Of a stretch of DNA of 37,451 nt, positions 1 through 37,451 are shown piece by piece. Made by a program: the position numbers and the translations under genes. Numbering within the stretch: the first letter of the stretch is position 1; each line of letters begins with the position of its first letter. Origin of the DNA: a virus. The notes beneath the pieces were generated by a model that was not told the DNA's origin, ran no database searches, and saw nothing but the letters and a program-made list of their open reading frames with translations. The stretch spans positions 1 to 37,451 of the IMG/VR virus record IMGVR_UViG_3300014501_000039; one strand, 5' to 3'.

Positions 1-2
1 AC

Positions 3-275
3 AGTGGCGCAGCGACCGCCTCGGGCACCAGGGGCGCAGCGACCGCCTCGGGCGACAGTGGCGCAGCGACCGCCTCGGGCACCAGGGGCGCAGCGACCGC
101 CTCGGGCACCAGTGGCCGAGCCCGGGGCACGGACGGGTGTGCACTTTTTCTGGTACACCGTGACGACAACTGGAACATCACGCACGCCTGGGCTGGGATC
201 GTCGGACGGGACAATATCAAATCGATGACTTGGTACATGCTGAACGCGGACGGTAAGCCCGTCGAATGCGATTGA
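3..275 (+). CDS. C-terminal part of a GAATASG-repeat protein (DUF7666-like), cut by window edge
   Basis: An open frame enters from the left edge and stops at TGA 273-275, so only the C-terminal 90 residues are present and no start is visible. It reads as tandem G-A-A-T-A-S-G units followed by a compact end containing DGCALFLVHRDDNWNITHAW and a NADGKPVE motif. Phage and bacterial proteins with long GAATASG-type repeats and this end (DUF7666-like, recalled from memory) are common; their function is unknown. The repeated part may form a beta-solenoid-like rod (inference). The stop lies 22 bp before the methyltransferase start, in the same orientation. An alternative frame starting at 4 is open to 228 but is Arg/Pro-rich and ends in no recognisable domain. 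Confidence 0.7.
   Translation, partial: SGAATASGTRGAATASGDSGAATASGTRGAATASGTSGRARGTDGCALFLVHRDDNWNITHAWAGIVGRDNIKSMTWYMLNADGKPVECD
6..113. repeat. 27-bp tandem repeat, four copies
   Basis: A 21-bp core (ggcgcagcgaccgcctcggg plus c) recurs exactly at 6, 33, 60 and 87, each followed by a 6-bp spacer (accagg, gacagt, accagg, accagt). It lies inside the coding frame 3-275, and each unit encodes nine residues around GAATASG. More copies probably lie to the left of the window. Confidence 0.9.
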
Positions 276-297
276 CCGGGGGTTAATCGGAGCAAAA

Positions 298-987
298 ATG
301 AATGTCCTCGACCTCTTCTCAGGTATCGGTGGTTTCAGCCTCGGACTCGAAAGAGCCGGGATGCGAACCGTCGCGTTCTGCGAGATCGAGCCATTCTGCC
401 GCGCCGTTCTCACAAAACACTGGCCCCATGTCCCCATCCACGATGACATTAGGAGCCTCAGAGTTGAGCGCGGATGCGCCGATGTTGTTTGCGGAGGATT
501 TCCTTGCCAACCATTCTCAACCGCCAGCGCCGGGAAACGCGGCGGCGTCAGCGATGACCGTTTCCTCTGGCCTGAAATGCTCCGCATTGTTTCGGAGTGT
601 CAGCCCTCTTGGGTCATTGGTGAGAACGTTGCTGGGATTGAATCTCTGGCACTCCGACAGGTGGTTTCTGACTTGGAAGGCGCAGGATACGAAGTCGCGC
701 CGCCGTTTGAAATTCCGGCTTGTGCCGTCGGACACGATCATAGGCGGTCGCGCTTCTGGTTTCTCGCACACGCCAACGTGCGCAGTGAATATGGCGGCAG
801 CTTCAATGCAGAAGCACCTTTGTTGCAGGGGCCTCGTCATGACGCCGCAGGAATGGGAACGGCGCATGGGATTTCCGATCGGCTGGACCGACGTAGAATG
901 GAAGCCCTCGGCAACGCCGTCGTCCCGCAAATACCGGAAATCATCGGGCGCGCAATCATGAGCTCGTCATTGACAGGGGCAGACTAG
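298..987 (+). CDS. dcm: C5-cytosine DNA methyltransferase (short form)
   Basis: Transfers a methyl group from S-adenosylmethionine to C5 of cytosine in DNA, probably protecting phage DNA from host restriction. Visible motifs: SAM-binding DLFSGIGG (residues 5-12), catalytic GGFPCQPFS with Cys70, ENV (109-111), HRRSRFWF (148-155) and GNAVVPQ (205-211). At 229 residues it is shorter than bacterial Dcm enzymes; the target-recognition segment between the last two motifs is only about 45 residues. Such minimal forms are common in phages. ATG 298 follows a weak cggag site. A second long frame overlaps it almost completely (see 482-961). The next gene starts 2 bp after the stop. Confidence 0.93.
   Translation: MNVLDLFSGIGGFSLGLERAGMRTVAFCEIEPFCRAVLTKHWPHVPIHDDIRSLRVERGCADVVCGGFPCQPFSTASAGKRGGVSDDRFLWPEMLRIVSECQPSWVIGENVAGIESLALRQVVSDLEGAGYEVAPPFEIPACAVGHDHRRSRFWFLAHANVRSEYGGSFNAEAPLLQGPRHDAAGMGTAHGISDRLDRRRMEALGNAVVPQIPEIIGRAIMSSSLTGAD
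482..961 (+). CDS. Overlapping +1-frame protein inside the methyltransferase gene
   Basis: A same-strand frame, offset +1 from the methyltransferase, is open from ATG 302 to TGA 959-961. I place the likely start at ATG 482 (160 aa) because the protein-like part begins there: MLFAEDFLANHS, then ISGLK-like and WHSDRWFLTWKAQDTKSRR segments, and finally WERRMGFPIGWTDV and PSATPSSRKYRKSSGAQS. From memory, near-identical words (MGFPIGWT, ATPSSRKS, LTWK) recur in many phage proteins annotated beside or inside methyltransferase genes, which suggests a conserved overlapping gene or frameshift product. MGFPIGWT also resembles the end of the recognition domain of full-length C5 methyltransferases. Whether it is translated cannot be told from sequence. 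Confidence 0.45.
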   Translation: MLFAEDFLANHSQPPAPGNAAASAMTVSSGLKCSALFRSVSPLGSLVRTLLGLNLWHSDRWFLTWKAQDTKSRRRLKFRLVPSDTIIGGRASGFSHTPTCAVNMAAASMQKHLCCRGLVMTPQEWERRMGFPIGWTDVEWKPSATPSSRKYRKSSGAQS

Positions 988-989
988 CG

Positions 990-1229
990 ATGGCCGACAA
1001 GCTAAAAACGATTGAAGCCGCTGCCCGCATAGCTAAGGGCGGCATCGTGTTTGCGCATGAACTTGACACGATAGCTGCCGGCAACTTCCGAGGCATGGTC
1101 ATGAACTCTGAAATCATGGAATGCACAGGCGGCGGCTTTACGTGGTTCTGTGTTTGGAAAATGAAGGACAGCGAGAGCGTGGCTGACAAAGCCGCGCAGA
1201 TTGCCGCCGCACTGACTGGGGAGAAATAG
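990..1229 (+). CDS. Small hypothetical protein
   Basis: A 79-residue protein starting MADKLKTIEAAARIAKGG. The ATG lies 2 bp after the methyltransferase stop, so translation is probably coupled. It has a central aromatic stretch (GGGFTWFCVWKMKD) and an Ala-rich tail, with no membrane segment or recognised domain. The composition fits a real soluble phage protein. Function unknown. Confidence 0.7.
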   Translation: MADKLKTIEAAARIAKGGIVFAHELDTIAAGNFRGMVMNSEIMECTGGGFTWFCVWKMKDSESVADKAAQIAAALTGEK

Positions 1230-1233
1230 GACT

Positions 1234-1413
1234 ATGCGAATGCGATATCGCGACGGCACCGAGGACGATGACGAACTATTTGATTTGCTTTTGGAGTGTC
1301 AGAGATCCTATGTGGCGCGCTGCATTCAGCTTGGTCCAAACTGGATTAAAGCATGCTTATCCGGTTGCCACACACAAACGCTGAGACCTACTAGATATAG
1401 GAGACAACAATGA
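1234..1413 (+). CDS. 5' part of a gene split by cassette 1 (59-aa truncated product)
   Basis: ATG 1234 follows the upstream stop by 4 bp. The frame encodes an acidic start (MRMRYRDGTEDDDELF) and native-looking sequence through LGPNWIK, encoded up to 1351. It then enters the inverted-repeat end of cassette 1 and ends at TGA 1411 with cassette-encoded residues (LSGCHTQTLRPTRYRRQQ). If 1352-1945 is removed (cassette plus one 8-bp duplication), the frame continues without a break into 1946-2055 and gives a 75-residue protein. The present product is therefore a truncated fusion. Function of the intact protein is unknown. Confidence 0.7.
   Translation: MRMRYRDGTEDDDELFDLLLECQRSYVARCIQLGPNWIKACLSGCHTQTLRPTRYRRQQ
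1344..1351. repeat. Left copy of 8-bp target-site duplication (GATTAAAG)
   Basis: GATTAAAG sits directly before the left cassette end CATGCTTATCC and is repeated exactly at 1938-1945, directly after the right end GGATAAGCATG. Confidence 0.85.
1352..1396 (+). repeat. Cassette left end, copy 1
   Basis: 45 bp from CATGCTTATCC to CTACTAGAT, matching 8131-8175 except at one position (C versus T after CCGGTTG). A shortened inverse version occurs at 6571-6606. A ribosome-binding site (ataggagac) for the first cargo gene follows at once. Confidence 0.9.
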
Positions 1414-1667
1414 ACGCCCAAAAATCCATCCGGCTGCAAATTGCGGCCGATTTAGTTGTCGATCTGGCCGATGCCGTAGAAGCCCTTGGAAAGCAGCTCG
1501 ACCGCCTGCATGAAGAAATCGGCGAAGATTTATTCAGCCGCGTTGCACAGGCGTTTCCAGTTGATCATGGGGCTTTCGGCCCCAAAGCAAATGCTGCGTT
1601 AGTTAAGCTGATGCACCAATTGACGCCGCCGGATAACTATGACCGCGCCGATGCGAGGATGCCGTGA
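1410..1667 (+). CDS. Cassette 1 cargo protein A (hypothetical)
   Basis: An 85-residue protein, MNAQKSIRLQIAADLVVDLADAVEALGKQLDRL and onward, predicted largely helical with a possible coiled coil in residues 15-40. ATG 1410 overlaps the stop of the truncated upstream frame and has an aggagacaaca ribosome-binding site just inside the left cassette end. Its stop overlaps the GTG start of the next gene, so the two cargo genes form an operon. No family recognised. Confidence 0.75.
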   Translation: MNAQKSIRLQIAADLVVDLADAVEALGKQLDRLHEEIGEDLFSRVAQAFPVDHGAFGPKANAALVKLMHQLTPPDNYDRADARMP

Positions 1668-1897
1668 AACCGCAGCACCGCTATACCATCGGAAAGCAGC
1701 CCTGCCAAAATCTGTTGCGCGGCGACGCCGACATTGCGGCGCTTGGCGAGGGCAACCGTCGCAATGTCCATCAATGCCCAGTCTGTGAAGGCAATCGGAC
1801 GTGGTGTGAAAACTGCCACACCGACCACCATGACGGCGGATGGGAAACCTGTAAGCCGGGGGCTTATGCGGAGCCGCTAGAGGACGAAGATGCCTGA
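1664..1897 (+). CDS. Cassette 1 cargo protein B, zinc-finger-like
   Basis: A 77-residue protein from GTG 1664, overlapping the upstream stop. The centre reads HQCPVCEGNRTWCENCHTDH, with two CxxC pairs and adjacent histidines that could bind one or two Zn ions; a further Cys follows in WETCKPG. The C-terminus is acidic. The stop is the last codon before the right cassette end. It may be a small nucleic-acid-binding or adaptor protein (inference only). Confidence 0.75.
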   Translation: MKPQHRYTIGKQPCQNLLRGDADIAALGEGNRRNVHQCPVCEGNRTWCENCHTDHHDGGWETCKPGAYAEPLEDEDA

Positions 1898-1937
1898 CAC
1901 AAGATGTAGGGCTGTGTGTCTAAACCGGATAAGCATG
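1898..1937 (-). repeat. Cassette right end, copy 1
   Basis: acacaagatgtagggctgtg through AAGCATG, identical to 8802-8841. It also contains GTGTCTAAACCGGATAAGCATG, a potential GTG start reading outward as MSKPDKH, which is used at the second copy to begin the ThyX fragment. Confidence 0.9.
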
Positions 1938-1945
1938 GATTAAAG
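1938..1945. repeat. Right copy of 8-bp target-site duplication (GATTAAAG)
   Basis: Exact repeat of 1344-1351, on the outer side of the right cassette end. Confidence 0.85.
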
Positions 1946-2055
1946 AACCAATGTGGAAACAGATGATCGACACACTCCTAAGCATCCGACGCAACGACGG
2001 CAAGCAATCGTTCTATCGCGAGATCGGGCGTATGCTGTCGCCTGACTTCCATTGA
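1946..2055 (+). pseudogene. 3' fragment of the gene split by cassette 1
   Basis: Open frame ending at TGA 2053-2055. Joined after residue 39 of the 1234 frame it adds EPMWKQMIDTLLSIRRNDGK and 16 more residues, completing a 75-residue protein. An internal ATG at 1951 could start a 34-residue peptide, but it lacks a clear ribosome-binding site, so it is more likely a remnant. Confidence 0.65.
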
Positions 2056-2071
2056 TCTAGGACAAAATGCG

Positions 2072-2317
2072 ATGTGCGAGCGATGCGAAGAACTGGAAGA
2101 TGCCCTGCAACGGATCGTTCGCTGGGCGGACGCCTATCCGATGGACATTTTCCACGAACCGAATTCAGACGAATGTCACAGGGCGCACTTGCTGCTGACC
2201 GCCAACGGGATGACGCTGGATGCCTTTAGCGCGAGCATGGGGCGGCATTGCCTCAAAGGCGTCGGCAACATCGCACGCGGGGCATTAACGGCTGCTGAGC
2301 GCGAGGAACCAAAATGA
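2072..2317 (+). CDS. Hypothetical CxxC protein
   Basis: An 81-residue protein starting MCERCEELEDALQRIVRWAD, with an N-terminal CxxC, a helical segment and a GVGNIARGAL-like end. Proteins of this pattern are frequent in phages of Rhizobiales and relatives (recalled, not searched). Its stop overlaps the next start (ATGA at 2314), showing translational coupling. Function unknown. Confidence 0.8.
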   Translation: MCERCEELEDALQRIVRWADAYPMDIFHEPNSDECHRAHLLLTANGMTLDAFSASMGRHCLKGVGNIARGALTAAEREEPK

Positions 2318-2688
2318 GGCTCAGTGCGGGTTTTATTGATACGTTTTCGACGGCAATCGATGACTTGCCACGCGCGGATCAGGCAAACCAATTGAAGGTT
2401 CTTGCAGTGCTTGCCCAAACTGGACGATTTAGTTGCTTTGAGGCGTCAGCCAATCAGACGATTGCGCGCACCATGACAGCTCTCATGCGAGGCCCGCTCG
2501 TCGAAAGTTACGTCCCTGATTCTTACAAATCCAAAGCGGAGTCCGGTGGGGTATCCATTCAGCCCATTGCCAATTGCCTTACGGAGCGGTCGCCAAAGAT
2601 TGCTGGGTTTGGGGTTGGTACAGCATTCGGTCGCATTGAAGGAGCGGTCAATGCCCGTGATCCAAGACAGTGCAGTCCCAAACGATGA
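2314..2688 (+). CDS. Hypothetical, possibly winged-helix protein, perhaps frameshifted
   Basis: A 124-residue frame starting MRLSAGFIDTFSTAIDDL. Residues 40-60 (FSCFEASANQTIARTMTALM) resemble the recognition-helix part of small phage winged-helix proteins. After about residue 75 the composition becomes unnatural. The +1 frame from about 2545 reads GYPFSPLPIALRSGRQRLL, which looks like the expected wing. A one-base indel near 2545, real or from sequencing, is therefore likely. The C-terminal end overlaps the next gene by 38 bp, which is also unusual for this array. Confidence 0.55.
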   Translation: MRLSAGFIDTFSTAIDDLPRADQANQLKVLAVLAQTGRFSCFEASANQTIARTMTALMRGPLVESYVPDSYKSKAESGGVSIQPIANCLTERSPKIAGFGVGTAFGRIEGAVNARDPRQCSPKR

Positions 2689-2851
2689 TCCGCTCGACCT
2701 TTGCTTTTGCGGCGATTACCGGCGAGATCACAAGGACGGCAAAGGCGCTTGTATCTTTTCGGTCGGCTCCCGTGGCGACGGACATTTTGGAAGCGGGTAT
2801 TGCGATGCGTTCCGCCTGCACCGTAGAGCGCGGCAGGAGCGTCAACCGTAG
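2651..2851 (+). CDS. Small Cys/His-rich protein
   Basis: A 66-residue protein from ATG 2651. The pattern LCFCGDYRRDHKDGKGACIF followed by YCDAF matches the CxCG..R..H..G.G.C...C..F arrangement of many tiny phage and actinobacterial proteins, probably a zinc site. The frame is open further upstream, but the Cys-rich domain and natural composition begin at this ATG. Function unknown. Confidence 0.65.
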   Translation: MPVIQDSAVPNDDPLDLCFCGDYRRDHKDGKGACIFSVGSRGDGHFGSGYCDAFRLHRRARQERQP

Positions 2852-2929
2852 CTTTCCGGGCTGTAACATTTCGTGATTAGACATATTCGCGGATAAGCGT
2901 AGCATACATGTAGAGATTTGGAGGACGCC

Positions 2930-3214
2930 ATGCTCACCCGCACCGATAATACCGCCGAAGTCGGGATGCACGTATACACCGCGATGATCGAGCAGGTCTC
3001 CCACGGCGAAGTATTCAAGCTCTACGGCCGCTGGCGCTGGCTGCGCCCGAACGGCAAGGGCGTCGAGGTTTATGTCCGCACCGCTCGAATGCTCACCGTT
3101 CGGGAGCACATTGGCCGCCTTAACCGAGTGCCGGTTTCGCAGGTTCGGTTAGTCAAGCAAGTCAAGGCCATCAAAACGCGATTGGCGGCTCGGCAAGCGG
3201 AGATAGCTGCATGA
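2930..3214 (+). CDS. Hypothetical protein
   Basis: A 94-residue protein. ATG 2930 is preferred because GGAGG lies at 2920-2924; the frame extends to a TTG at 2918 that would overlap this site. Residues include GMHVYTAMIEQVSHGEVFKL and a basic C-terminus (VKQVKAIKTRLAARQ). It may be a small beta-barrel-like protein with a basic helix (inference). The stop overlaps the following HTH gene by 4 bp (ATGA). Confidence 0.75.
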   Translation: MLTRTDNTAEVGMHVYTAMIEQVSHGEVFKLYGRWRWLRPNGKGVEVYVRTARMLTVREHIGRLNRVPVSQVRLVKQVKAIKTRLAARQAEIAA

Positions 3215-3408
3215 CCGCTGACGACGTACGAACCATGCTGCGCGATGCCTGCAAGAAGGCGGGCACGTCCGCCGCATGGGCCGACAAGAACAGCCTCTCG
3301 CAAGCCTACGTGAGCGACACGCTCAATGGGCGCCGGGAGCCGGGGCCGAAAATCCTTCGCGCGCTCGGGCTCGTGCTGGAACCGAATTATCGAAAGGTTA
3401 AGTCATGA
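3211..3408 (+). CDS. Helix-turn-helix DNA-binding protein
   Basis: A 65-residue protein, essentially a single Cro/CI-like HTH. Residues 18-45 (TSAAWADKNSLSQAYVSDTL) and the NGRREPGPKILRALGL end match small XRE-type phage regulators whose second helix reads xSxxYVSDxLxGRRxPG. It probably binds an operator in this phage, but no target site can be assigned. ATGA overlaps join it to both neighbours. Confidence 0.8.
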   Translation: MTADDVRTMLRDACKKAGTSAAWADKNSLSQAYVSDTLNGRREPGPKILRALGLVLEPNYRKVKS

Positions 3409-3470
3409 CCGACGCTGAACTCGCCGCAGACGACACCACGCGATTTCACGCCGCCGCCTCACTAACATGA
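3405..3470 (+). CDS. 21-codon translationally coupled mini-ORF
   Basis: ATG 3405 overlaps the HTH stop (ATGA) and the TGA at 3468 overlaps another ATG at 3467 (ATGA again). Peptide: MTDAELAADDTTRFHAAASLT. The double coupling suggests it is translated, either as a leader or as the remnant of a longer gene. Low certainty. Confidence 0.35.
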   Translation: MTDAELAADDTTRFHAAASLT

Positions 3471-3493
3471 TAGAAATCGAAGGAAGCTCTCCG

Positions 3494-3817
3494 ATGGACT
3501 GGCAACAGAAAGCCGAAGCCTTGGCTTGTCTCGCCGAACTAGCCGTTTGCTTCCGCGAGAAGCAATGGCGGATCGGCGGCCCCGAACCTTGGTATATTCA
3601 ACAGAGCATCGACATCAGAGATGGCGGATGTCTGCACGGCGCTTACGGCAACGGATACACGCCACAAGAAGCTATCGAGAACCATTGGCGGCGACTCGTC
3701 GATGAACTGCCGCCAGACAAATATCTCGTGGTGCGAAACGGCGACAAGCGCCGCGCTGTCAGGTGGAACGGATTTATGTGGCAGGACGTGCCAGAACTAG
3801 ATCGTGAAGCGGCGTAG
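3494..3817 (+). CDS. Hypothetical protein of a widespread small phage family
   Basis: A 107-residue protein starting MDWQQKAEALACLAELAVCF. I chose ATG 3494 because GAAGGAAG lies about 8 bp upstream; ATG 3467 in the same frame is the alternative (116 aa). Recognisable stretches: WYIQQSIDIRDGGCLHGAYG, TPQEAIENHWRRL, and RRAVRWNGFMWQDVPE at the end. Similar proteins with a YGNG..P..A...YW segment and a VRWNG.RW end are common in alphaproteobacterial phages (memory). Function unknown. Confidence 0.8.
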   Translation: MDWQQKAEALACLAELAVCFREKQWRIGGPEPWYIQQSIDIRDGGCLHGAYGNGYTPQEAIENHWRRLVDELPPDKYLVVRNGDKRRAVRWNGFMWQDVPELDREAA

Positions 3818-3844
3818 CCTCACTTCTGGAAGGGGAATGCGACT

Positions 3845-4084
3845 ATGGGTTTACCGTCTGTTGATCCGAGCCGTTATACCAGAAGCATGCGAGCGCGCCG
3901 CTTGCGTGGTGCAGCGGCTTTGAATGAGATGCTGACGATGATCGGCGCACCTAATGCGACCGATCACGATACGGCGACTGTTTTGACGGATAACGAATTA
4001 GAATTGCGCGAACTGCTCGCATATGCGCTTACGGAATTGGCAAAACCGCAGACTGCGGATGATCTGATCGGCAGTCACTCCTGA
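3845..4084 (+). CDS. Hypothetical protein
   Basis: A 79-residue protein with a basic N-terminal region (SRYTRSMRARRLRGAAALNE) and an acidic, helical C-terminal half (TDNELELRELLAYALTELAK). ATG 3845 follows ggaaggggaatgcgact. No domain recognised. It lies 27 bp after the previous gene in the same array. Confidence 0.7.
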   Translation: MGLPSVDPSRYTRSMRARRLRGAAALNEMLTMIGAPNATDHDTATVLTDNELELRELLAYALTELAKPQTADDLIGSHS

Positions 4085-4091
4085 AGGATCA

Positions 4092-4373
4092 ATGACGATG
4101 GGATGGCGGAAAAACCTTTTCAAATCAGCGCGGGCGCGGCCATGGCAAGACATGACAACAGTGCCACGCGATGGGGCACGCATTGAATTACGTTGTTCCT
4201 ATGGTTATGAGCCTTGGACTGGCGAAGCCAAATACGTTGCTGATGACGGTTTTCATGGACCGATATGGTGCTTCGGCGAGCCAAGCGGGAGTTACACTTT
4301 CATCGAGGCCATTAGTGCACAAAATCGACAGAACGGCGCATCTGAAATGCACCTGAAGTGGCGCGCCCTATAG
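4092..4373 (+). CDS. Hypothetical protein
   Basis: A 93-residue protein. ATG 4092 and ATG 4098 are both possible; aggatc precedes. The motif WQDMTTVPRDGARIELRCSY recalls a common small-phage-protein signature (W.dM..aPrDG..I.L), followed by aromatic-rich beta-like sequence. Function unknown. Confidence 0.75.
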   Translation: MTMGWRKNLFKSARARPWQDMTTVPRDGARIELRCSYGYEPWTGEAKYVADDGFHGPIWCFGEPSGSYTFIEAISAQNRQNGASEMHLKWRAL

Positions 4374-4418
4374 CACCGCAGTCCTGATGAATCAACTGCG
4401 ACACAAAGGAGAAAAGAC

Positions 4419-4598
4419 GTGATCAAAAAGACAGCAAATAAAATCGACAGCGGAGCCTACCCGGAGTTTGCGCCAAACCAGACTTTAGCTTCGGGAGCTT
4501 CGGTTGTCGTTACCGACGCTCATGGCAAGGCATGGGTTATTGATCCACATAGTGGGACAGCAAAGCTCTTAACCGCAGTCCACACCAAAGCCCGTTAA
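4419..4598 (+). CDS. Small hypothetical protein (59 aa)
   Basis: GTG 4419 is preceded by a strong AAAGGAG at 4405-4411. The product starts MIKKTANKIDSGAYPEFAPN, continues with beta-rich VVVTDAHGKAWVIDPHSGTA, and ends at TAA 4596-4598. The ribosome-binding site and protein-like composition support expression. It fills the space between 4373 and 4623. No family recognised. Confidence 0.7.
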   Translation: MIKKTANKIDSGAYPEFAPNQTLASGASVVVTDAHGKAWVIDPHSGTAKLLTAVHTKAR

Positions 4599-4622
4599 TT
4601 GCGCCGTCACTGTGAGGGACCA

Positions 4623-4862
4623 ATGACTGACAAATCCTGCGAGAGTTGCCGATATTGGTATTTCGTTGGGGGCCTTCCGAGCCCATCAAGGGCGGCGAAT
4701 GAAGGTATATGCTTGGGGCTCGATCCAGTGACCACAGGCCGCGTCGTTCCAATGTGGGCAGAAGATTTAGCTCGCGCGACAATAGCGTTTCACGGAAAGA
4801 ACTGTCACGCATGGAAGAAACGACAACGACCAACAAAGGTGTTGAAGAAAGCATCGTGCTAA
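4623..4862 (+). CDS. Small Cys-rich protein (SCRYW motif)
   Basis: A 79-residue protein; ATG 4623 follows gagggaccaa. It begins MTDKSCESCRYWYFVGG, then GICLGLDP and a distal NCHAWKK. The CxxCxYW...C...C layout is typical of small phage proteins presumed to bind zinc (family knowledge from memory). The C-terminus is basic. The frame extends 8 codons upstream to a TTG, but that start has no ribosome-binding site. Confidence 0.75.
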   Translation: MTDKSCESCRYWYFVGGLPSPSRAANEGICLGLDPVTTGRVVPMWAEDLARATIAFHGKNCHAWKKRQRPTKVLKKASC

Positions 4863-4889
4863 CGCGGCGAAAATGACGGAGGCGGCATA

Positions 4890-5114
4890 GTGAGCGCGGA
4901 CCTCGTTGAAGAAGCATTTGTGCGCGGGCAGCAGCTTGAGCGATTGCGCTGCGCCGCCATTGTCTGCCCGGACTGTGCCAAAGGTGTGCCGCTCGATGAG
5001 CGCAACAGTGAACACATCCTAGAGACCATCCAGGGATATGCGTCTTGGTCGCGGGCTTGCCTCGCCAAGACGATCCTGAATCCGCACGGTCATAGTAACG
5101 CGGCCCAGCCGTAA
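4890..5114 (+). CDS. Hypothetical CxxC protein
   Basis: A 74-residue protein from GTG 4890 (MSADLVEEAFVRGQQLERLR), with CAAIVCPDCAKGVPLDE as a CxxC knuckle and a HILETIQGYASWSRAC segment. A ggaggcggcat sequence precedes the start. Small phage protein of unknown function. Confidence 0.7.
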   Translation: MSADLVEEAFVRGQQLERLRCAAIVCPDCAKGVPLDERNSEHILETIQGYASWSRACLAKTILNPHGHSNAAQP

Positions 5115-5126
5115 CAGGAGAATACG

Positions 5127-5363
5127 ATGCAACGGGAATACGTGGTCTGCGATTGGGAAGGCAATATTTCCTGTGACGATGCAGGCGAACCGGAAATCTT
5201 CAAAAAGTTTCGTGGCGTAGGAGGCGCGGAAGAACGAGCAAGGTCATTGGCAGAAACGACACCTGGTCATCTGATCAGGATTTATGAATTGACGGCAGAA
5301 GCGATTGCGCCTGTAGCCGGTCCAGAGGTTTCCAGGGCACATCCTACTGAGCATTACAAATAG
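5127..5363 (+). CDS. Hypothetical protein
   Basis: A 78-residue protein, MQREYVVCDWEGNISCDDAG and onward, with a good ribosome-binding site (caggag) 5 bp before the ATG. Two cysteines lie near the N-terminus, with a GHLIRIYELTAEAIAP strand-like segment later. Similar acidic small proteins recur in Rhizobiales phages (memory). Function unknown. Confidence 0.75.
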   Translation: MQREYVVCDWEGNISCDDAGEPEIFKKFRGVGGAEERARSLAETTPGHLIRIYELTAEAIAPVAGPEVSRAHPTEHYK

Positions 5364-5391
5364 GTTGCAGCAACCCGGCGAGAAATAGAAC

Positions 5392-5934
5392 ATGAAGCGC
5401 AAACGCGATTGGACGTGCGAGAGGGGCCAAGGCGAAGCCGCCCGTTGGTTGCGCGAGCGCGTAAACTATGATGGCGAGGATTGCCTGATCTGGCCCTTCT
5501 CACAGACGCGCGATGGCTACGGGAACCTTGGATTTGAGGGCAAGATTTATTATGCGCATCGTTTTATATGCGAACTAGTTAATGGACCGCCGCCGACACC
5601 TAAGCACGAAACGGCTCATTCGTGCGGACGCGGCCACGATGCCTGCGTACATCCAAAACACGTCTCTTGGAAAACTCGCGCTGGAAATGAACAAGATAAG
5701 GTTGCACATGGACACGCTGCTTGGTCCGCCGGCAAGACGAACACCAAATTGACGCCAACGCTGGTGTCAGAGATTCGGGCCTTCTATCCGCTGATCACGG
5801 TGACGGAGCTTTCGCTCATCTACAAAGTCTCACGCAGCAACATCCGCAAGATACTGAAGCGCGAGACGTGGCCGACAGGAGACTATTCGCCGCGCGGCTT
5901 CGCGCACCCGTCGATGAGACGCCGAACCGCATAG
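5392..5934 (+). CDS. HNH endonuclease with C-terminal HTH (homing type)
   Basis: A 180-residue protein that would cut DNA at a specific site, typical of free-standing homing endonucleases. Signature stretch: DCLIWPFSQTRDGYG, AHRFICELVNGPPPTPKHET, then AHSCG.G.DACVHPKHVSWKT (about residues 77-100), the HNH metal site of the HNH_3 type. Residues 127-160 (LTPTLVSEIRAFYPLITVTE and SLIYKVSRSNIRKIL) form a NUMOD/HTH DNA-binding tail. It follows the previous gene by 28 bp in the same direction and is not inserted in an obvious host gene. Confidence 0.9.
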   Translation: MKRKRDWTCERGQGEAARWLRERVNYDGEDCLIWPFSQTRDGYGNLGFEGKIYYAHRFICELVNGPPPTPKHETAHSCGRGHDACVHPKHVSWKTRAGNEQDKVAHGHAAWSAGKTNTKLTPTLVSEIRAFYPLITVTELSLIYKVSRSNIRKILKRETWPTGDYSPRGFAHPSMRRRTA

Positions 5935-5958
5935 TCAATTTCATGGGGAGTTAAAGCC

Positions 5959-6159
5959 ATGAGCCGCATCGAAAGAACGGCTGACAAATATCAGCGCAAT
6001 AAAAACCAGGCCCGCATCGCTAATCGCGATGCTCTCGATGACGCGCCAAATTGGGAGGTCGAGTGCGAGACTTGCGGTCAGAAGCCTACTGTCGGTAGCA
6101 CTGGCCTTTGTGGGCCGTGTTGCTTCGGCGAAGCGGACACCGCGGGCGGTAATTGGTAG
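5959..6159 (+). CDS. Small zinc-ribbon-like protein
   Basis: A 66-residue protein, ATG 5959 after ggggagttaaagcc. The C-terminal half contains CETCGQKPTVGSTGLCGPCC and ends FGEADTAGGNW, a pattern frequent in phage mini-proteins (C..CG..PTVG.TGLCGPCCFGE..T..G.W). Two CxxC-like pairs suggest one zinc ribbon. The N-terminus is basic (KYQRNKNQARIANRDAL). Role unknown. Confidence 0.85.
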   Translation: MSRIERTADKYQRNKNQARIANRDALDDAPNWEVECETCGQKPTVGSTGLCGPCCFGEADTAGGNW

Positions 6160-6183
6160 TCAGATTGAGCGTCAGGAAATGGA

Positions 6184-6390
6184 ATGGCCCAGGTCTTCCG
6201 CCCAAAGAGATTCGACAGAAAGTTGCGAGAGCGACGAAACGCGAAGCGGCGCGAAATTCGCAGGCGACGTGAGGAAAAACGGACGCGGTTCATGCGTTTT
6301 TTCAACCGTATATTTTGGATAGGCATTGAACCGGAAGTGATGTGGGACTCGACGCCATGGGACGCCGACGCCACGAACGACAACCGCTAG
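6184..6390 (+). CDS. Highly basic small protein
   Basis: A 68-residue protein whose first 40 residues are extremely Arg/Lys-rich (RPKRFDRKLRERRNAKRREI), followed by a short aromatic segment FFNRIFWIGIEPEVMW and an acidic tail. It could bind nucleic acid or membrane surfaces (inference). An aggaaatgg sequence lies before the ATG. The 3' end overlaps a small membrane-protein ORF by 34 bp. Confidence 0.6.
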   Translation: MAQVFRPKRFDRKLRERRNAKRREIRRRREEKRTRFMRFFNRIFWIGIEPEVMWDSTPWDADATNDNR

Positions 6391-6470
6391 AGCAAATGGC
6401 GATTGCTGCGGCAATCGTCGGAGTGGGGATGTGGGTCTTTCTAATCGCCATGAGAATTTATCTCGGATAG
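6357..6470 (+). CDS. Tiny single-pass membrane protein (37 aa)
   Basis: ATG 6357 opens a basic cytoplasmic head (MGRRRHERQPLEQ) followed by one hydrophobic helix (AIAAAIVGVGMWVFLIAM) and RIYLG; stop TAG 6468-6470. It obeys the positive-inside rule. It starts inside the preceding gene in another frame. A second ATG at 6396 would give just the membrane helix. Plausible phage membrane peptide, low to moderate certainty. Confidence 0.45.
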   Translation: MGRRRHERQPLEQMAIAAAIVGVGMWVFLIAMRIYLG

Positions 6471-6570
6471 CGGCGCGCATCTCCAATTCCTCGGGGGAAC
6501 GGTTCGCGCGCGGTGCGCCCTCTACAGGTGGGGTCGCGCCTTCCGCTGGAATTTCTGTGTGCGGCGTCAA

Positions 6571-6606
6571 CATCTAGTACCTGTGTGTGTCAACCGGATA
6601 AGCATG
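6571..6606 (-). repeat. Orphan cassette end (left-type, inverse orientation)
   Basis: Reading on the minus strand it is CATGCTTATCCGGTT, GACACACACA, then GGTACTAGAT, i.e. the left end of the cassette family with about 9 bp missing from its middle. No partner end lies upstream. On the minus strand a frame starts at its inner edge (ATG 6573), runs to 6172 and has a protein-like first third (MLTPHTEIPAEG and SPEELEMRAAIRD), then becomes antisense to plus-strand genes. The 6471-6570 stretch may thus be a decayed third cassette. Confidence 0.65.
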
Positions 6607-6668
6607 CATCGCATTACGAGATCAGGAAGATCGTGCGCGCCGTTCTTGAGCAGTCAAAGAGGCCATGA
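6585..6668 (+). pseudogene. Possible 3' gene fragment fused to the orphan cassette end
   Basis: From GTG 6585 within the cassette end the frame reads MCQPDKHASHYEIRKIVRAV, then LEQSKRP and stop, overlapping the next start by ATGA. The HYEIRKIVRAVLEQ part looks like the natural C-terminus of a lost gene. The N-terminal residues come from the cassette end, as at 1914 and 8820. Confidence 0.35.
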
Positions 6669-6877
6669 GATATCGAAAGTTCTATGAGGCCAAGCCTCGC
6701 GCATGGTCGCAATGGCAGGAGTTAGGAAGGACCACGTATTTTGCATGTTGTGATTGCGGGCTAGTTCATAGTCTGCAATTCAAGATCACAAGGGGGCTCA
6801 TGATGCGAGTTCGCCGACACAAGACAAGGACGAATACGCGACGAAAGCAGATACGGCATCCATATCAGAAACATTGA
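6665..6877 (+). CDS. Conserved small phage protein (CCDCGLVH motif)
   Basis: A 70-residue protein: MRYRKFYEAKPRAWSQWQEL, then TYFACCDCGLVHSLQFKI and a very basic tail (RVRRHKTRTNTRRKQIRH). The CCDCGLVH core is recurrent in phages (memory), probably a zinc knuckle next to a nucleic-acid-binding tail. ATGA overlap with the preceding short frame. Function unknown. Confidence 0.85.
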   Translation: MRYRKFYEAKPRAWSQWQELGRTTYFACCDCGLVHSLQFKITRGLMMRVRRHKTRTNTRRKQIRHPYQKH

Positions 6878-6892
6878 TAAGCTACAAATGTC

Positions 6893-7219
6893 ATGAGCAA
6901 CAACGAAAGCCAGCTTAGGGATGAAACCGGCGCATTGATCGGCGGCCTCGATGTGCTCGAATACAACAAAGGTTTTGATGACTTCAATACAGGATCGCCG
7001 CCGCCTGAAATGACCACGGCATCCTATGATCTTGGAAGGCAGCGCGGAGCCGAACGAAAGGCTAGTGAGGCAGCCTTCAAAGCATGGATGGATGCAGAGG
7101 ATGCACGGCGCATGAAGGTTATGCAGAAAATACTGCCGCCAGCGGATTACGCGGAGCTTGTTTTGAAGATCGAAGAAATCCGCCGCAGTGCTGGGCAACA
7201 AGTGCGACAAGGAGATTGA
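6893..7219 (+). CDS. Hypothetical protein (YNKGFDDF family)
   Basis: A 108-residue protein. The segment LDVLEYNKGFDDFNTGSPPP followed by SYDLGRQRGAERK is a recurring phage signature (memory); the rest is helical. It lies 15 bp after the previous gene and 2 bp before the next ATG. Function unknown. Confidence 0.8.
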   Translation: MSNNESQLRDETGALIGGLDVLEYNKGFDDFNTGSPPPEMTTASYDLGRQRGAERKASEAAFKAWMDAEDARRMKVMQKILPPADYAELVLKIEEIRRSAGQQVRQGD

Positions 7220-7221
7220 AA

Positions 7222-7434
7222 ATGTATGTCGTCGTCCGACCTCAGATCACGGAAACGCATTCTACAACGTGCAGTTTTCACGAGCGACATCCGGGGCGGT
7301 CATTTCCTGGCTGCACCTGCAGTTTTTCAATCAGTTCGCGAGATAAGCCGGAGAAGGATTGGACCAAAGAAGAGCGTGAACGCTATTATGCGGCGCTGGT
7401 CGGCGAACGGCCGGATGGCAGTTCACTCTTTTAG
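7222..7434 (+). CDS. Hypothetical protein
   Basis: A 70-residue protein from ATG 7222, which follows AGGAGATTGAAA. It reads MYVVVRPQITETHSTTCSFH, GRSFPGCTCSFSISS, then a charged helix KDWTKEERERYYAALVG. Three cysteines (C..CxC) may bind metal. The frame is open upstream, but the ribosome-binding site fixes this start. Function unknown. Confidence 0.7.
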   Translation: MYVVVRPQITETHSTTCSFHERHPGRSFPGCTCSFSISSRDKPEKDWTKEERERYYAALVGERPDGSSLF

Positions 7435-7461
7435 GTGATGACTAGCAAACAGGAGAATGCG

Positions 7462-7848
7462 ATGGGCTATCCAATAATCTTAGGCGGCGACCACGCTGAG
7501 TTCGAGCAGGAATGGACTGCCAGCGGACGACCCGACCGAGAACGCCCCGACTGGCCGCTGCCGTCATTCGACGCGGCCGATTGGGCGGCGGCGTTCTGCA
7601 GCGTCGTCATCGAAAAGGGATTCCGACCAGATCATCCTGAGGATGAGGATTGGGTGCGCGGTTGGTTTGCAAACGCGCTCATGCGCGGATACGACGAACA
7701 TGCAGCGCGAGCGAGAAAACCGCGATCTTGGTTCTGGCACGGTCGCTTCGAGGGTGCCGCTGGCGGGTACACGCCGCCCGATGGCTTTGCCCCGCGCATT
7801 CTCTATCGGATCGGCAATGTCGTCGGTCGAATTTTGGGAACGCCATGA
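7462..7848 (+). CDS. Hypothetical acidic protein
   Basis: A 128-residue protein starting MGYPIILGGDHAEFEQEW; ATG 7462 is preceded by caggagaatgcg, so the upstream GTG 7435 is less likely. The core FDAADWAAAFCSVV and WVRGWFANALMRGYDEHAAR are typical of a widespread phage hypothetical family (memory). The C-terminal part is aromatic and Gly-rich. Its stop overlaps the next start (ATGA). Confidence 0.8.
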   Translation: MGYPIILGGDHAEFEQEWTASGRPDRERPDWPLPSFDAADWAAAFCSVVIEKGFRPDHPEDEDWVRGWFANALMRGYDEHAARARKPRSWFWHGRFEGAAGGYTPPDGFAPRILYRIGNVVGRILGTP

Positions 7849-8048
7849 CGACGTGCGGGAAGTGCGGAGCGGTCGAACAGGAGAGAGAGGTTGTGGAGAG
7901 TGTATATCGCTGGCGCAAGGAAGGTCCGCCTCTAGGCGATGGATGGGTTGGGCCTGTCTATCCACATGCCGAGCTACAGATTTACGAGCGACCGGCCTGC
8001 GAACGGTTTTTCGATTGCAAGTTTGTTTGCCCGAACGCGCCGCAGTGA
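7845..8048 (+). CDS. Cys-rich small protein
   Basis: A 67-residue protein from ATG 7845, coupled by ATGA to the previous gene. It has an N-terminal CGKCG and four more residues of interest late in the chain (ACERFFDCKFVCPN), so a bipartite zinc site is possible. The central part is charged and aromatic. No family recognised. Confidence 0.65.
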   Translation: MTTCGKCGAVEQEREVVESVYRWRKEGPPLGDGWVGPVYPHAELQIYERPACERFFDCKFVCPNAPQ

Positions 8049-8104
8049 TGGACGATCAAATGAACAAAGAAAACGCTTCAACGATTGACCATATAACAGT
8101 TTGA
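8048..8104 (+). CDS. 18-residue mini-ORF next to cassette 2
   Basis: ATG 8048 follows the previous TGA directly (TGATG overlap). Peptide MDDQMNKENASTIDHITV; stop 26 bp before the left end of cassette 2. It could be a leader or the truncated start of a gene lost on the left flank of the cassette. Confidence 0.25.
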   Translation: MDDQMNKENASTIDHITV

Positions 8105-8130
8105 TCAAGCACAATCGCAATCATAAGTTA

Positions 8131-8175
8131 CATGCTTATCCGGTTGTCACACACAAACGCTGAGACCTACTAGAT
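8131..8175 (+). repeat. Cassette left end, copy 2
   Basis: Matches 1352-1396 apart from one C-to-T change. The start codon of the cargo gene (ATG 8174) begins in its last two bases, ctactagATG. Confidence 0.9.
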
Positions 8176-8827
8176 GTTGAGCCTGCCAAAAAACATTGCT
8201 GCGCTCTTTGTCGAAGCCGATGGCGTCTATGCCGGCTTGCCGGGCGTGGACCTGTGGCCGATCGAGCGCGACGCGCGCAAATATGCAGGCCCTTGGCCTG
8301 TTATCGCACACCCAGACTGCAAGCGGTGGGGACGCTTCTGGCACGGCTCGACGCGGAAGCCGCACCAGTTCAAGCTGGGCGACGACGGCGGCTGCTTTGC
8401 CTCTGCGCTCGCCTCCGTGCGGCGCTGGGGCGGCGTTCTGGAACATCCTGCGGATAGCCACGCTTGGCGTGCCTTTGCCCTTACGCCGCCTAGGAAGTCC
8501 GGGGGATGGTGTGTTGCTGATCCCTTCGGCGGTTTGGTCTGCCACGTTGAACAGGGCTTCTATGGGCATTTGTCGCGCAAACCGACTTGGCTCTACACCT
8601 TCGGCACGTCCGCTGTGATGTTTGACCTGCGGTGGGGCCGTGGCGAGCAACGCTTGCATCCTACTGCCCTCGCGAGGCACGGCTACGCGAAGGCCAGGCG
8701 CATCGGCATGATGGCAATGGTCGGCGGTAAGGACAAAACGAAAATCCGCAACGCGACGCCAATCGAGTTCCGTGACCTTCTAATCTCGCTCGCGCGCACA
8801 ACACAAGATGTAGGGCTGTGTGTCTAA
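8174..8827 (+). CDS. Cassette 2 cargo: methyltransferase-like phage protein (unproven)
   Basis: A 217-residue protein. Landmarks: VYAGLPGVDLWP, ARKYAGPWPVIAHPDCKRWG, RFWHGSTRKPHQF, GGCFASALASVRRWGGVLEH, PADSHAW, and a GHLSRKPTWLY segment. I recall similar phage proteins from many actino- and proteobacterial phages, mostly unnamed. The order AHPxCxRWG ... VLEHPADSxAW resembles the PPC/ENP motif spacing of phage C5-methyltransferase relatives, but the canonical FSGxGG and PCQ are absent, so catalysis is doubtful. The last residues (TTQDVGLCV) and stop are encoded by the right cassette end. No clear ribosome-binding site. Confidence 0.8.
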   Translation: MLSLPKNIAALFVEADGVYAGLPGVDLWPIERDARKYAGPWPVIAHPDCKRWGRFWHGSTRKPHQFKLGDDGGCFASALASVRRWGGVLEHPADSHAWRAFALTPPRKSGGWCVADPFGGLVCHVEQGFYGHLSRKPTWLYTFGTSAVMFDLRWGRGEQRLHPTALARHGYAKARRIGMMAMVGGKDKTKIRNATPIEFRDLLISLARTTQDVGLCV

Positions 8828-8841
8828 ACCGGATAAGCATG
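8802..8841 (-). repeat. Cassette right end, copy 2
   Basis: Identical to 1898-1937. It supplies both the stop codon of the cargo gene (TAA 8825-8827) and the GTG start (8820) of the downstream ThyX fragment. Confidence 0.9.
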
Positions 8842-9179
8842 AATCAACCAATAACAAGCAGGGTCGGCAGGAAGGTGGCGACTTGACGGAGCGGCAGGAG
8901 CAAGTGGCCTTGCTCAAGGAAGTCTGCGCAGCAGCCTTTCGCACTTATAGCACTCTGCTCGCTGCCGGATGGCCGCGCGAACTGGCGCGCTCCGTTCTTC
9001 CGGTAAGCACCTATAGCCATATGTTCGCGACTGTCGATCTTTTGAACCTGCTCAAATTCCTGACGCTACGTTGTGACAGCCATGCGCAGTATGAAATCCG
9101 CGTCTATGCCGACGCGATGCGCGAACTGGCTCGCGTCGTTGTGCCGGTCGCAATTGACGCTTGGGAAGCCGCGCATTGA
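8820..9179 (+). pseudogene. thyX: C-terminal half of FAD-dependent thymidylate synthase
   Basis: ThyX makes dTMP from dUMP with methylene-tetrahydrofolate and FAD. Residues 30-119 match the C-terminal half of ThyX closely: GWPRELARSVLPVSTYSHMF, ATVDLLNLLKFLTLR, CDSHAQYEIRVYADAM. The NKQG segment near residue 12 is also ThyX-like. The N-terminal half, with the RHRxxSxNxxSxRY flavin/dUMP motif, is missing. The frame instead starts at GTG 8820 inside the cassette end and reads MSKPDKHESTNNKQG. No N-terminal half is found elsewhere in the window. The product cannot be an active ThyX on its own. Confidence 0.85.
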
Positions 9180-9209
9180 TGGACGAGAAGTGGCGAACAG
9201 GAGAATGTG

Positions 9210-9623
9210 ATGCCAAAGCGCATTCAGTTGAGTCGGGCGAAGGGATGGCGATTACCGCCGCGCACAGTGAAGGTGGATCGCTCGACCCGTTGGGGCAATC
9301 CCTACGTCGTCAGTGGCAAGATTGATATGAAGCAGGCGAGACGCTGGGGCTGGAACATCTCGCCCGCAGGTCAAAAAGAACCTGTATGTGCATCCTGCGC
9401 ACAGGAATCTGTGAAGCGGTTTCGTCACGCACTATTTTGGGACGCAGCGGTCCATGATTTTGTCAGGAACGAATTAGGCGGCCGTGATCTTGCTTGCTGG
9501 TGCGGCCTCGACGAACCGTGCCATGCTGATGTTCTGATAGAGATTGCCAATTCAGACCCGGATGATTTGCGCCGCCGACACGATCAGATTGACGCTGCGA
9601 TCATAGCTGCCGGGCGCGTCTAA
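9210..9623 (+). CDS. DUF4326 domain protein
   Basis: A 137-residue protein; ATG 9210 lies 6-7 bp after CAGGAG (GTG 9207 is possible). It starts IQLSRAKGWRLPPRTVKVDR, then RSTRWGNPYVV and later GGRDLACWCGLDEPCHADVL. The RxTRWGNPF and LACWCxxxxPCHADVL motifs define DUF4326, a small family found in phages and bacteria with two conserved CxC/CH pairs; its function is unknown. A 25-residue Cys-rich insert (VCASCAQESVKRF) sits in the middle. Confidence 0.88.
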   Translation: MPKRIQLSRAKGWRLPPRTVKVDRSTRWGNPYVVSGKIDMKQARRWGWNISPAGQKEPVCASCAQESVKRFRHALFWDAAVHDFVRNELGGRDLACWCGLDEPCHADVLIEIANSDPDDLRRRHDQIDAAIIAAGRV

Positions 9624-9649
9624 ATCCGCGCGCGCCCGCCACGCGGATT
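9623..9649. other. Intergenic hairpin
   Basis: AATCCGCG and CGCGGATT form a perfect 8-bp stem with an 11-nt GC-rich loop just after the DUF4326 stop. No T-run follows, so it is either a weak terminator or an mRNA-stabilising structure. The taaatccgcgcg sequence is repeated after the next gene at 9984. Confidence 0.6.
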
Positions 9650-9682
9650 GACGATCACATACCCCCGCAACGAGAAGTGTAT

Positions 9683-9985
9683 ATGATGCTAGATATTACT
9701 GAGCGCCTGAGAAAATGGACCATCTTGTTTGGGCGTTTCAATATGGACCCGCTTCAGCGAGAAGCGGCAGATGAGATTGAGCAACTACGCGAGGTCTTAT
9801 TGGAGATCGCTAATCGCGCGGCAAATATGATGGACCCTGACGCAGCGGACTGGATGCCGTCGATTTATAAGCTTGCGTGCGAGGCCGTAGGCGAAAATCC
9901 ATGGAGCCTATTAGAGGCTGCCGGGTACACCAGAGAAACGCTGTCGGTTAGCTTCAACAGCGATCGGTCAACACCGGACCTCTAA
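9683..9985 (+). CDS. Hypothetical helical protein
   Basis: A 100-residue protein starting MMLDITERLRKWTILFGRFN. ATG 9683 is preferred over GTG 9677 because a gag-type ribosome-binding site (9672-9675) then has normal spacing. REAADEIEQLREVLLEIANR is a typical coiled coil of small phage proteins (xDEIExLR). The tail ends STPDL. It is the last gene of the plus-strand array. Function unknown. Confidence 0.75.
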   Translation: MMLDITERLRKWTILFGRFNMDPLQREAADEIEQLREVLLEIANRAANMMDPDAADWMPSIYKLACEAVGENPWSLLEAAGYTRETLSVSFNSDRSTPDL

Positions 9986-10155
9986 ATCCGCGCGTAGCGC
10001 GAGCGCCACTCATGTCGATGATAATGTCGTGCGTAACCAACCGCCCGGCCATCATCGACGTGACCGCAATTGGTGTCCTATCAAGAACTTGAACGCCGCG
10101 CGGAATTGGCCGTCATCGCCGACGCCGCGCATTGAAGGCGTTCAGCAATAGCCCG
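9986..10155. other. Convergent intergenic region with a possible gene remnant
   Basis: Between the plus-strand array and the minus-strand 10156 gene. A short plus frame at 10073-10135 (VSYQELERRAELAVIADAAH) looks like a gene C-terminus without a start. No T-run terminator is evident; cgcgcgtagcgcgag can form a short stem. Confidence 0.4.
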
Positions 10156-10662
10156 CTAAATGCGAAAGGCGATTGCTCCCGCCAGAGAACGCGGACGAGT
10201 CCGGACGCGGTGCCCATCATTGCCACTGAGCACGACCCACTTTCCCTGCTCCTGCCCCACGATCTTGCCGACATGATGGGGCCACACCACGATAGCTCCG
10301 ATGGTTGGGCCGCCGGCCGGACGACCCCAATGCGCCCAATTGCGGGCAAGGTTATAGGCGGGGTCCACGACGTGCTCGACTTGGCGCATGAACCAGCCGC
10401 ACCAGGCAGAGGGCCTGCCGCCATAGCCTGCCCGGTAGGTTTCATGGTGCTCTGAGCGTTCCGCCGTCGCGTAGCGCGCCCCGTGCGCAGGCCTTCGGGC
10501 CTGCGACCGCCGTTCATACCCCCAATCCCGGAACGCCTCTCTGTGGCCTTCCCTGTGGGTTTGGGCATAGTGGTGCCGGTAATGGTGGTGGTGCCGTCCA
10601 TGGGCGGCGGCTGGGGAGGCGAGGAAAGCGAGCGCGAGCAGGGTTGCGGCGGTGAGCTTCAT
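10156..10662 (-). CDS. Secreted CHAP/NlpC-like protein
   Basis: A 168-residue protein with a clear signal peptide (MKLTAATLLALAFLASPAAA) and a His-rich segment after it (HGRHHHHYRHHYAQTHREGH). The C-terminal 80 residues contain PSAWCGWFMRQVEHV, DPAYNLARNWAHWG and GAIVVWPHHVGKIVGQ, the Cys...His layout of a papain-like amidase fold (TIGR02594/CHAP-type, inferred from motif order). It probably acts on peptidoglycan in the periplasm. Such proteins are common in Bradyrhizobium and its phages (memory). It overlaps the upstream gene by 4 bp. Confidence 0.8.
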   Translation of the reverse strand: MKLTAATLLALAFLASPAAAHGRHHHHYRHHYAQTHREGHREAFRDWGYERRSQARRPAHGARYATAERSEHHETYRAGYGGRPSAWCGWFMRQVEHVVDPAYNLARNWAHWGRPAGGPTIGAIVVWPHHVGKIVGQEQGKWVVLSGNDGHRVRTRPRSLAGAIAFRI

Positions 10663-10952
10663 GGTTTTCCCCTCTTTTCAAACAATTCCCAATCATCGGC
10701 GAGCCTGTCAGTGTCACTCGCGGTGTAATACGTTCCGTCCTTAATCGGGTCATCTGGCGGGATCGCGAAACCAATCTGGCCGCCCCATCCCTGCATGATT
10801 GCCCCGGAAGCGTCGCTAAGCCAGATGCGCCACGTTCGATCATAAGCGATCGGTGGCGTGGCGCGGGTGTATTCGGGAACCTTCGCCCAACACCGACGCC
10901 GGGCCCGGCCACCGTTCATTACCCACTGGATTGCGTCCTCAAACCGAGCCAT
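10659..10952 (-). CDS. DUF2829 / Thoeris anti-defence Tad2-like protein
   Basis: A 97-residue protein (ATG 10952; GTG 10964 would add four residues). The N-terminal FEDAIQWVMNGGRARRRCW and the C-terminal SDTDRLADDWELFE match the two ends of DUF2829, whose members include Tad2 proteins that sequester the signalling nucleotide of Thoeris defence. Between them lies a WRIWLSDASGAIMQGW strand region. The assignment rests on these motifs only. Other DUF2829 proteins have no known function, so the anti-defence role is an inference. It lies in an operon with secreted proteins. Confidence 0.65.
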   Translation of the reverse strand: MARFEDAIQWVMNGGRARRRCWAKVPEYTRATPPIAYDRTWRIWLSDASGAIMQGWGGQIGFAIPPDDPIKDGTYYTASDTDRLADDWELFEKRGKP

Positions 10953-10960
10953 GCCGTCTC

Positions 10961-11311
10961 TCACTTATGGCCCCACACTGTCATCGGCTCTACGTCCACA
11001 GGCGCCAGCCCAGAGAAGCCAAGCGCGCGTGCGGCGGCCGGCAGGAGGTCGATGATTCTCCCGCGCACGAACGGCCCGCGATCGTTGATTCGGACCACGA
11101 CCGATCGGCCATTGTGGAGGTTGGTCACGCGCACGACCGATCCAAGCGGCAGCGTCTTATGCGCCGCCGTCATGTCCGATGGCTTGGCCCATGTGCCGGA
11201 AGCCGTTCGGCCGCCGTTGTAGACCGAGGCGATTCCGGTTTGGCTCCATGCCGGTGCCGCAAGCGCAGCAGCGCACAGAGCGGCTATCGCTAGCCGTTTG
11301 GTAGGATTCAT
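10961..11311 (-). CDS. RlpA-like double-psi beta-barrel protein, secreted
   Basis: A 116-residue protein. I chose ATG 11311 because it gives a clean signal peptide ([20 protein letters not shown], then AWSQ); the frame extends to 11371. The mature part reads [57 protein letters not shown] and ends [11 protein letters not shown]. These are the RlpA-type septal-ring lytic transglycosylase motifs, including the RINDRGPF loop. It lacks the SPOR domain of bacterial RlpA. It probably cleaves glycan strands in the periplasm, during lysis or as a host-derived accessory. Confidence 0.88.
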
Positions 11312-11543
11312 TTTCAGGAGATCGCCGCTGGCCTCAACGCTCGACCGAGCGGAGACGTGGCGAAAGGGCAATCGTCGTCATGGGAAACCCCGTGCTTATT
11401 TGCCGATGCCTGGATTTTAGGGGAGGCAACGGGGAGGGTCAAGTAGGGGTTGGGTCATTCGCGATCAGGTGGGGCACGGCCTCAGTGCGGTCTCCCAATC
11501 GCAGCGAATCGGAAAATGACGAAAACGCCCAAAATCACTTTTT

Positions 11544-11555
11544 GTTACACGTAAC
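11544..11555. promoter_or_regulatory. Candidate operator (inverted repeat)
   Basis: GTTACACGTAAC: 5-bp arms around AC, lying about 80 bp upstream of the plus-strand -10 box. A repressor site is an inference; no second copy was noticed. Confidence 0.35.
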
Positions 11556-11631
11556 CCCTAGCAATGCGCGTTTCTGATTCCGCTAAGTCATTGATGTTCA
11601 TACGAGCAAACAAAAACGCAAAAACCGACTA

Positions 11632-11640
11632 TGCTATAAT
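11632..11640 (+). promoter_or_regulatory. Extended -10 promoter
   Basis: TGCTATAAT is a perfect TGnTATAAT extended -10 element. The expected -35 position (about 11612-11617) is A-rich and poor, which extended -10 promoters tolerate. It would drive the two genes 11706-12274. Confidence 0.65.
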
Positions 11641-11648
11641 GCGTTTGA

Positions 11649-11670
11649 CGGTCGGGGATCAGCCCGACCG
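11649..11670 (+). promoter_or_regulatory. Leader hairpin
   Basis: CGGTCGGG / CCCGACCG form a perfect 8-bp stem with the 6-nt loop gatcag, starting about 9 bp after the -10 box, near the expected transcript 5' end. There is no following T-run, so it is more likely an mRNA 5' stabiliser or regulator site than a terminator. Confidence 0.6.
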
Positions 11671-11705
11671 CCGACGCTGTTTGACAATCAAATCAGGAGA
11701 GAGAC

Positions 11706-12098
11706 ATGCAACGCTTCAAGCGTGGCGACGCCGTATGGGTGTTCTGGCAAGATCGCTTCGGCTATCCACAGATGCACTATAGACCCGGCGTCGTCACAAA
11801 GAAAGTCCATCCGACGAGCTACCTCGTCGCATTCGTCGCCAATGACCCGCGCCGCTGTTCGTCGGAATGGAAACTAGACCGTCAAGCCAAACAGCGGCAT
11901 CCAAGCGACATGATCGAATATGATCCTCACTTGGGTGCCGTCCACCTCCGTCACCTCCGCAAGGAATGGGCACAGACCGTGGATCAAGCCACCTACGAGG
12001 CATGGAAGGCGAGCGAAGCCGAGCGGAAACAGATGAGCGAAGAACTCAATCGCAAACTCCGTCCTATCTTTGCGCGTATGTTGGGAGCGGCCTCATGA
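11706..12098 (+). CDS. Hypothetical protein with SH3-like N-terminus
   Basis: A 130-residue protein. ATG 11706 follows caggagagagac. Residues 3-50 (RFKRGDAVWVFWQDRFGYPQ, YRPGVVTKKV, SYLVAFV) look like a small SH3-like beta-barrel (xGDxVWV...PGVV). The rest is charged helix (KASEAERKQMSEELNRKLRP). First gene of an isolated plus-strand unit with its own promoter and terminator. Function unknown. Confidence 0.78.
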   Translation: MQRFKRGDAVWVFWQDRFGYPQMHYRPGVVTKKVHPTSYLVAFVANDPRRCSSEWKLDRQAKQRHPSDMIEYDPHLGAVHLRHLRKEWAQTVDQATYEAWKASEAERKQMSEELNRKLRPIFARMLGAAS

Positions 12099-12274
12099 GC
12101 GACCAAATGGAGGCAATCAGAAAATACTTCACGGTCGAAGATGCACCACGGCAGAAAGACAAATATCTCATCGTTTGCGAGAAGTGCGGCGACATGTGGC
12201 ACCTAGACAAACACTCAAAACACGTCGGCAACGTGCTGCATCTACTAAATCACGCGCGTTCTCACAAGGAGTGA
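12095..12274 (+). CDS. Zinc-finger-like small protein
   Basis: A 59-residue protein from ATG 12095, overlapping the previous stop by ATGA. The C-terminal half has CEKCGDMWHLDKHSKHVGNV then LHLLNHARSH. One CxxC plus spaced histidines could hold a single zinc. The intrinsic terminator starts 6 bp after the stop. It probably functions with the SH3-like protein (inference from coupling). Confidence 0.72.
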   Translation: MSDQMEAIRKYFTVEDAPRQKDKYLIVCEKCGDMWHLDKHSKHVGNVLHLLNHARSHKE

Positions 12275-12279
12275 AACTA

Positions 12280-12307
12280 GCCGCCCTTGGCAACGAGGGC
12301 GGCTTTT
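12280..12307 (+). terminator. Intrinsic terminator
   Basis: GCCGCCCT (12280-12287) pairs perfectly with AGGGCGGC (12296-12303) around an 8-nt loop, followed by TTTTCTG. It ends the plus-strand unit starting at 11632. Confidence 0.88.
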
Positions 12308-12367
12308 CTGTTCGCGGCATCAGCTGACCGAATCCGGTGCCGCTCCCACGACGGCCCTCTCGTGAAA

Positions 12368-12399
12368 CAAAAAGACCTCCGGCACCGAAATGCCGAAGG
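12368..12399 (-). terminator. Intrinsic terminator for the minus-strand lysis/tail transcript
   Basis: On the minus strand CCTTCGGCA and TGCCGGAGG pair with one wobble around the loop tttcgg, followed by TCTTTTTG. It lies 119 bp after the last minus-strand gene (stop 12518). With the plus-strand terminator it insulates the two converging units. The 12400-12517 stretch shows no supported gene. Confidence 0.8.
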
Positions 12400-12517
12400 C
12401 CCCTGATATTGCGCGCTCATTGTCGTTTCCTGTCTGTTTTTGGATGGCAGAGGCGTGTTGCCTCTAGAGAGTCAACAGAGCGCCGCACAGTCCGTTCCAT
12501 TTAGACGGATTCGCCAG

Positions 12518-12703
12518 TTACTTCGGCGGCTTGCGCACGATCCGCATGGCCTTCAACACCTTGGCGACCGCCGCGCACGCCGTCTGATAGAGCAAGGAAA
12601 CATCCCGCATGATCGCGTCGCCTATGCGCTGACGCAGGGCTTTCAGTTCGGCCGCCTCTTCTTTCGTCGGCTGGCGATATTGTTCGCTGTTGTGCGGATT
12701 CAT
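12518..12703 (-). CDS. Hypothetical helical protein
   Basis: A 61-residue protein, MNPHNSEQYRQPTKEEAAEL and onward, with a charged helix and a hydrophobic helix (LLYQTACAAVAKVLKAMRIV). Last gene of the long minus-strand transcript, 14 bp after the previous stop. No family recognised. Confidence 0.65.
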   Translation of the reverse strand: MNPHNSEQYRQPTKEEAAELKALRQRIGDAIMRDVSLLYQTACAAVAKVLKAMRIVRKPPK

Positions 12704-12717
12704 GCGTCATCGTCAAT

Positions 12718-13008
12718 TCAACGATTGGTGCCGGCCTTCAACGCTTTCAGATCGGCGACGCCCTGCGCGGTGTAGTCAGCCTTATCTTCGAGCTTTGTCA
12801 TGCGCTCCGACAACAACTCAAGACGAGCCAAAATTGTAACGCTACTCGCTTGAAGATCGGACACGTTCTGTCGCACCATTAAATATCCGCTCACAAACCC
12901 TATCACATAGACAAGAATGCCGATCGTCGAAGCAACAGCGCCGATGGTCGCGGCGCTTATGTGAATAGACCGCCGGGCACCGTTTGTTGTTGGCCCAACG
13001 TCAACCAT
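12718..13008 (-). CDS. Single-pass membrane protein with coiled coil
   Basis: A 96-residue protein from ATG 13008 (GTG 13011 possible), overlapping the upstream stop. Hydrophobic helix at about residues 18-45 (ATIGAVASTIGILVYVIGFV), then a coiled-coil C-terminus (ILARLELLSERMTKLEDKAD). This is the layout of a phage i-spanin or small holin-associated protein; either role is inferred from position in the lysis module. Confidence 0.7.
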   Translation of the reverse strand: MVDVGPTTNGARRSIHISAATIGAVASTIGILVYVIGFVSGYLMVRQNVSDLQASSVTILARLELLSERMTKLEDKADYTAQGVADLKALKAGTNR

Positions 13009-13283
13009 CACGGTTCAACCTCGCACTGCAGGATTATTTTTTGTTCCTCCTTGGTGGCCGAACGGAAGGCTCGCTCGTATCGCTGCGGCGTCAGCCTTTT
13101 CGCCACGGCGTTTATTTCATCGCAGTTCGGCGGTGTCTGGTTCGCAGGTTGCTGGGAATGTTTTCGGGAATGGCGATGATAGCGGGCGTGATGCTGCCAT
13201 GGCCAAAGGAAAGCATTGGCCGGGATAGGAGCTGCTGCGGCCAAGGCCGCTCCAAACAGCATCATCGTGAATGCGCGCGGCAT
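13008..13283 (-). CDS. Secreted small protein with two cysteines
   Basis: A 91-residue protein with signal peptide MPRAFTMMLFGAALAAAAPI, then His/Arg-rich sequence (WQHHARYHRHSRKHSQQ) and PPNCDEINAVAKRLTPQRYE with a final Cys (ILQCEVEP). The two cysteines probably form one disulfide in the periplasm. It has no lipobox, so it is not a classical o-spanin. It lies within the lysis cluster. Confidence 0.72.
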   Translation of the reverse strand: MPRAFTMMLFGAALAAAAPIPANAFLWPWQHHARYHRHSRKHSQQPANQTPPNCDEINAVAKRLTPQRYERAFRSATKEEQKIILQCEVEP

Positions 13284-13289
13284 CTTGTT

Positions 13290-13661
13290 TCACTTGACGT
13301 GCGGAATGATCGACAGGAAGTGATCGAATACCCAGCCGACGACGACGACGAAAGCACCAGCCAAACCCCACAACACCCTCGTTGACGAGACGGCGCCTTC
13401 CGCCCGGTTCTTGGTATTGACCCAATCGCGCACCGCTGGTTTCATCTCAGCAACCTCCGCAGCAACGGTGTTCAACCTGTGTCCGAGCTCCACGACACTC
13501 AATCCGAAACTTTCGACTTTGTTGTAAAGCTCCTTACGCCCTTCGGATGCCCGACGATCCTGCTCCTGCCAATTCGTCTGGAAAGCCTCGACTGTGGCCT
13601 TAAGCCCCGCCACCATGCGCCCGAGACCGTTATTGCCATCGTGTTCGTTGTCATCGGCCAT
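13290..13661 (-). CDS. DUF1515-like membrane protein
   Basis: A 123-residue protein; ATG 13661 follows an AGGGATC site and gives MADDNEHDGNNGLGRMVAGL. A coiled-coil region (FQTNWQEQDRRASEGRKELY; AAEVAEMKPAVRDWVNTKNR) precedes a C-terminal membrane helix (VLWGLAGAFVVVVGWVFDHF). This coiled coil plus tail anchor resembles DUF1515 proteins of Rhizobiales phages; a holin-like or structural membrane role is possible. The frame is open further upstream but that region is the 3' end of the next gene. Confidence 0.72.
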   Translation of the reverse strand: MADDNEHDGNNGLGRMVAGLKATVEAFQTNWQEQDRRASEGRKELYNKVESFGLSVVELGHRLNTVAAEVAEMKPAVRDWVNTKNRAEGAVSSTRVLWGLAGAFVVVVGWVFDHFLSIIPHVK

Positions 13662-13702
13662 TCCAGATCCCTTTTCCTCATTGAGAGTTTCTACAGTAGT
13701 TT

Positions 13703-14194
13703 CTACATCGGGACGTGGATGCGCCCGCTGATGACCAAGAGTAAGTCTCTGGGGTCCACCAAATGGGCGGGCGCCGCGAGGGGCGTCTCGAACCAATTGC
13801 AGGCGCGCAACGCGAGCGTAATTAGCGCGCTGCAAATGACATGGTTTACAGTGTGTTCGTGTTCGGGGACGATGAAGCCGAGGATCGCGCGCCAGTCATA
13901 AGCTTCACCCTCATGCTTGCGCAGATAGTCGTAGAAGATTTGATCCTCTGCCGATGTCGCAGGGAGCGTGAGGAAAAACTCTCGTTTCTTTCCCGTCGCC
14001 GGCTCTATGGCAATCGTCGCTTCATCGTAGCCAGCGGGCCGTTCCTTGACACCGCCGATGAGGTGCGCACCGAAAAAGTTGCCGTTCGGCATAACGGCTT
14101 CAGCGTGCGAGGGCGGGAAAGGCATTGCTACCTTTTCGAGCAGGACGATCGCCTCCGAATCCAGTTGGGTGCCCTGCATGAACCTTAACTGCAC
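13703..14194 (-). CDS. YiiX/NlpC-P60-like papain-fold protein
   Basis: A 163-residue protein. SHAEAVMPNGNFFGAHLIGG (about residues 29-48) supplies a candidate catalytic His and VNHVICSALITLALRA (about 117-131) a Cys, the circularly permuted papain-like order of YiiX/NlpC-P60 relatives. HEGEAYDWRAILGF lies between and the end is AHLVDPRDLLLVISGR. Probably a peptidoglycan amidase or lipid/amide hydrolase linked to lysis. Similar proteins occur in phages of Bradyrhizobium (memory). Confidence 0.78.
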   Translation of the reverse strand: MQLRFMQGTQLDSEAIVLLEKVAMPFPPSHAEAVMPNGNFFGAHLIGGVKERPAGYDEATIAIEPATGKKREFFLTLPATSAEDQIFYDYLRKHEGEAYDWRAILGFIVPEHEHTVNHVICSALITLALRACNWFETPLAAPAHLVDPRDLLLVISGRIHVPM

Positions 14195-14195
14195 G

Positions 14196-14495
14196 TCAGT
14201 AATCCTTGTCGCGCTGGTCTTGCATCTTGATCGCCCCGTCGCCGTTGGCGATGACCCATTGCTTGAAGCCTTCGCTCATGAAGGTTCCGACCACAACGTC
14301 CTCGACGCCGGTCGCGACCAGTTTACCGACGCCAGCAAACACAGGGATAAGCCGCTCCACAACCGCAATGAGCACGGGCGTCAGTTTGAGCACCACCTGC
14401 GCAAGTTCGATCCACATCAGGGGCGTGAAGGCGCCAAATACAACGGCAACGGACTCACCGCCGACAATCGCGAGGATGGCTGTCAGAAGGATCAC
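14196..14495 (-). CDS. Small membrane protein, holin candidate
   Basis: A 99-residue protein that begins hydrophobic (MILLTAILAIVGGESVAVVF) with further hydrophobic stretches (LAQVVLKLTPVLIAVVERLI) and a charged tail (IKMQDQRDKDY). Two membrane segments and a hydrophilic C-terminus match class II holins. It is one of several membrane-protein candidates in this cluster, so the assignment is tentative. Confidence 0.65.
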   Translation of the reverse strand: MILLTAILAIVGGESVAVVFGAFTPLMWIELAQVVLKLTPVLIAVVERLIPVFAGVGKLVATGVEDVVVGTFMSEGFKQWVIANGDGAIKMQDQRDKDY

Positions 14496-14513
14496 GGCGC
14501 TTCCTTGCGAATA

Positions 14514-14539
14514 CCGGCCGAGCTTTAACGCCCGGCCGG
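14514..14539. other. Intergenic hairpin
   Basis: CCGGCCG and CGGCCGG form a 7-bp stem between two minus-strand genes, with no downstream T-run on either strand. Possible attenuator or RNA-processing site. Confidence 0.45.
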
Positions 14540-14556
14540 GTTTGGCGTCAAAACGA

Positions 14557-14829
14557 TCACGGCTTGAACAGGCTCAAGATCGTCGGCGCAGCAGCGCCGA
14601 GCGTGCTCGACAGTGTGGCGAACAGACCAAGGCCATTGAGCAGGTTGGCCGACGCATCGGTCTGCGCCTGCTGATGCTGAGCCTCGGCACTGAGCTGGGC
14701 GGCGATCATGGTGGCCTGCGCGCTGAGCATGGCCTTGGCGCCTGGGTCGGTCGCCGCGTTTGCAGCGGCCTGCACTGCGGAAAGCTGGATCGTCAGAGTC
14801 GTGATCGTGGAGAGGTCGGTGTTAGCCAT
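14557..14829 (-). CDS. Ala/Gln-rich protein, possibly membrane-associated
   Basis: A 90-residue protein; ATG 14829 follows AAAGGACTTCCC. Low-complexity Ala-rich helix (IQLSAVQAAANAATDPGAKA; MIAAQLSAEAQHQQAQ) ends in a hydrophobic segment (LLNGLGLFATLSSTLGAAAP) and ILSLFKP. It may insert into membrane as a holin-like helix hairpin (inference). Confidence 0.68.
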   Translation of the reverse strand: MANTDLSTITTLTIQLSAVQAAANAATDPGAKAMLSAQATMIAAQLSAEAQHQQAQTDASANLLNGLGLFATLSSTLGAAAPTILSLFKP

Positions 14830-14861
14830 GGGAAGTCCTTTCTGGGTTTCGGTTTGGTAGT

Positions 14862-15029
14862 TCACTTTGCAGGCGATTGCGGTGCCTGCAACGTTTTCAG
14901 GATTGCCACGATGTGCGGCGTCAGATCAAGAATCTCTTGCACATTGAGTTTTGGTCCGATCACAGCGACGATAGCTTTGATATCGACGCTATTATTCTCG
15001 GCAAGCGTGAGCAGAATTGAGAGGTCCAT
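14862..15029 (-). CDS. Small hypothetical protein (55 aa)
   Basis: ATG 15029 overlaps the upstream stop (TAATG) and TGA lies at 14862-14864. Sequence MDLSILLTLAENNSVDIKAI, then VAVIGPKLNVQEILDLTPHI and VAILKTLQAPQSPAK. Helical and amphipathic with no membrane segment. The tight coupling and coding-like composition support it. Confidence 0.65.
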   Translation of the reverse strand: MDLSILLTLAENNSVDIKAIVAVIGPKLNVQEILDLTPHIVAILKTLQAPQSPAK

Positions 15030-15358
15030 TACTTTGTTCCTGTTGCTTTGGGCGGACCAACAACCTTAGAGAGATCAGGCGTCGCATCGGCCATGGCTTG
15101 AGAGGTAACGATGGATTTAACCTCGGGGATAGAGGCAGCGGAAGCCAGACGGCTTGGATTGCTGGTCGCCATGCCGTTCAAGGCCGTGAGCACAGCGGAA
15201 CCAGTGAAGGCGATGATGCTGGCCCATGCCGTCACATACGGAATCCACAAATCAGGGACCGCGTGCGTTAACGATACGGCCCCCCCGCTGATGCCGATGG
15301 CAATCGTAATGGCGACGCCAATCCAAAAACGGACTACCGGATCAATGTGGGGCATCAT
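15029..15358 (-). CDS. Two-pass membrane protein, holin candidate
   Basis: A 109-residue protein; ATG 15358 (or the next ATG, 15355) follows AAAGGAAAACG. Two hydrophobic helices (VVRFWIGVAITIAIGISGGA; YVTAWASIIAFTGSAVLTAL) are followed by a polar C-terminal tail ending PPKATGTK. Position beside other lysis genes suggests a holin. It overlaps both neighbours. Confidence 0.72.
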   Translation of the reverse strand: MMPHIDPVVRFWIGVAITIAIGISGGAVSLTHAVPDLWIPYVTAWASIIAFTGSAVLTALNGMATSNPSRLASAASIPEVKSIVTSQAMADATPDLSKVVGPPKATGTK

Positions 15359-15780
15359 CGTTTTCCTTTGCGAAGCGGGTGCTCGTCCATAAACTGCCGG
15401 CACGAAACCGCAATCTCTTTGTGATGACGTGCGAGGCAATAGCCTACGGCACCCTCTCGACGGCTTGAAATCTCAGGGGTGCAGAACCGCAATGCGTCGG
15501 TCCCGCATTTCGCGATGGCTTCCGACGTTGCGTCGTCGGCGAATGACACGATGCTGCCGAGCAGCAAGAGCGCGATAATCACAAACCCGCCGATCAGGCC
15601 GAGGACAACAGCGGACCATTCGCGGTTTGCGTCGCGGTGAGGATCGTCTAGCTGGTCTGACCAGTAAGGCCACACGACCTCGCCGTGGGGCGGCTCTTCC
15701 TGCCGCGGATCGATTGCGTATTTCCGCTCCCGTTCGGCGGTCGATTTTATGACGTCGAAATTAGAACGCATCGTTGCCAT
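15355..15780 (-). CDS. Membrane-anchored Cys-rich protein
   Basis: A 141-residue protein: charged cytoplasmic N-terminus of about 55 residues, one membrane helix (WSAVVLGLIGGFVIIALLLL) and a periplasmic tail with four cysteines (KCGTDALRFCTPEISS; VGYCLARHHKEIAVSC). The CxxxxxRFCxxE...CL..H...S..C pattern is a small repeat known from Bradyrhizobium secreted proteins (memory). ATG 15780 is used; ATG 15771 is also possible. Function unknown. Confidence 0.72.
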   Translation of the reverse strand: MATMRSNFDVIKSTAERERKYAIDPRQEEPPHGEVVWPYWSDQLDDPHRDANREWSAVVLGLIGGFVIIALLLLGSIVSFADDATSEAIAKCGTDALRFCTPEISSRREGAVGYCLARHHKEIAVSCRQFMDEHPLRKGKR

Positions 15781-15925
15781 TCCTCGTTTCGGCTTCAGCG
15801 CAGCGCCATTTTGTTTCGAGCAACGCGCGGTTCCACTTTTGGCGATGGCATTCCGGGCAAAACCATGCGCATCCGTGGTTGATACGAAAAACTTGCGGAT
15901 GCTGCGGACACAACTGATTGCTCAT
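15761..15925 (-). CDS. Zinc-ribbon mini-protein
   Basis: A 54-residue protein from ATG 15925: MSNQLCPQHPQVFRINHGCA, then WFCPECHRQKWNRALLETKW. Residues CPQH...GCAWFCPEC give a Cys/His zinc site. The 3' end overlaps the next gene by 20 bp. Similar tiny proteins are common in tail/lysis regions. Function unknown. Confidence 0.6.
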   Translation of the reverse strand: MSNQLCPQHPQVFRINHGCAWFCPECHRQKWNRALLETKWRCAEAETRNGNDAF

Positions 15926-15968
15926 AGAGCCGCCAACGGCCTTCCTAGCACGATTTAGCGACGATTGG

Positions 15969-16523
15969 CTACGCGGCACGGCTGGCCCCATCGGCGGCGA
16001 GCCTCCACGAATTGTGATGGTCGATCGCCGGCGTATTGAGTGCCCTTTCAATCGACCATCCCCGTTTTAATCTGCGATAGACCATAGAGGGAGAGCGACC
16101 ATGAATAACTGCCGCATCGCCGACAGTCACTTCGATGCCGTCAACTACAACATATACGGTAGACCGCCTATTTCTCTGCTGTTCCCAAGATGTCGCCCAC
16201 CGACAGTTTTCTTTGCAATACGGCCCGTTGTTATCGTTCCGTTCGATCGTCATTTTAGATGACGGTCGTGGTCCCATATCCCGCAGGAATGTTGCAAAAT
16301 CGTGCCGCCATTGAGGACTCATAGTAATCCCCCGCGCTCCGTATTTCGCATAAGCCTCAGATGAGAATTGGTAGCATCTTTTGATGATTCCAGACCAAAT
16401 GCGATATTCCGGAGAAGATGAGGCGTCGTGAGTGCGCAGAAGCGCGCCAATTTTCTCATTACGAACGCAGCCACACGAAACAATGTGGACCTTTTGTCGT
16501 CGAAGGGTACTCGTATAAATTAT
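15969..16523 (-). pseudogene. 3' part of an HNH endonuclease gene split by the IS element
   Basis: The frame reads SCGCVRNEKIGALLRTHDAS, then SSPEYRIWSGIIKRCY, SKMTIERNDNNGPYCKENCR and WATSWEQQRN. These are hallmarks of the phage HNH/AP2-type homing endonucleases (xSCGCL..E ... YR.W..M..RCY ... IDRIDN.G.Y...NCRWAT). A C-terminal HTH-like part follows (GDAAVIHGRSPSMVYRRLKR). The N-terminal start lies at 18367 beyond the IS. Precise excision leaves the two parts one base out of frame, so the gene also carries or carried an indel. Now inactive. Confidence 0.85.
16516..16523. repeat. Left target-site duplication of the IS (TAAATTAT)
   Basis: TAAATTAT directly precedes the IS end GGGAATTATATAC and recurs exactly at 18242-18249. 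Confidence 0.92.
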
Positions 16524-16555
16524 GGGAATTATATACATGACTCCCTGCCGTCATT

Positions 16556-16681
16556 TTAGGGCGCCCTTTTGGCAAGCTTGGCCGCCCGGCGCTTGCGGCG
16601 CCGAGCGGGTTTTGATTTTGCCTTGGGCCGGTAGCGGAGAACCTTGTCCGCAACGGCATCAAGGATGGCTGGCGCCTTCAT
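16556..16681 (-). CDS. IS passenger: short basic protein
   Basis: A 41-residue product from ATG 16681, overlapping the stop of the upstream passenger gene. MKAPAILDAVADKVLRYRPK is followed by an Arg/Lys-rich tail (PARRRKRRAAKLAKRAP). It is a nucleic-acid-binding-like basic peptide. It ends 7 bp inside the second IR match. Function unknown. Confidence 0.5.
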   Translation of the reverse strand: MKAPAILDAVADKVLRYRPKAKSKPARRRKRRAAKLAKRAP

Positions 16682-17070
16682 TGTTTCGGCTTCGCCGCGA
16701 GACTGGCGCTGATGCTCACGTTTGCGGCGTTGTAGACCCCATCGCCAGTCCAACTCAGCGAGCCGTAGATATTGACCGTGATGCACTGGTCATCGGTCGG
16801 CTTCGCCAGCATTCCGATAAATGCGCTGGTAGCGTTCAAGACGGCCGCCATGTCAGTGGCGTGTGTCGGCTGCGCGTCCACAACCTTCCGAAATTCACGA
16901 CCAACGGCCTGGGTAGCTTCGCCGCCGGTGTTGGCTGTGATCGAGAACGAATAGCTCATCTGATTTTCCTTCGGTTTGATGATGGTGAAGAACGCACTCG
17001 GTTTTACAATCGGCGGCATGACCCAAGGCGGATCAGGCTCGCGGTAGTCTGGATCAGGTCCGAAGCGCAT
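16678..17070 (-). CDS. IS passenger: hypothetical protein
   Basis: A 130-residue frame from ATG 17070. ATG 16959 is an alternative start (93 aa, MSYSFSITANTGGEATQAVG) with a better ribosome-binding site (GAAGGAAAATCAG). The C-terminal part contains THATDMAAVLNATSAFIGML, CITVNIYGSLSWTGDG and ends ASLAAKPKQ. No domain recognised. It overlaps the neighbouring passenger genes at both ends. Confidence 0.6.
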   Translation of the reverse strand: MRFGPDPDYREPDPPWVMPPIVKPSAFFTIIKPKENQMSYSFSITANTGGEATQAVGREFRKVVDAQPTHATDMAAVLNATSAFIGMLAKPTDDQCITVNIYGSLSWTGDGVYNAANVSISASLAAKPKQ

Positions 17071-17254
17071 CGTCGCCTCGCAATGCTGAACGGCCTACCC
17101 GTTCCGGGACAAAGGGGAACGCCGTACCAAGTTCAAATAGCAACTCTCTGGACCTTTGCTCGCCTAAGACCAGTCCTGCTTTGCGGCACATGGTCTGCAA
17201 AACGCAGATGCCAAGGTAAGCTGCATAGATAGCATCTTCCTGTTCTTTGGTCAT
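17054..17254 (-). CDS. IS passenger: small hypothetical protein
   Basis: A 66-residue protein from ATG 17254, overlapping the transposase stop by 4 bp. MTKEQEDAIYAAYLGICVLQ, TMCRKAGLVLGEQRSREL, then Phe/Pro-rich end. Predicted helical. Coupled to the transposase, so it may be co-expressed at low level. Function unknown. Confidence 0.6.
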   Translation of the reverse strand: MTKEQEDAIYAAYLGICVLQTMCRKAGLVLGEQRSRELLFELGTAFPFVPERVGRSALRGDDALRT

Positions 17255-18174
17255 GCGATCAGCGCCTTGTAGGTAAGCCGCTTCCCGGCAACGCGGCTGA
17301 CAAAGCTATCGAGGCGTTCCAGCGTGTGCCGGGCCACGTTGCCCTCGTTCAACCGGAAGGCAAATTCATCAACGTAGCGGCCGATATGCTTGGGGCTGGC
17401 GTGATGGTAGACGCCGATCAGGCCACGCTTGAGAACGGCGAAAACGCTCTCAATCGAATTGGTCGAAACGCCGTCGCGGACGTACTCGCCTTCGCTGTGG
17501 TTGACGCTGGCGTGGTCGAAGAACAGGCCGCCCATCGCCTGATATACGGCGGCCTCGTCGGTGTGCAGGGTCGAGCCGACCGCGACATTTTGAACGATCA
17601 CGTCTTGGATCGTTTGCGTGTCGGCGGCGCCGATCTTGACGGCCTTCACGCGGCCCCGCTTGCCCTTTTCGCGCATTCCCAAGACGGCCTGCTTTCCGAC
17701 CGTGCCGCGACCGGCTTTGAGCTTCTTGCCTTCGTGCTTGTTGGCTTCGATCCCGCCGACGTAGGTTTCATCAATCTCGACCAGCCCTTGCAGCATCGTC
17801 AGGTCTTTGCCGCAGGCTTCGCGGAGCCGCTGCAACATGAACCACGCCGATTTTTGCGTGACGCCAATCTCCTTGGCGAGTTGCAGGCTAGATATGCCCT
17901 TGCGGGCCGTCACGAGCAGGTACATCGCGTAAACCCACTTGTGCAGCGGAACATGGCTGCGCTCGAAGATCGTGCCGGTGCGCACCGTAAAGTCCTCTGC
18001 GCATTGGTTGCAGCGGTAGAAGCCGCCCTTGCGGGCCGTGATCCGCTCGCCCAGCCCGCAGACCGGGCACGTCGGGCCGTTCGGCCAAAGCCGCCCCTCA
18101 AGGTACGTCCTGGCCGTCTCCGCGTCGGGAAACATCGCGAAAAGCTGGAAGGTCGAAATGGTCGATTTGCTCAT
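17251..18174 (-). CDS. IS1595-family transposase
   Basis: A 307-residue DDE transposase, ATG 18174 (TTG 18180 also in frame). The N-terminal zinc ribbon has CPVCG (36-40) and CNQC (55-58), followed by TVRTGTIFERSHVPLHKWVY, a helix-turn-helix (LQLAKEIGVTQKSAWFMLQR), and the ISXO2-like catalytic core: first Asp in VEIDETYVGG (135), second in HTDEAAVY (206), and the N-S-x-E box STNSIESVFAVLKRGL (239-242), then HIGRYVDEFAFRLNE. Length and motifs are complete, so it is probably active. It would move the 1718-bp element and related ends. Confidence 0.95.
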   Translation of the reverse strand: MSKSTISTFQLFAMFPDAETARTYLEGRLWPNGPTCPVCGLGERITARKGGFYRCNQCAEDFTVRTGTIFERSHVPLHKWVYAMYLLVTARKGISSLQLAKEIGVTQKSAWFMLQRLREACGKDLTMLQGLVEIDETYVGGIEANKHEGKKLKAGRGTVGKQAVLGMREKGKRGRVKAVKIGAADTQTIQDVIVQNVAVGSTLHTDEAAVYQAMGGLFFDHASVNHSEGEYVRDGVSTNSIESVFAVLKRGLIGVYHHASPKHIGRYVDEFAFRLNEGNVARHTLERLDSFVSRVAGKRLTYKALIA

Positions 18175-18241
18175 GTCCAAGCCCTCAATTCATGCCCCGT
18201 TTATAGCAGGAATTGGCGAGGGAGTAAAGTATATAATTCCC

Positions 18242-18249
18242 TAAATTAT
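18242..18249. repeat. Right target-site duplication of the IS (TAAATTAT)
   Basis: Exact copy of 16516-16523 directly after the IS end. Confidence 0.92.
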
Positions 18250-18367
18250 TTGCATCGCGTCCGCAATCACATCGGCAGAACCATCGGCTACAACCGTTCT
18301 TGGGTACGGCGGTTGATACGACCGTTAGGCGACCGATCCGTGATCCTGCTAAATCAAGACTTTTCAT
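18242..18367 (-). pseudogene. 5' part of the HNH endonuclease gene split by the IS
   Basis: ATG 18367 overlaps the endolysin stop (ATGA). It reads MKSLDLAGSRIGRLTVVSTA, then RWFCRCDCGRDANN before meeting the IS. GxRxGRLTV and WxCRCDCG are the standard N-terminus of phage HNH/AP2-type homing endonucleases, and the matching SCGC segment lies on the other side of the IS. Confidence 0.85.
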
Positions 18368-19239
18368 GACTTAAGGGACTCTTGTATTTTTTGCCATGTC
18401 TCTGGTCCGGCCAAACCATCGACCGCAAGCCCTACAGATTTCTGGAATGCCTCGACCGCGCGGCGCGTCATGCGGCCGTAGTTGCCATCCGCGGCGAGGG
18501 GCGGCTCGGCGCCCAGCGCATTGAGGGCGGTCTGAAGCGCCTTGGCATCATGCAGGCCCGTGGGCGGCGGTAACGGCGTGATGACGGCCGCCGGTGCGGC
18601 GGGGACGATCGGCGGGGCGATGACAGCCACCAGCGGGAGCCCGGTCACGGCGAGATCGGGGCGACGGCGGACAAGTTCGAGGTACATCGGCACGGTGCCG
18701 GGCTGGGTGTCCACCGTATCGCCGCTCCACTCCCCATCGGCGACATACTTGCCTCCCAGGCCGTAACCGCCATAGCGGGGCGTGTCGTAAACGTCCGTGC
18801 ATGAGAACAGATAGCCGGAGATGCGACCATGTCCGCGCGGGCCAAACCCGTTCCAAGATTCCCACGACCAGCACATGTACGGGAGGGTCCAGGCAGTCGT
18901 GCCACGGAGCACATCGATCTTATCGTAGTGCAGATAGAAGCGGTCAGCGTCTGCCTTTGATGCAAACGGTCCCTCTCCGCGTGGGACGTGGACGGAAACC
19001 TTGTCATAGGGATCGCCCTGCCCGATCCCGCACCGCGGATTGCAATCGCTCTCGCGGCAATCGGTCGGCCCAATCCACGCGGCCGGGATTTTCGTCTCGG
19101 CGGCAGTCGCCTCGTAGCTGGCGATGACCTTCATGATCTCGTCAACGCCGCGCACGACCGGCTCTGGTCGCGTAACCTTGGCGACTGACAAGAGGTGAGC
19201 ATATTCTGGCGCCAGGATCGTGAAAGGGTGCTGCGTCAT
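18364..19239 (-). CDS. Endolysin with C-terminal peptidoglycan-binding domain
   Basis: A 291-residue lysis enzyme. The N-terminal catalytic part includes SYEATAAETKIPAAWIGPTD, AWTLPYMCWSWESWNGFG, GHGRISGYLFSCTDVYD and GGKYVADGEW, a pattern of lysozyme-like phage endolysins (ESWNGFG..GRIS.YL...D.Y..GKYVADG). A Pro/Ala linker (residues about 205-230) leads to a PG_binding_1 domain (ALQTALNALGAEPPLAADGN; YGRMTRRAVEAFQKSVGLAV DG). No signal peptide, so release depends on a holin. An internal Cys-rich insert (TDCRESDCNPRCGIG) is unusual. Confidence 0.85.
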   Translation of the reverse strand: MTQHPFTILAPEYAHLLSVAKVTRPEPVVRGVDEIMKVIASYEATAAETKIPAAWIGPTDCRESDCNPRCGIGQGDPYDKVSVHVPRGEGPFASKADADRFYLHYDKIDVLRGTTAWTLPYMCWSWESWNGFGPRGHGRISGYLFSCTDVYDTPRYGGYGLGGKYVADGEWSGDTVDTQPGTVPMYLELVRRRPDLAVTGLPLVAVIAPPIVPAAPAAVITPLPPPTGLHDAKALQTALNALGAEPPLAADGNYGRMTRRAVEAFQKSVGLAVDGLAGPETWQKIQESLKS

Positions 19240-19251
19240 GACCGTTTTGCC

Positions 19252-19437
19252 TTACGTGGTTTCGTCCTGTTCCTGCTCCGCGCATTGCTTGAGCTTGATG
19301 TATACTTCTCCCAACAAAACGCAGGTGGTTTGAAGGCGCGCGGACATAGCCATCAGCGCGTCAATCGAACCGGCGATATGTTTCATGTTGCGTTCCAGTT
19401 CTTGGACGGGAACCGTTACCGTTCGCGGTTTTCTCAT
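19252..19437 (-). CDS. Hypothetical coiled-coil protein
   Basis: A 61-residue protein: MRKPRTVTVPVQELERNMKH, then IAGSIDALMAMSARLQTTCV and a charged tail. Amphipathic helices suggest a coiled coil. It sits between endolysin and the fibre gene, with 1-12 bp spacing. Function unknown. Confidence 0.68.
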   Translation of the reverse strand: MRKPRTVTVPVQELERNMKHIAGSIDALMAMSARLQTTCVLLGEVYIKLKQCAEQEQDETT

Positions 19438-19438
19438 C

Positions 19439-20437
19439 CTAGTATTTAACGGCTTTCATGACCGTGGAGAGTGGCTGAATGACTGGCGTTGTCGTTTGAG
19501 TTACGCCGCCGTTAATCGAAGATGTCACCATAGCGGGCAGCGTCGCACTGGCAGTCGTAGCACCCTGGTCAGAAACCGGGGCACCTGAAGCAGCGAGCGT
19601 GCTGCCGCCTCCCGGCTGAATAGAGTTAAAAGTGTGCGTATGAGCCCCTTGCCCGGCTGGGATAGGAATGGTGCTGTTCGGAAGTCCTGTTTGAGCAATT
19701 ATTACAGCCTGATTGCCGCAATCAACTGCGACAGCAGTCGCGGCACACCCGGACCCCGCGTTGGTGAGAATATTCGCCGTCGCCGTGCCCTGCGTGTCGT
19801 AGGCGACAGAAGCCCTGCCGTTGGCGAACTTGATATGAAACTGTCCGGCAGAGCAGACACCGCCCGTCGAACCTGGAGAGTAAATATCGCTGTTGCCGTA
19901 GTAATTCCAAAGCGAGAGGTAGGTGGTCTGCGAGATGCACCGGCCGTCCTCGATCAGATGGCCTGCGGGCGCTGCGCTTCCAGCCGTAAAATCCACCTCG
20001 CTCCCTACCAGCGCCGTCCCTGTCGCCGGGTCGGTCAGTACGAATTCCGTCCCGTCATAAATGACCTCTGCGATGACTGGCGTGGCACCGGCCGTAATAT
20101 CCCCGCCCGCGATCGGAACAAGCGTCCCGCCGGAAGAACGCAACACATTGATTGCGCCTAGCCCGGTAGCCGGCGTGATCGTCGTGCCGCCCGCCGCGTT
20201 CGTATTCGTCGGGATGATATGGATCGGGACGCCGAGGATGTCGGAAAGCTGCGTGATATTCGCGAGGCTGAGCGTGATCGCATTGGCGCTGCCGCCAACT
20301 TGGCTGGCCGGCACGAAGGTTTGCTGCGCGGAAAGTTGCGCATGCAGCGGTGCCGGGGCGAACATATAAAGCCCAGCGATGGAGCCAGCAAAAAGACCGG
20401 CCATGCAGAACGCGATGAACCCTCTGAAGGTGCGCAT
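19439..20437 (-). CDS. Tail-collar-type fibre protein
   Basis: A 332-residue protein. The C-terminal third resembles phage tail-collar domains: GHLIEDGRCISQTTYLSLWN with YYGNSDIYSPGST, then FHIKFANGRASVAYDTQG and GAHTHTFNSIQPGG, ending QPLSTVMKAVKY. The middle is threonine/alanine/glycine-rich beta sequence. It starts with a signal-like hydrophobic segment (GFIAFCMAGLFAGSIAGLYM), unusual for a tail protein. Probably a receptor-binding or fibre tip protein. It overlaps the upstream gene by one base. Confidence 0.8.
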   Translation of the reverse strand: MRTFRGFIAFCMAGLFAGSIAGLYMFAPAPLHAQLSAQQTFVPASQVGGSANAITLSLANITQLSDILGVPIHIIPTNTNAAGGTTITPATGLGAINVLRSSGGTLVPIAGGDITAGATPVIAEVIYDGTEFVLTDPATGTALVGSEVDFTAGSAAPAGHLIEDGRCISQTTYLSLWNYYGNSDIYSPGSTGGVCSAGQFHIKFANGRASVAYDTQGTATANILTNAGSGCAATAVAVDCGNQAVIIAQTGLPNSTIPIPAGQGAHTHTFNSIQPGGGSTLAASGAPVSDQGATTASATLPAMVTSSINGGVTQTTTPVIQPLSTVMKAVKY

Positions 20438-21069
20438 TATGCTTCAACTCCCCAAATGTTGCTGCCGTAATAGGTGAATATGGCTGTCTGCCGGTTGACG
20501 TTGCAGACGAAGGCGCTCAGCCCGGCGATCGACATTCCGGCCGGCGCGCTGACCGTGAGCGGGTAGGCGTTGAAGTTTCCGACGAGGTCTTGGTAGGTGT
20601 AGGTCTGCCCGGCGACGGCGTTTGACGGAAGTATGGTCGAAGAGACGCCTAGCCCGCCGGTGCGGTAAAGGCCGATTGAGCCGTTAGCGTCAGCGGTAGT
20701 CGTATTGAAGGCACCGCTGGTGGAGACAGTGCGGTTAGGCGCGAGCTGCACGCTCTGTACCATGGCCGCCATCTGGCCGGCCGTAAGCAAATTGGCGATC
20801 AAGTCGCCGGCCAGCCACGAGAGCGCATTGGTCCCCTCCTGCGCGCGCTCTACGGTCGTGAAATTGTCGCCGCTGCGCACCGTGCAATAAATGACCTCCG
20901 TCAGTAGCCCGGTGGCCGCGTCATTGAGCGTGGCGGAAAATTGCTGCCCGGAGCTCGGATTGGGGAATTCCGCGCCTTGCCCGGATTGCACCGCGAGCGA
21001 CGTGGCGGCCGCGGAGATAGGCCCCGCCAGCGTGGATTGGGCGTCGTTCGAGAAGATGAACAGCGTCAC
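20437..21069 (-). CDS. Tail fibre/baseplate-associated protein
   Basis: A 210-residue protein. The N-terminal half (STLAGPISAAATSLAVQSGQ; FPNPSSGQQFSATL; TTVERAQEGTNALSWLAGDL) is a widespread phage module (A.STLA..I....TSL.V..G.G..FP ... VvRAQEGT.a..W.aGD) found at the base of fibres. The C-terminal half is beta-rich with YTYQDLVGNFNAYPLTVSAP. Structural role inferred from family and position. Confidence 0.82.
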   Translation of the reverse strand: MTLFIFSNDAQSTLAGPISAAATSLAVQSGQGAEFPNPSSGQQFSATLNDAATGLLTEVIYCTVRSGDNFTTVERAQEGTNALSWLAGDLIANLLTAGQMAAMVQSVQLAPNRTVSTSGAFNTTTADANGSIGLYRTGGLGVSSTILPSNAVAGQTYTYQDLVGNFNAYPLTVSAPAGMSIAGLSAFVCNVNRQTAIFTYYGSNIWGVEA

Positions 21070-21080
21070 GTCATTTCCTC

Positions 21081-21851
21081 CTAGGCCGAGACGTCGAAAG
21101 AAAATTGAAACGGCAACTGTAGGACGCCAGCCTGTATAGCTTCCTTCAAGACGCTCTGGTAGGGGAGCGGATTCGGCCCGGCGATGAACCTAGTCTGCAA
21201 GCTGTTGAAAAGGGCCGCTCTGGAATTGAAGGCAAACCGGTTGAACAGTGCGCCGCCGGTTATCACTCTGCTGCCGCCAGAGATTTTAATGCTGACCAAG
21301 CCGTTGGCACCGAATCCCACGCTTATCGCATAGGTCTGGTCGATGTTCGGCGCCGTGCCGTTCTCGCCTTCCAGGAACCGCATGATACGGCGCTTGAGCC
21401 AGCGCACGTTGAACCGGTTGCCGTCTCCCTTGTAGAAATTCCAGGTCATGATCCGCTTGAAAACGTCATCGGTCGTGACCGTGATGTTCGACGGCCCGAT
21501 CAGCATGAGCTTATTGAGCGGCCAAGTATTGAAGGCAAACGTGTTGAACGGCCCCTTGGAGCGAAACTGCCCGGATGAAAGCGACGGGCGCAGCATCCCG
21601 TAAATGCCGGCCGCAACCCAATCCAGCAACGGCCCGACTATGCCGGCGCCCGTATAGACCGACAGGCCGATCGTGGCGAACCATGTCACGTAAATTTGCG
21701 CCAGCGCATTGAAGGCGGCGGCGAAGGCCTGAATGTCATCGTCGTCGTCAAATTGCTTATAGACGAATGACGGAATTGGCGCGGTTAGCGTGGTAGGCCC
21801 GGGCGGCGGGAAGGTGCCAGTCTGCGGCGTCGGCGGAAATTGCGGTGCCAT
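21081..21851 (-). CDS. Baseplate-proximal tail protein
   Basis: A 256-residue protein directly downstream of the baseplate J gene (3-bp gap). Pro-rich start (PPTPQTGTFPPPGPTTLTAP) and motifs SGQFRSKGPFNTFAFNTWPL and DVFKRIMTWNFYKGDGNRFN, RWLKRRIMRFLEG. The position after J and the KR..WN.YKGDG...RWLKRRI motif match the gpI/gp6-like tail proteins of other myoviruses (DUF2612-type, by analogy). Probably links baseplate to fibres. Confidence 0.72.
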   Translation of the reverse strand: MAPQFPPTPQTGTFPPPGPTTLTAPIPSFVYKQFDDDDDIQAFAAAFNALAQIYVTWFATIGLSVYTGAGIVGPLLDWVAAGIYGMLRPSLSSGQFRSKGPFNTFAFNTWPLNKLMLIGPSNITVTTDDVFKRIMTWNFYKGDGNRFNVRWLKRRIMRFLEGENGTAPNIDQTYAISVGFGANGLVSIKISGGSRVITGGALFNRFAFNSRAALFNSLQTRFIAGPNPLPYQSVLKEAIQAGVLQLPFQFSFDVSA

Positions 21852-21854
21852 CCG

Positions 21855-23303
21855 TCAGGCCTGCACTACGTTGATCGAGCCGGATGTGGCCTGCAGGTAC
21901 GATTCTACGTCACCATAGACTAGGCCCGTACCGGACTGCGGAGCAGTCACGACGCCATTTATTTCCACGGTAAAGTCAATCACGGATATCTGTGACGGCA
22001 GCAAAATCCCGGCAACCGCCGTGATGAATATCTGCTCCGCGACGAATAGGTTAATCGGCTGGCCCGTCACAATTGAGTTTATGTAAGCCGCCATCGCCGG
22101 CGCCACCGCTTGCGAAACGGAGGCCGCAGCCACGAAGTTCGGCAGCGACGTGTTCCACGAAATCGTCATCGAGACGGTCTGCTGCGGCGGATTGACGAAG
22201 GGAACTGAATAGATGTCCGGATAGTCGGTTATGTTCACCGTGATGTTGCGCAGATTGGGCGTCACCACGCCGCCGCTGGTATAGGGCGAATATCCATTCG
22301 TGCTGATCCCGACCGTGAAATTCTTCTCGTCGACCACCGTCACCGTCAGGTTCAGGCCGTTGATCTGCGTCATCCCCAAGACGCCGTTAAGCTGCACAAT
22401 CTGCCCGTTCGCGTATCCGTGATTCAGGTTCGTCGTCACCTGCCCGGGCGACGCCTGCGTGATGTTCGTCACCGCCAGCGTCGAGCCGACCAGCGTCGAG
22501 ATGTCGAACACCGCATCCACGATCGCGCCGGCCACTTGGTACGGGTCGCCGCCGCCGCAGATGACCTCCCATCCGCCGCCGCTTTGCTGAAGAACGGAGA
22601 TGAGCCTTTGCTGCACGCCGGGCACCAGCCCCAATAGCGTGCGCAGCATGGTCGTCATGCCCTGTGACACCGCCTGCCCGGCCTGAAGCACGCGCGCGAG
22701 ATATTGCGCATTAGTCTCCGCAATCGGGCTGGTAACGCCGGCCTCGGGATTGGTGGCCGTCATCGTGAATTCAGACGGCACGGACGTTGCAACCGTAGTC
22801 ACCGTGTTTGGCGCCACGGCCCACATGCCGGCGGTAGGCGATACGCAGAACAGAGTGGCGTTGCCGTTCGTGTCGGTGACGCCGCCATCCTGCACGATGT
22901 ACTGATAAATACCGTCGCCAACGGTGAAACCGATCGGAATCGTATAGCCCGGTGCCGGCGTGGCACCGACTGTGTTGGTGACGTTGAATGCGACATAGAC
23001 GCTGGTATTCGTTGGCACTGCCGGCGCCGCTCCTGGGCCAAGATAAACCTGCCCAAGCTGCGCCAGCATGAAGTCATTCGCCCCGTAGGGCGTGATGGAA
23101 TTGATCGTCTCCACCCGGGCGCTGTCGCAGACCGTCAGTGCGCCTACGTTGGTGCTTGCCGTATCTTCTATAAGTGTTCCGGGCAAATTTGCCGTGTAGC
23201 CCGGGTTGGTAGCCGCAACCATAGCCAGCAAATCCGCAAGCAGCGTCGCGGGCGGCGTCGGCTGCGCTCCGGCGGACGTGACGGTGACGGGAATGTCGGT
23301 CAT
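21855..23303 (-). CDS. Baseplate J-like protein with inserted FCCH-like domain
   Basis: A 482-residue wedge component of the contractile-tail baseplate. The N-terminal region NPGYTANLPGTLIEDTASTN ... CDSARVETINSI ... ANDFMLAQLGQVYLG, and the EAGVTSPIAETNAQYLARVL segment, are typical of baseplate J. At about residues 280-350 an extra beta domain is inserted: VTTNLNHGYANGQIVQLNGV, INGLNLTVTVVDEKNFTV, ending GYSPYTSGGVV, which matches the ubiquitin-activating-enzyme FCCH-like domain found in phage structural proteins. The C-terminus resumes the J fold. Confidence 0.9.
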   Translation of the reverse strand: MTDIPVTVTSAGAQPTPPATLLADLLAMVAATNPGYTANLPGTLIEDTASTNVGALTVCDSARVETINSITPYGANDFMLAQLGQVYLGPGAAPAVPTNTSVYVAFNVTNTVGATPAPGYTIPIGFTVGDGIYQYIVQDGGVTDTNGNATLFCVSPTAGMWAVAPNTVTTVATSVPSEFTMTATNPEAGVTSPIAETNAQYLARVLQAGQAVSQGMTTMLRTLLGLVPGVQQRLISVLQQSGGGWEVICGGGDPYQVAGAIVDAVFDISTLVGSTLAVTNITQASPGQVTTNLNHGYANGQIVQLNGVLGMTQINGLNLTVTVVDEKNFTVGISTNGYSPYTSGGVVTPNLRNITVNITDYPDIYSVPFVNPPQQTVSMTISWNTSLPNFVAAASVSQAVAPAMAAYINSIVTGQPINLFVAEQIFITAVAGILLPSQISVIDFTVEINGVVTAPQSGTGLVYGDVESYLQATSGSINVVQA

Positions 23304-23337
23304 AGTCCCTACCTGAATGGAGCTTCGATGCTACACG

Positions 23338-23727
23338 TCATTGCGGAGGCTGCACAGTGACCGACGCTGGCGTGCCGTCGAACATAACCACCTTGACATT
23401 GTAGGTAGGCACCGCGGCACCCGGCACTTTGGCTATGATCAGACTAGCGAAATACTGTGCAAATTGCTGCTGAATCCGCGAGACGTAGAAATCCGGCTGC
23501 ACCTGCTGAATGACCGATTGCTGCGCCGGCAAGCCGTACTGCGAATAAAACGGCGATTCGTTCAGATTGAGCAGGAAGACCTGACATAGCCATGTCAAAT
23601 AAACCCAGGAATTGCTGCCGGTGACAGGATCGGTCTGCACGACCGTCCACTTTGGATATCCGGCCGGTTGCGGGTTCTGTCGCGTGCCGTCCGGGTTAAG
23701 CGCGTAAATGCGACCGAATATCCTCAT
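23338..23727 (-). CDS. Baseplate/tail protein
   Basis: A 129-residue protein from ATG 23727: MRIFGRIYALNPDGTRQNPQ, WTVVQTDPVTGSNSWVYLTW and ending PASVTVQPPQ. It sits between baseplate J and the spike gene, where gp25/W-like proteins usually lie, but I see no lysozyme-like motif. The frame is open upstream; this ATG overlaps nothing and leaves 2 bp to the spike stop. Confidence 0.7.
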   Translation of the reverse strand: MRIFGRIYALNPDGTRQNPQPAGYPKWTVVQTDPVTGSNSWVYLTWLCQVFLLNLNESPFYSQYGLPAQQSVIQQVQPDFYVSRIQQQFAQYFASLIIAKVPGAAVPTYNVKVVMFDGTPASVTVQPPQ

Positions 23728-23729
23728 TG

Positions 23730-24455
23730 CTAAGTCCCTGCCGTTGGCTTGGCGGTCTGCTCTGGCGTGGACGCCCCGGTGGGCTGCAAATATTGATGCG
23801 TGTGGTTTAGCGCCGATACCTGATCGGCCGTGCCGTAGCCACCGATTATATCGCCTGCGGTCGCAATCGTCCCGGCATAAGTGCCTCCCGCCAAGCTCTG
23901 TATCGCTCCGCTTAGCTGCACGTTGCCATTTATGATCACGTTGCCATTGAGCTCGATCGGAATTCCTGACGGCGGCGTCCAAGAGCAGATCGTCTTCAAG
24001 ACCTTCAGGACTGCCGTGCTGTCCAGGCTTCGGATAATCGTTCCGTCCGGCCCATACAGCACCAGCGCATTGTCATCCTCTGAGGCCGACCAGTTTTTAT
24101 TGCCGATCGGCGACCAGACCAGATTCGAAAGGTTGGGCCGCTTCGTAAGGTCCGCGGTGCCACCGCCAAGCCCTGACATGCCGCCAAGGTAGGCATCGGC
24201 CGGGATGACCCATCCCATGCATCCGGGCTGTATCGGCAGGCGGACGTATTCCGAACCGATCATGGGCACCGTGATTTGCGGCAACGTAAAAGGCACATTC
24301 GTCAATTCGAAATTGACTGTGACGATCCCGCCAGTACGCGAGACTACCGACGCCGGGAGCGATTGCCCCATAAGCTGCATGGCCGCGCCCACCTTGCGGT
24401 TGGCGAAGAGCTCCAGTGAGCGGGCGAGCGCTGTTTTGAGGCCGTCATTCGGCAT
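23730..24455 (-). CDS. Baseplate spike / Gp138-like protein
   Basis: A 241-residue protein. Residues 30-100 (SLPASVVSRTGGIVTVNFEL ... PITVPMIGSEYVRLPIQPGC and MGWVIPADAYLGGMSG) resemble the OB-fold start of Gp138/gpV-like puncture proteins. A beta-helical Gly/Thr-rich part follows (IELNGNVIINGNVQLSGAIQ). It ends with HTHQY, a His pair that in such spikes binds a metal ion at the tip. Probably the membrane-piercing needle. Confidence 0.85.
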   Translation of the reverse strand: MPNDGLKTALARSLELFANRKVGAAMQLMGQSLPASVVSRTGGIVTVNFELTNVPFTLPQITVPMIGSEYVRLPIQPGCMGWVIPADAYLGGMSGLGGGTADLTKRPNLSNLVWSPIGNKNWSASEDDNALVLYGPDGTIIRSLDSTAVLKVLKTICSWTPPSGIPIELNGNVIINGNVQLSGAIQSLAGGTYAGTIATAGDIIGGYGTADQVSALNHTHQYLQPTGASTPEQTAKPTAGT

Positions 24456-24458
24456 GGT

Positions 24459-25487
24459 TCATTGCGGCTTAAGCGGCGCTCCCTCACATACGGTGAGCCA
24501 CGCATCGGCTGATGGCTGGCGAAACGAGCCGACGTGCCGCAGGCTGATGATGCTAAAGCCGCCCTGGAACGTGGCCTTCTGATTGACGATAAATGAATTC
24601 GCCTGCTGCGTGTTCGTGATCAGCGTGGGCGGAAGCATGATCTGTGACTCTACCGCCAGATCTGCACGCATGACGGTATTGAACTGAATGTTTGGCGACT
24701 CGATCCATGTAGGTTGCCCGATCAGGTCTTGGAACTCGATTTGAATCGTGCCGGCCGTGGGCGCTACCGTTCCATCAGAGACGTTGATCGTCGTGCCGTT
24801 GGCTACGAGGCTGATGCCTGCATAGCCCGGGGTCTTGACGATGGACGTGCTCATAGTGCGCGCGTCTTGCGCCAGTTGCTCGAACGTGGAGTAGAACCCG
24901 GTCGGCGTGTCCCCGGCCGGCCGCACGATATTAGGACTTACGTTGACGTTGACCGTGTAGCCGGGGAAGGCGGTCTGCAGTGCACTCTTAAGCGCCGGGC
25001 CTAACGGTTGCCCTCCCTGCCAATTGAGCGTGAAATTCTTAGGATTTTTGAGCGTGCCGGTGCCGCCTGGATTTGATGAAGTCGGGGCGCCGGGGCTTAT
25101 GACGAAATCTAGCGTTTGGTCGACGCCCTTGCGATTCCCGAAACACTGATAAACCGTGCCGCTTACTAGAAGTCCGGCCTGCTTCGGATTGGCAAGCGGA
25201 AGGCCCTTCTGCATCCCGCCATAAATATCAATCCTCTTGCCGGTAAGATCGTTGGCCTGCGCTATCTCCTGAAAACTCACTCCCCACACCCGCGCCGAAG
25301 CGAAGCCTTGGCTGGTGGCAGCATCGATCACCGGGATATCCAGTTCGACATTCCAAGCGCCGGGCAACGTCTGGCCGTTGACGAAACTTCCGTAGGTTTG
25401 ATCGCCCAAAAGCTGCGCGCTAAAGCCGGGCGGATAAAGGGTTTGGCCCGTGCTTGGATCGCTGATTCGAATCGAGTAGTAGCGCAT
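24459..25487 (-). CDS. Baseplate hub protein
   Basis: A 342-residue protein: RYYSIRISDPSTGQTLYPPG, VNGQTLPGAWNVELDIPVID, VWGVSFQEIAQANDLTGKRI, then a late domain with TWIESPNIQFNTVMRADLAV and IMLPPTLITN. This resembles the phage hub family (gp44/gpD analogues) in which a beta-barrel domain is followed by an inserted alpha/beta domain. Position directly before the spike supports the hub role. Confidence 0.78.
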   Translation of the reverse strand: MRYYSIRISDPSTGQTLYPPGFSAQLLGDQTYGSFVNGQTLPGAWNVELDIPVIDAATSQGFASARVWGVSFQEIAQANDLTGKRIDIYGGMQKGLPLANPKQAGLLVSGTVYQCFGNRKGVDQTLDFVISPGAPTSSNPGGTGTLKNPKNFTLNWQGGQPLGPALKSALQTAFPGYTVNVNVSPNIVRPAGDTPTGFYSTFEQLAQDARTMSTSIVKTPGYAGISLVANGTTINVSDGTVAPTAGTIQIEFQDLIGQPTWIESPNIQFNTVMRADLAVESQIMLPPTLITNTQQANSFIVNQKATFQGGFSIISLRHVGSFRQPSADAWLTVCEGAPLKPQ

Positions 25488-25997
25488 CTAAGGACTGACT
25501 TCGAATTGAGAACTGGGCACGCGGAAGACCAACGTGGACGTGAAGTAAGCCCCGCTCTCATTCGGCACGCCGCCGATAAGATTCACGTTGAATGACGCCG
25601 ACCCAAACACCGTCGCCGCACCTGGATTCGACGGGAGCAGATACGAAAATGAGGACGGCCCGGTGACGAGGCACGCGAAGAGCCCGTTGTAGGCGTCGGG
25701 CGTCGAGCCGGTCAGCGTCAGTTCTACGGTCGACGCGGTCTTGTAGCCGTGCGGGACGGTAGTCACCGCAGACACTATGCCATTCGCCCAGGAGAGCCCT
25801 AGGAGCGCGGTCCCGGTGGCGGAGGGGGTAATGGCACCATACCAGACTTGCGTGCCATCCGTGGCCACCAGGCTTAGATAGTAGCGGGCTCCGAATAAGC
25901 TCCAAGGGGTCGTCGCATTGTAGGTTTGACCGTCCAAAACCGGACTAAATGAAAACGGTGCGACGCTGGATGGCGTGAAGTCGAAATATGTCGTCAT
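25488..25997 (-). CDS. Baseplate plug-like protein with inserted beta domain
   Basis: A 169-residue protein from ATG 25997. The start SSVAPFSFSPVLDGQTYNAT, PWSLFGARYYLSLVATDGT and the end YFTSTLVFRVPSSQFEVSP match the phage baseplate plug family (FSPVLDGQxYNaxxPWxxFGqRYYl ... LVyRxxxxxFEv.P), whose members are usually about 100 residues. About 65 residues are inserted in the middle: VSAVTTVPHGYKTASTVELT, TPDAYNGLFACLVTGPSSFS and YLLPSNPGAATVFGSA, the same FCCH-like repeat seen in the sheath. The frame extends upstream of 25997 inside the next gene. Confidence 0.82.
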   Translation of the reverse strand: MTTYFDFTPSSVAPFSFSPVLDGQTYNATTPWSLFGARYYLSLVATDGTQVWYGAITPSATGTALLGLSWANGIVSAVTTVPHGYKTASTVELTLTGSTPDAYNGLFACLVTGPSSFSYLLPSNPGAATVFGSASFNVNLIGGVPNESGAYFTSTLVFRVPSSQFEVSP

Positions 25998-26716
25998 GGC
26001 GTCGCCGTCTGTACGCCGGCAGTGCCGCCGGCGGCCGGTATGGTTCCCACGGCGCCAATGCTGACCGGGGCGTTTACCGTAGGCGACAGGCCCGACCATG
26101 CGGGCGTGCCATTGATCGCTGTCCCATTGGTGATCTGGCTCATGAGATTGTTCTGCGCCTGCTGCGCGCTGGTGAGCGTGAGCAGCGGTTGCCAGAAGTC
26201 TAGCTGATAGGTGTTTTGCGCTTGCTGGCTATCGCCGGCGGAAGTGTCGGTCATCTCGAGCAGGACGCAATTCGTGTAGAAATATGATGGCGTCGCAATC
26301 GTGTACGTGCCCCCGAGCGAATCGTGCTGCGCGAGCGCCGCCTGAAGCGCCGTCATGGTCGCCAGCTTGAGCGCATAGCCGGCCTCATCCCGGGCCGGGC
26401 AAATCATCCGCATGGAGATAGTGAACGGCTGCGCTATCCGCGCGTTGGCCGCGACCGCCTGATTGGCAAATGGGAACTGGCCGAACTGATTTGAAGCGAG
26501 TTTCGATCCCGGCAGCGGATGGAAATTGGCAAAGAAATCATCGAGGTCGAGATCCTCGGCACCGCTCAAAAGCCCTTCCACAAAGCTAAGCGCCTGCGTG
26601 ATGACGATAATTGGTAGCACGCCGCCGGGCATACCTGCTGCGATGCCGTTGCAAAATACGACTGGCGATAACTGGAATGAAATTTTGAATGCGGCCAGAC
26701 CGGGGGAGATGCTCAT
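25994..26716 (-). CDS. Baseplate/tail protein
   Basis: A 240-residue protein between tape measure and plug. It starts MSISPGLAAFKISFQLSPVV, contains FFANFHPLPGSKLASNQFGQ, PFTISMRMICPARDEAGYAL and SYFYTNCVLLEMTDTSAGDS, then a Gly/Ala-rich C-terminus. Family-level match only (tail proteins after the tape measure in Bradyrhizobium-type myoviruses, from memory). It ends in an ATGA-type overlap with the plug gene. Confidence 0.72.
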   Translation of the reverse strand: MSISPGLAAFKISFQLSPVVFCNGIAAGMPGGVLPIIVITQALSFVEGLLSGAEDLDLDDFFANFHPLPGSKLASNQFGQFPFANQAVAANARIAQPFTISMRMICPARDEAGYALKLATMTALQAALAQHDSLGGTYTIATPSYFYTNCVLLEMTDTSAGDSQQAQNTYQLDFWQPLLTLTSAQQAQNNLMSQITNGTAINGTPAWSGLSPTVNAPVSIGAVGTIPAAGGTAGVQTATP

Positions 26717-26717
26717 G

Positions 26718-28391
26718 TTAGTTCTTCAGCGCGTTGACGGAGACGGCCGCATTGCCGCCGGTGTTGTTCTCGATCCGCACCGTTAGACCCTCGGAGCCTT
26801 GGATATATTTCCGGGTTTCAGAGGGAAGCTTTCCCGTTCGAATATATTTGTCCTCTGCGCCCGGCCCGGCATTGTAGGCACCGAGGATTTGCGAGACGTT
26901 GCCGTGATATCGCCGCATCAAATCTTCTAGGATTTTCCTTGATCCCTGTTCATTGTAGGCTGGATCAGCCAACAACCGAGCGTAATCTAGTCCGTAAGTT
27001 TTTGCGGTATCTTTCGTGATCTGGTAACGGCCGACTGCTCCTCTAGGGCTGATGGCATTGTCTCCACTATTCTCGCGCTGGCGAACCATGCCGAGAAGCT
27101 GGTCTTCCGTGATCTGGCCTCCGAAATGACGCGTCATGAAATCGTTGTAGGCGTTCAAACTGTTTGCGGCTCCGCTAAATGTGCCGCCGACGATGGCCTT
27201 ACCTACGCGAGCGGCACCGTAGAAGCCCTCCGCAGTGCCAACGACGGCGTTACCTACTTGCACGGCCGTATTTACAGACGGGAACCATTTAGCAATCGCT
27301 TCCGCAATGTGCCCTATGCCCTCGACAAGCTTCCTTACGTTTGCATCAAACTCTGGCGTGCCGATATATTTTGAAAACCGTTCCAGCGCGCCACCGAATT
27401 CATCGATCCATCGCTCTAACGGGCCGCCCTTCTCAAACAGGATCGTGGCGAACTTTACGACACCCTCCGAAAGGTGCCCCAAGCCTGGTGCCAGCGATAC
27501 CAGTCCCTTGATGAATACGGTTTCGATGGCGCGTCCAGCGTTGCTCATCTGCGTGGTGAAATCCTGCCACCGCTCCGCCACGCCGGGCGGAAGTTCAAAG
27601 CCGGGGCGCCGCGTTCGCACCTGCCCTAATACGCGCTCGAATTCCTCCGGGGACGTGCGGCGCAGTCGTTCAAGATCAGTGGGCTGTGCAAACTGATCCA
27701 ACCGCCGCGCCTGGAGGATTTGCGCGAACAGCGCCGGATCTGTGGTGTCGGCAATTTTCTTAAGGCTACGCAGCAGCGCTACGGCGGTTTCCGTGGTATC
27801 GCCCGCAATCTGCCCCGGCGTTAAACCGGCAGACAAGAGCCCCACCCGGCGCGTGACGTCGAACTTGGCACCTGCCACACTAGACAGGAATTGATCCGGG
27901 TCGACCAGACGGCCGGCGTTGCCGAAAGCGGCCTCTCCCCCAATCGTAGTTCCTAGGCCAAGCGCTGAACGCCTGCTTGAGGATACGCCCAAGGCCAGCC
28001 GATCAATGCCGAACAGTCCGCCACCGCCGATAAGCCCGGAGATGACGCCGGTAATGCTGCCCCACTTCAGCAGCGATACCGTCGCCTCGCCAATGTTGCG
28101 CGCGAAGTCCTTCGTGCTGCGTGCCATCGACTGCCAGCGTTCCGCAGAGGATCGCGTGAGCTGATCCGCCCGCTCCTGCGCCTTCACGCGAAGCTGGGAC
28201 TGGACGTTTGCCGCCGCCATTTGCCCGACCAGCTTATCGAACGACGCCCGGCTCCCGTCGATGCTCTTGTTGACAAGCGCCCACGCGGCAGGCGTCGACT
28301 TGAGCGCCTTCTCGTACTTGTCCCATTGCAGCTTGAAAGCGCGGAAGGCCGTGTCGTCAAGTCCGATGTCGATTATCGATTTCACGGCCAC
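26718..28391 (-). CDS. Tape-measure protein with lytic transglycosylase (SLT) domain
   Basis: A 557-residue protein that spans the tail tube and helps DNA entry. Charged helical N-terminus (AFRAFKLQWDKYEKALKSTP, VKAQERADQLTRSSAERWQS), hydrophobic Gly-rich helices (LKWGSITGVISGLIGGGGLF) and a C-terminal SLT domain at about 430-530: MVRQRENSGDNAISPRGAVG, RYQITKDTAKTYGLD and ILGAYNAGPGAEDKY. The SLT Glu lies in RENSGD. It is short for a tape measure, implying a modest tail. Confidence 0.88.
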   Translation of the reverse strand: MAVKSIIDIGLDDTAFRAFKLQWDKYEKALKSTPAAWALVNKSIDGSRASFDKLVGQMAAANVQSQLRVKAQERADQLTRSSAERWQSMARSTKDFARNIGEATVSLLKWGSITGVISGLIGGGGLFGIDRLALGVSSSRRSALGLGTTIGGEAAFGNAGRLVDPDQFLSSVAGAKFDVTRRVGLLSAGLTPGQIAGDTTETAVALLRSLKKIADTTDPALFAQILQARRLDQFAQPTDLERLRRTSPEEFERVLGQVRTRRPGFELPPGVAERWQDFTTQMSNAGRAIETVFIKGLVSLAPGLGHLSEGVVKFATILFEKGGPLERWIDEFGGALERFSKYIGTPEFDANVRKLVEGIGHIAEAIAKWFPSVNTAVQVGNAVVGTAEGFYGAARVGKAIVGGTFSGAANSLNAYNDFMTRHFGGQITEDQLLGMVRQRENSGDNAISPRGAVGRYQITKDTAKTYGLDYARLLADPAYNEQGSRKILEDLMRRYHGNVSQILGAYNAGPGAEDKYIRTGKLPSETRKYIQGSEGLTVRIENNTGGNAAVSVNALKN

Positions 28392-28394
28392 GGC

Positions 28395-28646
28395 TTACGT
28401 CCTCCGCCCGAAGAGCGCCCAGACGAGGAGTCGTTGCCGGAACTCGTGCGCCGTGGCGTAGTCGTAGTCTAGCACGCCGGCGATAAAGTCGTGGAACCCA
28501 GAACCCGCAGCCCACGCTAGGCAGGCGGTTACTGCGGTATCCCTTCCCGCGGGGCAGTCGCAGGTGCGGGCTTGGCGTTCGCAATGGCAGGGGACTTCTC
28601 GCCAGAATTGGCGGTCGCGGTCGATGTCTTCAAGGAACTCATCCAC
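28395..28646 (-). CDS. Tail-chaperone downstream frame (stand-alone or frameshift extension)
   Basis: An 83-residue product if begun at GTG 28646: VDEFLEDIDRDRQFWREVPC, HCERQARTCDCPAGRDTA and YDYATAHEFRQRLLVWALFG. The frame is -1 relative to the upstream gene and open to 28838, so it may be expressed by ribosomal frameshifting (lambda G/GT type). The region beyond the GTG has natural composition, whereas upstream of it the frame is less protein-like, favouring a separate start. Four clustered cysteines (CHC...CDC) are notable. It ends 3 bp before the tape-measure start. Confidence 0.65.
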   Translation of the reverse strand: MDEFLEDIDRDRQFWREVPCHCERQARTCDCPAGRDTAVTACLAWAAGSGFHDFIAGVLDYDYATAHEFRQRLLVWALFGRRT

Positions 28647-29170
28647 TCCGTAAAGTTGGACGACGAAATTTGTGCTCCCCAAAGACCGGCAGCGGCCCGC
28701 AGCATCCCCGGACGCTGAGCCCTTCCCAGCGTCGCAGAGGCGACAATAAAAAAAGCAATCGCGTTCTCCACCTCCGTCTTGTCTTCCGCAGACAGCACGC
28801 CGCGGTCGACGGCGACTGCAAGCGGAATCCCTTCCCATTTTCCGTCCTTGCCCAGGGCGGAAACCATCGTAAGGCGCCGCATCTCCTCGACCAGCCCGCG
28901 TTCGACGCCGATCGCCTGCGTCTTCGGATCGTCAAACCAGATACCGCGTTCCGTCGCGACATGCCGGAGAACCCGCATCGCGTGCGGCGGGCCGCCGGCA
29001 AGCCCAAGTCCTTGTGAGAAGATCGTGGAATAGGTCTGACCAAGCACCATGAAATAGCGGTCGACCACTTCCTCCGCGATTGGCGTCGAGTGGACATAGG
29101 CGACGACGTCGCCGCCCTCTTCGTCGGCATACACAGGCACGATCAAATGAAGGCGCTTGTCGATGCGCAT
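28529..29170 (-). CDS. Tail assembly chaperone (G-like)
   Basis: A 213-residue protein between the tube and tape-measure genes, where tail assembly chaperones lie. It starts MRIDKRLHLIVPVYADEEGG, DVVAYVHSTPIAEEVVDRYF, and has a long helical body; the C-terminus becomes Ala/Pro-rich (PAIANAKPAPATAPREGIPQ). AGGGAGC lies before ATG 29170. The gene overlaps the next one by 118 bp in the -1 frame. Members of this group coat the tape measure during tail assembly. Confidence 0.75.
   Translation of the reverse strand: MRIDKRLHLIVPVYADEEGGDVVAYVHSTPIAEEVVDRYFMVLGQTYSTIFSQGLGLAGGPPHAMRVLRHVATERGIWFDDPKTQAIGVERGLVEEMRRLTMVSALGKDGKWEGIPLAVAVDRGVLSAEDKTEVENAIAFFIVASATLGRAQRPGMLRAAAGLWGAQISSSNFTEWMSSLKTSTATANSGEKSPAIANAKPAPATAPREGIPQ
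28748..28754 (-). promoter_or_regulatory. Candidate -1 frameshift slippery site
   Basis: On the minus strand the zero frame reads GCT TTT TTT ATT, so T TTT TTT is an X XXY YYZ heptamer in the right phase. A -1 shift here stays open through 28395. The site is about 100 bp upstream of the natural-looking part of the -1 frame, so it is only a candidate. Confidence 0.45.
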
Positions 29171-29199
29171 TTATAACGCTCCCTGTTTAAATCGCGCGC

Positions 29200-29646
29200 C
29201 TAGCCTGAAAAAAGTGACGAATTTATTACCCAATAGCCGCGCACGGTCACGCCCCAAATCGGGGTCGTGCCGTTGAACAAAAGTTCGCCAACACCCATGA
29301 TCGCCATGTTGTAAAGCTGATAGGGCGTCAGTCCAGTGGAGACGTCTGGATAGACCGTTCCGGGTCCGAGGATCGTGCTGAGCTCCATCTGCGATTTGTA
29401 GGACTCAGATAAGAACTGCGTTTTCAGCAGCGCGATCACGACGCTCACCGGCATGTAGGGCTCCGGCGATTGCACGATGCCCGTCATCGTGCCGTGCTGC
29501 GTCGTGGCCTCGCCCTCCTTGCGCAGGTTGATGCCTTCCTTATCGAGGTACGGCGCCGTGACGTTCAATCCGGGAAAGTTGCTCCACGTTACAGAGCCTA
29601 GGACGCGATTCAAAACGCCCTGTGAAATTAACGGATTCCCAGCCAT
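29200..29646 (-). CDS. Tail tube protein
   Basis: A 148-residue protein; ATG 29646 follows AAAGGAACCTAACG. It reads MAGNPLISQGVLNRVLGSVT, WSNFPGLNVTAPYLDKEGIN, GTMTGIVQSPEPYMPVSVVI and ends IWGVTVRGYWVINSSLF. The order sheath-tube-chaperone-tape measure and the length fit the inner tube protein of contractile tails (DUF3277/gp19-like, by analogy). The GIY-YIG gene separates it from the sheath. Confidence 0.8.
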   Translation of the reverse strand: MAGNPLISQGVLNRVLGSVTWSNFPGLNVTAPYLDKEGINLRKEGEATTQHGTMTGIVQSPEPYMPVSVVIALLKTQFLSESYKSQMELSTILGPGTVYPDVSTGLTPYQLYNMAIMGVGELLFNGTTPIWGVTVRGYWVINSSLFSG

Positions 29647-29648
29647 CG

Positions 29649-30494
29649 TTAGGTTCCTTTCGGCGGTTGCGACCATCTCGCTTTGGCCGATGCGCTCATT
29701 CTAGCGCGTGTTACTGCCGAAGGAGGCGCTCGCATAGCTTGCGCAATACTCATATTCGCGCAAGCCTCTAATGATCGTTTTTTCCCAAGATGGCCGGCAC
29801 CGATAGCGGCACAGTGCTCCAGAGAGAGAGTCCTGCCGGTCAACCGCTCCGATTGTTTTTTCCGTTCTGCAGGGTCTGCCCATCGGTCCCGTTGTGCGGC
29901 AATGGTATTTGCTTTGACCTCCGGTCGCTCCATCGCCAACCTCGTGGTGACGGATGCTATTTGACGATTTTCTGGATCTGAAAATCGCTCCGTCATAACA
30001 TTGCTTTGCTTCTTGCGCCGTACCGGATCGGAGGCAAACTCTTTTGAGATCGCGCTCCGTTTCGTTCGATATTCCGGTGTCGCCATCGCCTTGGTTCTGG
30101 CGTCGATAATCCGCTGTCGAATTTCGGCGTTGCTCCACATCTGAAGCGCTTTCGCCGAGATCATCGCCTTCGATTTTTTGGAATGTCTAATCCCAGTTGA
30201 ACCTTCGCCGCCGTCCGTAAGATTTACCAAAGGACCGTATTTGCCACGCCCAATTGCTGCGACAAACGCACGTTCAGTGGCAAAAGCATCGGACTCCGTT
30301 AGATTTTCACGGACTTTGATGACTGGCAATTCCAATCCAAGATGCTTAGCTTTCGCGATAATGCGAAGAAGATGACGGTTTGTTCGATCGTGTTGGTTCA
30401 ACTCTTTCCAGCGGTTGCCTTTGCCCTTCCCGACATAGCAAGGCGAGCCGTCCCAAGGACGGAAGAAAACGTACACGTAGAAGATTTTATCCAT
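29649..30494 (-). CDS. GIY-YIG homing endonuclease inserted between sheath and tube genes
   Basis: A 281-residue protein. The N-terminal nuclease domain has YVYVFFRPWDGSPCYVGKGK (GIY-YIG variant), RWKELNQHDR, and a downstream RAFVAAIGRGKYGPLVNLTD with the catalytic-type Glu in AFATERAFVA. The long C-terminal part is a series of NUMOD3-like basic repeats (EYRTKRSAISKEFASDPVRR, RWADPAERKKQSERL). Free-standing homing endonucleases of this type spread by cutting intronless alleles. It disrupts no gene, with 2 and 24 bp gaps to its neighbours. A lower-GC composition than the flanks suggests acquisition. Confidence 0.9.
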   Translation of the reverse strand: MDKIFYVYVFFRPWDGSPCYVGKGKGNRWKELNQHDRTNRHLLRIIAKAKHLGLELPVIKVRENLTESDAFATERAFVAAIGRGKYGPLVNLTDGGEGSTGIRHSKKSKAMISAKALQMWSNAEIRQRIIDARTKAMATPEYRTKRSAISKEFASDPVRRKKQSNVMTERFSDPENRQIASVTTRLAMERPEVKANTIAAQRDRWADPAERKKQSERLTGRTLSLEHCAAIGAGHLGKKRSLEACANMSIAQAMRAPPSAVTRARMSASAKARWSQPPKGT

Positions 30495-30518
30495 CGTTCC
30501 CTTATACCGGTTTTCAGG

Positions 30519-32150
30519 TTAGCCCGCGAAGCTGCTGACGATCACGTTGACCGTGATGCTCTCGAACCCACGCAACGGCGTGTAGTCCACCGAGAGCCCG
30601 TTATAGGTGCCCGACTCATAATCGTTCGGATTTTCCGCGACGTAGCTGCCGAACGGATCGGCGTTGACCAGCGTGTTGCCGCCGTAGGTATCGAGGTCCA
30701 ACGCGGTCGCCAAATCGGCCGCATCGAGCGCCGTTTGTTTGATCGGGTTCAGCACCAGGCCGTTCGATATGCCGGTGCCCATGGTGGACACGGCGGTCTG
30801 CGTCAGCGTGTTGATGCCGGGCTGGTCGTAGTCCACCGGATTTTGAGGATTGTTGGCGCCGTCGATCAGGGCGGCGGTGAGGTTCACCCCGAGATTTATC
30901 TGCGTCCAATCGACGGAATACCAGTACTTGAACGGGTTGCCGTCCGCGGTCTTGCCGCCCAGCACCAGCGTACCGGAGATATTGCCGGCCGCGCCCGTAC
31001 CGATCAGGTTGCCGTTGGCATTGAGCAACGTCGTGATGAGCGAATTGTTGCCCGGCACCGGGAAAGGCGTGACGCCGTACACAAAGCCGTAATTGAGCGG
31101 CGTGACCTTGTTGGTCGATGACGGCGCGTAATTCAGTGTCACCCGGAAGATAGCGGCGAGGCTGAATTCGGTAGCACCAATGCCGGCCGACGCATTCTGG
31201 CTCTGCAGCAGCGTGCCCAGGACGCTTTCCGCGCCCGGGTTGGTCGCCAGGTTCCACACCAGCGTTTCACCGGTCGTGCCCTGCTGCGCCAGCGCCCATC
31301 CGTTGTAGCCGGCCGGAGAGCTCCCGGAGAGTTGGAACCATTGCCCGGGCAGAACACCGTGATTCGTCGTCGTGGTGGCGCTGGCAACACCTGAATTCCA
31401 TGACAGGCCGGTGAGCGCATTGGCCGGCCAGACGCCGTAAGCCGGTGCCTCGATCAGCCAAATCACGCATTTCATGCCGGCGTAAAGTTGGTAGGTGACG
31501 AGCGTCGTGGTGACGAAGAAGTAGGTCTTGGCACCCGTGGACTCAAAGCTGGCGAGCAGCGAGAGAAAAGCCGCGTTGCCGTCCCAGAATCGTGGGACAA
31601 GATAGCTGTAGAAGACGTTCGGGTTGGCAGCGATCCAAGACGTCAGGAACGCCACGCCATCGTTTGCATTGCCGGCGCCCAGCTCGAGCACATAGGCCGA
31701 CTGCGCCGTGCCCTGTGCAAAGAACGTCGTGACGCGCTGGATGAGGCTGTTGACCTCACTCGGCACGTAGGTCCCCAGCACCGTCGCCGCGCCGGGGCTG
31801 GTCGAAAGCTGATAGGTAAAGGACGACGGCCCGGTGATGGAGCACGTGAACCCGCCGTTGTAGCCGGCGGGCACCATGCCAGCGATCGTCAGGTTCACCG
31901 TGTCGCCGGTCGCAAAGCCGTCCGGCTCTACGGTCGTGACGGAAACCGTGCTGCCCACTTGCGAGATTGACGCAATGGCCTTCGCGGGCGTCAGCAGCGG
32001 CGTCAGGTCTGACGGCTGTGTCAGCAGCGATTTGGTCCCGGGCGTGGTCGACGTGCCGCCCTGAGAGACGAGCGCACCGGTCTTTTGTAGCGTTGCCGGC
32101 GCCGGCGCGACCTGCTCGCTTACGTTGATCGTTACGACCGGATTGCTCAT
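30519..32150 (-). CDS. Contractile tail sheath protein with two FCCH-like insertions
   Basis: A 543-residue protein that forms the contractile outer tail layer. Sheath-like features are NANGNLIGTGAAGNISGTLV, GNPFKYWYSVDWTQINLG, ALIDGANNPQNPVDYDQPGI and a C-terminal beta segment GFESITVNVIVSSFAG. Two beta domains are inserted: about residues 58-130 (VTTVEPDGFATGDTVNLTIA, GYNGGFTCSITGPSSFTYQL, PGAATVLG) and about 245-320 (ATTTTNHGVLPGQWFQLSGS, GYNGWALAQQG, NPGAESVLG). They probably decorate the outside of the tail and could bind host surfaces or glycans (inference). Confidence 0.88.
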   Translation of the reverse strand: MSNPVVTINVSEQVAPAPATLQKTGALVSQGGTSTTPGTKSLLTQPSDLTPLLTPAKAIASISQVGSTVSVTTVEPDGFATGDTVNLTIAGMVPAGYNGGFTCSITGPSSFTYQLSTSPGAATVLGTYVPSEVNSLIQRVTTFFAQGTAQSAYVLELGAGNANDGVAFLTSWIAANPNVFYSYLVPRFWDGNAAFLSLLASFESTGAKTYFFVTTTLVTYQLYAGMKCVIWLIEAPAYGVWPANALTGLSWNSGVASATTTTNHGVLPGQWFQLSGSSPAGYNGWALAQQGTTGETLVWNLATNPGAESVLGTLLQSQNASAGIGATEFSLAAIFRVTLNYAPSSTNKVTPLNYGFVYGVTPFPVPGNNSLITTLLNANGNLIGTGAAGNISGTLVLGGKTADGNPFKYWYSVDWTQINLGVNLTAALIDGANNPQNPVDYDQPGINTLTQTAVSTMGTGISNGLVLNPIKQTALDAADLATALDLDTYGGNTLVNADPFGSYVAENPNDYESGTYNGLSVDYTPLRGFESITVNVIVSSFAG

Positions 32151-32160
32151 CGCGTTCCTC

Positions 32161-32358
32161 TCAGCGTGCGCCTACTACCGACCGGGGCGTCCCGCCGTAG
32201 AGCGCGGGAACGATGAACGCACCGAAGTTCGCGAAGACGATCGGGCCGCCCGGATTTCCAACCGCCACCATGCCGTTGGCTCCGAGATTGATCTGCTCTT
32301 GCAGACCCGAAGGATTGACCGGACGGACGGTCGCGACCGGTGCGTTGCCCTGCGGCAT
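32161..32358 (-). CDS. Small structural protein sharing an MPQG start
   Basis: A 65-residue protein: MPQGNAPVATVRPVNPSGLQ, then EQINLGANGMVAVGNPGGPI and PALYGGTPRSVVGAR. AAGGGAGAACCGT precedes the ATG. It begins like the next upstream gene (MPQGPLPVRV), suggesting duplication or a shared docking peptide. Gly/Pro-rich and beta-like. Probably a minor virion component. Confidence 0.68.
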   Translation of the reverse strand: MPQGNAPVATVRPVNPSGLQEQINLGANGMVAVGNPGGPIVFANFGAFIVPALYGGTPRSVVGAR

Positions 32359-32373
32359 TACGGTTCTCCCTTA

Positions 32374-33306
32374 TCAGGTGGCGAGAACGCCAAGCCCGGA
32401 CGTTGCGCCGCCGGCGGCACTGATCTGGCCGACGAAGACGTTCCCCGTCGACGCGATAGAGGTCGCGCCGACTGAAATGCAATTCGGGGTGAGCACGATG
32501 TTTCCGCCGGGCGAGCCGCCGGCATTGGTGATTGCCACCGTCATCGCGGTACCGAGATTGAGAAACGAGACGTCATCAAGCAGAAGATAGCGGTCCATTC
32601 CGCCTGATTGCACGAGGATGTGGAGGTTGCCCGCGAGACCGTTGTACGCCTGAAAGATGCCGGAACGGATCACGTTGCGCGGCGAGCCGCCGATGATCTC
32701 CATGGTGGCGTTCGCGTTCGTAATGCGCTCGACGGTATCGAGGCCGAACGTGCATCCGGCGAAAAGGTTCTCACCTGAGCCGCCCACCGTAATGGAGCGC
32801 ATGGCCGCGAGCGCGCCCATCAGCGCATCGCCGCCGCCGAGGAATTGGACGTTCGAGTAGAAGTTCCGGCCTCCGGCTTCGGCCCAGCAGACCGGCGCGG
32901 TCGGCGGCGTCAGAACACCGTTGAAGCCGTAGAACGTGCCCAGGTTCACGAATGAGCAGCCCTGCGCGGTCACGTTCACCAAGGGTGCCAGCGCCGTCAC
33001 CTGCGCTTGCGTCAGGCTGCCGTTGACGGAGATTCGTGCCCGGTCATTATCGGACGGTGCCGCCAAGCCGACCAGGGAGACGCCGTTCTTGGTCCAGTTC
33101 AGCGGCGCGGAAAGATGACAACTGCCGGCCAAATAAACCACGTCATTGTTATTTGCGACGGCCGCGTTCTCTGCCGCTGCGAGCGAAGCAAAGGGGAGCT
33201 GAGCATTGCCCGCGTTGGTGTCTTTTCCGGTCGTTTCGTTGACGAACCATGAATTTCCTGTCGCGGCGCTATTGGCGACACGGACGGGGAGAGGACCTTG
33301 GGGCAT
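32374..33306 (-). CDS. Right-handed beta-helix virion protein
   Basis: A 310-residue protein from ATG 33306 (MPQGPLPVRVANSAATGNSW). FVNETTGKDTNAGNAQLPFA, SLAAAENAAVANNNDVVYLA starts a parallel beta-helix (pectin-lyase-like: G.D...G....PF.tl..A...a...d.i.v). Later turns include VNVTAQGCSFVNLGTFYGFN, GGRNFYSNVQFLGGG, NLFAGCTFGLDTVER. No catalytic residues assigned. Probably a receptor-binding or decoration protein. It ends near 32374 with a Gly-rich tail. Confidence 0.82.
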   Translation of the reverse strand: MPQGPLPVRVANSAATGNSWFVNETTGKDTNAGNAQLPFASLAAAENAAVANNNDVVYLAGSCHLSAPLNWTKNGVSLVGLAAPSDNDRARISVNGSLTQAQVTALAPLVNVTAQGCSFVNLGTFYGFNGVLTPPTAPVCWAEAGGRNFYSNVQFLGGGDALMGALAAMRSITVGGSGENLFAGCTFGLDTVERITNANATMEIIGGSPRNVIRSGIFQAYNGLAGNLHILVQSGGMDRYLLLDDVSFLNLGTAMTVAITNAGGSPGGNIVLTPNCISVGATSIASTGNVFVGQISAAGGATSGLGVLAT

Positions 33307-33393
33307 CGAGAGGGCTCCTGCGGTGACGACCTCCACCCGGAGGCCTTCAGAATTCGGCTATAAAACGCTTCTACAGCATAACCGCGCAAGAGA

Positions 33394-34428
33394 CTAGGGA
33401 GAGTTGACCGGCACCTGGTTCACGTACAGGTTTGCCATGGCGCGCTTGATCACCTGCTTACCAATGGTGCGCATGCGCTGTTGAAGGTAGCTGATTTCCA
33501 CGTCGATTATTTTTTTCATCGCGATAATTCCCAACTCGGATTGCGTGCGCTTATCGTCGCGCACCACGGGGATATTCATAATCCCGAAGGCGGAAGTGTC
33601 GCTGCTGTATTGATACATGGCGTCGATGAAATCCAGCGCGTTCGTATTGCGCGTGCCCCATAGCGTGATCCGCACGCTCTCCGCGCAAAGCTGCGTGTGC
33701 GTCTGGGTCGACGGATCGATCGTCGGTGCCGAGGCGAGGCCGTGGGTTGATTCCGGCACGATATGCACCGCGGCGTAGGGCGGCGGCTCATTGTCCGGCA
33801 CTAGGAAGGATGGGAACAGCGGCGGCAGCGTGCCCCAAAACGCATAGATCGGCGCGTAGTTTGCCATCGCCAGCCATGCCGGCAGGCTGTTCGACACGAC
33901 CTGCGAGGAGGAAAACAGGTTGGCGTCGTCGATTATCTGCGTCGCCATGTCCGGATAGATCGCAAAACCGGTATAATGCCAGAGCCCAGCCTGCCGGTAG
34001 CGCGAGGAGAGACTTGAAAATCCGAAGCGCAGCCCGTCGAATTCGCCTATCCACATGAGCCCCGGCGCCACGGCATTCAGGTCTTGAACTTCCTTCAGGC
34101 TGGTGAACACCACGCGGTTAGCCGCGTAGGTTTCCGCCTCCTCCTGTCGGGTGTCAGCGGTGTAGTGGAGCGATCCCGTGGCCTCGATCGCCAGTGGCTT
34201 CATTTCGTCCTTCGACAATTGGCGGGCCGTCACGAGCCCGGAAGTCTGGAAGGATTGCCGCGCCAAGAGGTCCGCGCGCACCCAAAATACATAGCCGTCA
34301 ATTGGCAGCACGACCCGGGCGTAGAGGCGGAATTTGATCTTTTGGTTGAGCGCGAGCGTCTTCAGCCCTTCGGCCAGATCGCTCGCCATCGGGGTCTTGG
34401 CGTCTAACAGTTCGGAAGCGTCGACCAT
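33394..34428 (-). CDS. Neck / head-tail connection protein
   Basis: A 344-residue protein: DLAEGLKTLALNQKIKFRLY, VVLPIDGYVFWVRADLLARQ, ADTRQEEAETYAANRVVFTS, GFAIYPDMATQIIDDANLFS and ALDFIDAMYQYSSDTSAFGI. Placed before the sheath region and after the small Ig-like gene, it is likely a tail-completion or connector protein. Not a familiar named family; role inferred from position. Confidence 0.7.
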   Translation of the reverse strand: MVDASELLDAKTPMASDLAEGLKTLALNQKIKFRLYARVVLPIDGYVFWVRADLLARQSFQTSGLVTARQLSKDEMKPLAIEATGSLHYTADTRQEEAETYAANRVVFTSLKEVQDLNAVAPGLMWIGEFDGLRFGFSSLSSRYRQAGLWHYTGFAIYPDMATQIIDDANLFSSSQVVSNSLPAWLAMANYAPIYAFWGTLPPLFPSFLVPDNEPPPYAAVHIVPESTHGLASAPTIDPSTQTHTQLCAESVRITLWGTRNTNALDFIDAMYQYSSDTSAFGIMNIPVVRDDKRTQSELGIIAMKKIIDVEISYLQQRMRTIGKQVIKRAMANLYVNQVPVNSP

Positions 34429-34429
34429 G

Positions 34430-34732
34430 TCAGGCCACCAGCGCCGATCCTTCGACGAAAAACCGCGTGTCCGGCGCCGTGGCGACCACGCCTTGCGTGC
34501 CGCTGCCCTGCCACTTGTAGGTCCACTCGCCCGGACCGGACGGCACGAAATCGTAATAGTACGTACCGACTCCGGTGCGCACGATCTGCGCGGTGCTCGC
34601 CATCGTCACGTTGCCGCTTGGATCTTCGATGAAAAGCGCCACGCTTTGCGGGTCTGCGGGCAGGTTGGCCTGCACGTTGTAGAACGTCACGTTTAGCTGG
34701 ATCAGTGTGTCGACCTGGTAGCGGTTGGCCAT
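34430..34732 (-). CDS. Ig-like small virion protein
   Basis: A 100-residue beta-rich protein, MANRYQVDTLIQLNVTFYNV, then VALFIEDPSGNVTMASTAQI, TGVGTYYYDFVPSGPGEWTY and TRFFVEGSALVA. The G.Y.Y.f.P...G.W.Y.w.g motif is the usual end of an Ig-like fold found in phage head-tail proteins. First gene after a minus-strand terminator, one base from the next gene. Confidence 0.78.
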   Translation of the reverse strand: MANRYQVDTLIQLNVTFYNVQANLPADPQSVALFIEDPSGNVTMASTAQIVRTGVGTYYYDFVPSGPGEWTYKWQGSGTQGVVATAPDTRFFVEGSALVA

Positions 34733-34754
34733 CTTGCCACCGTACCCCCGAAGG

Positions 34755-34799
34755 GATAGAAAAGAAATGCCCGGCTCGGGAAGGTTTCCCCGGCCGGGC
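34755..34799 (-). terminator. Intrinsic terminator upstream of the tail module
   Basis: On the minus strand GCCCGGC-CGGG pairs with CCCG-(A)-GCCGGGC around an 8-nt loop, followed by ATTTCTTTTC. It would stop transcripts from the gene at 35565 and beyond, implying a separate tail promoter between here and 34732 or controlled read-through. Confidence 0.75.
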
Positions 34800-34800
34800 G

Positions 34801-35146
34801 GATCGCAATTGGCTTTGGCGGCAGATTGCGACCTGAGACCGGAATTAAATACTTGCTCTAGTAAATCCGGTCAACCCTTCCCACAGAGAAAGCCGCCACT
34901 GTAGCCGCAGGGTGCGGGGGCTTGCCCCTTAGCTCGGGTGCGGTAGTGCGCACATCCGGGCGCGGCCGACGTTCCCAGCTCTCGTCTCAAAGAACAGGGG
35001 CTCGTCGGGTCGTCCCTCTCTACCCTGCACGGTAAAATTCCGTGGGGGGTAGGGGGGTGCGGCCTCGAAACCCGCTCTGAACTCAAGAACAGGGTCAAAG
35101 AAGAGAGGAAGTAAGACTATGAGAAAACAGAAGAAAGGAGGGATAG
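34801..35146. other. Structured non-coding stretch
   Basis: 346 bp without a convincing gene. It holds GGGGcttgCCCC (34917-34928), an extended stem 35022-35050 with core CACGG/CCGTG and loop taaaatt, two G6 runs (35044-35058), and a near-direct repeat CTCAAAGAACAGGG / CTCAAGAACAGGG (34986 and 35082). A 20-codon frame starts at 35119 just before the HNH gene. A ribosome-binding site (aaaggagggat) precedes ATG 35147. Could hold promoters for both directions. Confidence 0.5.
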
Positions 35147-35560
35147 ATGCAAGTAAGGAAGCTCAAATATACGGCCCTTAGAGCCGAAGTTCGGAATCAG
35201 CCAAAGGGCGATCTGCAAGCCCGATTGAGGGCGCTAGGTTTCCGGCGCTACTCGGCTTACCTCGCCACTGAGCACTGGCAGGCCTTTCGAAGGCGTATCA
35301 TTCGCGAACGTGGAATGTGCCAGAAATGCCACCGAACATACCGACCCTTACACGTCCACCATCGCACCTACGAACGCCTCGGTTGTGAATTGGATCTGGA
35401 CGTTATCGCGCTTTGCAATGTGTGCCATAGGCGCATTCATCGGAACAGAAAGTGGGGGAAAAATCCTCCTATCGCTCCTATCGTCAATCCGGAGCCGTTT
35501 GTCGTGACTGAGCGCGCCAAGCAAGAAATGGCGAATATGTTGCCGCCTTGGATAGAGTAG
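35147..35560 (+). CDS. HNH endonuclease
   Basis: A 137-residue protein on the strand opposite to its neighbours. MCQKCHRTYRPLHVHHRTYE, then RLGCELDLDVIALCNVCHRR IH: CxxC, HVHH and CxxCH..H make a complete HNH zinc/metal site. The N-terminus is basic (KYTALRAEVRNQPKGDLQAR). AAGGAGGGAT gives a strong ribosome-binding site. In many phages a similar gene lies beside terminase at the packaging locus, but no terminase is visible here. A homing role is the alternative. Confidence 0.9.
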   Translation: MQVRKLKYTALRAEVRNQPKGDLQARLRALGFRRYSAYLATEHWQAFRRRIIRERGMCQKCHRTYRPLHVHHRTYERLGCELDLDVIALCNVCHRRIHRNRKWGKNPPIAPIVNPEPFVVTERAKQEMANMLPPWIE

Positions 35561-35564
35561 GGGG

Positions 35565-37451
35565 CTACGGAGCCTGCCCGATATCGAAGGGAGCCGCGAG
35601 CCAATAGGCGAAGTCGCTCGCGATTGCACCGGACGGCACCAGGTAGAAGAACGGCCCCCAAGCGCCGGATAGGTCGCCCGTCATCCATCCGCCAGCACGC
35701 TCCGGCCGGGGATGTGGCGGCCAGAACAAGGCCGGGTCCCAACCGTCGAAATGCGGGATGATGAGCCCGGCATACGCGCCGTCATCGCCGCGCATGAAGC
35801 CGCCGGCGCGCGCATGACCGAAGTGCGGCGGTTGCCACGGCTGCACTTCCCAACCGGAGGTCCAGACCGGTGGGAAGGACGATACAAGCTCATAGCCGCG
35901 ATCAAGCGCGGTGCGGACGCGGCGGGCGCGCGGGGCAAGCGGCGCGACCTCAAAGCCCCATACCGGCCGCGAGGGCGAAACGATGAGTTCCCGCGCGTCG
36001 GCCGGGAGGGTTCGCCGCAAGCGCCCAACGAAGTCAGGCTGCTGATAGCCCCCGATCGGCGGCAGGGTGAACGGTACGAAGGTTTCCTCGACAGTGGCCA
36101 GCCTAGCGGCCCGGCGCGGGAAGACCGCTGTAGGCTCATCGTAGCCCCAAGGAACGCGGGTCGGGAGCGGCCAGAAGGCGGGCTCGCTCTCAAATGCCGG
36201 TTCCGGGCGCCGGTAGCGTATCCACTCCGTTGCGTCGAACGCCCATGCGCCGACCTCGATCGGGATCGGCAAGACCTCGATTAGCGTTGTCGCCTGCGCC
36301 AGCGCGCCGCTGCCGTAGCGCCTAGCGGTAGGGACCGGCGGTATCGGCTCCCATCCCCAGATCGGCGGCGGTTGCGGCGTCTCGAAGCCGTAATCCCCGA
36401 ATTCTGGCATCGCGTATCGTTTGCGGTAAAACAAGTCAGGCGGAGTTGCCTCCCACAAAGGCGGAAGGCTAGGAAACACGCCAAACTGCATCCTGAAGGC
36501 AATGTGCCGAGCGTATTCTGGCCTAGGCCAGTGCGGGGGTTGCCAGGATTGATTTTCCCAACCCGGTTCAAGCGGCGAGACATATTGGAATACGGCGTAA
36601 TTCCCGTCATCGCCGCGCATGAAACTGCTAGCGCGTTCTGGTCGCGGGTGCGGCGGCTGTACGGGTTGAACTTCAAAACCGAACTGGCGGAAGCGGATGA
36701 ATGTAGCTTCCGTTCCGTCATCCCCGCGCATGATATCACCGGCGCGCTTTTCTGGCGTCGGGTGTTGCGGCTGGTGCGGCGCTACTTCCCAGCCGGTATT
36801 TTTCCAAAAAGTGAACGGTCTTTCAATGCCGTCCTCCCCCACCATCTTGGCGCCTGACTTTTCAGGACGTGGATGAGGCGGTTGAACTGATTGAACCTCC
36901 CAGCCCATCTGCAGCAAATTTGCCGTGACGCCGAATTGAAGCCGAAACCCAATACCGCCGCGCGAGAAGAGCGGTTGGCGTAAAATCTCGCCGCCGCCTG
37001 CTTGACCATTCAATGAAAAATCGCCGAGCGGACGCGGCGTGTAGGTAATGATGATGATGCCGCTCGCGCCAACACCAGCCAATCCGCTTGTCGAACCGCC
37101 ACCGCCACCGCCGTAGGCACCACCGTTGGCCCCGACGACCGTACCGCCGCCACCGCCACCTCCAGAGCCTGCGCTCACTCCGCCCGGGCTCGACGTCCAT
37201 TCAGCACCGGGCGAACCAGCAGTTGGTGAAGTAGTGCCACCAGCCCCACCAGCCCCACCAGAGCCGTTGTCGCCCGCGCCACCGTTGCCGCCACTGCCTA
37301 CCGTCCCGTTCGATCCAGGAATGCCAGCGCCGTTTGGTCCGCCCCCGCCGCCCCCCCCCCCCCCCTCTGTTTGAAGAATTCCCCCCAAGCCGCCCCGATA
37401 AACATAAGGGACACCAAGGGTGGGGGGTTCCCCCCCCAAGCCCCCCAAACC
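35565..37451 (-). CDS. Glycine-rich repeat protein (virion/fibre), N-terminus beyond window
   Basis: An open frame from the right edge to a stop at 35565-35567 (at least 627 residues). The N-terminal 150 residues are Gly-rich (GGTVVGANGGAYGGGGGGST) and end GASGIIIITYTP, the typical end of phage glycine-rich fibre domains. The rest has about six degenerate repeats of 35-40 residues: GWEVQSVQPPHPRPEKSGAK, GWEVAPHQPQHPTPEKRAGD, GFEVQPVQPPHPRPERASSF, GWENQSWQPPHWPRPEYARH, GWEVQPWQPPHFGHARAGGF and GWDPALFWPPHPRPERAGGW, several followed by MRGDDG. Probably a surface fibre. The ATG at 37448 is unlikely to be the real start. Poly-C at 37351-37367 may be an assembly artefact. Confidence 0.75.
   Translation of the reverse strand, partial: GLGGLGGEPPTLGVPYVYRGGLGGILQTEGGGGGGGGGPNGAGIPGSNGTVGSGGNGGAGDNGSGGAGGAGGTTSPTAGSPGAEWTSSPGGVSAGSGGGGGGGTVVGANGGAYGGGGGGSTSGLAGVGASGIIIITYTPRPLGDFSLNGQAGGGEILRQPLFSRGGIGFRLQFGVTANLLQMGWEVQSVQPPHPRPEKSGAKMVGEDGIERPFTFWKNTGWEVAPHQPQHPTPEKRAGDIMRGDDGTEATFIRFRQFGFEVQPVQPPHPRPERASSFMRGDDGNYAVFQYVSPLEPGWENQSWQPPHWPRPEYARHIAFRMQFGVFPSLPPLWEATPPDLFYRKRYAMPEFGDYGFETPQPPPIWGWEPIPPVPTARRYGSGALAQATTLIEVLPIPIEVGAWAFDATEWIRYRRPEPAFESEPAFWPLPTRVPWGYDEPTAVFPRRAARLATVEETFVPFTLPPIGGYQQPDFVGRLRRTLPADARELIVSPSRPVWGFEVAPLAPRARRVRTALDRGYELVSSFPPVWTSGWEVQPWQPPHFGHARAGGFMRGDDGAYAGLIIPHFDGWDPALFWPPHPRPERAGGWMTGDLSGAWGPFFYLVPSGAIASDFAYWLAAPFDIGQAP

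Follow-up and report, generated by a model that had tools for sequence, protein, structure and literature searches.

We identified the 586-bp interval at positions 1352 to 1937 of the window (the whole 37,451-base virus record analyzed here, which carries tail sheath, baseplate, and endolysin genes) as a mobile insertion cassette (MIC), that is, a nonautonomous and usually single-gene element with the ends of an IS1595 lineage that resides in phages. We regard this explanation, taken as a whole, as likely to be correct. Similarly bounded cassettes were found in many other viral contigs, and we hold with high confidence that they are MICs of the IS1595 type; they are presumably moved in trans, because an IS1595-family transposase is encoded by larger elements that share these ends.

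Cassette A, the interrupted frame, and related elements in the window

The interval, referred to here as cassette A, opens with CATGCTTATCCGGTTGCCACACACA and closes with TGTGTGTCTAAACCGGATAAGCATG, and its ends at 1352 and 1937 read CATGCTTATCCGGTT...AACCGGATAAGCATG. The inverted ends span 25 bp, of which 22 are identical between left and right, as in IS-like terminal repeats, and the 8-bp sequence GATTAAAG lies on both sides of the element, as a sequence-only reading of this DNA had stated. The same reading described two small genes and no transposase, and this proved accurate: transposase is absent, and passenger coding sequence, as expected of a MIC, is present in two open reading frames (1410-1667 and 1664-1897), the start of the second overlapping the stop of the first. 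The left end (LE) consists of the 25-bp inverted end followed by TGA (1382-1384) and TAG (1392-1394); a further TAG (1398-1400) and a ribosome-binding-like AGGAG (1399-1403) lie just past it. In place of the ATG found in the LE of other cassettes, cassette A has ATA; its cargo begins 15 nt downstream, preceded by AGGAG. On the plus strand, the right end (RE) contains TAG (1907-1909), TAA (1921-1923), and TAA (1930-1932).

Excision of 1352-1945 fused 1234-1351 to 1946-2055 in an unbroken frame of 75 residues (MRMRYRDG...NWIKEPMWKQ...PDFH), in agreement with the earlier claim. That claim also counted the restored gene, together with the inverted ends and the duplication, as the signature of a real insertion; while the frame is real, by itself it is weak evidence, since the 586 + 8 bp are divisible by three, the downstream frame has just 36 codons, and searches for the 75-aa protein in viral contigs, among 50,697 phage records, and in relatives sharing the downstream gene yielded no homologue. 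The intact homologue that the sequence-only reading had proposed to look for thus did not emerge, and the case for disruption of a putative 75-aa gene consists of the duplication together with the open frame. Relatives with the same downstream gene offered no empty site for cassette A, because their upstream genes differ. An Rfam search of the window returned no match.

The 25-bp end motif occurred five times in the window, compared to zero occurrences for a reversed-pattern control (Table 1). The earlier reading missed two of the features thus found, namely, a second cassette (cassette B, 8131-8841) and a solo end (6582-6606). The outer 45 bp on the left and 41 bp on the right of cassette B are 98% and 100% identical, respectively, to those of cassette A, while the cargos are unrelated; one pair of ends around two different genes is what would be predicted for a cassette system. 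The RE itself supplies the codons for the last eight residues of the cassette B cargo (TQDVGLCV), and the predicted structure of this protein was unusable (mean pLDDT of 47). No target duplication was found at the flanks of cassette B. A 133-aa open reading frame (6573-6172, minus strand) starts at the ATG of the solo end, for which a search revealed no partner.

Table 1. Coordinates of the cassettes and associated features in the window
Feature	Position	Strand	Basis or remark
5' part of interrupted frame (first 39 codons)	1234..1351	+	Joins 1946-2055 in frame
Target duplication, left copy, GATTAAAG (8 bp)	1344..1351	.	Sequence
Left end, cassette A	1352..1396	+	98% identical to cassette B LE; family consensus
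Cargo ORF 1, cassette A (85 aa)	1410..1667	+	No family match
Cargo ORF 2, cassette A (77 aa), CxxC-type motifs	1664..1897	+	Subthreshold Pfam match only
Right end, cassette A	1897..1937	-	41 nt identical to cassette B RE
Target duplication, right copy, GATTAAAG (8 bp)	1938..1945	.	Sequence
3' part of interrupted frame	1946..2055	+	Frame restored once 1352-1945 removed
Solo LE-type end, short-spacer LE (...GGTACTAGATGTTGACG)	6582..6606	-	End motif
Left end, cassette B; TGA, TAG, start ATG at position 44	8131..8175	+	Comparison with cassette A
Cargo, cassette B (217 aa), PHROG 12600 (unknown function)	8174..8827	+	LE ATG to RE TAA
Right end, cassette B	8801..8841	-	Flanks ATAAGTTA / AATCAACC
Separate, related IS1595-family transposon	16524..18241	-	Ends GGGAATTATATAC, 8-bp duplication TAAATTAT
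Passenger gene of the transposon	16678-17070	-	Inside transposon
Transposase of the transposon	17251-18180	-	28% identical to cassette-family transposase

The window also houses an IS1595-family transposon (16524-18241), which we considered as a resident helper and rejected: its ends are different and its transposase is only distantly related (28% identity). IS1595-family terminal repeats typically begin with GG; the ends of this element begin with GGG, and those of the cassette family begin with CATG. The cognate autonomous IS with the same ends as the cassettes is found in related phage contigs and is absent from the window. Since the window has no helper transposase with these ends, the mobility of cassette A would be either historical or dependent on another element. 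The ends of the 16524-18241 lineage were present in at least 119 viral stretches, with exact duplications in 46 of 66 end pairs; 18 pairs lacked a recognizable transposase, so this lineage may form cassettes as well. The N terminus of the passenger gene in the window's copy resembles the cargo of one cassette of the first family, L014 (RFGPDPDYRE).

A family of mobile cassettes and its presumed transposase

A scan of 2.9 million viral contigs in IMG/VR with the 25-bp motif retrieved 105 stretches, and a variant-motif scan retrieved 16; pairing of convergent ends defined 98 distinct elements. Exact 8-bp duplications flanked 65 of the 97 testable pairs among these 98, far more than chance would give: 2,000 re-pairings of the flanks yielded 0.7 on average and never more than 4. 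About a third of the pairs had no duplication. The duplicated targets are A/T rich, and A occupies the second base beyond the duplication in 49 of 65 cases. Once transposase-bearing, nested, or doubtful pairs were removed, 79 transposase-free cassettes were left, which range from 275 to 1,183 bp (median, 541 bp), have a median coding fraction of 0.85, and, in 70 cases, contain a single open reading frame. When the loci were grouped by long shared DNA outside the cassettes, at least 72 separate groups resulted, and the G+C content of the loci spans 45 to 71%.

The family is almost confined to uncultured bacterial viruses and nearly absent from bacterial genomes. Among 84,980 bacterial and archaeal species genomes (257 Gb), the motif was present in six stretches from five genomes, all titled alphaproteobacteria. 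A convincing pair was found in 1 of 398 genomes from the order of Rhodoplanes, and this was the starting-point genome. Searches of 50,697 phage records revealed neither the left end nor the transposase; 12 of these records do contain the cargo family of cassette B. We initially entertained, and then dropped, the notion of a strictly phage-bound family: at least two of the copies in bacterial genomes adjoin ordinary chromosomal genes (dnaA/dnaN in L114), and the family is therefore phage centered rather than phage exclusive.

Several comparisons point to past movement. A natural empty site was found in another pair of phages: one contig, L015, has a cassette at 1356-1861, and a 99.5% identical contig, L094, is uninterrupted there and has one copy of the 8 bp, with one substitution in the left copy. 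Two nearly identical cassettes (L008 and L024; 98.3%) reside at different targets with the duplications AAATATAG and AATGGATA; the L035 and L119 cassettes, 91.9% identical, likewise occupy different sites, and three cassettes encoding NADAR proteins are related and more diverged. The sequence interrupted by the L102 cassette is itself part of a cassette in L035 and L119. Together with the ends and duplications shared across the family, these loci support the original proposal of a transposase-free cargo cassette that was inserted with a target duplication.

Other arrangements were seen at single loci. An alphaproteobacterial MAG contig (L112:2899-3806) has two tandem cassettes, each bounded by the 8-bp CGTTGATC, which is thus present in three copies in an array-like arrangement. 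In L080:1153-2685, the facing flanks of two cassettes are identical (GAAGGATT) and the outer flanks are different, which points to recombination between cassettes; such recombination may also account for the missing duplication of cassette B. A direct tandem of two family ends, 23 bp apart, was found in L030:1421-1470.

The sequence-only reading knew of no family with these ends in phages; the ends can now be tied to an IS1595-type transposase. Elements of ~1.5 to 2.3 kb that have cassette-type ends and duplications encode a transposase of 347 to 357 aa, in which, for three elements, PF12762 (ISXO2-like; DDE_Tnp_IS1595; 7e-32) and PF12760 (Zn_ribbon_IS1595) scored above the cutoff. With 10 such transposases as queries, 78 loci were retrieved from viral contigs. 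From a total of 63 distinct loci, 53 had a matching right end and 40 had both ends and an 8-bp duplication (one mismatch allowed). End subtypes such as ACATACA and ACCCACA are common to cassettes and transposase-bearing elements, and the latter also carry passenger genes; the passenger region of one such element in L015 matches the L009 cassette cargo at 75% identity. Among 298 genomes from the order of Rhodoplanes, the nearest relative was 43% identical.

Two other explanations were weighed against these data, and we consider both very improbable. Integron-type gene cassettes captured by an integrase (PMC9892861) would also present themselves as single genes in interchangeable packets with little noncoding DNA, as the coding fraction of 0.85 attests here, and some phages are reported to carry integron cassettes (PMC9892861). 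Against this reading, the elements have inverted ends and duplicate 8 bp of a target that differs from case to case, most of the insertions are single, and the matching autonomous elements encode a DDE transposase; for cassettes that have duplications, the integron explanation is refuted. Repeated phage regulatory elements, such as promoter/terminator pairs, could mimic transposon ends, and the presence of translation signals inside the ends and of single genes between them is in keeping with this idea, which is nonetheless refuted by the exact duplications, the empty site, and the occurrence of identical cassettes at different sites.

Stop and start signals in the cassette ends

Counted from the outer C, the common left end presents TGA at 31 to 33, TAG at 41 to 43, the cargo ATG at 44 to 46, and TGA at 48 to 50, so that each frame is stopped no more than 15 nt from the cargo start. 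Within 60 nt, every frame is stopped in 60 of 79 left ends, compared to 20% of shuffles and 4.5% of random phage segments, and a stop codon directly abuts the ATG in 54 of 79 cassettes, compared to 1.5% of random windows; because the ends share ancestry, these counts are not independent. A second class of left ends is 10 bases shorter; its ATG is shifted accordingly and still has CTAG or CTAA beside it, in many cases preceded by GGAG. At position 31 in one aligned class of left ends, change to another stop (four cases) is no more common than loss (six cases), which weakens the claim of a pure stop-for-stop exchange at this position. In many cassettes, the right end places stops at -14, -28, and -41, and in 63 of 79 the last open reading frame closes inside the terminal 44 nt of the cassette.

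Relative to the surrounding coding direction, as defined by simple longest-ORF calls near the insertions, 35 cassettes have the same orientation, 6 have the opposite orientation, and 16 lie in mixed surroundings (P = 5e-6); some apparently intragenic insertions are oriented opposite to the gene. For transposase-bearing elements of the other IS1595 lineage, the ratio was 12 same to 7 opposite, and the contrast between 35:6 and 12:7 is suggestive only (P = 0.09).

We lean slightly toward a role of the ends in frame-independent translational coupling. A transposase of the IS1595 lineage would move the cassettes in trans, giving rise to the 8-bp target duplication. Lying in the direction of local transcription, a cassette would be cotranscribed with phage genes and apparently would need no promoter of its own. 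Ribosomes arriving at the left end in any frame would halt beside the cargo start codon and could reinitiate on the cargo, the frame of which would be closed by the right-end stops. Phages could thereby exchange accessory genes for DNA modification, RNA repair, and metabolism that would work almost wherever they are inserted. It is about an even chance that the ends of this lineage have evolved into portable translation adaptors, enabling accessory genes to be expressed at once in the operons of unrelated phages.

Alternatively, the cassettes could be plain MICs in which a left-end promoter (TTGNCA near position 14 and TACTAG near position 38) drives the cargo and the stops are incidental. Long left ends may contain a weak promoter (TTGNCA, 18 nt, TACTAG), and the corresponding end of transposase-bearing elements has a good promoter-like pair (TTGACA, 17 nt, TAGTAT in L073). 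However, short left ends place the ACTAGATG motif 10 bases nearer the end, which destroys the promoter spacing, and the stop and start are nonetheless kept; moreover, a gene with its own promoter would not need the 35:6 agreement with local coding direction. We therefore consider this alternative unlikely.

Relation to known elements and cargo of the cassettes

The concept of the MIC, with an IS as its mover, is established and comes from Bacillus cereus (PMC3281130, PMC3129680). As with MIC231 and IS231 in this species, the phage cassettes have IS-like inverted ends, a target duplication, one or a few passengers, and no transposase, and in both cases movement in trans by the cognate IS is presumed. 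They differ from MIC231 in that the transposase family is IS1595 rather than that of IS231, in residing in phages, in the many unrelated cargos, and in joining the stop and start signals of the ends to the cargo frame. A passage in PMC3129680 credits IS copies with passenger genes ("transporter ISs") to Siguier, Gagnevin, and Chandler (2009), the paper that founded the IS1595 family. The full-length elements described here resemble this family in transposase domain, zinc ribbon, 8-bp duplications, and passenger genes; the cassettes, in contrast, have no transposase and ends that start with CATG, and the full-length members found here lie in phage contigs. Integron cassettes work in a similar way, in that single genes are exchanged in packets of a standard form; they are inserted by an integrase at attC/attI and lack the inverted ends, the target duplication at many targets, and the matching DDE transposase. 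The phage cassettes showed no sign of an attC site. MITEs and TIMEs (PMC4133298) are also nonautonomous and short, with inverted ends, whereas the phage cassettes are mostly coding and thus do not qualify as MITEs, which have no coding capacity.

Our literature search, the coverage of which excluded most subscription papers and bioRxiv, retrieved no description of IS1595 cassettes in phages. What appears to be new relative to established MICs, since no paper describing these phage cassettes was found, is a set of phage-resident MICs that belong to an IS1595 lineage and whose ends seem to be adapted to translation. Phage mosaicism is usually put down to recombination; the cassettes bear on how phages gain single accessory genes and use them without a promoter, and they represent a defined mover for single genes, including DNA modification and other accessory genes, across many unrelated phages. 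They suggest a second role for transposon ends as translation adaptors and, if this is true, would be a phage counterpart of integron cassettes without a fixed site or an integrase. The end motif can be used to find such genes in viromes.

Pfam assigned 18 families among 86 cargo proteins, including C5 cytosine methylases, Dam, Mom, NADAR (three proteins), RNA ligase, RlaP, radical SAM, ASCH, and an OrfB/TnpB-like protein, to which PHROGs added phosphoadenosine phosphosulfate (PAPS) reductase, DHH phosphoesterase, and nucleotidyltransferase. Among the named classes, DNA modification is the largest; many cargos, including both cassette A genes, have no assigned function. The TnpB/OrfB-like protein is the cargo of a cassette-like element with related ends of the ACCCACA type (L129:5316-6454). 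In L012:5707-6226, L042:6322-7072, and L033:224-909, the cargo protein has short repeats of the YKAK-LAPLDAD type in variable number, and its length varies among these otherwise nearly identical cassettes.

Other parts of the window also contain repeats and potentially mobile genes. A tandem 27-bp G+C-rich repeat (GCGCAGCGACCGCCTCGGGC...) at 1-135 adjoins a C5 cytosine methylase gene (298-987). Three further potentially mobile genes in this one phage (5392-5934, 15969-16538, and 29649-30494) comprise two for HNH endonucleases and one that is homing-endonuclease-like.
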